This document shows positions 1 to 46,546 of a stretch of DNA of 46,546 nucleotides, piece by piece. The first letter of the stretch is position 1; the number at the start of each line of letters is the position of its first letter. The stretch is taken from positions 1 to 46,546 of the forward strand of contig WGEY01000047.1 of the NCBI GenBank assembly GCA_015492495.1. Reading direction: 5' to 3'. The notes under the pieces are model-generated. The model was given only the letters and a program-made list of their open reading frames with translations. It was not told the origin of the DNA and did no database searches. This DNA is from Deltaproteobacteria bacterium. GTDB taxonomy: Bacteria; Desulfobacterota; GWC2-55-46; DRQE01. The translations under genes and the position numbers were made by a program.

Positions 1-61
1 CTAACTCCTTGACTATCTGTGCAGCTTGTGAGAAGTTCTCTATCGTGGCTCTCTGGGCCAT
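1..61 (-). CDS. Partial 5' end of unidentified ORF in the terminal repeat (left copy)
   Basis: The ATG is at 61 on the minus strand, six bases after AAGGAGGT, and the frame is open to the contig edge. The visible N-terminus is MAQRATIENFSQAAQIVKEL. It is identical to the ORF start at 46483 at the other contig end. I do not recognise the family. A transposase is the natural guess for a gene in a multicopy element, but no catalytic motif is visible in 20 residues. Confidence 0.45.
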   Translation of the reverse strand, partial: MAQRATIENFSQAAQIVKEL

Positions 62-147
62 AGGGGTACCTCCTTATAGTTGGTATAGTTGGACCGCTAT
101 AAATGGTACCCCTTCCTCTTTACTGACACAAGATAAGATACATTACC
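1..147 (-). repeat. Left copy of terminal inverted repeat, probable mobile-element edge
   Basis: Positions 1-147 are an exact reverse complement of 46397-46543; identity stops at 148 versus 46396. Read on the minus strand the repeat holds an untranslated leader, a strong ribosome binding site (AAGGAGGT) and the first 20 codons of a gene running off the contig. The likeliest reading is that two copies of one multicopy element, such as an insertion sequence, flank the locus and stopped the assembly. The element family is not recognisable from this fragment. Confidence 0.85.
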
Positions 148-162
148 CAACGTCCCTTTTGG

Positions 163-189
163 TTGACTCCCTCCCTGCCCTGTGATAAT
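163..189 (+). promoter_or_regulatory. Candidate promoter of the trp operon
   Basis: TTGACT (163-168) is followed after 15 bases by GATAAT (184-189), which has a TG one base upstream (extended -10 form). Initiation would fall near 196, only about five bases before the ATG at 201, so the trpE message could be leaderless. No Shine-Dalgarno sequence precedes either trpE ATG. The site lies just downstream of the mobile-element boundary at 147. The 15-base spacer is short, so the call is tentative. Confidence 0.35.
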
Positions 190-191
190 CT

Positions 192-1685
192 ATGTATCTT
201 ATGGAAACCTCTAAGTATTTTCCATCCCTGGAAGACTTCAAGGAGAAGGTCAAGTCCTGCAATATCGTACCAGTCTCAAGGGACATCCTCGCCGACACCG
301 AGACCCCGGTGTCGGCCTTCATGAAGATAGACCGTGGCGAGGAGGCCTTTCTGCTCGAAAGCGTCGAGGGTGGCGAGAAGTGGGGTCGTTACAGCTTTCT
401 CGGCACGCAACCCAGAGCTGTCATAAGGAGCAGAAACAGGACCGTCGAGATCATCGAGGACGGCAAGGAGACGATCCTGGAGGGGGAGCCGCTGGACATA
501 TTGCGCGGATACATGTCACGCTTCGAGGCGGCTCCGCTCGAGGGCGTTGACAGGTTCTCCGGCGGCGCCATAGGTTATATGGCCTATGACATCGTAAAGC
601 ACTTTGAAAAACTGCCCGATATCTCCAAGGGGGATCTCGACCTGTACGAGCTCTGCTTCATACTGACAGACACCTTCCTCGTGTTCGACAATATGGAACA
701 CAGGATAAAGGTTGTGTGTAACGCCTTCGTGGACGAAGCGGCCGACGGTGAACGGATCTACAGCGAGGCCGTCTCTAAGATAGATTCGCTTGTCCGCACC
801 CTCAAGGAGGGGCGGTTGCCCACGGATTCCGAGGCCCCTGCGGAACAACGGCCCGTTACCTCGAACTTTCCGAGGAAGGACTTCCTATCGGCAGTAAGGC
901 GGGTCAAGGAGTACATCGGGGACGGCGACATCATACAGGCGGTCATATCCCAGAGGTTCGAGACGGAGTTGAACGTGAAACCCTTTGACGTCTACAGGGC
1001 GCTGCGTGTCACCAACCCTTCACCTTACATGTTCTTTCTGCGGCTGGGTGGTGTGGAGCTTGCGGGCTCCTCTCCCGAGATACTGGTGAGGGTGGAGGGG
1101 GACGAGATAAACGTTAGGCCCATTGCCGGCACAAGGCCGAGGGGGGCGGACGAGAGCAGGGACAGGGCCCTTGAAGAGGAGCTTCTGGCCGATCCAAAGG
1201 AGCGGGCCGAGCACCTCATGCTCGTGGACCTAGGACGTAACGACGTGGGGAGGGTGGCAAGGACCGGTACGGTCGAGGTCGACGAATTCATGGTCATTGA
1301 GAGGTACTCCCATGTGATGCACATCGTATCGAATGTCCGCGGTATCATGAGGGAAGACGTGGACAGCTTCGATGTGCTGAGTGCGTGTTTTCCGGCCGGT
1401 ACGCTCACCGGTGCGCCCAAGATAAGGGCCATGGAGATAATCGAGGAGATAGAGCCGTGTAAACGAGGTGTATACGGCGGAAGCATCGGCTACTTTGACT
1501 ACTCCGGCAACATGGACACGTGCATCACGATAAGGACGGTGCTCATGAAGGACGGCCGTGCATATGTGCAGGCCGGAGCGGGGATAGTCGCTGATTCTGA
1601 TCCCGAAAGGGAGTACGAGGAGACGGTCAACAAGGCCAGGGGCGTGCTCAAGGCGGTTGACATGGCCAGAGAGGGGCTGGGTTGA
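192..1685 (+). CDS. trpE: Anthranilate synthase component I
   Basis: TrpE converts chorismate plus ammonia (channelled from TrpG) to anthranilate, the first committed step of tryptophan synthesis, in the cytoplasm. The 497-residue length is typical. The LLES motif at residues 54-57 is the tryptophan feedback-binding element. The chorismate-binding domain shows GAIGYMAYD (about 125-133), [19 protein letters not shown] and [16 protein letters not shown]. The C-terminal [14 protein letters not shown] is also characteristic. It is first in a compact trpEGDCFBA operon. Two in-frame ATGs (192 and 201) are possible, neither with a ribosome binding site; 201 would suit a leaderless message. There is no room for a trp attenuator between the mobile-element edge (147) and the start. 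Confidence 0.96.
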
Positions 1686-1698
1686 GGATACAGGCGTC

Positions 1699-2274
1699 AT
1701 GCTTTTGATGATAGACAATTACGATTCCTTCACGTACAATCTCGTACAGTACCTACTGGAGATGGGCGAGGATGTGCGCGTGTTCAGGAACAACGCAATA
1801 ACGGTGGAGGATATCGAGCGGCTCAAGCCGGCGAGGATCGTAATCTCTCCCGGGCCCTGCGACCCGAGCCGGGCCGGGGTCTCGGTGGATGTGGTAAGGA
1901 GGTTCGCAGGCAAGGTTCCGATACTCGGTGTGTGCCTGGGGCACCAGTCGATTGCATACGCCTACGGCGCCGAGATAGTTAGGGCCGAACGTCTGATGCA
2001 CGGAAAGACATCCATGATATTCCATGACGGAAAGACCATATTCAAGGGGATCGAAAACCCCTTCGAGGCCACGCGTTACCACTCCCTTGTCGTTAAAAAG
2101 GACACGCTTCCAGAGGTCTTCGAGATAAGCGCGTGGACGGACGACGGGATAAAGGAGATAATGGGCATAAGGCACAAGGAACTTCCGCTCGAAGGGGTGC
2201 AGTTTCACCCGGAGAGCATACTTACAAGGGCCGGAAAGGACTTGCTCAGGAACTTTATCGAGTTGAAGGTTTGA
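1699..2274 (+). CDS. trpG: Anthranilate synthase component II (glutamine amidotransferase)
   Basis: This 191-residue class I glutamine amidotransferase supplies ammonia to TrpE. The triad is visible: the nucleophile Cys79 in GVCLGHQS, and His170-Glu172 in VQFHPES. The oxyanion-loop region [12 protein letters not shown] is also standard for TrpG/PabA. The ATG at 1699 is chosen over an upstream in-frame ATG at 1657 because it gives the canonical start [15 protein letters not shown] and follows GAGGA at 1684-1688. It begins 13 bases after the trpE stop. The same subunit may also serve aminodeoxychorismate synthase (PabA role), since no separate pabA is seen here and folate synthesis is represented by folC downstream; that is inference. 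Confidence 0.95.
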
Positions 2275-2277
2275 AGA

Positions 2278-3288
2278 ATGATTAAAGATGCCATATCGAA
2301 GGTGGTAAAGGGTGCGGACCTCACCGAAGAGGAGATGATGCACGTAATGAGCGAAATAATGGGTGGGGCGGCCAGCCCCGCGCAGATAGCCTCGTTCATA
2401 ACGGCGCTCAGGCTCAAGGGTGAGACGGTGGACGAGATAACAGGTGCTGCACGGGTGATGAGACAGAAGGCAGCAAGGATAGAGGTCTCAAGCCCTGTGG
2501 TCGTTGACACCTGCGGTACCGGCGGGGACGAGTCCATGACCTTCAACATATCGACGGCAGCGGCCTTCGTGGTCGCCGGATGCGGCATAACCGTGGCAAA
2601 GCACGGTAACCGTTCGGTCTCATCCAAAAGCGGCAGCGCCGATGTGCTGAGGGAGCTCGGCGTCAACATCGAGGCCGAGGTGGGCACCGTCGAGGAGTGT
2701 CTCGACAAGGTGGGAATTGGATTCCTCTTTGCACCGCTCCTGCACGGCGCCATGAAGTACGCCGCCCCGGTCCGCCGCGAGATAGGCATAAGGACGATAT
2801 TCAACATACTCGGCCCGCTGACCAACCCTGCCGGTGCAAGGTACCAGGTTCTCGGTGTCTACGATCCCCTGCTTACCGACATACTGGCAAAGGTTCTTTA
2901 CAACCTGGGATCCATACGTGCCTTCGTGGTCTGCGGGGAGGACGGGCTCGACGAGATAACGCTTACCGGTGAGACCAGGGTTACGGAGCTTCACGATGGC
3001 TCCATAAAGACATACCACCTCAGGCCTGAGGACTTCGGTCTTGAAAGGTGCGCCCCTTCTGACCTCAAGGGCGGGGACCCGCGGGAGAATGCGCGCATAA
3101 TAAGGGGTGTACTCGAGGGCTCGCGCGGTTCCCACAGGGACATAGTCCTCTTGAACGCATCGCCGGCTATAGTCGCCGCGCGCAAGGCGAGGACCCTCAA
3201 GGAAGGAGTGGCCATCGCAAGGGGGTCCATCGACTCCGGTGAGGCGCTCAAGAAACTCGACGGGCTCGTGGCCGCAACAAACAGCTGA
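2278..3288 (+). CDS. trpD: Anthranilate phosphoribosyltransferase
   Basis: TrpD transfers phosphoribose from PRPP to anthranilate. It is 336 residues, the usual length for the stand-alone enzyme. The glycine-rich PRPP loop CGTGGDE is at 79-85, KHGNRS at 108-113 and the SSKSGSAD loop at 115-122, all diagnostic of the family. The start is ATG at 2278, three bases after the trpG stop, so trpG and trpD are separate genes and not the TrpGD fusion of enterobacteria. Translational coupling is likely. Confidence 0.96.
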
Positions 3289-3296
3289 ACCGTTCC

Positions 3297-4085
3297 ATGG
3301 AGAGGCCTGAGATACTCAAAGAGATTCTCGAAGAAAAGAGGCGTGAACTCTCGCTCCTTGAAAAGGAGGAGTCCATCGCCGAATTAAAGGTCAGGATCCG
3401 GGATCTGGAGCCTGCGAGGGACTTCAAGGGGGCGCTTGTAAAGTATGCCGTCAACATCATAGCCGAGGTGAAAAAGGCCTCTCCCTCTAAGGGGATCATA
3501 AGGGATGACTTCGATCCGGTGGAGGTCGCACTTGAGTACGAAAGGAACGGGGCGTGTGCAGTATCCGTCTTGACGGACAGGAAGTACTTCATGGGAAGCC
3601 TCGATAACCTCGTACGGGTGAAGGCCGCCACACTGCTTCCGGTCCTGCGCAAGGACTTCGTCATAGACCCTTATCAGATATATGAATCAAGGGCGGCAGG
3701 CGCCGATGCGGTGCTTCTTATAGTGGCGGCGCTGGAGAAGTCCGTTCTGGACGATCTCTTGGGGCTTTGCGGCACACTGTGTATCACTCCGCTTGTAGAG
3801 GTCCATACAGAAGAGGAGCTCGATACGGCGCTTGAGGCCGGATCAGAGGTCATAGGCATAAACAACAGGGATCTGAACACGTTCGTAACAGACCTTTCAA
3901 CCACCGTAAGGCTTGCAAAAAAAATTCCCGGCGATAGAATAGTTGTAAGCGAAAGCGGCATAAACACGCCGGACGACGTACGTATCCTCAGGGACGCCGG
4001 GGTCAATGCCTTTTTGGTGGGCGAGGCCCTGGTGAGGGAGAGCGATATCGGTACGAAGCTCAAGGAGCTCAGGGGTGTTGCCTGA
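3297..4085 (+). CDS. trpC: Indole-3-glycerol phosphate synthase
   Basis: TrpC closes the ring of carboxyphenylamino-deoxyribulose phosphate to indole-3-glycerol phosphate. It is a 262-residue single-domain TIM barrel, not fused to TrpF. Signatures include EVKKASPSKG at 57-66 (catalytic Glu and Lys), LPVLRKDFVID, EVIGINNRDL (phosphate and indole pocket) and VSESGI near the C-terminus. It starts eight bases after the trpD stop, in the same operon. Confidence 0.95.
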   Translation: MERPEILKEILEEKRRELSLLEKEESIAELKVRIRDLEPARDFKGALVKYAVNIIAEVKKASPSKGIIRDDFDPVEVALEYERNGACAVSVLTDRKYFMGSLDNLVRVKAATLLPVLRKDFVIDPYQIYESRAAGADAVLLIVAALEKSVLDDLLGLCGTLCITPLVEVHTEEELDTALEAGSEVIGINNRDLNTFVTDLSTTVRLAKKIPGDRIVVSESGINTPDDVRILRDAGVNAFLVGEALVRESDIGTKLKELRGVA

Positions 4086-4096
4086 AGCGTGCTCTC

Positions 4097-4723
4097 GTGG
4101 ATACAAAGGTAAAGATATGCGGCATAACGAACATCGAAGACGCGCTCCATGCGTCTGAGTGCGGGGCCGACGCCCTGGGGTTCATACTCTACAGAAGGAG
4201 CCCGAGGTTCATAGATCCGGACCGTGCGGCATCGATCATCAGGGAGCTTCCGCCGTTTGTGACAACGGTAGGGGTATTTGTCGACGAATCCCCGGAGACC
4301 GTGAACACACTGGCCAGAGAGGTTGGGTTCGGTGTGGTACAGCTCCACGGCAACGAGTCGCCCGGGGAGTGCACGGCCGTAGAGGCACGGGTCGTGAAGG
4401 CCGTAAGGATAAGGAACACTCATTCTCTCAACGGACTCGGGAGCTACAGGGGGGTTTCGGCCTTCCTCCTTGATACATACAGGCAGGGCGTGCCCGGAGG
4501 CACGGGCGAGAGCTTTGACTGGGATATAGCGGTCGAGGCCAAAGGCTACGGCCGTATCATCCTTTCCGGGGGGTTGAATCCGGAAAATATCAGAGAGGCG
4601 GTAATCTGCGTGAGACCCTACGGGGTGGATGTAAGCTCCGGGGTCGAGATCGAACCCGGCAGAAAGGACCACCGCAAGGTCGCTGAGTTCATCAGCAGGG
4701 TAAGGAGCATCAAGGATGTCTGA
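4097..4723 (+). CDS. trpF: Phosphoribosylanthranilate isomerase
   Basis: TrpF performs the Amadori rearrangement between the TrpD and TrpC steps. It is a 208-residue TIM barrel with the N-terminal signature VKICGITN holding the catalytic Cys near residue 7. VQLHGNES, the general acid Asp in FLLDTY, and the phosphate-binding segments LSGGLNPEN and GVDVSSGVE are also present. It uses a GTG start, and its 3' end overlaps the trpB start by eight bases. Order trpC-trpF-trpB is normal for unfused operons. Confidence 0.95.
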
Positions 4724-5924
4724 CAAGGGACGGAGAAGGGTGCCCGACAGGCTCGGTCACTTCGGCGTATACGGCGGAAGGTACATATCAGAGACCCTCA
4801 TGCCGGCCGTACTGGAGCTTGAGAAGGCCTACGCAAGGTTCAAGAACGACAGGGACTTCAACAAGGAGTTCGATCACTACCTCGGCCAGTATGTAGGCAG
4901 GCCCACTGCGCTTTATTATGCCGAGAGGCTCACCCGGAGGCTCGGTGGTCCGAAGGTCTATCTCAAGAGGGAAGACCTCTGCCATACCGGCGCCCACAAG
5001 GTAAACAACACCATAGGCCAGGTACTGCTCGCCAGGAGGATGGGCAAGACAAGGATCATCGCCGAGACGGGCGCAGGCCAGCACGGTGTGGCTACGGCCA
5101 CGGTCGCCGCGATCTTCGGTCTCGACTGCGAGATTTACATGGGTGAGGAGGACATCAAACGCCAGGCGCCGAATGTGCTGCGGATGAGGCTCCTCGGGGC
5201 CAAGGTCAACCCGGTAAGCTCGGGCAGCAGGACGCTCAAGGATGCGATGAACGAGGCGCTCAGGGACTGGGTGACCAACGTCTACAATACCTTCTACATA
5301 ATAGGTTCAGTAGCCGGGCCCCACCCCTACCCCATGATGGTGAGGGATTTTCAGTCGGTCATAGGCCGGGAGGCACGGAGACAGATCCTAAGGGCCGAGG
5401 GCAGGTTGCCCGACCTTCTTGTTGCCTGCGTCGGGGGGGGGAGTAACGCCATCGGGCTTTTTCATCCCTTCCTCGGTGACGGGAATGTAGCTATGGTGGG
5501 TGTGGAGGCCGGAGGGCTGGGGCTCCGAACCGGAAAGCACGCGGCAAGCATCTGCGGCGGCAGGGTCGGCGTCCTCCACGGCTCAAAGAGCTACCTCCTG
5601 CAGGACAGGTTCGGCCAGATAAAACACACCCACTCCATATCGGCGGGGCTCGACTATCCTGGCGTGGGTCCGGAGCACTCCTACCTGCATGACACCGGGA
5701 GGGTGGAGTATACGGCCGTGACGGATAACGAGGCGTTCGAGGCCTTCCGTCTGCTCTCAGAGACCGAGGGCATAATACCGGCGCTCGAGAGCTCCCATGC
5801 CGTGGCCTATGTCGCCAGGAATGCAAAAAAGCTCGGGCCGGACAAGGTCGTTATAATAAACCTCTCGGGAAGGGGTGACAAGGACCTTGCGACCGTCTCG
5901 GAGAGGATGGGGTTTACGGTATGA
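4716..5924 (+). CDS. trpB: Tryptophan synthase beta chain
   Basis: TrpB condenses indole with serine to give tryptophan using pyridoxal phosphate. The 402-residue length and sequence fit the TrpB1 class that pairs with TrpA. The PLP Schiff-base lysine is in [11 protein letters not shown] (Lys95). The phosphate-binding loop [10 protein letters not shown] and the [10 protein letters not shown] motif, which carries the catalytic Glu, are intact. It overlaps trpF by eight bases and trpA by four, implying coupled translation of the alpha and beta subunits. Confidence 0.97.
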
Positions 5925-6733
5925 AGACCGCGAGAAGATCAAGGCTTACCGAGGCCTTCGAAAGGCTCAGGGAAAAAGGCGAGAAGGCGCTCGTCACATT
6001 CATAACAGCAGGGGACCCGGACCTTGAAACCACGGCGAGGTTGATACCTGAGCTTGAAAGGTCCGGCGCGGACATAATAGAGCTCGGCATACCCTTCTCC
6101 GACCCCATGGCCGACGGACCCACCATCCAGGCGGCCTCAGAAAGGGCGCTTAAAAGCGGCACCACACTCGCAAAGGTGCTGCGGCTGGTACGTGATGTCA
6201 GGAAGAAGAGCTCCATCCCCATAGTGCTCTTCGGGTACTATAATCCCGTCTTCTCCTACGGGCTTGAGAGGTTTGCTGCCGATGCGGCCCGTGCCGGGTG
6301 TGACGGTGTGCTGATCGTCGATCTTCCACCCGAGGAGTCCGGAGAGTTGAAAAGGGAGCTGGACAGGGTGGGGCTCGATCTCGTCCACCTCCTTACGCCC
6401 ACGAGCGACGAGCAGAGGATGACGCTTGTGGCAAGAAAGGCGTCGGGGTTCATCTATTATGTCAGCGTTACCGGGGTTACCGGCGCGAGAAAAAAACTGG
6501 CCGCAAGCATACGGGATGCGGTGAAAAGGGTCAGGAGACATACCTCCCTCCCGGTGGGGGTCGGCTTCGGCATATCCACCCCGGAGCAGGCACGTAATGT
6601 GAGCAGGTTCGCGGACGGCGTGATAGTGGGCAGCGCCATAGTGGATATAATCGCAAGGAACGCGGGTTCGAAGGACCTGGTCGGTAAGGTGGGAAGGTTT
6701 GTTTCAGGTCTGAAGCGTGGAATGAGGGGTTGA
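5921..6733 (+). CDS. trpA: Tryptophan synthase alpha chain
   Basis: TrpA cleaves indole-3-glycerol phosphate to indole and glyceraldehyde 3-phosphate, and the indole is channelled to TrpB. It has 270 residues. The catalytic residues are Glu54 in [11 protein letters not shown] and Asp65 in ADGPTIQ. The mobile loop SVTGVTGAR and the phosphate-binding segments GVGFGIST and [11 protein letters not shown] are present. Its ATG overlaps the trpB stop (ATGA). It ends the operon; no convincing terminator follows. Confidence 0.96.
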
Positions 6734-7048
6734 GGGATCCCTGCCGCCTCCGTAAGCATTGGCCTTCATGCGGCCTTGAGGCAGGCGTTCCAGGTTGCGG
6801 GCGTTGGAGGTGGCTTCAACATTTCCGTCGTTTCGTACGATAAGTTAGGTAGGGGACGGCGAGACGGAGCGGGCAGGTTGCGCGCTGATTCGAAGACGCG
6901 GGCGAGCGCTTTACCCGCAGTGAGTTTCGACCGACGCGTGCTCTGATGACAGCGAAGGGTTACCTGTACTTGAAGGTCCCCTGTCCACAGGCGGGCAGGC
7001 CCGCGGCTTTTTGTTGTGGGGAGCTTCAATTATGTTCTTAGGGGTGTT
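6734..7048. other. Intergenic region trpA-accD with degenerate repeat
   Basis: These 315 bases hold no convincing gene; the small ORFs on either strand have no recognisable content. The second half (about 6889-7029) resembles a diverged member of the intergenic repeat family seen elsewhere in the window. It has CGAAGACGCGGGCGAGCG at its start, GGTTACCTGT in the middle and GGGGAGCTTCAAT at 7017-7029. No good promoter or terminator was found, so accD may be read from the trp operon or from an unrecognised promoter here. Confidence 0.5.
6889..7029 (+). repeat. Intergenic palindromic repeat, degenerate copy
   Basis: Partial match to the family consensus: TGAAGATGCATCGCGAGCG at one end appears as CGAAGACGCGGGCGAGCG, the inner block as AAGGGTTACCTGT, and the far end as CCCGCGGC...GTGGGGAGCTTCAA. 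It is longer than other copies because of extra bases inside the terminal hairpin. It ends 20 bases before the accD start codon. The assignment rests on eye alignment. Confidence 0.45.
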
Positions 7049-7888
7049 ATGGTCTGGTTCAAGAAGGATTTTTTCTCCAAGCGCGAAAAGAAGACCTTGA
7101 AGGTTCCGCAGGGGCTCTGGGTGAAGTGCAATCACTGTAACGAGATAATATATAAGAAAGAGGTCGAAAGGAACCTCGATGTATGCCCGAAGTGCAACTA
7201 TCACTTTCGCATATCGTCACGCAGGCGGATAGAGACGGTACTGGACGAAGGCTCCTTTGTGGAGTACGACGGCGCCCTTGAGCCGCAGGACGCCCTTGAC
7301 TTCAAGGACCTGAAAAGATACAAGGACAGGCTCAGGGAGGCGCACAAGAAGCATGCCTCCAAGGATGCCTTTGTCTCAGGCCAGGGACTTATAGACGGCA
7401 GGAAGGTCATGATCGGCGCATTCGAGTTCTCCTTCATGGGCGGGAGCATGGGCTCGGTGGTGGGGGAGAAGATAACGAGGCTCGTCGAGCATGCCTCGGC
7501 GGAGAGAACACCCCTTGTCATCTTCACGTCTTCGGGAGGGGCGAGGATGCAGGAGGGGATACTCTCGTTGATGCAGATGGCGAAGACAGCGGCCGCCATC
7601 GCAAGGCTCAACGAGAAGGGCATACCCTACATATCCGTCCTTACGGATCCAACCACAGGAGGCGTCACCGCAAGCTTTGCGATGCTCGGAGACGTGATCG
7701 TGGCCGAGCCGAGGGCCCTCATCGGTTTTGCAGGGCCGAGGGTCATCCAGGAGACCATAAGACAGAAGCTGCCCGAGGGCTTTCAGCGTGCCGAGTACCT
7801 CCTCGAGCACGGCATGATCGACATGATAGTGGAAAGAAAGATGATGAAGTCCACGCTATCGCTTCTGCTTTCGCTCCTTGCCGGTTAG
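7049..7888 (+). CDS. accD: Acetyl-CoA carboxylase carboxyltransferase beta subunit
   Basis: AccD is half of the carboxyltransferase that moves CO2 from biotin to acetyl-CoA, making malonyl-CoA for fatty acid synthesis. From the ATG at 7049 it is 279 residues. It opens with the four-cysteine zinc ribbon (Cys27, Cys30, Cys46, Cys49) and continues with the crotonase-like fold: [27 protein letters not shown] and [13 protein letters not shown]. An upstream in-frame GTG at 7016 lies inside repeat sequence and is disfavoured. accA is not in this window. The trpA-accD-folC order is widely conserved in proteobacteria. Confidence 0.94.
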
Positions 7889-8004
7889 ACTCGTCGTGCC
7901 GGTCTGTTGCGAAGCCAGGCTCCTGGTGCGTTCCCCTGGCCTCCTTGACACGCTGGTTCAGCACCTGTCCGTGGTGCATTTAGCCTGAACGGGTTTCCCT
8001 TAAG

Positions 8005-9297
8005 ATGCCTTCCCTCGAACAGACCCTGAAGTACCTTTACGGACTCGAGAGCCTCGGCATAAGGCCCGGGCTCGAGCGCATAAGGAGACTTCTCTCCCTT
8101 CTCGACGACCCGCATAACGCATACCCTTCCATACTCGTCGGCGGTACCAATGGAAAAGGCTCCACCTCCTCCATGGTCGCCTCCATACTGAAAGAAGCCG
8201 GCCACAGGACCGCCCTTTACACCTCACCCCACCTTCTCAGGTTCAACGAGCGTATAAGGGTTGACGGCAAAGAGATAACAGGCCGTGAGATCACGCGGCT
8301 TGTTGATAGGTTGAAGCCGCTGGCCGAGGATGTGGGGGATATGGGCTGCGGCAGGCCGTCCTTTTTCGAGTTCACCACAGCGCTGGCCTTCGAATACTTC
8401 AGGGAAAAGGAGGTTGACATAGCCGTCGTTGAGGTGGGCATGGGCGGGAGGTTCGATGCGACAAACGTGGTGCGCCCTTTCATCTCCATAATAACAAATG
8501 TCGCCGTTGATCATACACAATACCTCGGGACGAGCATCCGCGATATAGCGTATGAAAAGGCCGGCATCATAAGGGATGGCGCCATGGTCGTTGCTGGACG
8601 AAGCGACGAAGAGGCGCTCAGGGTGATCGAGAAGGTCGCCGGGGAGAAAGGGGCGAGGCTGTACCTTGCAGGAAGGGACTTCCGTGTAGAGCCGGACGGA
8701 GAGTACTTTAACTACTTCGGCTGGGGGGCGCCCTTGAAGGGGCTCTGTCTGAGCCTCGGCGGCCCACACCAGCTTGCGAACGCTGGTTGTGCGTTGAAGG
8801 CGGTGGAACTCGTGGCGCTTTCGGGCAGACGGGTTGAAGAGAAGGACATCAGAAGAGGCCTTGAGAGGACCCTGTGGCCCGGGAGGCTGGAGGTGGTGGG
8901 AAGGCGTCCAACAGTGGTGCTCGACTGTGCCCACAACGCCGCGGGTGCGAGGGCGCTCAGGGCTGCGTTGGGCGGCTTTGGTTGCCGCAGCATCGTGCTG
9001 GTCCTCGGTATAATGGCCGACAAGGATATCAGGGGTATAATGGCCGAGCTCGTCCCGCTTGCGCGTACCGTCGTGCTTACAGAACCGGCATACAGGAGGA
9101 GCGCCGGGACGGATAAACTCCTTGACGCTATGCGGGACTACAAGGGCAGGGTGATCGTAAGAAAGCGCGTGGCTTCGGCCTGCAGGGCGGCCCTGGAGGA
9201 TGCCTCGATGGATGACATGGTATGTATCGCCGGCTCGATATTCACCGTGGCGGAGGCAAAGCGGTATTTTTCCGCAAGGGCACGGCGTTCCCTGTGA
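8005..9297 (+). CDS. folC: Bifunctional folylpolyglutamate synthase / dihydrofolate synthase
   Basis: FolC adds glutamate to dihydropteroate and further glutamates to folates. It is 430 residues, typical in length. The Mur-ligase-like ATP loop GGTNGKGST is at 46-54, followed by YTSPHLLRFNERI (folate-binding loop), VEVGMGGRFDATN and the C-terminal domain start LDCAHN. It is 116 bases from accD. Its TGA stop (9295-9297) is also the first three bases of an intergenic repeat copy, so the repeat may have set the present C-terminus (ending ARARRSL). Confidence 0.94.
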   Translation: MPSLEQTLKYLYGLESLGIRPGLERIRRLLSLLDDPHNAYPSILVGGTNGKGSTSSMVASILKEAGHRTALYTSPHLLRFNERIRVDGKEITGREITRLVDRLKPLAEDVGDMGCGRPSFFEFTTALAFEYFREKEVDIAVVEVGMGGRFDATNVVRPFISIITNVAVDHTQYLGTSIRDIAYEKAGIIRDGAMVVAGRSDEEALRVIEKVAGEKGARLYLAGRDFRVEPDGEYFNYFGWGAPLKGLCLSLGGPHQLANAGCALKAVELVALSGRRVEEKDIRRGLERTLWPGRLEVVGRRPTVVLDCAHNAAGARALRAALGGFGCRSIVLVLGIMADKDIRGIMAELVPLARTVVLTEPAYRRSAGTDKLLDAMRDYKGRVIVRKRVASACRAALEDASMDDMVCIAGSIFTVAEAKRYFSARARRSL

Positions 9298-9411
9298 AGA
9301 TGCATCGCGAGCGCCGGTCCCGCAGCGTGCTGCGCGGTTAAGCGAGCGAAATGTAATCGGACAGTTCCTTACATGAGAAGATTACCTGTAGCCTGCTACA
9401 GGGAGCTTCAA
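9295..9411 (+). repeat. Intergenic palindromic repeat, full-length copy
   Basis: This copy starts TGAAGATGCATCGCGAGCGC, then GCGAGCGAAATGTAATCGGA and CCTTACATGAGAAGATTACC. It closes with the hairpin CCTGTAGC-CT-GCTACAGG followed by GAGCTTCAA. The outermost bases TGAAG and CTTCA are inverted. Closely similar block order is seen, reversed, at 45141-45270 and 28411-28519. The first three bases are the folC stop codon. Confidence 0.75.
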
Positions 9412-9482
9412 AGCATCATTGTAAAATACGCCCTCCTGTGCTAAGTTTTTCAGGTTGATCCTGTTGCGCCAAAGGGAGCTGA

Positions 9483-11681
9483 ATGTCGTCATCCATGGAA
9501 GATACGATTAGACGCCGGACAGGCCGGATGATACTCGGCGTTTTTTTTCTTGTCTCCTTCCTTTTTCTCTTCGTCCTTGGTCCGGATGCAGCCGCCTCGC
9601 TGGACGATACGCTATTCCAGGGGGACGAGCCCATCGAGGTCAACGGCGACTCCGTTGTTTATGACTCCGAGAACGAGGTCTATTACGCCGACGGCAATGT
9701 GGTTATAGTACAGGGGGATGTAACCCTTAAGGCCGATTACGTCGTAATTGACATGAAACTTGGGCTTGCAGAGGCCGCGGGCAATGTGGTTGCCTACGAT
9801 GCCTCAGGAAACCGTCTGGAGGGAGAAACACTGACAGCGGATCTGAATAATGACACCGCGGTCGTGGTAAACGGCAGGCTCTTTTTCAAGGAGAACAATA
9901 TAAGCGTTTTGGGCTCCGAGATAAGGAAGACCGGCAAGGGACGGTTCGCCGCAAGGCAGGCTACATTCACCACCTGTGACTGCTATCCGGATCGTTCCCC
10001 GCCGTGGAGCCTGCGTGCTGACTCGGCCAAGCTTAAGGTCGAAAGCCTGCTCACGGCCCGAAATGCCTTTTTCTATATAAAGGACCTGCCGCTCATTTAT
10101 ACGCCGTTTATCGCGGTCCCGATCAAGAGAAAGAGGCAGACGGGTTTCCTTATGCCGGGTATCGGGTATTCGAGGCTGCGCGGCAAGAAGATAGATAACG
10201 CCTTTTTCTGGGCCATCTCAAGGAGCACCGATGCCACGTTCTTTCTCGACATAGAGACCAGAAGGGGGATAGGAAAGGGTGTGGAGTACAGGTATTACAG
10301 GACGGCCAGAAGCTACGGAGAGTTCTATTTTTATCACTTCAATGAAAAGGACATCGACCGAGTTAGGGAGTTCAGGAAGGATAAAGACAACCTTTCGAGG
10401 CCGAAGTCCGCACGCAGCGGCCGCTGGCAGCTGAAGTTCAAGCACAGGGAGTTTCTTGATGACAACCTCACGGTCAAGGCGGACATAAACATGGTGAGCG
10501 ATGACGAGTACTTCATCGACTTCGGAAAGGAGCCCGGCGAGAGGGCGCTTGACAGTATCGAAAGCACGGTCTCGGTGAGCAAGGGTTGGAACACATACAA
10601 CCTCACTGTACAGGCCAGGGTCTTTGACAACCTCACCGTAGAGCATGACGACGAGGTGCTTCAGAGGCTGCCCGAGGTCATATTCACAGGGTCCAGCCAC
10701 AGGATCTTCTCTTCCCCGTTCTTCCTCTCGCTGAGCTCTTCGCTGGTGAACTTCGAGAGGAGAAAGGGCGATGCCGGCCAAAGGCTCGATGCCAGGCCGC
10801 GTTTGAGCCTTCCGCTGAGCCCGGGCGGATGGTTCGAGTTCACGCCCTCCTACGCGCCGCGGCTCACCGTGTACAGGAACAAGAATGACGCGTCAGAAGA
10901 CCGCTACCAAACGCGGTTTCTCTACGATGTAACAACAGAGCTTACCACGACCTTCGTGCGTTACTTCAACGTGTCTTTCTCCGGGCTAAGCAAGCTCAGA
11001 CATACGCTCAGGCCGAAGATAACCCATACGTACATACCGGCCCGCAAACAGTCGACCCTGCCGTATTATGATGAAACCGACAGGGTATCCGCGGCGAACA
11101 ACATCCGCTATTCGTTGAACACCACCCTGACCGGCAAGTTCAGGGAGAGCGGAAGGAAGCACGACTTTCTTTATATGGACATCTCGCAAACCTACAATAT
11201 CCGCGAGGAGACGCGCAGCAAGAGAGAGCCGGTGGACGAGCGCCGCTTCTCCAATGTGGAAGGGGAGATCATACTGCGGCCTACCGTGCGTATGCTGCTT
11301 ACAGCAAGGGGGGAGTACAACGTCTATGACGGCTGGTTCGAGAAGTCGGACGCATCGTTTTCCATGTCGGACAGGCGAGGAGACTATTTGTCTCTTACCT
11401 ACCGTTACATACGGGGTAATACGAGGTATCTTGAGACCGACGCCAGGCTCCAAGCCTCGAGATCGGTATACCTTGGGTTGAGGCAGAGGTATTCCTTTGT
11501 CGAGGATGAGTTGTTGGAAAGGAATCTCGTCATGGGCTATGTGGATCCGTGCTGGGGAGCTGAACTCGTATGGTCCAGGAGGCTTAACGAGACGGTAGTG
11601 CTTCTGAGTTTCAGCCTGAAGGGTATCGGTGAGGTCTTCAGCACATCAGCAACAGTTGCCGATGCAAGGACAGGGCGGTAA
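9483..11681 (+). CDS. lptD: LPS-assembly protein LptD (organic solvent tolerance protein)
   Basis: LptD is the outer-membrane barrel that, with LptE, inserts lipopolysaccharide into the outer leaflet. The protein is 732 residues. It has a hydrophobic signal segment near residues 16-33, then an LptA/OstA-like periplasmic domain (about 46-160). The family signature TTCDCYPD...PPWSLRA follows (Cys165 and Cys167). A long beta-barrel region with alternating aromatic residues runs to the end. Only this N-terminal Cys pair is seen, so the inter-domain disulfide pattern of E. coli LptD cannot form in the same way. A weak GGGAG lies just upstream of the start. It indicates an LPS-bearing outer membrane. 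Confidence 0.93.
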   Translation: MSSSMEDTIRRRTGRMILGVFFLVSFLFLFVLGPDAAASLDDTLFQGDEPIEVNGDSVVYDSENEVYYADGNVVIVQGDVTLKADYVVIDMKLGLAEAAGNVVAYDASGNRLEGETLTADLNNDTAVVVNGRLFFKENNISVLGSEIRKTGKGRFAARQATFTTCDCYPDRSPPWSLRADSAKLKVESLLTARNAFFYIKDLPLIYTPFIAVPIKRKRQTGFLMPGIGYSRLRGKKIDNAFFWAISRSTDATFFLDIETRRGIGKGVEYRYYRTARSYGEFYFYHFNEKDIDRVREFRKDKDNLSRPKSARSGRWQLKFKHREFLDDNLTVKADINMVSDDEYFIDFGKEPGERALDSIESTVSVSKGWNTYNLTVQARVFDNLTVEHDDEVLQRLPEVIFTGSSHRIFSSPFFLSLSSSLVNFERRKGDAGQRLDARPRLSLPLSPGGWFEFTPSYAPRLTVYRNKNDASEDRYQTRFLYDVTTELTTTFVRYFNVSFSGLSKLRHTLRPKITHTYIPARKQSTLPYYDETDRVSAANNIRYSLNTTLTGKFRESGRKHDFLYMDISQTYNIREETRSKREPVDERRFSNVEGEIILRPTVRMLLTARGEYNVYDGWFEKSDASFSMSDRRGDYLSLTYRYIRGNTRYLETDARLQASRSVYLGLRQRYSFVEDELLERNLVMGYVDPCWGAELVWSRRLNETVVLLSFSLKGIGEVFSTSATVADARTGR

Positions 11682-11712
11682 ACGTAAAGACCATTAGGAC
11701 AAGGAGTGGAGC

Positions 11713-12516
11713 ATGTTCTACAGTGGAAGCAATGGAAGGTATGTTACAAGGGCTTTGGCGGTGCTTACGCCTTCCGAATCAAAGAGGCTTATCGCAAAGG
11801 CCGTATGCAGGCTGCCGGAGGTGAGGGGGGCCTTTGACAACGGAAGGATAGTCATCATAGGCGGCACGACCAATGCCTATGTGGTGGAGGAACTGCTGGG
11901 TATTGCGGTCGACAAGTTCCGGTTCGCCTCCGGCAGGATAGCCTTCGGGGAGCTCGGCGCCAACGATCCGTCCATGAGGCGTCCGCCGGTGGTCATAATT
12001 AATGGAGAGGTCGTTGATGGATTGCGTCCTGTGGATGTGCTGAAGGAGTTCACCGCGAATGATGTGTACATCAAAGGCGCCAACGCCGTCGATGCCGAGG
12101 GACATGCCGGCGTCCTAATGGCCGACGGGGCGGGCGGTACGATCGGCGCCTCAATGGGCATAATACAGGCACGTGGCAGCAACCTCATAGTGCCGGTGGG
12201 ACTTGAAAAGCTCGTGCCATCCGTAATAGACGCAGCAGGCAGGTGCGGACAGGACGGATTTGCGTATTCGATGGGGCTGAGCGTTGGGCTCATGCCGCTT
12301 GTGGATGCAAAGGTCATAACCGAGGTGCAGGCGATCGAGGTGCTCTTCGGCCGGGAGGGTGTGCGCGCCCACCACGTGGCATCGGGCGGGGTGGCCGGAT
12401 GTGAAGGGGCCGTAGTGCTTGCGATCGAGGGAGAGGACGGAGAAGGGGTGAAGAAGGCCTTCGAGTTCTTGCAGTCCGTCAAGGGCGAGGTTGCGGTCGG
12501 ACCGGGGGAGGAATGA
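11713..12516 (+). CDS. Conserved protein of unknown function, paired with MtaA-like methyltransferase
   Basis: I do not recognise this 267-residue protein by name. It is soluble-looking, glycine- and alanine-rich, with no signal peptide or membrane segment. Notable segments are IIGGTTNAYVVEELLG, FASGRI, YIKGANAVD, DGAGGTIGASMG and IVPVGLEKLVPS; the glycine-rich loops suggest a nucleotide or cofactor site. A good ribosome binding site (AAGGAGTGGAG) precedes ATG 11713. Its stop overlaps the start of the next gene (ATGA), so the two are translationally coupled. A role together with a corrinoid- or porphyrinoid-type methyltransferase is an inference from that coupling only. Confidence 0.85.
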   Translation: MFYSGSNGRYVTRALAVLTPSESKRLIAKAVCRLPEVRGAFDNGRIVIIGGTTNAYVVEELLGIAVDKFRFASGRIAFGELGANDPSMRRPPVVIINGEVVDGLRPVDVLKEFTANDVYIKGANAVDAEGHAGVLMADGAGGTIGASMGIIQARGSNLIVPVGLEKLVPSVIDAAGRCGQDGFAYSMGLSVGLMPLVDAKVITEVQAIEVLFGREGVRAHHVASGGVAGCEGAVVLAIEGEDGEGVKKAFEFLQSVKGEVAVGPGEE

Positions 12517-13541
12517 CGCAAAAGGAGAGGCTTTTGCATGTGCTCTCAGGCGATGCCGTCGAAAGGCCACCTGTAGTCGTGCCGGGGGGACTTGTGACGG
12601 CCCTGAGCGAGGGGGTGATAGAGGCGGCACGACCGGATGGATGGTCACTCGTGCATTGCGCCGATGGGCTCGCATCCCTTTCCATCCATATACACGACAC
12701 GACCGGTATAGAAAACCTCGGCCTGCCGTTCACCATGAGAGTGGAGTCAGAGGCGTACGGCGGGGAGAAGGATGCCTTCCCGTCGAATGAAGAACCTTCC
12801 TCCGTGGGCTATCCGCTCAGGGATGTATCTGAGTACCGAAACCTCAAGGTGCCTGACCCAGGATCGGACGGGAGGCTGCCCCTCGTCATAGATTGTATCG
12901 GCATCTTGAGCCGGAGACGGCCGGCGGCACCGGTCGTGGCCGATTTGGTTGCCCCACTGAGCCTGGCCACCTCGCTCGTGGACGCACATACGGTGCTCAG
13001 GGCGCTTGTTAGGGAGCCTCTTCGCATGCACGGCCTTCTTTCCTTTCTTTCAGAGGGCACCGTTGAGTACATGCGCCGCCTCATAGACGCCGGTGCCTCG
13101 GCCATCTTCCTCGTGGACCCCTTTTCAACCGCTCAAACACTCGGCCCGCAACTTTTCAGGGAGTTCGCCCTGCGGTACATAAACACCATAACCGATGCGG
13201 CGCATGAGATGGGCTGTCCGGTGATGGTACACCTCTGCGGCGACCTGAAGAACATAATAGATGAACTTCATGAGTTGCACGCCGAGTGTTTGAGCGTGGA
13301 CTCCAGCACCTCAACGGCGGAGATAGCCGACGCGCTTCCTTTTCACCGTATCATGGGCGGCATGGATTCGTTAGAACTTTCAACCTGCACACCCCAGGAG
13401 GTCCTAACTGCGGCCGAGGCCGCAGTCGCAGGCGGCGTGGACATCCTTGCACCTTCCTGCGGGCTCGACGGCCGTGTAACCGTGGAGAATCTGAGGGCAA
13501 TGGTCCGCGCGGTGCACCGTGGTGCGGTGTGTGCTGAATAA
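12513..13541 (+). CDS. MtaA/CmuA-type methyltransferase, uroporphyrinogen decarboxylase fold
   Basis: This 342-residue protein belongs to the URO-D superfamily branch that includes the methylcobamide:CoM methyltransferases. It shows the zinc thiol-activation pattern His240-x-Cys242 (VMVHLCGD) plus Cys316 (LAPSCGLDG), which true HemE decarboxylases lack. The N-terminus MTQKERLLHVLSGDAVERPP is typical of the branch. Known members transfer a methyl group from a corrinoid protein to a thiol or to tetrahydrofolate. The acceptor here is unknown and no corrinoid protein is encoded nearby. It overlaps the preceding unnamed gene by four bases. Confidence 0.85.
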   Translation: MTQKERLLHVLSGDAVERPPVVVPGGLVTALSEGVIEAARPDGWSLVHCADGLASLSIHIHDTTGIENLGLPFTMRVESEAYGGEKDAFPSNEEPSSVGYPLRDVSEYRNLKVPDPGSDGRLPLVIDCIGILSRRRPAAPVVADLVAPLSLATSLVDAHTVLRALVREPLRMHGLLSFLSEGTVEYMRRLIDAGASAIFLVDPFSTAQTLGPQLFREFALRYINTITDAAHEMGCPVMVHLCGDLKNIIDELHELHAECLSVDSSTSTAEIADALPFHRIMGGMDSLELSTCTPQEVLTAAEAAVAGGVDILAPSCGLDGRVTVENLRAMVRAVHRGAVCAE

Positions 13542-13593
13542 GGTTCCCGTCGCCCCCAGAGGCTTTCTAACCGTGCATCATTCTATAAATCCC

Positions 13594-13623
13594 TTGATTT
13601 TCAGGGAGGCCTTCGTTTACAAT
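13594..13623 (+). promoter_or_regulatory. Candidate sigma-70-type promoter before the FG-GAP-like protein
   Basis: TTGATT (13594-13599) and TACAAT (13618-13623) are separated by 18 bases, in an AT-richer stretch between two genes. Initiation near 13630 would leave about 60 bases of leader, largely repeat-derived, before ATG 13691. Confidence 0.45.
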
Positions 13624-13660
13624 TATTAGGTTGCACCGGCCCACAGGATCAACTCCACGG

Positions 13661-13687
13661 AGCGGGCTGCCCGCTATGCATCTTCAA
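13661..13687 (-). repeat. Intergenic repeat, end fragment
   Basis: On the minus strand this reads TTGAAGATGCATAGCGGGC, matching the TGAAGATGCATCGCGAGCG end of the repeat family. GGTTGCAC at 13629-13636 may belong to the same diverged copy (compare the copy at 15506). It stops three bases before the probable ATG of the following gene. Confidence 0.5.
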
Positions 13688-13690
13688 CCC

Positions 13691-15349
13691 ATGAAGGATA
13701 CCTTGAAGACGAAGTTTTTTCTTTTGATCATGCCCGCCGCCTTGCTGGCGGTTTTTCTTGTCCTCTCTTTTCCATCGAAAGGGGTGGGTTCCCAGGAGGT
13801 GCTCCAGGTAAAGGTGGCGGTACTCCCGTGGAAGATCAACGCCGGAGATGAGCTGGAATACCTCGGTGGTGCCGTAACGGACATGTTGACCTCCAGGGTA
13901 GGGGCAACCGGTGAGGTGGAGATCTTGAGGGGCGATCTCGTCGTGGCCGCCCTTAAAGGCTTTGGGCAGAGGGAGCCAGCCGAAAAGATCGCTGAGGCCG
14001 TGGGTGAAAGACTCGGCACGGATTACGTGGTCTTCGGAAGTATCTCCGTGCTCGGGGACCAAGTAAGCCTGGATGCCAGGCTCTACGACGTAAAGAAGAA
14101 TGCGGCGCAGCCCTTGTTCAACACCGGGGTAGGGCTCGATGCCATAGTCTTCATGACCGAGGATCTTGCAAGGAACCTAATATCCGTAGCCACGGGCCGT
14201 CCAATAGAAGATGTGCCGTCGTACACCGGCAGGTTCACATCCGCCGGGGAGCGGGACCACGGTGAGAGGGGGTTCGCGGACGAAGGTGTATATGACGAGG
14301 AAGGTTTAGTCATAAGGTCCAAAAAGAGGGAGAAGAGGTTCGGGTGGAAAAGAAGCCTCGACGGTTTTGTAAAGGCGATGGAGACAGCCGATCTCGATGG
14401 TGACGGGAAAAAGGAGGTTGTCTTTGTCACCGAAAATGATATCACGATAGCAAGGTTTACGCCCCGTGGCGTAAAGACGATCAAGCGCCTGTCCGGTGAC
14501 GGAGAGAGCGTGAACGTTTCTGTGTCGGCGTTCGACTCGGACGGGGACGGGAGGACCGAGCTCTATCTGTCGAGGCTCAGGGGAAGCATGGCCGACGGTT
14601 GCATACTGGAGGCCAAGGACGGATCCTTTGCCTTCACCTCCTGCGGCATACCGTTCTTCATGAGGGCCTTAAAGATCGAGGGTGACGGCACGGTCCTGCT
14701 CGGACAGATGTTCAGAAAGGAGTGGGGTTTCAAGAAGAAGATCAATGTTTTGAGGAGAGAGGGGGCTGGTGTGGTTGTCGCCGGAGACTTCTACCTGCCA
14801 CCGAAGGTCAACCTATACGGCTTCGAGGTCTTCGACCTCACCGGTGACGGTGAAAACGAACTCGTGGTACTGGATTCACGGCGGCACCTCAGGGTTTATG
14901 TGAAAAAGGGCAAGAGATGGGCGGAGGAGTGGCGTAGCCCCGATACATACGGCGGTACTCTCAACATCATAGACCTCGCCGAGGGCAATGAGCAAGAACC
15001 CGGCGGATTCGTCTCCATTCAAAGCAGATTTTTGTACGCAGACCTTGACATGGACGGAATGAATGAGCTTATAATAAAGAAGAACGTGGCCGGCGGGGTC
15101 TTCGGTGAGAGGTCCGAGAGGGTGAGGTCCTTCAAGAGCGGTACCGTAAGGGGATTGAGCTGGGACGGGGTGGTGCTTGCCGAGGACTGGAAGACCAATG
15201 AGTTGAACGGTTATGTGTCCGATTTTCTGATAGAGGATACCGATGGCGACGGCAACAAGGAGCTCCTAATACTATTTATAGGCACAAAGGGGCTCTACCA
15301 GGTGGAAGACAAGACTACATTGGTTTCATATAAACTATCCATCCAGTAG
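13691..15349 (+). CDS. Exported protein with TolB/FlgO-like N-terminus and FG-GAP/VCBS-like repeats
   Basis: From ATG 13691 the protein has 552 residues. It begins with a signal peptide or anchor (FFLLIMPAALLAVFLVLSF), then a domain starting VAVLPWKINAGDELEYLGG. That start is characteristic of TolB-N/FlgO-like proteins, which sense or build periplasmic assemblies. The rest carries about five Asp-rich repeats of the FG-GAP/VCBS type, such as DLDGDGKKEVV, DSDGDGRTELY, DLTGDGENELV, DLDMDGMNELI and DTDGDGNKELL, probably calcium-binding beta-propeller blades. Location is probably periplasmic or outer-membrane-associated. Function is unknown. An upstream TTG (13631) is open in frame but unlikely, since the signal peptide would start 20 residues late. 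Confidence 0.85.
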   Translation: MKDTLKTKFFLLIMPAALLAVFLVLSFPSKGVGSQEVLQVKVAVLPWKINAGDELEYLGGAVTDMLTSRVGATGEVEILRGDLVVAALKGFGQREPAEKIAEAVGERLGTDYVVFGSISVLGDQVSLDARLYDVKKNAAQPLFNTGVGLDAIVFMTEDLARNLISVATGRPIEDVPSYTGRFTSAGERDHGERGFADEGVYDEEGLVIRSKKREKRFGWKRSLDGFVKAMETADLDGDGKKEVVFVTENDITIARFTPRGVKTIKRLSGDGESVNVSVSAFDSDGDGRTELYLSRLRGSMADGCILEAKDGSFAFTSCGIPFFMRALKIEGDGTVLLGQMFRKEWGFKKKINVLRREGAGVVVAGDFYLPPKVNLYGFEVFDLTGDGENELVVLDSRRHLRVYVKKGKRWAEEWRSPDTYGGTLNIIDLAEGNEQEPGGFVSIQSRFLYADLDMDGMNELIIKKNVAGGVFGERSERVRSFKSGTVRGLSWDGVVLAEDWKTNELNGYVSDFLIEDTDGDGNKELLILFIGTKGLYQVEDKTTLVSYKLSIQ

Positions 15350-15371
15350 ACAGGCTGCCTTTTTACCATAC

Positions 15372-15448
15372 GGCGGTGTAGCTCAGGCGGTCAGAGCAGG
15401 GGTCTCATAAGCCCCGTGTCGGTGGTTCGAGTCCACCCACCGCCACCA
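15372..15448 (+). tRNA. tRNA-Met (CAT anticodon)
   Basis: A 77-base cloverleaf with acceptor GGCGGTG/CACCGCC, D-arm GCTCAGGCGGTCAGAGC, anticodon arm GGGGT-CTCATAA-GCCCC (anticodon CAT), T-arm GGTGG-TTCGAGT-CCACC, and an encoded CCA end. The fully paired first base pair (G-C) argues for elongator Met, not initiator. A tRNA-Ile2 with lysidine-modified CAT cannot be excluded by eye. It starts 22 bases after the preceding gene and has no evident promoter of its own. Confidence 0.93.
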
Positions 15449-15776
15449 CATTTTATCCCATCTCATCCACTTCATCATCTGCTGTACGGCCACACCGGCC
15501 TTTCATGAACGTGCGTCGCTAGCGCCTGTGCGGGTTCCGGTGTCAACGAACGGAGTGCAACCGGATAACGCCTTTCAGGAGAAGATTTCCAGCGACTTTA
15601 CACGGTAAGCCCCAAAAAGTACACCCTTCCCCCTTAAGCAATGAGTCCTTACTGTCGAAGATATTATTATGTTCGGGAAAAAACCGGCCGACCTAAAACA
15701 GCCTGGATGGCGGGCGTTTGCACCTCGCCGCAGACGGTCGTAAAGACCCGGAAAACACACAACATTGAGGTGGCTT
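15449..15776. other. Intergenic region tRNA-Met to EAL-HDOD gene
   Basis: These 328 bases hold no credible ORF. They include a truncated copy of the intergenic repeat (15506-15590). Near 15675-15715 lies a GC-rich stretch with CCGGCC, CCTAAAA, CAGCCTGGATGGC and GGG that loosely recalls the 3' half of c-di-GMP-I (GEMM) riboswitches. The conserved 5' half is not recognisable, so no riboswitch is called. Confidence 0.45.
15506..15590 (+). repeat. Intergenic palindromic repeat, diverged and truncated copy
   Basis: TGAACGTGCGTCGCTAGCGC matches the family start. It is followed by CGAACGGAGTGCAACCGGA (compare CGAGCGAAATGTAATCGGA) and CCTTTCAGGAGAAGATT (compare CCTTACATGAGAAGATT). The terminal CCCTG...CAGGG hairpin is missing. 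Confidence 0.6.
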
Positions 15777-17027
15777 ATGGACCTGCACGAGATTTTTCTG
15801 GGACGCCAGCCCATACTTGACGAAAGCGAAGACCTCGTTGCCTACGAACTCCTCTTTCGCTCGTCTGCAAACATGCAGAGGGCCGTGATCGACAATTTAC
15901 AGGAGACCATCGCATCGACGATCGTCAATGCCATGTGCGACTTCGGCGAAGAGAATATACTCGGCAGACATATAGCCTTCATCAACCTCGATTCCAGGAT
16001 GCTGATGAGCGATATGATAGAGCTCCTTCCGAAGGACAGGGTGGTCTTTGAGATCATTGAATCGGTTGATGCTAGCAGCGATATCATCGAGAGGTGCAGG
16101 GACCTTAAGAGGCGCGGCTTCATGCTGGCGCTCGACGACTTTTCCTATGACAGGAAGCTCGAGCCTTTGTTGGAGCTTGTCGATGTGGTCAAGATAGATG
16201 TCCTCGATACAACCCGTTCCGAGCTGTTGAACGAGGTGAGGATGCTGGAGGGGTTCCCTGTGAAGCTTCTGGCCGAAAAGGTGGAGAACCCAGAGCAGTA
16301 TGCGTTGTGCTCGGAGCTCGGTTTCAGGCTCTTCCAGGGATACTATTTTGCACGCCCTGCGGTTTTAGGTCGCAAACGGATTGACATATCAAAGATAACG
16401 CTCTTGAAGCTTCTGCAGCAGGTGATGGGGGACTGCGAAACAAGGGAGATCGAAGAGACCTTCAAGCAGAGTCCGGAGTTGACGTACAACCTGCTCAGGC
16501 TCGTCAACTCGGTCGGCATGGGGCTAAGGTACAAGGTCCGCTCCGTACCACATGCCATAGCGATCGTGGGACGCAACCAGCTCAGGCGCTGGGTTCAGTT
16601 GCTATTGTTCATCCACGGCAGCGGTTCACCGCAACGGAATCCGCTCCTGCAGATGTCCATGGCGCGCGGACGGTTGATGGAGCTCCTTGCGGACACCTTT
16701 CATCTGACCGACAGAGACAAGGAATACGGCGACATGGCCTTCATGACCGGTGTACTTTCGCTTCTCGATGTGCTGCTTAATATGCCCATGAAGGAGATAC
16801 TGGCCCAGATCGATCTGGAAGATGAAGTCCGTGAGGCGTTGCTCGATCTCAAGGGACCGCTCGGCACCCTTCTCATGATGGCTACAAACATGGAACACTG
16901 CGACTTCGAGTCCATTGAAGAGGCGATCAAGGGACTCCCCATCACCCCCGAGGATATCTATGAGGCGCAGTTCAATGCCGTAGGCTGGACGAACAGGGTG
17001 ATCGACACCCTGGCGCAGTGTGCATGA
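15777..17027 (+). CDS. EAL-HDOD (YuxH-like) signalling protein
   Basis: This 416-residue protein has an N-terminal EAL phosphodiesterase-like domain (about 5-200) and a C-terminal HDOD domain (about 205-400). The EAL box is YELLFRS. INLDSRML, FEIIESVDAS, LALDDFSYD, VKIDVLD, LAEKVENPEQ and GFRLFQGYYFARP occupy the usual positions, so many metal and phosphate ligands persist. The DDFGTG loop, however, is altered to DDFSYDRK. Family members often bind or ignore c-di-GMP and act as adaptors in motility or virulence control. The ATG at 15777 follows GAGG at 15767-15770; an upstream TTG at 15765 contains that ribosome binding site and is rejected. Confidence 0.9.
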   Translation: MDLHEIFLGRQPILDESEDLVAYELLFRSSANMQRAVIDNLQETIASTIVNAMCDFGEENILGRHIAFINLDSRMLMSDMIELLPKDRVVFEIIESVDASSDIIERCRDLKRRGFMLALDDFSYDRKLEPLLELVDVVKIDVLDTTRSELLNEVRMLEGFPVKLLAEKVENPEQYALCSELGFRLFQGYYFARPAVLGRKRIDISKITLLKLLQQVMGDCETREIEETFKQSPELTYNLLRLVNSVGMGLRYKVRSVPHAIAIVGRNQLRRWVQLLLFIHGSGSPQRNPLLQMSMARGRLMELLADTFHLTDRDKEYGDMAFMTGVLSLLDVLLNMPMKEILAQIDLEDEVREALLDLKGPLGTLLMMATNMEHCDFESIEEAIKGLPITPEDIYEAQFNAVGWTNRVIDTLAQCA

Positions 17028-17376
17028 GGCTCGAAGCTGATCTTGCGGGTGCTCTGTCAGTAAGCGGCGACCAGACAAAGCCACGGTGAGCCACCGGGGA
17101 TGAACCTCCGTCTTTTTCCTTCCACATACATATCCAGCCAAACGAACATGCTGAAGCCCGGAAAACCCTTAGTGCGGGGATGCCGTCTGCACCTTGTCCG
17201 CAGCTCCCTGCGTACGCCGTCCCTTTATCGAGCATGCTGGGTGAGCGCATTTTGTAGCCTGCGGGTGTCTTTTTCCGTGCTGTTACATGTTATTTACTTT
17301 CTTGCAACTCTTCCCTGCGTGTGTTAACATTCCCCTGGATCTTCAATTTCAAATGACGTCCCGCTGGGAAAGAGGC
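17028..17376. other. Intergenic region upstream of the gsp operon
   Basis: These 349 bases have no convincing gene. They contain the predicted gsp promoter (17302-17330). A stretch at about 17075-17115 reads ACAAAGCCACGGTGAGCC then CCGGGG, vaguely like the core of GEMM riboswitches, but no full fold could be assembled by eye. GCAGCTCCCTGCG at about 17199-17213 may be a scrap of the repeat hairpin. Confidence 0.4.
17302..17330 (+). promoter_or_regulatory. Predicted promoter of the type II secretion operon
   Basis: TTGCAA (17302-17307), a 17-base spacer, and TAACAT (17325-17330) with an extended -10 TG at 17322-17323. Initiation near 17337 excludes the upstream in-frame ATG at 17287 as the gspE start and supports 17353 or 17377. 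Confidence 0.55.
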
Positions 17377-19098
17377 ATGCAGAGCAGACGCATAGGCGAG
17401 ATCTTTCTCGAAGAGGGGTTGATAGACCGAGGCAAGCTCGAAGAAGCCCTCGAAGAGCAGGACCGCACCGGGCGTGGGTTGGCCCGTACACTTAAAGACC
17501 TCGGCTACATATCCGAATCCGACATGGTAAGGATCCTAGGGGAGCACCTCGGGATGCCCTTTCTGACGCAGCGTGACTACCCGCCTGTCATACCCCCGAT
17601 AAGGCCAGAGCCTTCCAAGAAGTTCCTTAAACAGTACAAGGTTGTTCCCGTAGGCAGGGTCAACGGGACATTGAGGCTGGCCGTGGCCGATCCGGCCGAT
17701 CGCTTTCCGGTGGAGGCGCTCAAGGTGTTTACAGGGCTCGATGTGGAGGCGCTCATAGGTTGTGAGGAGGACATACTTTCCGCCATAGAAGCTTATTACG
17801 GTGAAGGGGGGCTCACCATGGAGAAGATCATGAAGGGGCTTGAGGAAAAAGGGTCTGACGCGGCTGTAACCGCTTCGGAAGAGGATGATGTGGAGCATCT
17901 GAAGGACATGGCCCGTGAGACCCCGGTGATAAACCTGGTGAACCTGCTCATAAACAAGGCCGCTGAAAAGAACGCCAGTGACATACACATAGAGCCGTTC
18001 GAGGACAAGCTGTGCATCCGTTACAGGGTCGATGGTATGCTGCACCATGCGGAGACGCTGCCCAGGCGGCTTTACCCGCCCATCGCATCGAGGATAAAGA
18101 TCATGGCGAGGCTCAACATAGCCGAGCGCAGGCTGCCGCAGGACGGAAGGATAAAGTTCAACACCCGGCGCGGCGACATGGACATACGGGTCTCGTGCGT
18201 GCCCACCCTTCACGGAGAGAGCATCGTGATGAGGCTTCTTGATCCGGACGGGATCATGGACTTCGAATCGCTCGGACTTTCCGCCGCCAACAGGAAGACC
18301 TTCGAGGCGTTCATCAAACAGCCGCACGGCTTGGTCCTGGTCACAGGCCCGACCGGAAGCGGAAAGACCACGACCCTCTACGCGGCGCTGTCGAGGATCA
18401 ATACGAGCGAGAGAAAGGTCATCACCATAGAAGATCCCGTCGAGTACCGGCTCGAGGGGGTAAACCAGATACAGGTGAAGCCGAAGATAGGGCTGGGTTT
18501 TGCAAACGGTCTTCGCTCCATAGTCAGGCAGGACCCGGACGTGATAATGGTCGGGGAGATAAGGGATTCGGAAACAGCCGAGATAGCCGTACATTCGGCG
18601 CTCACCGGCCATCTGATACTGTCGACGCTTCATACGAACGATGCCCTCGGTGCGGTGACGAGGCTTCTGGACATGGGGGTTGAGGGCTACCTCATCTCGT
18701 CCAGCCTGATAGGGGTCATGGCGCAGAGGCTCGTGCGGATGATCTGCCCGTACTGTAAGGAGCCCTGCAGCCTGGACGGTGCGGCGGCAGAAGGCCTCTT
18801 CGAGGAGTTCGGTGCGCGGCATGCGATCGATTCGTTACAGGGCGTTCAGCTGTACAGGGGCAGGGGGTGTGATGAGTGTGATCGTACCGGTTACAGGGGC
18901 AGGACCGGCATATTCGAGCTCACAATGATAAACGACGACCTGAGGCGGTTGATAGTCGAGAAAATGGGGATAGATACTTTACGGCAGAAGGCGGTCGATC
19001 TCGGTATGGTCACCTTGAGAGAGGACGGGCTTGCCAAGGTCTGTCAGGGCATAACCACCCTGGAGGAGGTGGCCAGGGCGACGCTTGTGGAGAGATAG
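17377..19098 (+). CDS. gspE: Type II secretion ATPase GspE
   Basis: GspE is the cytoplasmic hexameric ATPase that drives pseudopilus assembly. From ATG 17377 it has 573 residues. An N-terminal MshEN/N1 domain (RRIGEIFLEEGLI) comes first, then the ATPase core. The core has Walker A GPTGSGKTTT (about 324-333), the Asp box TIEDPVEY, Walker B DPDVIMVGEIRD and the His box TGHLILSTLHTNDA. The zinc tetracysteine CPYC...CDEC (about 456-500) marks GspE/PilB types. GGGA lies seven bases upstream of 17377. An in-frame ATG at 17353 has no ribosome binding site, and 17287 lies upstream of the predicted promoter. It heads the gspEFGHIJKLMCD operon. Confidence 0.95.
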   Translation: MQSRRIGEIFLEEGLIDRGKLEEALEEQDRTGRGLARTLKDLGYISESDMVRILGEHLGMPFLTQRDYPPVIPPIRPEPSKKFLKQYKVVPVGRVNGTLRLAVADPADRFPVEALKVFTGLDVEALIGCEEDILSAIEAYYGEGGLTMEKIMKGLEEKGSDAAVTASEEDDVEHLKDMARETPVINLVNLLINKAAEKNASDIHIEPFEDKLCIRYRVDGMLHHAETLPRRLYPPIASRIKIMARLNIAERRLPQDGRIKFNTRRGDMDIRVSCVPTLHGESIVMRLLDPDGIMDFESLGLSAANRKTFEAFIKQPHGLVLVTGPTGSGKTTTLYAALSRINTSERKVITIEDPVEYRLEGVNQIQVKPKIGLGFANGLRSIVRQDPDVIMVGEIRDSETAEIAVHSALTGHLILSTLHTNDALGAVTRLLDMGVEGYLISSSLIGVMAQRLVRMICPYCKEPCSLDGAAAEGLFEEFGARHAIDSLQGVQLYRGRGCDECDRTGYRGRTGIFELTMINDDLRRLIVEKMGIDTLRQKAVDLGMVTLREDGLAKVCQGITTLEEVARATLVER

Positions 19099-19108
19099 GC
19101 GAAGGCAG

Positions 19109-20341
19109 ATGGCCTTGTACACCTACCATGCCACGGATATGAGCGGAAAGCCCGTGAGGGGCTCGATGGAGGCGCGCGATGAAGGGGCGCTTGTAGCAAG
19201 GCTCCAGGAGATGGGGTACTTCCCCATCAGCGTAGGAAGGGTCGAAGACAGGGGGGTAGGGCTTGCTGGCGGTGCAGGGTCTTACCTTCGCGGCCTCTTG
19301 TTCGGACGGATCCCGGACCGCGATCTGATAAACTTCACCGAGCAGCTGTACGGCCTTGTCGAGGCCGGTCTGCCCATAGACAGGGCCCTTGCCGTGTTGG
19401 CGGACATCGAAGAGAACCAGGCCTTGGAAGGGATCATAAGGAAGCTCCATGGAGGCCTGCGCGACGGGGGCTCCCTGGCCGACTCCATGGCCAAGCACCC
19501 AGGGACCTTTTCGGATACCTACGTGAGCCTGGTTAGGGCCGGTGAGGCAAGCGGCACGCTCGAGGCCGTGCTCATGCGCCTCAGGTCCTATCTGGAAGAG
19601 AGGCGAAGGATCAGGGAAGAGATCGTCTCGGCTCTGATATACCCTGCGATCCTCGTTGCCGTGGGCGGCGGTGCTGTCGCGTTGATGCTCCTTTTCGTCG
19701 TGCCGAGGTTCGCCCTCATCTTCGCTGACATGGGAGGGGCGCTTCCGCTGCCGACGCGCGCATTGCTCTGGCTCAGCCGGTGGTTGCGGGGCTACTGGTG
19801 GGTCGTTCCGGCCTTTGCCGCTACGGCCGGCCTTGTTCTTGCATACGGCCTCAGGACCGACAGCGGCAGGTTGTGGCTGGACAGGCTCAGGCTGAGGGTG
19901 CCGGTTACGGGCATGCTGTACAGCAAGGTCGTTGCAGCGAGGTTTTTCAGGACGCTCGGCATACTGTTGCAGAGCGGCCTGCCCCTGATCGAGGCTCTCC
20001 GGATAGCCAGGGATACCATGGGTAACAGGGCCATGGCCGGTGAAGTGGACTCGGTCATAGAGGGTGTGCGCAGGGGCAGGGGGCTGGCGTCGCCGCTTAA
20101 GGAGAGCGGTCGTTTCCCGCCGCTCTCCGCGCATATGCTCAGTGTGGGGGAGGAGGCCGGAAACCTCGACGAGATGCTCGTAAGGCTCGCCGGGATCTAT
20201 GAGCGGGATGTGGGCACAGCGGTAAAGAGGCTCCTTGCGCTCATGGAGCCGGCGATAATACTCGCCATGGCGGTGCTGGTGGGATTTATCGTCGTCTCCC
20301 TGCTCCTTGCCGTGTTCAGCCTGAATGACATACCGATGTGA
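19109..20341 (+). CDS. gspF: Type II secretion inner-membrane platform protein GspF
   Basis: GspF is the polytopic inner-membrane platform that couples GspE to pseudopilin insertion. It has 410 residues from ATG 19109, giving the standard start MALYTYHATDMSGKP. Two tandem T2SSF domains are visible, each beginning near FTEQLYGLVEAGLPIDRAL (about 75) and FFRTLGILLQSGLPLIEAL (about 280). Hydrophobic segments lie around residues 175-200, 225-250 and 380-405. It begins ten bases after the gspE stop. Confidence 0.94.
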   Translation: MALYTYHATDMSGKPVRGSMEARDEGALVARLQEMGYFPISVGRVEDRGVGLAGGAGSYLRGLLFGRIPDRDLINFTEQLYGLVEAGLPIDRALAVLADIEENQALEGIIRKLHGGLRDGGSLADSMAKHPGTFSDTYVSLVRAGEASGTLEAVLMRLRSYLEERRRIREEIVSALIYPAILVAVGGGAVALMLLFVVPRFALIFADMGGALPLPTRALLWLSRWLRGYWWVVPAFAATAGLVLAYGLRTDSGRLWLDRLRLRVPVTGMLYSKVVAARFFRTLGILLQSGLPLIEALRIARDTMGNRAMAGEVDSVIEGVRRGRGLASPLKESGRFPPLSAHMLSVGEEAGNLDEMLVRLAGIYERDVGTAVKRLLALMEPAIILAMAVLVGFIVVSLLLAVFSLNDIPM

Positions 20342-20348
20342 GGTAGAG

Positions 20349-20834
20349 ATGCTGTCCGTGGCTGATCATTCTATGAAAGGGAACGGCTCTGGGAGCATCG
20401 ATTCCATAAAGAAGATCAAGGAAGACAGTGGCTTTACATTGATAGAGCTGATAGTCGTCCTTATAATCATCGGTCTTGTGGCGGCGCTGGTCACGCCCAG
20501 GTTCTTCGGAAAGGTGGAGCAGTCAAGGCTCAAGGCGGCTCAGGCGCAGATAGAGCTCTTCGGCCTGGCGCTCGACCATTACAGGCTCGATGTCGGTTCG
20601 TATCCGACGAGCTCCCAGGGGCTCGAGGCCCTGAGAAGGCGGCCCGTGGGTGTCGAGAGGTGGTATGGGCCTTACCTAAAGAAGGAGATACCTAGGGACC
20701 CATGGGGGCGCGACTACGTCTACATATCACCGGGCAGGCACGGAGACTACGATATCATTTCCTACGGTGCCGACGGTCTGCCGGGCGGAGAAGGTGAGAA
20801 CCGGGATGTGGTGAGCTGGAAAGGGCTGGAGTAG
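20349..20834 (+). CDS. gspG: Major pseudopilin GspG
   Basis: GspG builds the body of the secretion pseudopilus. From ATG 20349 (GAGG at 20340-20343 upstream) it has 161 residues. The prepilin peptidase site is DSG-FTLIE, with the methylated Phe and Glu5 conserved, after an unusually long leader of about 28 residues. The mature part has the GspG hallmarks YPTSSQGLEAL, IPRDPWGRDYVY and YGADGLPGGEGENRD, the last being the calcium-binding loop. A later in-frame ATG at 20373 would shorten the leader. Confidence 0.95.
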   Translation: MLSVADHSMKGNGSGSIDSIKKIKEDSGFTLIELIVVLIIIGLVAALVTPRFFGKVEQSRLKAAQAQIELFGLALDHYRLDVGSYPTSSQGLEALRRRPVGVERWYGPYLKKEIPRDPWGRDYVYISPGRHGDYDIISYGADGLPGGEGENRDVVSWKGLE

Positions 20835-20843
20835 GGGAGCCTC

Positions 20844-21305
20844 GTGGTGTCCGGTGTGAAGTTACAGGGCTCAGGTTCAAGTGGTTCGGAAAAGGGGTTC
20901 ACCCTCTTCGAGCTTCTCGTGGTCATCGTTATAATCTCCATCTCGCTGGCCATCTGCACCGTTGCCCTGGCACCGGGGTTGGGCGGTGCGGTAAGTAGGA
21001 CCTCCGCAAAGAGGGTCGCCACGACCCTTGCCCGTGCAAGGAACCTTGCCGTAAGCGAGGCACGCCCGTACTACGTGCATCTTTCGGAAGACGGGCTCAG
21101 GATCGTGGCCTACGATGGCACGCTGAAAGAGCGGGTCTCGCTGCCGCGCGGTACGAGCATAGGCCCCGGGGGCGGATCTACCGTCTCGTTCTATCCTCGC
21201 GGCGGCTCCAGCGGCGGCAGTTTCGAGGTCCTGGATACGGAGACCGGCAAGAGGCGCCATTCTATAACCGTTGATCCGGCTACAGGTAGGGTAAGGGTCC
21301 TATGA
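20844..21305 (+). CDS. gspH: Minor pseudopilin GspH
   Basis: This 153-residue minor pseudopilin has the processing site SEKG-FTLFELLVVI with Glu5 retained and a hydrophobic N-terminal helix, then a small beta-rich domain. GspH sits near the tip of the pseudopilus. Start is GTG 20844 (or the adjacent GTG 20847) behind GGGGAG at 20834-20839. It overlaps gspI by four bases (ATGA). The specific GspH assignment rests on its position between gspG and gspI. Confidence 0.88.
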   Translation: MVSGVKLQGSGSSGSEKGFTLFELLVVIVIISISLAICTVALAPGLGGAVSRTSAKRVATTLARARNLAVSEARPYYVHLSEDGLRIVAYDGTLKERVSLPRGTSIGPGGGSTVSFYPRGGSSGGSFEVLDTETGKRRHSITVDPATGRVRVL

Positions 21306-21703
21306 AGCCGTTCCATGGCACAGACAGCGGATTCTCCCTTCTGGAGGTGGTCGTGGCCCTTGCGATCTTCGGTGTGGGCATACTGATCGTTCTGGGCCTC
21401 TTTTCCGGCGGGCTGCGCTCGGCAAGGGTAACCGAGGAGTCAACGAGGGCCGTCATCCATGCCAGGGAAAAGATGGCCGTAGCGCTACTCCGTGCCGAAC
21501 TGTCGGAGGGGACGACAGCCGGTACGACGGATGACGGATTCAAGTGGTCGGTGGAGGTGAGCCGGCCCGACTTTGCCGAAGACTACGGTCCATTCAATGT
21601 GCTCAAGGTCGTTACGAGGGTTACCGACCCCGGTGGGCGCGTGGACGCGGTCCTTGAGACATTCAAGGCCGTCACGGCCGGCCGGAGAGAGGGTAGCCTG
21701 TAA
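21302..21703 (+). CDS. gspI: Minor pseudopilin GspI
   Basis: A 133-residue pseudopilin with a short leader MKPFHGTDSG, then FSLLEVVVALAIF (Glu5 present) and a compact C-terminal domain, as expected of GspI, which nucleates the tip complex with GspJ and GspK. The start overlaps the gspH stop by four bases. Confidence 0.89.
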   Translation: MKPFHGTDSGFSLLEVVVALAIFGVGILIVLGLFSGGLRSARVTEESTRAVIHAREKMAVALLRAELSEGTTAGTTDDGFKWSVEVSRPDFAEDYGPFNVLKVVTRVTDPGGRVDAVLETFKAVTAGRREGSL

Positions 21704-21714
21704 GGAATCATGCC

Positions 21715-22410
21715 ATGCGTTCCCGTTCCATCACCAAGGAGGCGCACCGCCCGGTGTCACGACATGAATCCTTGCACGCAGCACCCTACGAGACCGGTGA
21801 CGAGATGGGAGGGGCGGGCTTCACCCTGATAGAGGTCCTGCTCGCCCTGGCGATAGTTGGAGTGCTGCTCGTTCTGCTGCTTTCCTCAGTCAGATTGTCG
21901 GTAAGGTCATGGGACAAGGGCGGCGGAGTTGCGGACGCATCCGGTGCATCAAGGATGCTTGTCTCACTCTTGTCGAATGATATAGGCTCGGCTTTTCCTT
22001 ATCTCCTGAGGGAAGGGGGCGTCAAAAAGTACCTTTTTTTCGGCGGCGGCAAGGACCTCGGCTTTGTTACGACCGCACGCAGAGGTGGGCCGGGCGTGCC
22101 TTTCGGCGGCCTGAGATGGGTCTACTACTCGGTGAGGGAAGGTGGGCTGACAGTGCGCGAGAAGGCGCTCCCTGCCCCTGATGTAACGGATGACTCGGGC
22201 GGCAGGCTCATGGAGGTGGGGCCGTCTGTAAGGGATGTATCCTTCGAATACCTGGATTCAGGGCGGTGGGAAGACGCCTGGGATGCGACGGCGAAGAAGA
22301 GGCTTCCGCAGGCGGTGAGGGTCGGGTTGCGCTTCAGGGACGACAGGCAGCCGCTTCGGCTCACGGTGCCGCTGGGCATATACACGGGATACCGCGCTGA
22401 TTCGCCATGA
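21715..22410 (+). CDS. gspJ: Minor pseudopilin GspJ
   Basis: The 231-residue product has the pseudopilin helix GAG-FTLIEVLLALAIVGVLL, then a larger beta-rich globular domain ending in RLTVPLGIYTGY, as in GspJ. The leader from ATG 21715 is about 34 residues. An internal ATG at 21805 would give a short conventional leader (MGGAG) and may be the true start. Its stop overlaps the gspK start by four bases. Confidence 0.88.
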   Translation: MRSRSITKEAHRPVSRHESLHAAPYETGDEMGGAGFTLIEVLLALAIVGVLLVLLLSSVRLSVRSWDKGGGVADASGASRMLVSLLSNDIGSAFPYLLREGGVKKYLFFGGGKDLGFVTTARRGGPGVPFGGLRWVYYSVREGGLTVREKALPAPDVTDDSGGRLMEVGPSVRDVSFEYLDSGRWEDAWDATAKKRLPQAVRVGLRFRDDRQPLRLTVPLGIYTGYRADSP

Positions 22411-23372
22411 AGAAGGCAGCTTCCAATGACAGGGGGATGGCGCTTATCATCGTATTGTGGATGACGGCGCTCTTGAGCATGCTCGCAGTCGAGTTCGCCC
22501 ATTCCATGAGGGTCGAGGTCCACGCGGCTAGAAACTTCAAGAACGAGGTCAGGGCTTACTACCGCGCCCTCGGTGCGGTAAACCTGGCGCTGGCGGAGAT
22601 AGGGAACGATTACGACATCGTGTACCTCGACAAAGACGGCGAGGTGGTCCTTGGCAGGAAGAGGGAAGGGGTGATCGAGCCGGTGGAGGTGCAAAGGTCC
22701 GTCTCCTTCGAGGACGGCGGTATGCGGTATGCGATCAGCGATGAAATGGGTAAGCTCAACATAAACATGGCATCGAGGGATGCGATCACCGGGCTGCTCC
22801 GCTTGTGCGGGGTCGAGGCGGAGGTGAGGGATACGATCGCTGATTCCATTCTGGACTGGAGGGATGCAAACCACGAATTTCACCTGAACGGTGCAGAGGA
22901 TGACTATTACCTCGCCCTCAGTAAACCGTACGAGGCAAAGGACGGCCCCCTTGACACAACGGAGGAGCTCCTGCTCGTGAGGGGTATGTCACCTGTCATC
23001 TTCTACGGTCCGCACGGTGTGCCACCGTGGATGGAAGCAGGGCCGGATCCGGTGCATGATCCCGCTGTACAGGGCTGTGACGGCATAGGCCGGTACATCA
23101 CCGTGAATGGTAACGGCAAGCTAAACATCAACACCGCCGACGAAAAGGTCCTCGAGGCCGTCTTCGGAAGGGGCAGGGCGTATGAGATAATGCTCAGGAG
23201 AGAGTCCTTGGGGTTCTTCGAACACCCGGTCTACGGCGGAACGGTGACTTCGAATGTATTTCTGGTCGACGCCAGGGGAGAGGCGGACGGGCTGGAGGTC
23301 GGTGTCAGGGCCGTGGTGGAACGGACACCGGGTACGCAAAGGGTCAGGGTCAGCTATTGGGGTGGAGGATAG
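22407..23372 (+). CDS. gspK: Minor pseudopilin GspK
   Basis: GspK caps the pseudopilus tip. The 321-residue protein begins MKKAASNDRG-MALIIVLWMTALLS, the GspK-type processing site lacking Glu5, as is normal for this subunit. A large domain follows with NINMASRDAI and LNINTADEKVLEAVF, the helix-hairpin-helix-like elements of the family, and the Asp/Glu-rich segment GAEDDYYLAL. It starts with ATGA overlapping gspJ. Confidence 0.93.
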   Translation: MKKAASNDRGMALIIVLWMTALLSMLAVEFAHSMRVEVHAARNFKNEVRAYYRALGAVNLALAEIGNDYDIVYLDKDGEVVLGRKREGVIEPVEVQRSVSFEDGGMRYAISDEMGKLNINMASRDAITGLLRLCGVEAEVRDTIADSILDWRDANHEFHLNGAEDDYYLALSKPYEAKDGPLDTTEELLLVRGMSPVIFYGPHGVPPWMEAGPDPVHDPAVQGCDGIGRYITVNGNGKLNINTADEKVLEAVFGRGRAYEIMLRRESLGFFEHPVYGGTVTSNVFLVDARGEADGLEVGVRAVVERTPGTQRVRVSYWGGG

Positions 23373-23401
23373 CATGCGCCCGAGCCGGAGGGGGCTTGCG
23401 T

Positions 23402-24775
23402 GTGGTGAGGTCCATTGGAATCGAGGTCAGGAGAGATAGCTGGGTGGTTACGGTCCTTGAGGCGGGCCGTTCGGGTGTAAGGGTCGAGAGTAGCCGCTCG
23501 ATCGCTGGCCCAGTTGCAGATAGGATCGACGAGCTCGGGGAACTCCTGTCCCAAGGCGGGCTCAAGGGGTGCCGTATCGGGGTCGGGTTACCCAGGGACC
23601 GGTACATCTCCAGGGTGCTTCGCGTGCCGGCCCCTGATCATAAGGCGATAGAAGGGGTGGTGCGGTTCGAGCTGGAACGCCACATCCCTTTTCGGATGGA
23701 CGAGGTGTGTTACGGCTTCCAGGTCCTCGGCAGTGACAGGGGCCTGTTCAACGTCCTGGTTACGGTCGTCGGGAAGGAGTCGCTGGACGATTTGCTGGAG
23801 CCGTTCAAGGGGTTGAACGCTCGTGCCCTTCATGTCGGAACCACCGCTACCTCCCTCTTCAACGCGCTCTACCAGTGGGATGCTCTTCCGCAAGGCGAAA
23901 GGTTCTTCCTTGTTTATGTGCGCGAGGAGGTTGTCACCATAGATTCCTTCGCTGGTTGCGTGCCAGTTGATTCGCGCGAGGTCACCAGATGCGGGGAAGA
24001 CCGGAAGGTGTGGATGGAAGGGCTTCGAAGGGAGCTCAAGTTGGCTGCACGCGTCATGCAGGAAACAACGGGGGGCGGAAGGCCGCAGGATTTGCTGGTT
24101 GTAAGCGAGGTCCCGCTGGGGGATGACTTCTTCTCCGCGCTCGGCGGCCTTACTGGGCTGCCTGTCAGGCACGTGAGGCCTTCGGAGTTCGGGCTCGGGG
24201 CCAATGCCCTTGCATCCGCCGGCACGGCCCTCGGTGCGCTTGGAAGGGGACGGCTTTCCACGAACCTTCCGCTGCCTGGCGGGGCTACGCTGCGCAGGCC
24301 GGCTGCCGGGCGGACAGCGCTCCTTGCCTGCATTACGGTGCTGCTCTGGGCGTTGGTAGGGGTCTCCTACCTTGCATCCGACCTTCTGACCCTCAGGAGG
24401 TTGGATGCAGCGGTCGAGTCGCTGAGGGATGATACGGCGAGGCTTCGCGGACTTTCCGAAAGCTTGAGGGAGCTGGACAGGCGCATCAAGGTGCTCGAAG
24501 CATCTGACGGCGTGGCCGCCCCGGGTCCGCTCGATGTGCTGAAGGAGCTGACCCGGCTGCTGCCCGACGGCACGTGGCTCACCGGCTTTGAATACAGAGA
24601 CGGCGTGGTCTATATCGACGGCCGTTCGGACCGGGCCTCTTCGCTCATACTCTTGATGGAACGAGCCGGACTGATCGAGGACGTGGAATTCCTCGGCAAG
24701 ATCACCAAGGGACGCGACGGCAAGGAGCGGTTCAGCATAAAGGCCAGGGTCAAAGGGTATGTCGGTAAAATATGA
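23402..24775 (+). CDS. gspL: Type II secretion assembly protein GspL
   Basis: GspL is a bitopic inner-membrane protein that recruits GspE and contacts GspM. GTG 23402 (or 23405) follows GGAGGGGG at 23386-23393 and gives about 457 residues; a further upstream frame overlaps gspK and is disfavoured. The cytoplasmic half is an actin/PilM-like fold (IGIEVRRDSW, GLPRDRY). One membrane helix lies near residues 305-325, followed by a coiled segment and a small PilN-like periplasmic domain. The coding end overlaps gspM by 17 bases. Confidence 0.88.
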   Translation: MVRSIGIEVRRDSWVVTVLEAGRSGVRVESSRSIAGPVADRIDELGELLSQGGLKGCRIGVGLPRDRYISRVLRVPAPDHKAIEGVVRFELERHIPFRMDEVCYGFQVLGSDRGLFNVLVTVVGKESLDDLLEPFKGLNARALHVGTTATSLFNALYQWDALPQGERFFLVYVREEVVTIDSFAGCVPVDSREVTRCGEDRKVWMEGLRRELKLAARVMQETTGGGRPQDLLVVSEVPLGDDFFSALGGLTGLPVRHVRPSEFGLGANALASAGTALGALGRGRLSTNLPLPGGATLRRPAAGRTALLACITVLLWALVGVSYLASDLLTLRRLDAAVESLRDDTARLRGLSESLRELDRRIKVLEASDGVAAPGPLDVLKELTRLLPDGTWLTGFEYRDGVVYIDGRSDRASSLILLMERAGLIEDVEFLGKITKGRDGKERFSIKARVKGYVGKI

Positions 24776-25361
24776 TACATGGAAAAACACCGTTTCGTCT
24801 CTTTCCCAGTCGCTTCAGAGGCTCGGGCAGCACGGCAGGTTCACGCTGCCGGGGGTGTTGATCGCCGCCGGGCTGCTCATCTTGCTGTTATTTAGGATCG
24901 GCTACGGCTACCACGCGGCTTTACGGAATGACATTGAGGCGAAAAGAGGGCTCTACGAGGCATCTGCGGCGATGCTCGCGGATGCCGGGCGGATAGAGGA
25001 TCGCCTGAAACGTGCGCGGGGCAGGATCGAGGATCTGGAGAAGGGTCTCCTGCCCGGCACAAAGCCCCCGGTGGGGGCCGCGAGGCTGCAGGAGGAGGTC
25101 AAATCCCTGGCGGACAGGAGCGGTGTAACCATATCCTCCTCAAGGGTGCTTTCGACGAGAAAAGAGGGCATATACACGAAGGTCCCTGTGGAGTTCAGGT
25201 TCAGGGGCGGGCTTCCCGGGGTGTTGAAGCTCCTTTACGGCATACGTTCTTCGCCTATCCTCATGGGGGTGGGTACCCTAAGGATAAAGGCCCTGGGTGA
25301 TAAGAATCCGCAAAAGCTCGATGTTGTCATGCTGGTTGAAGGCGTGATGAAGAGTGGGTGA
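24759..25361 (+). CDS. gspM: Type II secretion protein GspM (PilO-like)
   Basis: A 200-residue bitopic protein: a short cytoplasmic N-terminus, one membrane helix (LPGVLIAAGLLILLLF, about 29-45), a coiled-coil stretch with EAKRGLYEA and EDRLKRARGRIEDLEK, then a ferredoxin-like periplasmic domain. This layout and its position after gspL identify GspM. It overlaps both neighbours, which suggests coupled production of the L-M-C inner-membrane subcomplex. Confidence 0.82.
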   Translation: MSVKYDTWKNTVSSLSQSLQRLGQHGRFTLPGVLIAAGLLILLLFRIGYGYHAALRNDIEAKRGLYEASAAMLADAGRIEDRLKRARGRIEDLEKGLLPGTKPPVGAARLQEEVKSLADRSGVTISSSRVLSTRKEGIYTKVPVEFRFRGGLPGVLKLLYGIRSSPILMGVGTLRIKALGDKNPQKLDVVMLVEGVMKSG

Positions 25362-25369
25362 GAGGGGAT

Positions 25370-26035
25370 ATGGCGGAAAGCGGCGGGACGGGAAGGTACC
25401 TCCGTATGCGGTGGGAGCAAAGGCGGCTGCGATCTATCCTTGAGGCCGGGGAGAAGATCCTTTCGCCGGCCCTTGCGGCGTTGGCCGCCGTCGCCTGTGG
25501 GTGGCTCTTGATTATATGGTGGCCGTCTTCGCAGCCGCCACCCCGCGGGGAAGCCAGGCCGCCGGAGGCGGCGGTTTACGCCGCAAGGCCTCTGCCCCCG
25601 CTTTCCTCCTACAAGGTGATCGTCGAAAGGGATATCTTCTCGCCCGTGCGTCGCGGCCGCGAGCGGTCATTTGACGGCACGGTAAGGCCGGTCCCCTCTG
25701 TGATACGGCCCCCTTCGGGGCTCGATCTCGTTGGAACCGTATTGCTGGGGACAAAGAGGGTTGCGATAATGCGCGCCGGCGGCCCTGGAGGCAGGCCGGG
25801 CGAGTACGTGGTCGGGGACACGGTCGCCGGATACACGGTACGGGACATACAAAGGGACAGGGTCGTGCTTGAAAGAGGGGGCAGGAGCTTCGAGGTGACA
25901 ATGAGGATGGATTCCGCGTTGCGACCGGCATCGGCCGGTCGCCCGGGACAGGCGGGGTACGGCAATAAACCGCCAGCTTCTTCACCGGCAAAAGACACTT
26001 CGGTATATCACGGACACGCAGGACGGCTCCGATAG
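25370..26035 (+). CDS. gspC: Type II secretion protein GspC, without PDZ domain
   Basis: GspC links the inner-membrane platform to the secretin. This copy has about 221 residues. One membrane helix (LAALAAVACGWLLIIW) is followed by a Pro-rich linker and the homology region (YKVIVERDIFSPVRR, GLDLVGTVLLGTKRVAIM, YVVGDTVAGYTVRDIQRDRV). It ends in a Ser/Pro/Ala-rich tail with no PDZ domain, unlike the Klebsiella and Erwinia proteins, which carry a PDZ or coiled-coil end. ATG 25370 follows AGAGGGG; GTG 25358, overlapping the gspM stop, is the alternative. Its location between gspM and gspD, not at the operon head, is common outside gammaproteobacteria. Confidence 0.85.
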   Translation: MAESGGTGRYLRMRWEQRRLRSILEAGEKILSPALAALAAVACGWLLIIWWPSSQPPPRGEARPPEAAVYAARPLPPLSSYKVIVERDIFSPVRRGRERSFDGTVRPVPSVIRPPSGLDLVGTVLLGTKRVAIMRAGGPGGRPGEYVVGDTVAGYTVRDIQRDRVVLERGGRSFEVTMRMDSALRPASAGRPGQAGYGNKPPASSPAKDTSVYHGHAGRLR

Positions 26036-26089
26036 GCCCTCTTCGGGTGTATGTGCAGCCGGACGTAACGTACAGGGAAAGCGCCGGAT

Positions 26090-28186
26090 ATGCATCGCGA
26101 TACTTTATTGAGGACGATCCAGCCAGCGGCCGGATTTAGGGCGCTCGTTTTGATGATTGCGATACTCGTTGCCGCTACGGCGGCACCTTCGGTATGGGCA
26201 CTGGAGGCCCAGGGGTCTGCGGGCACGAACGATGCTCTCCAGACGGACCCAAACGCCGTCCATGCAGGGGATACCGCAGGTGTTGCGCCTGCCGGCGGAT
26301 CGGGGGAGGATGGTGAAGACAGCGTTCTCCTCAACTTCGTAAACGCCGACATCAAGGAAATCATCCACACCATAAGCGAGATAACCGGAGAAAACTTCAT
26401 ACTCGCCAGCGGCATAAGCGCCAGGATCACCGTCCAGACGAGCACACCCATACCCAGGGACGAGGTCTTCGGCATATTCGAGTCCATACTTGAGGTGAAC
26501 GGCCTTGCGGCCGTAAGAACCGGTTCTTACTACAAGATCGTCTCAAGCCCCGCGGCGAGGCGGCGGGGTGTGGAGTTCAGGCAAGACACCGCTCCCGAAA
26601 CAATACCGCCCGGTGACAGGGTGATAACCCAGATCGTGCCGGTGGAGTTCATCTCCTCCGGAGACCTCGTGCCCATCCTCCAGCCCATGCTTTCACAGGC
26701 AGGCAGTATCCATAACCACGCAAAGGCCAATACGCTCATAATCACCGACGTCGCATCGAACATAAAGAAGGCGCTCGGGATAATAAACGTGCTCGATGCC
26801 GACGCCTTCGAGAGGATGAAGGTTGTGCTCGTGCCCGTCGTCAACGTGGACGTCGCCACGCTCCACAAGGAGCTGACCGACATACTCAACTCACTGGGGA
26901 TCGGCGGGGATGCCAGACAGCTTTCGGTTGTGCCCATAGACAGGCTTAACAGCCTGATCATACTTTCTTCGAACACGAAGCTCCTTGAATCGGTGAAAGG
27001 ATGGGCGCAGAGGCTCGACAGGGCGCTCCATCCGGACGATGCATCGATGGCCGGCGATACCGTCGTGCACGTCTACTACGTAAAGAACGACAGCGCATCC
27101 AAGATCAAGGCGCTTCTGGACAAGATATTCCTCGCCGGAGAAAAGACCGTCCCCGGAAGGCCTTTGCCCAAGGGTGTCCCCCAGGGTGTCCAGGCCGTGA
27201 GGCCCCGCGACGGGATCAGCATCTTTCTCTACGAACCCTTCAACGCCCTCATAATACAGGCCTCGCAACGCGATTACCGTACCATAATGAAGGTCATAGA
27301 GGAGCTCGACCGCTCGCCGAAGCAGGCGTTGATAGATACGCTCATAGTCGAGGTTAAGCTCGATGAGAGCACCAAGTACGGGATTCAGTGGTCTCTTCTC
27401 ACCGGTAACTTCAACCTGCAGCAGAATACCGGGATATTTTCGGACACCGTAAACACCCCGGGCGCCCCCGTATCAACGCCCGCCGGAAAGAGCACGCCCT
27501 CAGGGCTCTCGGTCTTTGTTACGGACTCGAGCAGGTTCTTCGGCGTGCTGCAGGCCCTGGCCACCGAGGGGAAGGTAAATGTGCTCAGCAACCCGCACAT
27601 CATCGTAAAGAACTACGAGAAGGCCTCGATCAACATCGGGAGCGACGAGCCCATCGCCACCCAGAGCACCCAGACCGCCGTTACCGGAACGACCGGGCTC
27701 ATACAGTCCATAGAGTACAGGAAGACCGGCATCATTCTCACCGTGTCTCCCCAGATAACCGAGGGAGGAATGGTCGCCCTCAACATACGTCAGGAGATAA
27801 GCGACAAGTCGACCGACAGGACCGTGGGCGCGGGGACGTTCCCATCGTTCTCGAAGCGGGAGGTGGAGACGTCCGTGGTCGCAAGGGACGGTGCGACCAT
27901 CGTCATCGGCGGCCTAATTCAGGAGAAGAAGGAGAAGTCCTCCTCCGGCATACCGATACTCAAGGACATACCCATACTCGGGCACCTCTTCAGGTTCAAG
28001 ACCGATACCGTCGGAAAGACCGAGCTCGTGATACTGCTTACACCGAAGATCATCGCAAACCCTGAGGAGGCCGCCTCGGCAACCGGCGAGTTGAGGGACA
28101 AGCTCAAGGGGCTCAAGAAGCTCCTGAAAAGGGGGGATGCGGCCGCCTCCGGGTCCGACCGGCAGGATCCGGCTCCGGACCTCTGA
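26090..28186 (+). CDS. gspD: Type II secretion secretin GspD
   Basis: GspD forms the outer-membrane gate. The 698-residue protein has a signal peptide (ALVLMIAILVAATAAPSVWA) and then an acidic linker. The N0 domain (LLNFVNADIKEIIHTISEIT) and three N1-N3 repeats (QIVPVEFIS, KVVLVPVVNVD, VVHVYYVKND) follow. The C-terminal secretin domain includes VEVKLDESTKYGIQW, VNVLSNPHI and ATIVIGGLIQEKKEKSSSGI. A Lys-rich tail follows, which may bind a pilotin; none is encoded here. Last gene of the operon. The prepilin peptidase gspO must lie elsewhere. Confidence 0.95.
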   Translation: MHRDTLLRTIQPAAGFRALVLMIAILVAATAAPSVWALEAQGSAGTNDALQTDPNAVHAGDTAGVAPAGGSGEDGEDSVLLNFVNADIKEIIHTISEITGENFILASGISARITVQTSTPIPRDEVFGIFESILEVNGLAAVRTGSYYKIVSSPAARRRGVEFRQDTAPETIPPGDRVITQIVPVEFISSGDLVPILQPMLSQAGSIHNHAKANTLIITDVASNIKKALGIINVLDADAFERMKVVLVPVVNVDVATLHKELTDILNSLGIGGDARQLSVVPIDRLNSLIILSSNTKLLESVKGWAQRLDRALHPDDASMAGDTVVHVYYVKNDSASKIKALLDKIFLAGEKTVPGRPLPKGVPQGVQAVRPRDGISIFLYEPFNALIIQASQRDYRTIMKVIEELDRSPKQALIDTLIVEVKLDESTKYGIQWSLLTGNFNLQQNTGIFSDTVNTPGAPVSTPAGKSTPSGLSVFVTDSSRFFGVLQALATEGKVNVLSNPHIIVKNYEKASINIGSDEPIATQSTQTAVTGTTGLIQSIEYRKTGIILTVSPQITEGGMVALNIRQEISDKSTDRTVGAGTFPSFSKREVETSVVARDGATIVIGGLIQEKKEKSSSGIPILKDIPILGHLFRFKTDTVGKTELVILLTPKIIANPEEAASATGELRDKLKGLKKLLKRGDAAASGSDRQDPAPDL

Positions 28187-28375
28187 CCGGCACTCTGCTC
28201 TGGCGGTCCGGCTCAGGCACATGGCCGGCGCCGGACAGCAGTATATCGAGATAGAGCGGATCAATGAGCTGGAAAAGGAGCAGACTACGGCATAGAGCAG
28301 GCATACCGGATAGGGGCACCATAAATGTGCGAAAAATTCCGGACACCACCGATCATGCCGACCCGGCGAAATCCC

Positions 28376-28404
28376 TTGACATCACCTCCTCTTTTATATA
28401 TGAT
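28376..28404 (+). promoter_or_regulatory. Strong sigma-70-type promoter of rplU-rpmA
   Basis: TTGACA (28376-28381), exactly 17 bases, then TATGAT (28399-28404). This is the best consensus match in the window and fits a highly expressed ribosomal operon. Initiation is expected near 28411, at the edge of the repeat copy. Confidence 0.85.
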
Positions 28405-28410
28405 TAAATA

Positions 28411-28519
28411 TTAAAATTCCCTGCAGCTTGCTTCAGGTAATCTTTGCATCTAAGGGATCGATTAAACTTCGCTCGCCGACCCCGTAGCCCGCTTCGGGGG
28501 CGCTCGCGATTCATGTTCA
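28411..28519 (-). repeat. Intergenic palindromic repeat forming the rplU leader
   Basis: Read on the minus strand: TGAACATGAATCGCGAGCGC, a hairpin CCCCCGAAGCGGGCTACGGGG, GCGAGCGAAGTTTAATCGA, CCTTAGATGCAAAGATTACC, and the end hairpin CCTGAAGCAAGCTGCAGGG. The order of blocks matches the copies at 9295 and 45141. It lies between the predicted start of transcription and the rplU ribosome binding site. Confidence 0.7.
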
Positions 28520-28537
28520 CATACACGGAGGACGGAG

Positions 28538-28849
28538 ATGTACGCAGTTGTCAGGACAGGCGGAAAGCAGTATACGGTAAGGGAGGGAGATATCCTCAAC
28601 GTCGAGAAGCTTCCCGGCGAGGCCGGATGTACGGTGGAGCTGAAGGACGTGCTTGCGGTCGGCGAGGGCGGGGAGCTCAGTGTCGGGGCCCCGGTTGTGG
28701 AGGATGCGGCCGTGGTATGCGAGATAGTAGGACACGGAAAGTCAAAGAAGGTGGTGGTCTTCAAGAAGAAGAGGAGAAAGGGTTATGCGAAGAAACAGGG
28801 CCACCGCCAGGAGTATACGAGCTTAAGGGTCAAAGAGATAAGGGCTTAA
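28538..28849 (+). CDS. rplU: 50S ribosomal protein L21
   Basis: L21 binds 23S rRNA in the large subunit. The 103-residue length and the motifs [24 protein letters not shown] and the basic tail [18 protein letters not shown] are diagnostic. GGAGG at 28527-28531 precedes the ATG by six bases. It is the first gene of the classic L21-L27-Obg cluster. Confidence 0.97.
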
Positions 28850-28862
28850 GGAGGAAACGAAG

Positions 28863-29114
28863 TTGGCACATAAGAAGGCTGGAGGAAGTTCAAGGAACGG
28901 CAGGGACAGTCAGGGCCAGAGGCGCGGGGTGAAGCGCTACGCGGGCCAGGCCGTAAGGGCAGGCTCCATAATCGTACGTCAGTTGGGGACCAGGATACAC
29001 CCGGGCCTGAACGTTGGCATGGGTAAGGACTACACCATATTCGCAAAGATCGACGGGGTGGTGGAGTTCAGGGACAGCGGCAACAAGAAGGTCGTAAGCG
29101 TATTGCCGCTGTAA
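28863..29114 (+). CDS. rpmA: 50S ribosomal protein L27
   Basis: L27 contacts the peptidyl-transferase centre through its N-terminus. The 83-residue protein starts [15 protein letters not shown] directly after the initiator, so it lacks the cleaved leader found in Firmicutes. The start is TTG 28863, supported by AAGGAGG at 28848-28854 and by the conserved N-terminus. It is 13 bases after rplU and is followed by a terminator. Confidence 0.97.
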
Positions 29115-29255
29115 GGTTCCCGGCTGTTTTCCCCGGAAGCGCGCAGCGGCCGCAGCCTGTCGCACCTGGATGCGCAGTGCAGAGATCTTCGCGGCCTGTG
29201 GCGGTAGCTTTGGAGCTCGATCGGCGGACTGAACCTGTGAAAACAACCGGTGTGC

Positions 29256-29307
29256 AAGGGCGAAGAAGAGAGGTACTGCTTCTCATTTTCGCCCTTTTTG
29301 TTTTTTT
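29256..29307 (+). terminator. Rho-independent terminator after rpmA
   Basis: AAGGGCGAA (29256-29264) pairs with TTCGCCCTT (29288-29296), with an inner GAAG/CTTC pairing, followed by a T-rich tail to 29307. It separates the ribosomal genes from obgE and probably lets only some transcripts continue. Confidence 0.8.
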
Positions 29308-29323
29308 GTATCTTGGTTCTTAG

Positions 29324-31473
<2,150 letters not shown>

Positions 31474-31476
<3 letters not shown>

Positions 31477-31550
31477 ACATGCATCGCGAGCGCCTGTCTG
31501 CCGTACCGGGACAGGCAGGCATTCCCTGCGGCTTGCCGCGGGGAGCTCAA
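31474..31550 (+). repeat. Intergenic palindromic repeat, short copy
   Basis: TGAACATGCATCGCGAGCGC, an inner hairpin CCTGTC...GGACAGG, then the end hairpin CCCTGCGGC-TT-GCCGCGGGG and AGCTCAA. It lacks the GCGAGCGAAATGTAATCG block of longer copies. Its first three bases are the proB stop codon, and it sits between proB and proA. Confidence 0.75.
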
Positions 31551-31585
31551 CGACCGGGCGGCCATACCATTATAAGGAGAGCATT

Positions 31586-32842
31586 ATGAACGTAAGAGAG
31601 CTGATTCACGACATCGCCGTATCCGCGAGGGATGCCTCGAGGCTGCTTGCAAGGCTGGAAGGAGGGGTGAAGGATAGGGCGCTCAGAAGGATGGCCGACG
31701 ATCTGGAGGCCAACGCCGCTTTTCTCAAGGAGGAGAACCTGAAGGACCTCGAATCGGCCCGGAAGAGCGGACTCAAGGGGGCCATGGTAGACAGGCTCAC
31801 CCTCTCCGACAGGGTCATCGAGTCCATGGCGCGGGGGCTCAGGGAGGTGGCGGCGCTGCCTGACCCAGTCGGAGAGGTGACCCGCATGTGGAAGAGGCCC
31901 AACGGGCTCAGGGTGGGCAGGGTGCGCATCCCGCTGGGGGTCATAGGCATCATATACGAGTCCAGGCCCAATGTGACCGCGGATGCCGCCGGATTGTGCC
32001 TCAAGTCGGGCAACGCCGTGGTCCTCAGGGGAGGAAGCGAGGCCATAAACTCCAACATGGCCATCGCCGGCATACTGAGGGCGGCCTGCAAGGCCGAGGG
32101 GGTGCCGGAGCGTGCCATACAGGTCGTACCCACGGTCGAGAGGGAAGCGGTACTGGAGATGCTCGTCTGCGAGGATTACATAGACCTCATAATCCCGAGG
32201 GGGGGCGAGGGGCTCATAAGGTTCGTTGTGGATAACTCAAGGATACCTGTCATAAAGCACTACAAGGGGGTGTGCCACGTCTTCGTGGATGCATCCGCGG
32301 ACATGGAGATGGCCTGCGAGATAGCGTTCAACGCGAAGGTGCAGAGGCCCGGGGTATGTAACGCCATGGAGACGCTCCTGGTTCACAGGAAGATAGCCCG
32401 GGACTTCCTGCCGGAGATATACAAGAGGTACAGGGAGGCGGATGTCGAGGTCCGCGGTTGCCCGGTGACCAGGGATATATTGGAGGATGTGAAGGAGGCG
32501 ACCGACGAGGATTGGACCGAGGAGTACCTCGATCTCGTGCTCGCGGTCCGTGTAGTTGAAGACATCGACGAGGCCATCGCTCACATCGAAAGGTACGGCT
32601 CGCTTCACACAGAATCCATAGTCACCAACGACTACTCCAACGCCAGGAGGTTCCTCGACGAGGTCAACTCCTCCACGGTCATGGTAAACGCCTCGACCAG
32701 GTTCAGCGACGGTTACGAGCTCGGACTCGGGGCGGAGATAGGCATATCCACTACCAAGCTTCACGCCTTCGGCCCGATGGGATTGGAGGACCTCACGACC
32801 CGGAAGTTCGTGGTCTACGGTCAGGGCCAGATAAGGAAGTAG
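31586..32842 (+). CDS. proA: Gamma-glutamyl phosphate reductase
   Basis: ProA reduces gamma-glutamyl phosphate with NADPH to glutamate semialdehyde, which cyclises to pyrroline-5-carboxylate. It has 418 residues, with [19 protein letters not shown] and [13 protein letters not shown] (nucleotide site) and the catalytic Cys in [21 protein letters not shown] at 31574-31580 precedes the ATG. proC is not present in this window. Confidence 0.96.
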
Positions 32843-32871
32843 CGGCGCATCCATCGGGCCACCGGCCGCTT

Positions 32872-32899
32872 TTGACATTTCGGAACTCTTTGGTAGAAT
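32872..32899 (+). promoter_or_regulatory. Predicted promoter of the DUF4388/GAF operon
   Basis: TTGACA (32872-32877), a 16-base spacer, and TAGAAT (32894-32899) with an extended -10 TG at 32891-32892. Initiation near 32906 leaves a leader of about 100 bases before the DUF4388 gene. Confidence 0.75.
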
Positions 32900-33009
32900 T
32901 CCTAAAGGGTCGGTTTGTCATCACCTCCATCCATGTACATCCTTCATCCGCGTCTGCGGAACACCTCATCACCCGAAGCCTATCCTGAAATACAAAGGGG
33001 GCGCCTTAT

Positions 33010-33426
33010 ATGGCGGTAAAGGGCAGGTTGCAGGACATGGCCCTCATCGATATCCTGCAGATACTACACGCAGAGCGCAGGACAGCGGGGATACATCTGG
33101 GCAGCGAAAGGGGGTATGGAGAGGTCTATATGAAGGACGGCGAGATCGTTCATGCGTTGTACAGGGATCTTGTCGGCGGAGAGGCGCTCTGTTACCTTCT
33201 TGCATGGACCGAAGGGGACTTCGATGTCGAGGACGACGAGAGTCCTCCCGGGCAGTCCGTTGCAGAGGACTTTGACCGCCTGCTCGGAGAGGGGTTCAAG
33301 CGGCTCGAAGAGGCCAGGGCAAGAGGGCTGGAATCAAGGGGCTACGGTGAGGACAGGGAGTCCGTAATGCTCATAAATAAGCTCCTTGAGATGGGTATCC
33401 TCGAGAAGGCGGGGGAGAGTAGATGA
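33010..33426 (+). CDS. DUF4388 (PATAN-like) domain protein
   Basis: The 138-residue protein starts with the DUF4388 signature: LQDMALIDILQILHAERRTAGIHL condensed over residues 7-30, VYMKDGEIVHALYRDLVGGEAL, and LLAWTEGDFDVE. DUF4388/PATAN proteins are small cytoplasmic modules often linked to GTPase, two-component or c-di-GMP signalling in Deltaproteobacteria and Deinococcus; precise roles are mostly unknown. Its stop overlaps the start of the next gene (ATGA at 33423), so the two probably act together. Confidence 0.85.
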   Translation: MAVKGRLQDMALIDILQILHAERRTAGIHLGSERGYGEVYMKDGEIVHALYRDLVGGEALCYLLAWTEGDFDVEDDESPPGQSVAEDFDRLLGEGFKRLEEARARGLESRGYGEDRESVMLINKLLEMGILEKAGESR

Positions 33427-35689
33427 AGGCGGCTCAGAAGAATGTGGCGATCATAGGGGCGAACAAGGAAGGGCTAGGCATACTGCCCGTGATCCTTCAG
33501 GATCCGGCCACGAGGCTTGCGATGATAGCCGACCCCAACCCCGACGCCATGCTCTTCAAGCTCATGGAGCTCGGCTACAGGCTTTCGGCCGCTACAACAT
33601 AAAGGTCACCTCCAACCTCATGGACCTCAAGAAGGTGTACGGGGTAAACGTCATCATAAACGCGCGCCAGGATCCGGTGATCGAAAGGTTCCTGGAGGAG
33701 CCGGAGTTCAGGGACGTCGAGAAGTACTCGCCGATGAGCGCCAAGCTTCTGTGGGGAGTGAGGGCAGCTACCGCTGCGGAGGAAGACAGGGAAGCCGGAG
33801 TACGCCACACCTCGCTTCTTACTTCGCTCAGGGATCTCGTTGACGCCGTAAGGCTTACGAGCGACCGTACGGAGCTTCTCTCCGACATACTCGACCTCGC
33901 AATAGAGACCACGCATGCCGAAAGCGGCTCCATAATGCTGCTGAGCCCGCAGGAGGATGTGCTGAGGATGGAAGTGGCGCGGGGGCTCGATGAGGAGATC
34001 GTAAGAAAGGTGAGGGTGGCCCTCGGCGAGGGTGTCTCCGGCAGGGTCGCAAAGGAGTGCAAGCCGGTCATCATCTCCGGCAAGGCCAAGGATGAGGAGT
34101 TTTTCAGGCTGAAGAAGAGGAGGGACGTGAAAAACTCCATGTGCGTGCCGCTTATCGTCGGTTCAAGGGCGATAGGCGTCATAAACGTGAATACAACCGA
34201 AGCGGCGCATACCTTCAGCGAGGACGATCTCGCCTTCCTGACCACGTTGGCCGGCCTTGCGGCGGAGGTCATACAGCGCTCGAGCGAGTTCGAGGAGCTC
34301 AGGGTTGATGCCGCGAAGTTCGCCCTTTGGAAGGAGCTCGAGGTGAGCATGTCCGCGCACAAGCCGCTTCACAAGCGCCTGAACATGGTCTGCAGGAAAC
34401 TTTCCGACCTCGTCCCTGGGCTCACATGCTTCATTTACCTGTACGATGAGGAGAGGAAGAGGCTTTTTCTGAGGTCCTCCAGCACGAGACACGCACCGAC
34501 CGAGCCCGTGCTCGCGCTTGCCTATGGAGAGGGGATAGAGGGGTGGATGATAGACAACATGAAAGAGGTGATCCTCGTGGACAGGACCGACGAAGGGGTG
34601 CTCAAGAGGAGTTACATGGCCCTGCCCATGACGGCCAAAGGCCATCTGGTGGGGGCCTTCACCGGACAGATGATATCGAGCCGGGGGCTTTCCAAATACA
34701 ACGAGGCGTTCCTCAAGGATATCGTCTCGCTCATTTCCGAGCGTGTCTATATCAACAAAAAGAACGAGGATGAGATGTCGAGCACCAGGAAGATAGTCGC
34801 TGTCGATGAGACCGGGCTTGAGCTCATCTCCATGAAGGGGACGAGGAGGCTCCTTGATTTGATAGTCACTGCCTCGGCCGATATACTCGGCGCAGAGGGG
34901 GCCTCGCTCCGGGTTAGATCAAGTGGAGCCGGGGTCCTGACCACAGCGGCCACCTCCGGGCTGGACAGTAGGAAGGTCCGGGACTACTTCGCACCCATAG
35001 AGACAGAGACCGTCCATGAGGCGCTGAGGAAGGGGGAGATCGTCCTTAGGGAGTTCTCTGACGAGGTCAGTCCGTACATAAGAGGAGTGCTCGCCTGTCC
35101 GCTCAAGGCGGACGGCGAGGTTGCCGCCGTACTTACGCTCTTCAACAAGTTCGAGGAGATGAGCGCCTATCCGTGTGCATTCACAAGGAGTGACGCCGGG
35201 GTGCTCACGAGGTTCGCGGTGTACATGGAGAAGGTGCTTGATGACATAATCGAGGTGTCCGCAGCCTGCGATGACTGGGATGTTGTAAGCCCGCAGCTCT
35301 TTCGCAGAAGGGTGGAGGAGGAGCTTGACCGTGCGCGCAGGCTCGATAAAAAGGTAGTGCTTGTTACCGTGAAGGTGAACGGTCTCAAGGGGGTTGCGGG
35401 GCAGGAAAAGGACGAGTTCATAAGAAAGCTCCTGAGCTTCGTAAGTGAGAAGACAAGGAGCTTCGATACGGTTGCGCTCCTCGATGAAGAGACCATCGGG
35501 ATACTCTATCCAGAGGCCGACGAGGGTGTTACCCGCGCCTTGGGAATGACTGTGTTCGCAGAGAGGCCTCCGGAGTTCGGCAGGGGCATGTACTTCGGCC
35601 ATGCCACCTGTCCGGTCGACGGTCTCACCTTTGACGAGCTTTTGGATAAGGCCTCGGTCCAGGCAAGGATGAACCTGCACAGAATTTGA
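33423..35689 (+). CDS. Rossmann-GAF signalling protein with degenerate GGDEF domain; apparent frameshift
   Basis: The true start is ATG 33423, overlapping the DUF4388 stop. This frame encodes a Rossmann-like opening (KNVAIIGANKEGLGILPVIL) but hits TAA at 33600. The next frame continues the same fold from FGRYNIKVTSNLM. Inserting one base in CTTTC at 33582-33586 joins them into about 755 residues. The open frame extending upstream to 33386 in the second frame is Arg-rich noise. Downstream are about three GAF-like domains (around 145-290, 305-460, 490-620) and a C-terminal GGDEF-like fold where the active motif reads LDEET, so it is probably catalytically dead. A sensor or scaffold role is inferred. 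Either a sequencing error or a real inactivating mutation. Confidence 0.8.
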
Positions 35690-35740
35690 AGGTGCGCTGC
35701 GGAGAGGCTTCGGCCAAGATATTGCGCTGCGCGTGGACCG

Positions 35741-36589
35741 CTATCCAAAGATATTCTTTATGAAGAACCAGACATTCTCCTTTCTTTCTCCGAAACGCCT
35801 GAGCACATAGGCAAGCCACTCCGGCCCGTAGGGCACGTAGACCCTCACCGTGTAGCCCTCTTCCACGAGCCTCTTCTGAAGCTTTCTCTTTATTCCGAGA
35901 AGCATCTGGAACTCGAACGAATCCTTCGGGATCCCGTGCAGGCCGGTGAAGTCCATGGCCTCATCGATCAGCCTTTCATCATGTGTTGCAAGGGCCGGGC
36001 GGTTGCCCCGGAGTAGGAGCTCCTTCATGAGCCTCGAGTAGTTTTCGTCGACGTCCCTCTTGGACTCGAAGGCAACATCCGGAGGCTCCTTGTAGGCCCC
36101 CTTGACAAGCCTCACGCTCGCCCCTCTCTGTATGAGGAGCGCTACGTCCCGCTCGCTCCTGCGAAGGCACGTCTGGATGGCTATGCCGATGTTTTGGTAC
36201 CTTTCCCTGAGGCCGAGGAAGATGTCGATCGTTGCCTGCGTGTAGGCAGAGCCTTCCATGTCGAAGCGGACGAAGTTGTTCAGCGCGTGGGCCTTTTTTA
36301 TTATCCGTTCGACGTTGTCCCTTGCAAGCTCGGGTGAGATGTCAAGCCCCAGATGGGTCAGCTTCAGTGACACGCCGGAGTTGACACCGGCCTTATTTAT
36401 TTCCTCGAGGAGGTGAAGGTACTCCTCCACCCCATTTTCCGCTCCGGCCTCGTCCTCTACGTTCTCTCCGAGGTTGTCTATGGTTGCGAGTATTCCGTGG
36501 GCGTTGAGCTCCTCGGCGACCCTCACGGCATCCTCTCTCGCCTCTCCGGCTATGTATCTCTTTGCAAAGAAGGATAGGATGTCTTTCAC
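35741..36589 (-). CDS. Proline dehydrogenase (monofunctional)
   Basis: This FAD enzyme oxidises proline to pyrroline-5-carboxylate at the membrane surface. The 282-residue length fits the stand-alone Thermus/Bacillus type, not the PutA fusion. Barrel motifs include SLKLTHLGLD, RFDMEGSAYT, VRLVKGAYKEP, LATHDE and the C-terminal YVPYGPEWLAYVLRRFGER, holding the Arg-Arg and Glu that bind proline. The start is GTG 36589. It is the last gene of a minus-strand cluster, 24 bases after the cDPG-synthetase-like gene. It runs opposite in direction and in pathway to proBA. Confidence 0.93.
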   Translation of the reverse strand: MKDILSFFAKRYIAGEAREDAVRVAEELNAHGILATIDNLGENVEDEAGAENGVEEYLHLLEEINKAGVNSGVSLKLTHLGLDISPELARDNVERIIKKAHALNNFVRFDMEGSAYTQATIDIFLGLRERYQNIGIAIQTCLRRSERDVALLIQRGASVRLVKGAYKEPPDVAFESKRDVDENYSRLMKELLLRGNRPALATHDERLIDEAMDFTGLHGIPKDSFEFQMLLGIKRKLQKRLVEEGYTVRVYVPYGPEWLAYVLRRFGERKENVWFFIKNIFG

Positions 36590-36613
36590 TTCGATATGTC
36601 TGCCCGGGGAAGA

Positions 36614-37957
36614 CTACTCGAGTCCCTTGAGAAAGTCCTCTACAACGCCCCTGAGCCCAGGTGCGCCTACGTCCTTCACCTCGTAACGGACCCTCACGAA
36701 GGGCTTGTTTATATGTACGATATCGGACAGGTCCACGGGGGTTGCGACGAGCACCACCTCCGCCGGTGTGGCGTTTATCGTCTCTTCGAGCTCCTTGATC
36801 TGCGAAGGGCTGTACCCCATGGCAGGAAGCAGGTTTTCCAGGGCCGGATACCTTCTTAGCGTCTCCCTTATGCTTCCGACCGCATACGGGGCGGGGTCCA
36901 CGGCCACGGCGCCGCAGGCCCTGGCGGCTATGGTGCCTGCGCCGAAGGTCATCCCCCCGTGGGTGAGCGTTGGACCGTCCTCTATGACCAGGACGTTTCT
37001 GCCCTTTACGGCATCTTGATCCTCGACCGTAACCTCGGACGATGTCTCTACCACCCGGGCGGTGGGGTTTACGGTCCTCACGTTGGTCCTTACCGCCTCT
37101 ATGTCAGCAGCCCTTGCGTTGTTGACCTTGTTTATGACGATGCATCCAGCCCTCCTGAGATTGGCTTCTCCTGGGTAATAGCTCGTCTCGTGGCCCGGCC
37201 TCATGGGATCGACCACCACCACTTCGAGCGACGGCCTTATGAAGGGCAGGTCGTTGTTGCCGCCGTCCCATATGATTATGTCGGCCTCCTCTTCAGCCCT
37301 CTTGAGGACCTCCGCGTAGTCCACCCCTGCGTAGACGACCACACCCGACTTCACGAGATGCTCGTACTCCTCCATCTCCTCGATGGTGCATCCGGCCTCC
37401 TTCATCTCCCCTACCGAGGCAAACCTCTGTACCCTCTGTCTTACGAGGTCGCCGTAGGGCATGGGATGGCGTATCGCAACGGGCCTCTTGCCGCACTCCT
37501 TTATGATACCGGCGATGAACCTCGAGACCGCGCTCTTGCCGCAGCCGGTCCTGACCGCACATACCGATACGACCGGCCTTGTTGAATCAAGCATTGTACG
37601 GTCGGCGCCCAGGATCATGAAGTCCGCGCCCGCGGCCGTAACAAGCGAGGCCCTGTGCATCACGTACTCATGCGAAACGTCGCTGTAGGCAAAGACAACG
37701 GTATCGGCACGGTACCGCCTGATGATCTCCGGCAGCTCATCCTCCGGGTGTATGGGTATGCCTTCCGGATAGCGGGGACCTGCAAGCTCGGGTGGATACC
37801 TTCTTTCGTGGATGAAAGGGATCTGTGTGGCGGTGAAGGCCACAACCTCGGCCGAAGGATCGTCCCTGAAGCAGAGGTTGAAGTTGTGGAAGTCCCTGCC
37901 CGCAGCACCCATTATGATGATCCTTCTCTTATCCAGTGCAGGGAGTGGTTCTTTCAT
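36614..37957 (-). CDS. Cyclic 2,3-diphosphoglycerate synthetase-like P-loop protein
   Basis: The 447-residue protein resembles the archaeal cyclic 2,3-diphosphoglycerate synthetase family. An N-terminal Rossmann-like part (IIIMGAAGRDFHNFN) carries the family signature. The P-loop domain follows (VRTGCGKSAVSRF, IIWDGGNNDLPF, VINKVNNA). Methanogens use the enzyme to make a thermoprotectant. Bacterial homologues have no settled role and are often called GTPases. It starts three bases after the aminotransferase stop, with AGGAG abutting the ATG. Its place in an amino-acid catabolic cluster suggests a different substrate; that is inference. Confidence 0.85.
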   Translation of the reverse strand: MKEPLPALDKRRIIIMGAAGRDFHNFNLCFRDDPSAEVVAFTATQIPFIHERRYPPELAGPRYPEGIPIHPEDELPEIIRRYRADTVVFAYSDVSHEYVMHRASLVTAAGADFMILGADRTMLDSTRPVVSVCAVRTGCGKSAVSRFIAGIIKECGKRPVAIRHPMPYGDLVRQRVQRFASVGEMKEAGCTIEEMEEYEHLVKSGVVVYAGVDYAEVLKRAEEEADIIIWDGGNNDLPFIRPSLEVVVVDPMRPGHETSYYPGEANLRRAGCIVINKVNNARAADIEAVRTNVRTVNPTARVVETSSEVTVEDQDAVKGRNVLVIEDGPTLTHGGMTFGAGTIAARACGAVAVDPAPYAVGSIRETLRRYPALENLLPAMGYSPSQIKELEETINATPAEVVLVATPVDLSDIVHINKPFVRVRYEVKDVGAPGLRGVVEDFLKGLE

Positions 37958-37960
37958 CTC

Positions 37961-39247
37961 CTAACCCGTGGAGGCGGATCCAAGCGCCTCTTCGAATATT
38001 GCAAGCGCTTCATCCATCTCCTCCTTTTTGATTATAAGCGGGGGCATGAAGCGTACGACGTTTTTGTACCTGCCGCACTCGACTACTATGAGCCCCCTTT
38101 TCTCGCACTCCGTAAGGACCCTCCTGGTGAGCCCTGCATCCGGTTCCTTGCCCTCACCGACAAGCTCCACCCCTATCATGAGCCCCAGGCCGCGTACGTC
38201 TCCCATGGAGGGGTGTCTTTGCTTCAGCTCGTTCAGCCTCTCGAGCGCGTATTCCCCAAGCCTGCGGGCGTTATCCACGAGCCCTTCGCCCTCGATCGTA
38301 TCGACGGTTGCGCATGCAGCGGCGCAGCTTACGGGATTCCCACCGAAGGTGGTCCCGTGCGCCCCCGGGCTCCAGCCTGACATGATCCGTCTCGTGGAGG
38401 CCACAGCGCTCAGCGGGAAGCCCGACGCGATGCCCTTTGCAAGCGCCATTATATCCGGCCTGATATCGAAGTGCTCACAGGCGAACCACCTGCCGGTCCT
38501 TCCGAAGCCGGTCTGTACCTCATCGGCCACGAAAAGTATCCCGTGGCCTGTGCAGATCTCCCTCAGCCTCTTCATGTACCCGATGGGCGGTACCACGTAG
38601 CCGCCTTCACCGAGTACCGGCTCTATTACGACGCAGGCCACCTCGTCCGGCGAAACGAGGGTTTCGAAGATACCCTCGAGGTAGCGGAGGCAATCGATTG
38701 AGCATTCGTCCGGGTTCCTGCCCATGGGGCAGCGGTAGCAGTAGGGGTAGGGTGCATGGAAGACTGACGGTAGAAGCGGGTGGTAACCCTTTCTGTACCT
38801 CGAACTCGAGGAGGTAAGCGCCAATGCCCCGGTGCTTCTGCCGTGAAAGCTGCCGGTGAACGCGATTATGGCCTGCCTGCCGGTTGCATGGCGCGCAAGC
38901 TTTACCGCGCCCTCGACCGCCTCGGCGCCGCTGTTTGAAAAGAAGAACATATCTATTCCGTCCGGGGTCTTTTCGGCAAGCCTCTCGGCAAGCTCCACCA
39001 CGGAGTCGTAATAGAAGATGCAGCCCGAGTGTATGAGCCCTTCGATCTGCTCCTTCGCCGCCGCCACTACGGCGGGATGGCGGTGTCCGATGTTCGTTGT
39101 GGCAAGGCCCGATGCGAAGTCCAGGTACCTTTTTCCATCGATGGATTCAACGTAGGCCCCCTCGGCCTTCTTTACGGTGATGGACGTGTGGAAGACCAGG
39201 GCCGGGGTCAGTACCTTTTCCGCTCTGGCTTTCAGTCCCTCTGTCAT
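37961..39247 (-). CDS. Class III aminotransferase (4-aminobutyrate/ornithine type)
   Basis: A 428-residue PLP-dependent aminotransferase of the GabT/ArgD/ornithine aminotransferase class. Motifs include NSGAEAVEGAVKLAR, TGSFHGRSTGALALT, ADEVQTGFGRTG, the PLP lysine in MALAKGIASGFPLSA, and TTFGGNPVSCAAA. A Cys-rich insert CYRCPMGRNPDECSIDC is typical of archaeal-like GabT and ornithine aminotransferases. Substrate (GABA, ornithine or another omega-amino acid) cannot be fixed by eye. With the nearby aldehyde dehydrogenase and proline dehydrogenase, products would be semialdehydes feeding glutamate or succinate. It begins six bases after the Cys-rich gene. Confidence 0.88.
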   Translation of the reverse strand: MTEGLKARAEKVLTPALVFHTSITVKKAEGAYVESIDGKRYLDFASGLATTNIGHRHPAVVAAAKEQIEGLIHSGCIFYYDSVVELAERLAEKTPDGIDMFFFSNSGAEAVEGAVKLARHATGRQAIIAFTGSFHGRSTGALALTSSSSRYRKGYHPLLPSVFHAPYPYCYRCPMGRNPDECSIDCLRYLEGIFETLVSPDEVACVVIEPVLGEGGYVVPPIGYMKRLREICTGHGILFVADEVQTGFGRTGRWFACEHFDIRPDIMALAKGIASGFPLSAVASTRRIMSGWSPGAHGTTFGGNPVSCAAACATVDTIEGEGLVDNARRLGEYALERLNELKQRHPSMGDVRGLGLMIGVELVGEGKEPDAGLTRRVLTECEKRGLIVVECGRYKNVVRFMPPLIIKKEEMDEALAIFEEALGSASTG

Positions 39248-39253
39248 GGTCGG

Positions 39254-39502
39254 TCAGTCCTGTGCTATGAGCTCGGGTTCGCATAGAAGTGTGTCGTATA
39301 CCGCTATCCGCCCGCACTTTCTGCAGATGTATTCCATCGAGTCAAGCATCTTCGTGCATACGTGTCTCGGGTCGTCGACCTCCTTTTCGCAGAACTCGCA
39401 TGTATACGGGCCGAGGTCACTGTTCGGATGGCATAGGTGCCCGTGTCCGCTTGCGAGTATTCCGCACTCAGGGCACTTGAATGTCTGTACGTACTCGGTC
39501 AT
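39254..39502 (-). CDS. Small Cys-rich (zinc-ribbon-like) protein of unknown function
   Basis: The 82-residue protein has three CxxC pairs (CPEC at about 10-13, CEFC at 35-38, CRKC at 60-63) and three single Cys (about 24, 49, 74), suggesting two or three metal-binding knuckles. I do not recognise the family. AAAGGAG precedes ATG 39502 by seven bases, so it is a real gene. It lies 26 bases after the rubrerythrin gene and six before the aminotransferase. It could be a rubredoxin-like partner of rubrerythrin or a regulator, but the Cys spacing is not that of classical rubredoxin. Confidence 0.75.
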   Translation of the reverse strand: MTEYVQTFKCPECGILASGHGHLCHPNSDLGPYTCEFCEKEVDDPRHVCTKMLDSMEYICRKCGRIAVYDTLLCEPELIAQD

Positions 39503-39528
39503 CTATCGCTCCTTTCCCTTAGGCTTTG

Positions 39529-40023
39529 TCAACCGAAGATCTCTTTTCTCACTTCGTTGAGCTTCGTGAGGTGTTTCTTCTCCTCCTGGATTATCCTGTT
39601 GACCACACCACGGTCCTTTTCGCGCACCATCGACAGCAGTTCGTAGTAGAAGAGCAGCGAGTCCTTTTCCATCTTTATCGCATACTCGAGGGCCTCCTTT
39701 TCTCCGCCCACCGTGTTGGCAAGAACCTCCCCCTGGTCGGCGGCTGTAAACACCTCAGAATCTGCAAGTGCATTTATGTACAGCCGGGCCTCCTCGGCAT
39801 AAGGGTCGAGGACGGCCTGGGACGCCTCGGGATCGAGTCCCTTCAGAAGCCCCTTGAAGTACTCGGTGTGCCTTTTCTCCTCCTCCACCAGGAAGGTGAA
39901 GATGTCCCTGAGCCTGTCGGACCTGGATGCCCGTGCAGCATCGGCGTAGAATCGTTCGCCGTTCTCCTCGATCCTCAGCGCCATCTCGAGTATCTCGCGC
40001 CCGGAAAAATGTACTGGATCCAT
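39529..40023 (-). CDS. Rubrerythrin-like ferritin-family diiron protein
   Basis: A 164-residue four-helix protein with the paired diiron motifs of the family: LRIEENGERFY, FLVEEEKRHTEYF, IKMEKDSLLFYYEL and IIQEEKKHLTKL. It lacks a C-terminal rubredoxin domain, so an external electron donor is needed; the adjacent small Cys-rich protein is a candidate. Family members reduce hydrogen peroxide in anaerobes and microaerophiles. AAGGAGGAG precedes ATG 40023, and a strong promoter lies just upstream. Confidence 0.9.
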   Translation of the reverse strand: MDPVHFSGREILEMALRIEENGERFYADAARASRSDRLRDIFTFLVEEEKRHTEYFKGLLKGLDPEASQAVLDPYAEEARLYINALADSEVFTAADQGEVLANTVGGEKEALEYAIKMEKDSLLFYYELLSMVREKDRGVVNRIIQEEKKHLTKLNEVRKEIFG

Positions 40024-40056
40024 GTCAACTCCTCCTTAATTGGTAAAGTCGGGCTG

Positions 40057-40084
40057 ATTATAACAAAAAGATAGCGAAAATCAA
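40057..40084 (-). promoter_or_regulatory. Predicted promoter of the rubrerythrin-aminotransferase-ProDH unit
   Basis: On the minus strand TTGATT (40084-40079), a 16-base spacer and TATAAT (40062-40057). It lies between the aldehyde dehydrogenase terminator hairpin and the rubrerythrin start, so the five downstream genes can be transcribed independently of the aldehyde dehydrogenase. Confidence 0.75.
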
Positions 40085-40086
40085 AC

Positions 40087-40121
40087 CTGCGGCATGACGA
40101 CAGACGAGCGGGATGCCGCAG
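40087..40121 (-). terminator. Hairpin after the aldehyde dehydrogenase gene
   Basis: CTGCGGCAT (40087-40095) and ATGCCGCAG (40113-40121) form a perfect nine-pair stem with a 17-base loop. On the minus strand it is followed by a modestly T-rich GTTTGATTTT. The U-tract is imperfect, so termination efficiency is uncertain. The following -35 element overlaps that tract. Confidence 0.5.
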
Positions 40122-40127
40122 ACCGCT

Positions 40128-41618
40128 CTATTCTTCTATCTGCGCCTTTTGCAGCCGTCCGCTGAAGTCGCGGTAAATCACCTTCCACCGGGTAAACATC
40201 TCTATAGCACCGCCCCTTCCGCCTGCCTCCCTGTGCCCCATACCGCTCTTCTTTATGCCTCCAAACGGCAGTTGTATCTCCGCCCCTATGGTGGGGGCGT
40301 TGATGTACACGATTCCTGCATCGAGGTCCCTTTCGGCGACGGCGCTCTTGTTGACGTCCTGTGTGTATATGGCCGATGACAACCCGTACTCCGAGTCGTT
40401 TGCAATGGCTATGGCCTCATCTAGGTCCCTTGCCTTGAGTACCGCGGCCACAGGGCCGAAGATCTCCTCCCTTGCTATCCTCATGGCGGGCGTTACGTCT
40501 GCAAAGACGGTCGGTTCGACGAAGTAGCCTTTGGCGTACTCCGCTTCACAAAGCCTGCGTCCACCAGTGATAAGGCGCGCCCCCTCTGATCTTCCGATGT
40601 CTATGTATTCAAGGACCTTTTTCATCTGTGACTCGTTGATCAACGGACCGACCTGTGTCTCTTCATTGAGCCCGTCACCGACCCGCAGCCTTCTGGTGGC
40701 CTTTATGAAGATGTCGAGAAACCTGTCGTAGACCTTTTCGTGGACTATGATCCTGCTCGCTGCGGTACACCTCTGTCCGGTGGTGCCGAAGGCCCCCCAG
40801 ATGCAGCCTTCCACGGCAAGGTCGAGCCTTGCGTCATCCATTACGATGATCGGATTCTTTCCGCCCATCTCGCAGGAGACCTCCTTGTCGAGCCCGCTGC
40901 AGAGTGTGGCGAGCCTTTCGCCGACCGCGCTCGAGCCTGTGAACGATACGCCGTCTATGCCGTGGTGTGAGGCGAGCACCTCGCCGACCCCCTCGCCGCT
41001 GCCATGGACCAGGTTCACCACACCGTCCGGGACGCCGGCCTCTACGAGCAACTCGACGAGCCTGGTCGCGGCCACGGGCGTGTAGCTCGACGGCTTGAAG
41101 ACCACGGTGTTTCCGCCTATCAATGCCGGTAGAAGCTTCCATGCCGGAATGGCCGTGGGGAAGTTCCACGGTGTTATGAGGGCAAAGACGCCGACCGGCA
41201 CGCGTACGGACTTGCAATCCTTGGCCGCAAGCTCCGACGGCACGGTCTCCCCGGAAAGGCGCCTGCCTTCGCCAGCCATGTAATACGCCATGTCTATCGC
41301 CTCCTGCACGTCGCCAAGCCCTTCCGCCAGGATCTTTCCCATTTCCCGCGTTACGAGCCTGCCGAGCTCCTCCTTGTTCTTGAGTATCAGCTCGGCGGCC
41401 CTGAAAAGGATCTCTCCCCTCTTCGGGGGAGGGACCAGGCGCCAGTAGCCGAAGGCATCACGTGCCGCTTTTACCGCCGCATCCACGTCCTCTTTCGTGG
41501 ACGCAGGCACGGTGCCGACCACATCGTCCGTGTTCGCGGGGTTCACGCTTTTTATGGTTCCGCCGCCTGGCGAGTCCATCCACCTGCCGTTTATGAGGTT
41601 TCCATACGTCTTGGCCAT
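40128..41618 (-). CDS. NAD(P)-dependent aldehyde dehydrogenase (semialdehyde type)
   Basis: A 496-residue aldehyde dehydrogenase. Cofactor and catalytic elements are present: ITPWNFPTAIPAWK (catalytic Asn), VVFKPSSYTPVAA, FTGSSAVGE, EMGGKNPIIVMDDA (general base Glu) and FGTTGQRCTAASR (nucleophile Cys). The EMGKILAEGLGDVQEAIDMA stretch is usual in succinate-, ketoglutarate- or aminoadipate-semialdehyde dehydrogenases. It lacks the GQKCSA form typical of dedicated pyrroline-5-carboxylate dehydrogenases. Together with the aminotransferase it could complete GABA or ornithine-like degradation. AAAGGAGGT precedes ATG 41618. Confidence 0.9.
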   Translation of the reverse strand: MAKTYGNLINGRWMDSPGGGTIKSVNPANTDDVVGTVPASTKEDVDAAVKAARDAFGYWRLVPPPKRGEILFRAAELILKNKEELGRLVTREMGKILAEGLGDVQEAIDMAYYMAGEGRRLSGETVPSELAAKDCKSVRVPVGVFALITPWNFPTAIPAWKLLPALIGGNTVVFKPSSYTPVAATRLVELLVEAGVPDGVVNLVHGSGEGVGEVLASHHGIDGVSFTGSSAVGERLATLCSGLDKEVSCEMGGKNPIIVMDDARLDLAVEGCIWGAFGTTGQRCTAASRIIVHEKVYDRFLDIFIKATRRLRVGDGLNEETQVGPLINESQMKKVLEYIDIGRSEGARLITGGRRLCEAEYAKGYFVEPTVFADVTPAMRIAREEIFGPVAAVLKARDLDEAIAIANDSEYGLSSAIYTQDVNKSAVAERDLDAGIVYINAPTIGAEIQLPFGGIKKSGMGHREAGGRGGAIEMFTRWKVIYRDFSGRLQKAQIEE

Positions 41619-41674
41619 GACGACCTCCTTTATTTACAGCGAGACTTACGCCTTTTATAAATCGGCCTTGTGAA

Positions 41675-41703
41675 AGTATATCAGAGTGCCCGGAGGCGGG
41701 CAA
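41675..41703 (-). promoter_or_regulatory. Candidate promoter of the aldehyde dehydrogenase gene
   Basis: On the minus strand TTGCCC (41703-41698), 17 bases, then TATACT (41680-41675). The spacer holds a short palindrome TGCCCG-GAGG-CGGGCA (41687-41702), which could be an operator; that is speculative. Confidence 0.5.
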
Positions 41704-41764
41704 GCATCCTGTAAAGAGGGCGTAAACCGGTCGTTGAAGCCCTTGGTGTCTTTTTGTTCCTCCA

Positions 41765-41795
41765 CTGGTACAGGCGAGATGTTTTGTGCTATAAT
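41765..41795 (+). promoter_or_regulatory. Candidate promoter of the 37-residue ORF
   Basis: A consensus TATAAT (41790-41795) with only a weak -35 candidate (TGGTAC near 41766) at about 18 bases. It is well placed, 56 bases before the ATG at 41851. Confidence 0.4.
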
Positions 41796-41850
41796 TTTAA
41801 TAAAGATAAAGGCCGTTTCAGCCAAAACAGCCTAATAGGGGGTGAGGAAG

Positions 41851-41964
41851 ATGTTAGCGCTGTTGACGTTGCTGGTCCTTGGGTTTGCGTTCCTGGCCTA
41901 CTGGACGGTGCATGACATGAAGGCGATCTTGGAGGGTAAGGAGTTCAGGTTCGGACACAGGTGA
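41851..41964 (+). CDS. 37-residue single-pass membrane microprotein
   Basis: A short ORF with a ribosome binding site (GGTGAGG, 41841-41847) three bases before ATG 41851. The product MLALLTLLVLGFAFLAYWTV begins with a membrane helix. A charged cytoplasmic or periplasmic tail follows with HDMKAILEGKEFRFGHR. The upstream TATAAT, clear ribosome binding site and amphipathic tail favour a real gene. I do not recognise the family; it could be a small accessory subunit of a membrane complex. The nearest genes are tRNA-Gly and the divergent aldehyde dehydrogenase. Confidence 0.6.
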   Translation: MLALLTLLVLGFAFLAYWTVHDMKAILEGKEFRFGHR

Positions 41965-42024
41965 ATGTCCATGGGCCGGAATGCATAAACCGCCTTGTAA
42001 CGGCACACCGCCCGGTGTTTGCCG

Positions 42025-42056
42025 GAAGCTCTCCAGGTCCGCGCCTGGAGAGCTTC
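42025..42056. repeat. Perfect 13-bp inverted repeat, repeat-family-like hairpin
   Basis: GAAGCTCTCCAGG (42025-42037) and CCTGGAGAGCTTC (42044-42056) with a six-base loop TCCGCG. The arms resemble the GGGAGCTTC hairpin end of the intergenic repeat family. No U-tract follows, so it is not a standard terminator. Confidence 0.7.
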
Positions 42057-42193
42057 AACCGATCCTTGCATTTGAAGGCTCCGCTTCCTTGCCGCAGGTG
42101 GAGAGGGGATCTTCAGGTGTAAGGATTTTTTTGTCACTCCCTTCAGCCATTCACCACGCATCGATCCCATACAGCGGGCCGGATGATTTGGAC

Positions 42194-42223
42194 TTGACTC
42201 ATGGGAATATGATGTTGTATATA
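42194..42223 (+). promoter_or_regulatory. Predicted promoter of tRNA-Gly
   Basis: TTGACT (42194-42199), an 18-base spacer and TATATA (42218-42223) in the most AT-rich stretch of the region, about 78 bases upstream of the mature tRNA. Confidence 0.6.
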
Positions 42224-42300
42224 TTTACTTAAATCCCGGGCTTCCTGTTGAAGCTCGTGCCTACAGCAGGCGTTCTTCAAAGTACATGTGTTAAGACGAG

Positions 42301-42374
42301 GCGGGAGTAATTCAATGGTAGAATGGCAGCTTCCCAAGCTGCATACGGGGGTTCGATTCCCCTCTCCCGCTCCA
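42301..42374 (+). tRNA. tRNA-Gly (CCC anticodon)
   Basis: A 74-base cloverleaf: acceptor GCGGGAG/CTCCCGC, anticodon arm GCAGC-TTCCCAA-GCTGC (anticodon CCC), T-arm GGGG-GTTCGATT-CCCC, and an encoded CCA. A run of six T follows directly (42375-42380) and may help termination. It reads GGG codons. Confidence 0.95.
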
Positions 42375-42454
42375 TTTTTTTGATGTGAGCCAGCCAGTAG
42401 CCGGTCCCTGAGATCCCTAACCGGTATGATCTTCCTTAAATCGAGGAGCAGGCC

Positions 42455-42874
42455 TTGAAGAGCTACAGGAAGGAACTCTGGTTCAACCTGCCCGAAAGGG
42501 TGGGGTTTGTGAACATAACTTCCGAGGTCGAGAGGTGCCTTGGTGAGAGCGGGATCACGGAAGGGCTCGTACTTGTGAACGCAATGCACATTACTGCGTC
42601 TGTGTTCATAAATGACGACGAGAGCGGGCTCCACGAGGACTACAGAAGGTGGCTCGAAGAGCTCGCCCCGCATGCACCGGTGACACGATACAAGCACAAC
42701 ATGACCGGAGAGGACAACGGGGATGCCCATCTGAAACGCCAGGTCATGGGGCGTGAGGTCGTGGTTGCGGTGACCAAGGGCAGGCTGGACTTTGGCCCCT
42801 GGGAGCAGATCTTCTACGGCGAATTCGACGGGAGAAGGAGAAAGAGGGTGCTTGTCAAGATCATAGGAGAGTAG
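42455..42874 (+). CDS. YjbQ family (UPF0047) protein
   Basis: The 139-residue protein is a typical YjbQ/UPF0047 member: [22 protein letters not shown], shown here over residues 43-64, and [19 protein letters not shown] at 80-98, plus [14 protein letters not shown]. The conserved His, Glu and Asp residues probably bind metal. E. coli YjbQ has secondary thiamine-phosphate synthase activity, but the true role is unsettled. The start is TTG 42455 with GAGGAG at 42443-42448. It is three bases from the next gene. Confidence 0.9.
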
Positions 42875-42877
42875 GGA

Positions 42878-43690
42878 ATGCGCAGGATCATAACCCTTAC
42901 CACCGACTTCGGAGAGAAGGACCCCTGGGTCGGGGCGGTGAGGGGGGTTATACTCTCCATCAACCCGGATGCCGAGCTCATCGACATAACACATCTTGTA
43001 AGCCCACAGAACATACTCGAAGGCTCCTTCGTCTTCTCCCAGGCGTATCCCTTCTTCCCCGAAGGTACGATACACGTCGTGGTGGTTGACCCCGGGGTGG
43101 GAAGCCGCAGAAGGCCGCTCCTTGTCGAGACCGGCAGGTTCTGCTTCATCGGGCCTGACAACGGGGTCTTCACGCAGGTGCTCAAAGGCGGCGACCTCAG
43201 GCGAATAATACACCTTACGAACAGCGAATACTTCCTTGAGGAGGTAAGCGCGACATTCCACGCCAGGGACATATTCGCCCCGTGCGCGGCACACCTGAGC
43301 CTCGGGGTTGATCCCGCCTCAATGGGCGAGCCCGTCGAGGATCCGTGCACGCTGGATATAACCGAGCCGGAGCGGACCGAACGGGTTATAAGGGGCGTGA
43401 TCCTATACGTGGATACCTTCGGCAATCTCATAACCAACATATCCGAGGACGATCTCTCGGCCCTCCTTGAGAGGGGAGAGGTGGATATAGACATAGGGTG
43501 GCGTACTTTGAGGGGGCTTGTTGCAAGCTACAGCGAAGGGAAGCCCGGCGAGCCGGTAGCGCTCATAGGCAGTACCCGACGCCTCGAGATAGCCGCCTTC
43601 AAGCAGAGGGCAACGGATCTGCTCGATGCAGGAGTGGGCGACAGGGTGGAGGTACGGTTGAGGGTCGGACAGTCCGGTACAGGGGACTGA
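42878..43690 (+). CDS. SAM hydroxide adenosyltransferase (DUF62 family)
   Basis: A 270-residue member of the family related to fluorinase and chlorinase. Most bacterial and archaeal members hydrolyse S-adenosylmethionine to adenosine and methionine using water. Motifs seen are LTTDFGEKDPWVGAVRG, VVVDPGVGSRRRPLL, IGPDNGVFT and TFHARDIFAPCAAHL, containing the Asp, Arg and His residues that activate water. C-terminal YVDTFGNLITNI and LIGSTRRLEIA bind adenosine. It is coupled to yjbQ by a three-base gap. Confidence 0.92.
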   Translation: MRRIITLTTDFGEKDPWVGAVRGVILSINPDAELIDITHLVSPQNILEGSFVFSQAYPFFPEGTIHVVVVDPGVGSRRRPLLVETGRFCFIGPDNGVFTQVLKGGDLRRIIHLTNSEYFLEEVSATFHARDIFAPCAAHLSLGVDPASMGEPVEDPCTLDITEPERTERVIRGVILYVDTFGNLITNISEDDLSALLERGEVDIDIGWRTLRGLVASYSEGKPGEPVALIGSTRRLEIAAFKQRATDLLDAGVGDRVEVRLRVGQSGTGD

Positions 43691-43723
43691 TGCCGTTGGT
43701 TACTGGACCGAGGGACCGGGACG

Positions 43724-44173
43724 ATGAGGGCTGTTGTTCAGAGAGTGAGCGGGGCGAGTGTGAAGGTTGACGGGAGGACGGTAGGCAGGATCGGCAAGGG
43801 GCTTGTGGTCTTTGGGGGGATACAGAAGGGGGACACCCCAGTGGACGTCGAGTATGTTGCGAAGAAGGTTTCATCCCTTCGGGTCTTCGAGGACGCCGAT
43901 GGGAAGATGAACCTTGACTGCGTGAAGGCCTGCGGCGAGGTGCTTGTGGTCTCACAGTTCACGCTGCTGGGTGATGCGAGAAGGGGAAGCCGCCCTTCGT
44001 TTTCCATGGCAGAGGAGCCGGAGAGGGCCGAGGAGCTCTTCATGCTGCTCGTAAATGAGATTAGGAAGAGGTCTCTGAGTGTGTCGACAGGGATATTCAG
44101 AAGGCACATGGAGGTCGAGCTCACCAACGACGGACCGGTGACCATACTTATAGACAGCAGGAAAACATTTTAG
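43724..44173 (+). CDS. dtd: D-aminoacyl-tRNA deacylase
   Basis: DTD removes D-amino acids (and glycine) mischarged on tRNA. It has 149 residues. The SQFTLLGD motif carries the conserved Ser-Gln. The second motif, normally NxGPVT, is NDGPVTI here and contains the cross-subunit cis Gly-Pro that excludes L-amino acids. It lies 33 bases after the SAM hydrolase gene and is probably co-transcribed. Confidence 0.95.
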
Positions 44174-44243
44174 CGCAGGCTTCTTTCAGACCTTAGTGAA
44201 GGACCGGTCTGACGACGTGGTCCAAACCAGAATGGAGTGTGGA

Positions 44244-44699
44244 ATGAAGGGTATTGTCGCGGCCTTTTTTGTCTTGCTCATCGCGGCCGGATGCGCTGGT
44301 ATGGATATGCGTATGCACCGCGTAGGATCCTCTGCGCCCGCGGACGACCGCACGGAGCTCAAGATACCGGATGAGATGAAGCTCATGCAGAAGAAGATGA
44401 TGCGCGCCCATCTTGCGACAATAGGCAGGATAGTCGAGGCGCTTTCGGAGGATGACCTGGAAGAGGCTGGTGAGATAGCGAGGAAAAACCTCGGCTGGAA
44501 CCCGGAGGAGGAGAGAAGATGCGCCAAGGTTGCAGCGATGAGCGGCGAGAAGGATTTTTTCGCGCTCGGCAGGGCCATGCACGAAAAGGCCGATGAGTTC
44601 GTTGCTTACACCACGGACTGGGACAAGCCCGGTTCACTCAAGGCCCTCTCCGAGCTCATAGGTACCTGCAACGCATGCCACAGGAGGTTCAGACACTGA
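44244..44699 (+). CDS. Cytochrome c'-like (class II) lipoprotein
   Basis: From ATG 44244 (GGAG at 44234-44237) the protein has 151 residues. The signal MKGIVAAFFVLLIAAGC carries a lipobox-like AAGC, so it is probably lipid-anchored. The mature part is helical, with a single haem motif CNACHRRFRH at the very C-terminus, the class II cytochrome c layout. Likely roles are periplasmic electron transfer or gas binding. An upstream GTG (44196) would bury the signal peptide and is rejected. It converges with the BamE-like gene. Confidence 0.82.
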   Translation: MKGIVAAFFVLLIAAGCAGMDMRMHRVGSSAPADDRTELKIPDEMKLMQKKMMRAHLATIGRIVEALSEDDLEEAGEIARKNLGWNPEEERRCAKVAAMSGEKDFFALGRAMHEKADEFVAYTTDWDKPGSLKALSELIGTCNACHRRFRH

Positions 44700-44766
44700 C
44701 TGATCCGCGTTCCGGCGGTCAGTCGCACAGGCTCGTAGACCGCGCCCAAGGCCCTTTTCCGTGTAT

Positions 44767-45120
44767 TCACTTCTCGTAACGGTTGAACCTGTAGCCGGTT
44801 ACGGTCCCGTTGCGTACGGTTATCTCGAGGACGGTCTTCCTTGTAGCCCTGCCAGGCCTGTATTCCACGAAACCACCTAGGTAGGACGGCACCCTGGTCT
44901 CCTTGTAGACGTAGACGAGCGTTTCAGTGTCGTATCCTTTTTTTACATCCGTCGGCTCACCGAGGCTTTTGAGTACGTACTCTTTCGTGGTCGCGCCGGG
45001 GACGATCTGCTCAAGCCACGTCTCATCAACCGGCCGTCCGGTGGTCTGCGTTCTGTACGTCGCACATCCGGTAAGGATGAGCAAGGATATGGATGCGGTC
45101 AGCAGAAAAAGTCTCTTCAT
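44767..45120 (-). CDS. BamE/SmpA-like outer-membrane lipoprotein
   Basis: A 117-residue lipoprotein with signal MKRLFLLTASISLLILTGC ending in a lipobox (LTGC). The domain following (IVPGATTKEYVLKSLGEPTD, condensed) has the SmpA/OmlA pattern of G-x-T-x4-V-x4-G-x-P. True BamE stabilises the outer-membrane assembly complex; SmpA-like paralogues are common and not all belong to BAM. It lies about 150 bases downstream of the diguanylate cyclase, separated by a repeat copy. Confidence 0.78.
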   Translation of the reverse strand: MKRLFLLTASISLLILTGCATYRTQTTGRPVDETWLEQIVPGATTKEYVLKSLGEPTDVKKGYDTETLVYVYKETRVPSYLGGFVEYRPGRATRKTVLEITVRNGTVTGYRFNRYEK

Positions 45121-45140
45121 GGTGTGTCCGTCGGGTGATC

Positions 45141-45270
45141 TTGAAGCTCCCTGCGGCGGGCCAGGCCTGCCCGTAGCAGCAGGGAACCTTCTCGCATAAG
45201 GTTGTTCGATTACATTACGCTCGTCAATCTCCGATCAGGCTTCATGGAATGCCCTTGCGATGCATCTTCA
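45141..45270 (-). repeat. Intergenic palindromic repeat, full-length copy
   Basis: On the minus strand: TGAAGATGCATCGCAAGGGC, GACGAGCGTAATGTAATCGA, CCTTATGCGAGAAGGTTCCC, then the hairpin CCTGCTGC...GCCGCAGG ending GGAGCTTCAA. Blocks align one-for-one with the copy at 9295-9411. It begins two bases after the stop codon of the diguanylate cyclase. Confidence 0.75.
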
Positions 45271-45272
45271 GC

Positions 45273-46295
45273 TTATGACATCTCCACGCCGTCCCTTGTG
45301 GTGTTTTTCACGCGGTACATGGCCTGGTCGGCGAGGTGGATCAACTCGAGCTTGTCCTTTGCGTCGTCCGGGAAGCAGGCCACCCCTATGCTGGCCGTAA
45401 GGGTGCAGTCGATCTTTTCCTCTTTCAGGAACTTGGTCTCCTTGATGGCCCTTCTCAGCTTGTCGGCAACTATACGTGCCTTATCCTTGGGGGCTGCTGG
45501 TAGGAGTACCACAAACTCGTCACCACCGTAGCGGCATACGATGTCTGCCGTCCTTATATTTGCCAGTATGAGCCTGGCCACCTCTACAAGGAGCTTGCTT
45601 CCGCAGATATGCCCGTACCTGTCGTTGATGTCCTTGAAGTAGTCAAGGTCCATGAAGATCATAGAAAGCTTGTAATGGTAACGTTTGGCCCTTTCGATTT
45701 CATAATCCAGGAAACGGTGCATGTAGCGTGAGTTGTAGACACATGTCAGGTCATCGGTGATCGTAAGCTCCTGGACCTTGTCGAAGAGAAGGGCGTTCTC
45801 TATGGCTATGGCCGTGTAGTCGGCAAGTGTGGTGAGCAGAAGGAGGTCCTCTTCGCCGAAGCTTTCGTCTTCGACCTTGTTTACGAGCTCTATGACCCCG
45901 AGGGACTTTCCCCTGGTCTTGAGCGGCACGCATACAACAGACCTGGTCTTGAACTTCGAGACCTTGTCGAACTTGTCCGAGAACCTTGGGTCCAGGCTCA
46001 CGTCAGGGACAAGTAGAGGTTTGCCTTCCCTTGCCACCCAGCCTGCTATGCCTTCGCCGACCTTGAGGCTCAACCCCTTAAGCCTGTGGGCCGCCTCTCC
46101 CACGGCTATCTCGAAACGGAGCTCTTCCTTTTCTTCATCGAGCAGGAGCAGGGACCAGTTTTTAGGTTGCAGGAGCGCGCTTATCTGCTCCATCACCACG
46201 TTGAGTATCTCTTTGAGGTCCAGAGAAGAGGTCAGCGCCTTGCCGATCTCGCTGAATGTCTTCAGCTGGTTGAGCCTGTAGGAGCGCTCTTCCAT
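45273..46295 (-). CDS. GAF-GGDEF diguanylate cyclase
   Basis: The enzyme makes c-di-GMP from two GTP. From ATG 46295 it has 340 residues: a GAF sensor domain (about 15-160, SLLLLDEEKEELRF, GEGIAGWVAREG, VCVPLKTRGKSLGVIELVN) and a GGDEF domain. The active motif RYGGDEFVVLL is intact, FMDLDYFKDINDRYGH binds metal and GTP, and the RxxD inhibitory site (RTAD) sits five residues before GGDEF. It is therefore expected to be active and product-inhibited. The frame is open further upstream into the terminal repeat, but that N-terminus has no domain content and the promoter lies inside it. Confidence 0.92.
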   Translation of the reverse strand: MEERSYRLNQLKTFSEIGKALTSSLDLKEILNVVMEQISALLQPKNWSLLLLDEEKEELRFEIAVGEAAHRLKGLSLKVGEGIAGWVAREGKPLLVPDVSLDPRFSDKFDKVSKFKTRSVVCVPLKTRGKSLGVIELVNKVEDESFGEEDLLLLTTLADYTAIAIENALLFDKVQELTITDDLTCVYNSRYMHRFLDYEIERAKRYHYKLSMIFMDLDYFKDINDRYGHICGSKLLVEVARLILANIRTADIVCRYGGDEFVVLLPAAPKDKARIVADKLRRAIKETKFLKEEKIDCTLTASIGVACFPDDAKDKLELIHLADQAMYRVKNTTRDGVEMS

Positions 46296-46352
46296 GCATG
46301 GGTCCGCCGGTAGGTCCAGTGTCTTTTTATTCCTGCCTTGCTTCACCTGATA

Positions 46353-46381
46353 AATATACCTCAATATAGAGAAAAAAACAA
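46353..46381 (-). promoter_or_regulatory. Candidate promoter of the diguanylate cyclase
   Basis: On the minus strand TTGTTT (46381-46376), 17 bases, then TATATT (46358-46353). Initiation near 46346 gives a leader of about 50 bases before ATG 46295. The -35 element is 16 bases from the mobile-element boundary (46397). Confidence 0.5.
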
Positions 46382-46396
46382 GAAAAGCCACGCTGC

Positions 46397-46546
46397 GGTA
46401 ATGTATCTTATCTTGTGTCAGTAAAGAGGAAGGGGTACCATTTATAGCGGTCCAACTATACCAACTATAAGGAGGTACCCCTATGGCCCAGAGAGCCACG
46501 ATAGAGAACTTCTCACAAGCTGCACAGATAGTCAAGGAGTTAGGTC
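46397..46546 (+). repeat. Right copy of terminal inverted repeat, probable mobile-element edge
   Basis: 46397-46543 matches the reverse complement of 1-147 exactly. Within it GGGGTACC (46433-46440) and GGTACCCC (46474-46481) form an inverted repeat enclosing two tandem CCAACTATA units. The 3' arm overlaps the ribosome binding site of the outward-reading ORF. Confidence 0.85.
46483..46546 (+). CDS. Partial 5' end of unidentified ORF in the terminal repeat (right copy)
   Basis: ATG 46483 follows AAGGAGGT (46469-46476) and opens a frame of 21 codons to the contig end: MAQRATIENFSQAAQIVKEL then Gly. It is the same gene start as at the left edge. Transposase is likely by context only; no motif proves it. 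Confidence 0.45.
   Translation, partial: MAQRATIENFSQAAQIVKELG

Follow-up and report, generated by a model that had tools for sequence, protein, structure and literature searches.

The palindromic repeat that recurs in the stretch of DNA analysed here (the window; 46,546 nt, contig C47 of the 2.26-Mb draft genome G000) is very probably a non-autonomous, gene-free transposable element of the IS200/IS605 type (Y1 HUH transposase, single-strand "peel and paste" movement), in effect a palindrome-associated transposable element (PATE), a membership assigned by mechanism only. On the best reading of the data, the family is new in sequence, widespread, PATE-like and mobilised in trans, and is not a REP. 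It represents a recently active miniature transposon of uncultured bacteria.

In the mechanism proposed, one strand of the element (about 110 nt) would form a hairpin towards each end and a helix between its left end and the bases preceding the right-hand hairpin. Cutting would be done in trans by a Y1-type transposase: one cut 3′ of TGAA, which would stay in the left flank, the other 3′ of TCAA at the right end, each guided by the tetranucleotide immediately 5′ of the hairpin concerned (CATT and GATT). The element would presumably leave as a circle and be re-inserted 3′ of a further TGAA, with a preference for the lagging-strand template.

Copies in the window, in its genome and in relatives

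A covariance model (R1) built from 15 copies in G000 gave five strong matches in the window, from 34 to 118 bits, all five of them intergenic. The corresponding features are as follows.

9295 to 9298, forward strand: target TGAA of copy 1, a role established in G043 by empty sites defined to the base; the TGA within it terminates a Mur-ligase (folC-like) gene at 8005 to 9297 (end of the open reading frame, Pfam)
9299 to 9411, forward strand: copy 1, near full-length, ending TTCAA (R1 match 9294 to 9411, 118 bits, E = 9e-31)
9319 to 9337, forward strand: hairpin 1 (left) of copy 1 (sequence, fold, paired columns)
9385 to 9402, forward strand: hairpin 2 (right) of copy 1 (sequence, fold, paired columns)
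15506 to 15509, forward strand: target TGAA of copy 5
15510 to 15590, forward strand: copy 5, diverged, left end and centre kept, right end decayed (R1 match 15505 to 15615, 38.7 bits)
28411 to 28515, reverse strand: copy 2, between a secretin gene and rplU (start 28538) (R1 match 28411 to 28520, 93 bits)
28516 to 28519, reverse strand: target TGAA of copy 2
31474 to 31477, forward strand: target TGAA of copy 3, the TGA of which terminates a glutamate kinase-like gene (AA_kinase and PUA) at 30343 to 31476
31478 to 31550, forward strand: copy 3, core-deleted, 77 bp when counted from 31474 (R1 match 31473 to 31550, 33.6 bits, E = 2e-7)
45141 to 45266, reverse strand: copy 4, hairpin 2 enlarged, between a BamE-like gene and a GGDEF gene (R1 match 45141 to 45271, 56 bits)
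45267 to 45270, reverse strand: target TGAA of copy 4

Seven copies had been listed in the initial annotation. Those beginning at 9295, 15506, 28411, 31474 and 45141 are the strong R1 matches, whereas 6889 to 7029 (12.5 bits, E = 0.1) and 13661 to 13687 (15 bits, E = 0.02) were not retained as family members. The 5′ boundary given for the copies has to be moved: TGAA is the target site and lies outside the element. Two weak R1 matches on opposite strands at 41961 to 42154, upstream of tRNA-Gly (11.9 and 9.6 bits), are possibly decayed copies.

A search of the whole genome and of relatives, proposed initially as a check, placed the family well beyond the window. G000 contains 129 R1 matches at E ≤ 1, 69 to 79 of them strong, and these genome-wide counts rule out chance. 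Within the order, 25 of 48 genomes carry the element, very unevenly: G029, G036, G046 and G043 have at least 73 copies each at E ≤ 1e-4, and four genomes of the same genus as G043 (G023, G026, G041 and G042) have none. In the window's own family, G007 alone was positive, with one weak match; in the sample of the phylum, 27 of 395 genomes, belonging to 18 genera, were. In three Candidatus Manganitrophus plasmids (Nitrospirota) there is a full-length copy, 78 to 79 percent identical to the G029 sequence, and relatives of the element were found in many other soil and groundwater bacteria, some with fresh identical copies. This patchy distribution fits the horizontal spread of a mobile element, and the element accounts for a repeat that clutters the annotation and assembly of these genomes. 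None was found in the phages searched. Pattern matches in viral contigs were dismissed as chance. For the exact 19-mer matches in Methylocystis and others, a scan of L090, L092 and L094 with a model designated R2 returned no element match.

Mobility, boundaries and target site

The mobility of the element, its boundaries, its target, the absence of a target duplication other than AA, and its tandem junctions were observed directly. Ten 110-bp copies in G029 are letter-for-letter identical and have unrelated flanks; TGAA constitutes the first invariant flank letters, and beyond TTCAA, on the right, the sequence is random. Two places of another dispersed repeat in G043 repeatedly contain the element, and uninterrupted versions of both were found. 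The empty forms read GCAGCTGAA^(G/T)CTTTTTGAGCAGCCTGAA^(C/T)AAATTCCGG, also described as GCAGCTGAA^CTTTTTGAG-type, and the filled forms GCAGCTGAA[TATGC...GGGAGCTTCAA](T/C)CTTTTTGAG and GAGCAGCCTGAA[TATGC...GGGAGCTTCAA](T/C)AAATT, such that the filled elements run TATGC...GCTTCAA at two TGAA sites. These pairs establish insertion directly 3′ of TGAA without target duplication, bar a 2-bp ambiguity from the AA common to target and right end. The element proper thus begins after TGAA and ends TTCAA. A reading of TGAAG/CTTCA as terminal inverted repeats is not supported: TGAA is the target and TTCAA is the right-end cleavage site.

An empty site was also found by orthology, one G043 copy being missing at the corresponding locus in G023 and G041, where the exact join is blurred through intergenic divergence. 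Together with the copies across the genome and its relatives and the covarying hairpins, the empty sites support the initial suggestion of a miniature mobile element. Tandem pairs occur in three genomes, one copy running straight into the next (TTCAA^NATGC) without an intervening TGAA, which is what a right-left junction should look like. The element frequently hits a second dispersed repeat of G043, CTCATTCCTCGCTTCTCGACGCCTTGCAGCTGAA[G/T]CTTTTTGAGCAGCCTGAA[C/T]AAATTCCGGGTTTTTCAGCAACCTG (L195 to L223; for example, the flanks of L205 and L206).

ERIC, RUP and Correia/NEMIS sequences are intergenic palindromic mobile repeats of about 100 to 150 bp, and are DDE-type miniature elements (MITEs) with terminal inverted repeats and TA duplications. 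The element resembles them in size, palindromes, mobility and intergenic position but has neither their terminal inverted repeats nor their TA duplications. A MITE of a DDE transposon was rejected, as TGAA belongs to the target and there is no duplication beyond the AA ambiguity. The filled and empty sites are also compatible with an AA core on both sides, TG^AA[...TTC]^AA, as would be produced by a miniature element whose recombinase is site-specific and uses a 2-bp core (IS607 serine recombinase or IS110 type). Such an origin is improbable, however, because it does not predict guided single-strand hairpins, the TG before the core, a strand bias or random right flanks.

Architecture, putative guides and an end-to-end helix

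The conserved block order noted initially was recovered: TGAA[C/G]ATGCATCGCGAGCG, hairpin 1, GCGAGCGAAATGTAATCG, TTCCTTACATGAGAAGATT, hairpin 2, GAGCTTCAA. The element is about 110 nt long and without coding capacity, and its palindromes lie close to both ends, with a longer spacing on the 5′ side (about 19 nt ahead of hairpin 1, 7 nt past hairpin 2). No Rfam family matches it. Most copies in G000 measure 110 to 118 bp; forms of 82 bp (L017, L021) are without hairpin 1, and forms of about 145 bp contain an extra nested hairpin, CTGTCTGCG...CGCAGACAGG, ahead of it. In copy 3, the left end is followed by an extra nested hairpin, a fused hairpin 1/2 and the right end. About one third of the own-genome copies (L009, L011 to L016, L024, L029) form a nested, longer subfamily: a further hairpin, CTGTCTGC...GCAGGCATT, is inserted after GCGAGCGC and ahead of hairpin 1, whose foot in most of them still has the CATT guide.

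Covariation was observed directly for the hairpins and for the helix. That the hairpin arms differ while pairing is retained, as stated in the initial annotation, is evident from the 15 own-genome copies, in which both sides had changed at 8 pairs compared with 3.8 in shuffles, a value as high as 8 occurring in 1 of 500 shuffles. Besides the hairpins, the opening bases of the element form a helix with those immediately ahead of hairpin 2, and both sides change together: ACACATA/TATGTGT, AAATGCA/TGCATTT, AAACC/GGTTT, ATATG/CATAT, ACCG/CGGT, ACTG/CAGT, CAGG/CCTG, ACAAG/CTTGT and AAATTT/AAATTT, the first A being the last target base in some of them. Over 23 left-end classes, the summed complementary run was 100 versus 68 (SD 4.2) for permuted partners, and the maximum of 100,000 partner permutations was 88, none reaching 100 (p ≤ 1e-5, a value to be taken only as a guide because related lineages are not fully independent). 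An earlier test on 11 classes had yielded p = 6.5e-4. This helix takes the place of a middle helix, ATGTAA/TTACAT, which was derived from G000 and discarded on account of its poor conservation in other lineages.

The end-to-end helix would hold both cleavage sites together; it is an added structural feature, which the available part of the descriptions of such elements does not mention. The element might even be a self-assembling single-strand transposon, a very small parasite in which the helix joins the cleavage sites within one strand and which is moved, even between phyla, by an enzyme outside the known Y1 families. Such an enzyme is conceivable, as no intact member of those families was found where the copies are freshest, and this reading retains a small but real probability.

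The hairpin feet bear on the IS200/IS605-type reading. IS608 inserts 3′ of TTAC, its left cleavage site, has TCAA as right cleavage site and forms a circular junction; its guides, AAAG and GAAT, are the tetranucleotides 5′ of the end hairpins (PMC5934647). From its two pairs a rule was derived by which guide bases 1 and 2 are the reverse complement of cleavage bases 1 and 2, and guide base 4 complements cleavage base 4. The fit of the element to this rule was directly observed in 92 aligned matches, the columns of which are anchored on the hairpins because the alignment was fitted to them: TGAA with CATT ahead of hairpin 1 (50 of 92) and TCAA with GATT ahead of hairpin 2 (58 of 92) both obey it. 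A right end TTAA goes with AATT (lineages G028, G045 and G311), and the left target TCAA of G028 with GACT. Misfits are GAGA with TGAA on the left in G016 and G020, and decayed copies. Guide and target are conserved in most lineages, so that independent covariation between them comes from three or four. Judged from sequence, the predicted guides fit the IS608-type rule, and the many lineages of the element constitute a natural test of the IS608 guide code outside the laboratory, target and guide changing together.

Strand bias and position relative to genes

A strand bias was observed directly in G029, where the top strand of the element lies on the G-rich strand in 43 of 64 copies (p = 2e-4; oriented GC skew, with incomplete control for gene orientation); the count is 42 of 63 when only DNA 3 to 9.5 kb away is considered (p = 0.002). 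This is the direction predicted for the lagging-strand template, and the bias could partly reflect gene orientation. In G000 the tendency points the same way but falls short of significance (p = 0.065); G043, examined with short flanks only, shows none (p = 0.34).

Window copies 1 and 3 are situated exactly at stop codons. An upstream frame of at least 100 codons ends at the target TGA for 7 of 39 copies in G000 and 7 of 44 in G029, and the other reading frames give similar totals; placement at stop codons is, therefore, a consequence of the target and not proven selection. Stop-codon positions, covarying helices and the intergenic location of the strong window copies (5 of 5) would likewise suit a structured RNA or regulatory repeat (attenuator, mRNA stabiliser) that is under selection and has multiplied by duplication. 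Yet neither neighbour genes nor their orientation are consistent (25 ++, 14 -+, 12 +- and 11 --), and the similar counts for other frames, the precise insertion at TGAA, identical copies at unrelated sites, the patchy distribution and the lack of an Rfam match make this explanation very improbable.

Relation to known single-strand elements

According to the available part of their description, the PATEs of Haloquadratum walsbyi are too short for a transposase, have palindromes near both ends that are spaced more widely at the 5′ than at the 3′ end, a 4 to 5 bp target at the 5′ end and no target duplication, occur as core-deleted forms down to about 50 bp, and moved recently despite broken local IS200 transposases (PMC3119063). 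As far as that part goes, the element shares the size limit, palindromes, 5′ target, lack of duplication, spacing and core deletions, and with its recent movement it poses the same enzyme puzzle as in Haloquadratum (PMC3119063). It differs in that no resident transposon of the IS605 type was found to share its ends, in its covarying end-to-end helix, none being reported for PATEs in that part of the description, and in spanning several families of one phylum as well as Nitrospirota plasmids.

Like IS608 and ISDra2, it enters 3′ of a short target that remains in the left flank, has a guide tetranucleotide ahead of each hairpin and forms right end-left end junctions (PMC5934647, PMC8612924); with IS608 it also shares the right cleavage site TCAA (PMC5934647). 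Unlike both, it is devoid of tnpA and tnpB, its putative guides are CATT and GATT, and its target is TGAA, not TTAC or TTGAT.

Search for the moving enzyme

The element sharpens the question as to which enzyme moves transposase-free single-strand elements. By its mechanism, the enzyme is probably of the Y1 class. G000 has two IS200 transposase genes, with end hairpins unlike those of the element, and those Y1 transposases of carriers that were inspected (L031, L032, L145) differ from it in hairpins and end sites. L031 (G000:C68) and L032 (G000:C9) are IS200-type transposases of about 143 aa with end hairpins ACCAGACTCCTGTCTGGT and CCCCCGACTCCTGCCGGGGG. G029, which has the freshest copies, gave no Y1_Tnp match, and its RAYT-like gene is a short fragment only. 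At the start of its contig C13 (L182 1 to 360), a RAYT-like frame loses similarity past the HUH region, and the contig-end sequence beside it resembles, by eye, the start of an IS30-type transposase.

A search of 400 kb of G029 for genes bounded by an orphan left or right end returned only short and core-deleted forms, the TnpB C-terminal motif was absent from the 1.76 Mb scanned, and IS91-type Y2 transposase (PF04986) had no match, the control genomes being equally silent. In the genomes and loci inspected, neither a transposase recognising the element's ends nor an autonomous partner was found, which is weak evidence, given that draft assemblies such as these often lack multi-copy IS elements.

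REP and REPIN sequences are high-copy hairpin repeats thought to be moved in trans by a Y1 enzyme (PMC3116915, PMC8266576, PMC3733652), and a REP-associated tyrosine transposase (TnpA-REP, RAYT) had been put forward initially as the enzyme to look for. The element, too, is a high-copy hairpin repeat, and RAYTs, themselves Y1 enzymes, are frequent in the order, where 24 of 48 genomes exceed the cut-off. However, aligned copies have no GTAG or CGTC tag at the hairpin foot, and the ends are TGAA and TCAA, not CT. Nor do RAYT genes track the element: none is over cut-off (NF047646) in the window's genome and only the fragment is present in copy-rich G029, whereas G023, G026, G041 and G042 have RAYTs and zero copies. 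The RAYTs inspected stand beside other palindromes, namely, GTAG REPs (GTAGGATGGGTT...CCCATC) in G036 and G046 and a GTTGGGTTA palindrome in G043, and no element copy was detected at the RAYT loci scanned. A REP or REPIN moved by a RAYT is, hence, quite improbable.

The RAYT genes at L227 6600 to 7600 (G036) and L158 1150 to 2090 (G046) are accompanied by several GTAG-type REPs (GTAGGATGGGTTGAGCGCAGCGAAGCCCATC); this is a classical REPtron of a different family. In G044 (L183 360 to 1440), a large complex palindrome (GCGCGCGAGCTTGC...) occurs on both sides of an EF-P-like gene, beside a RAYT-like gene.
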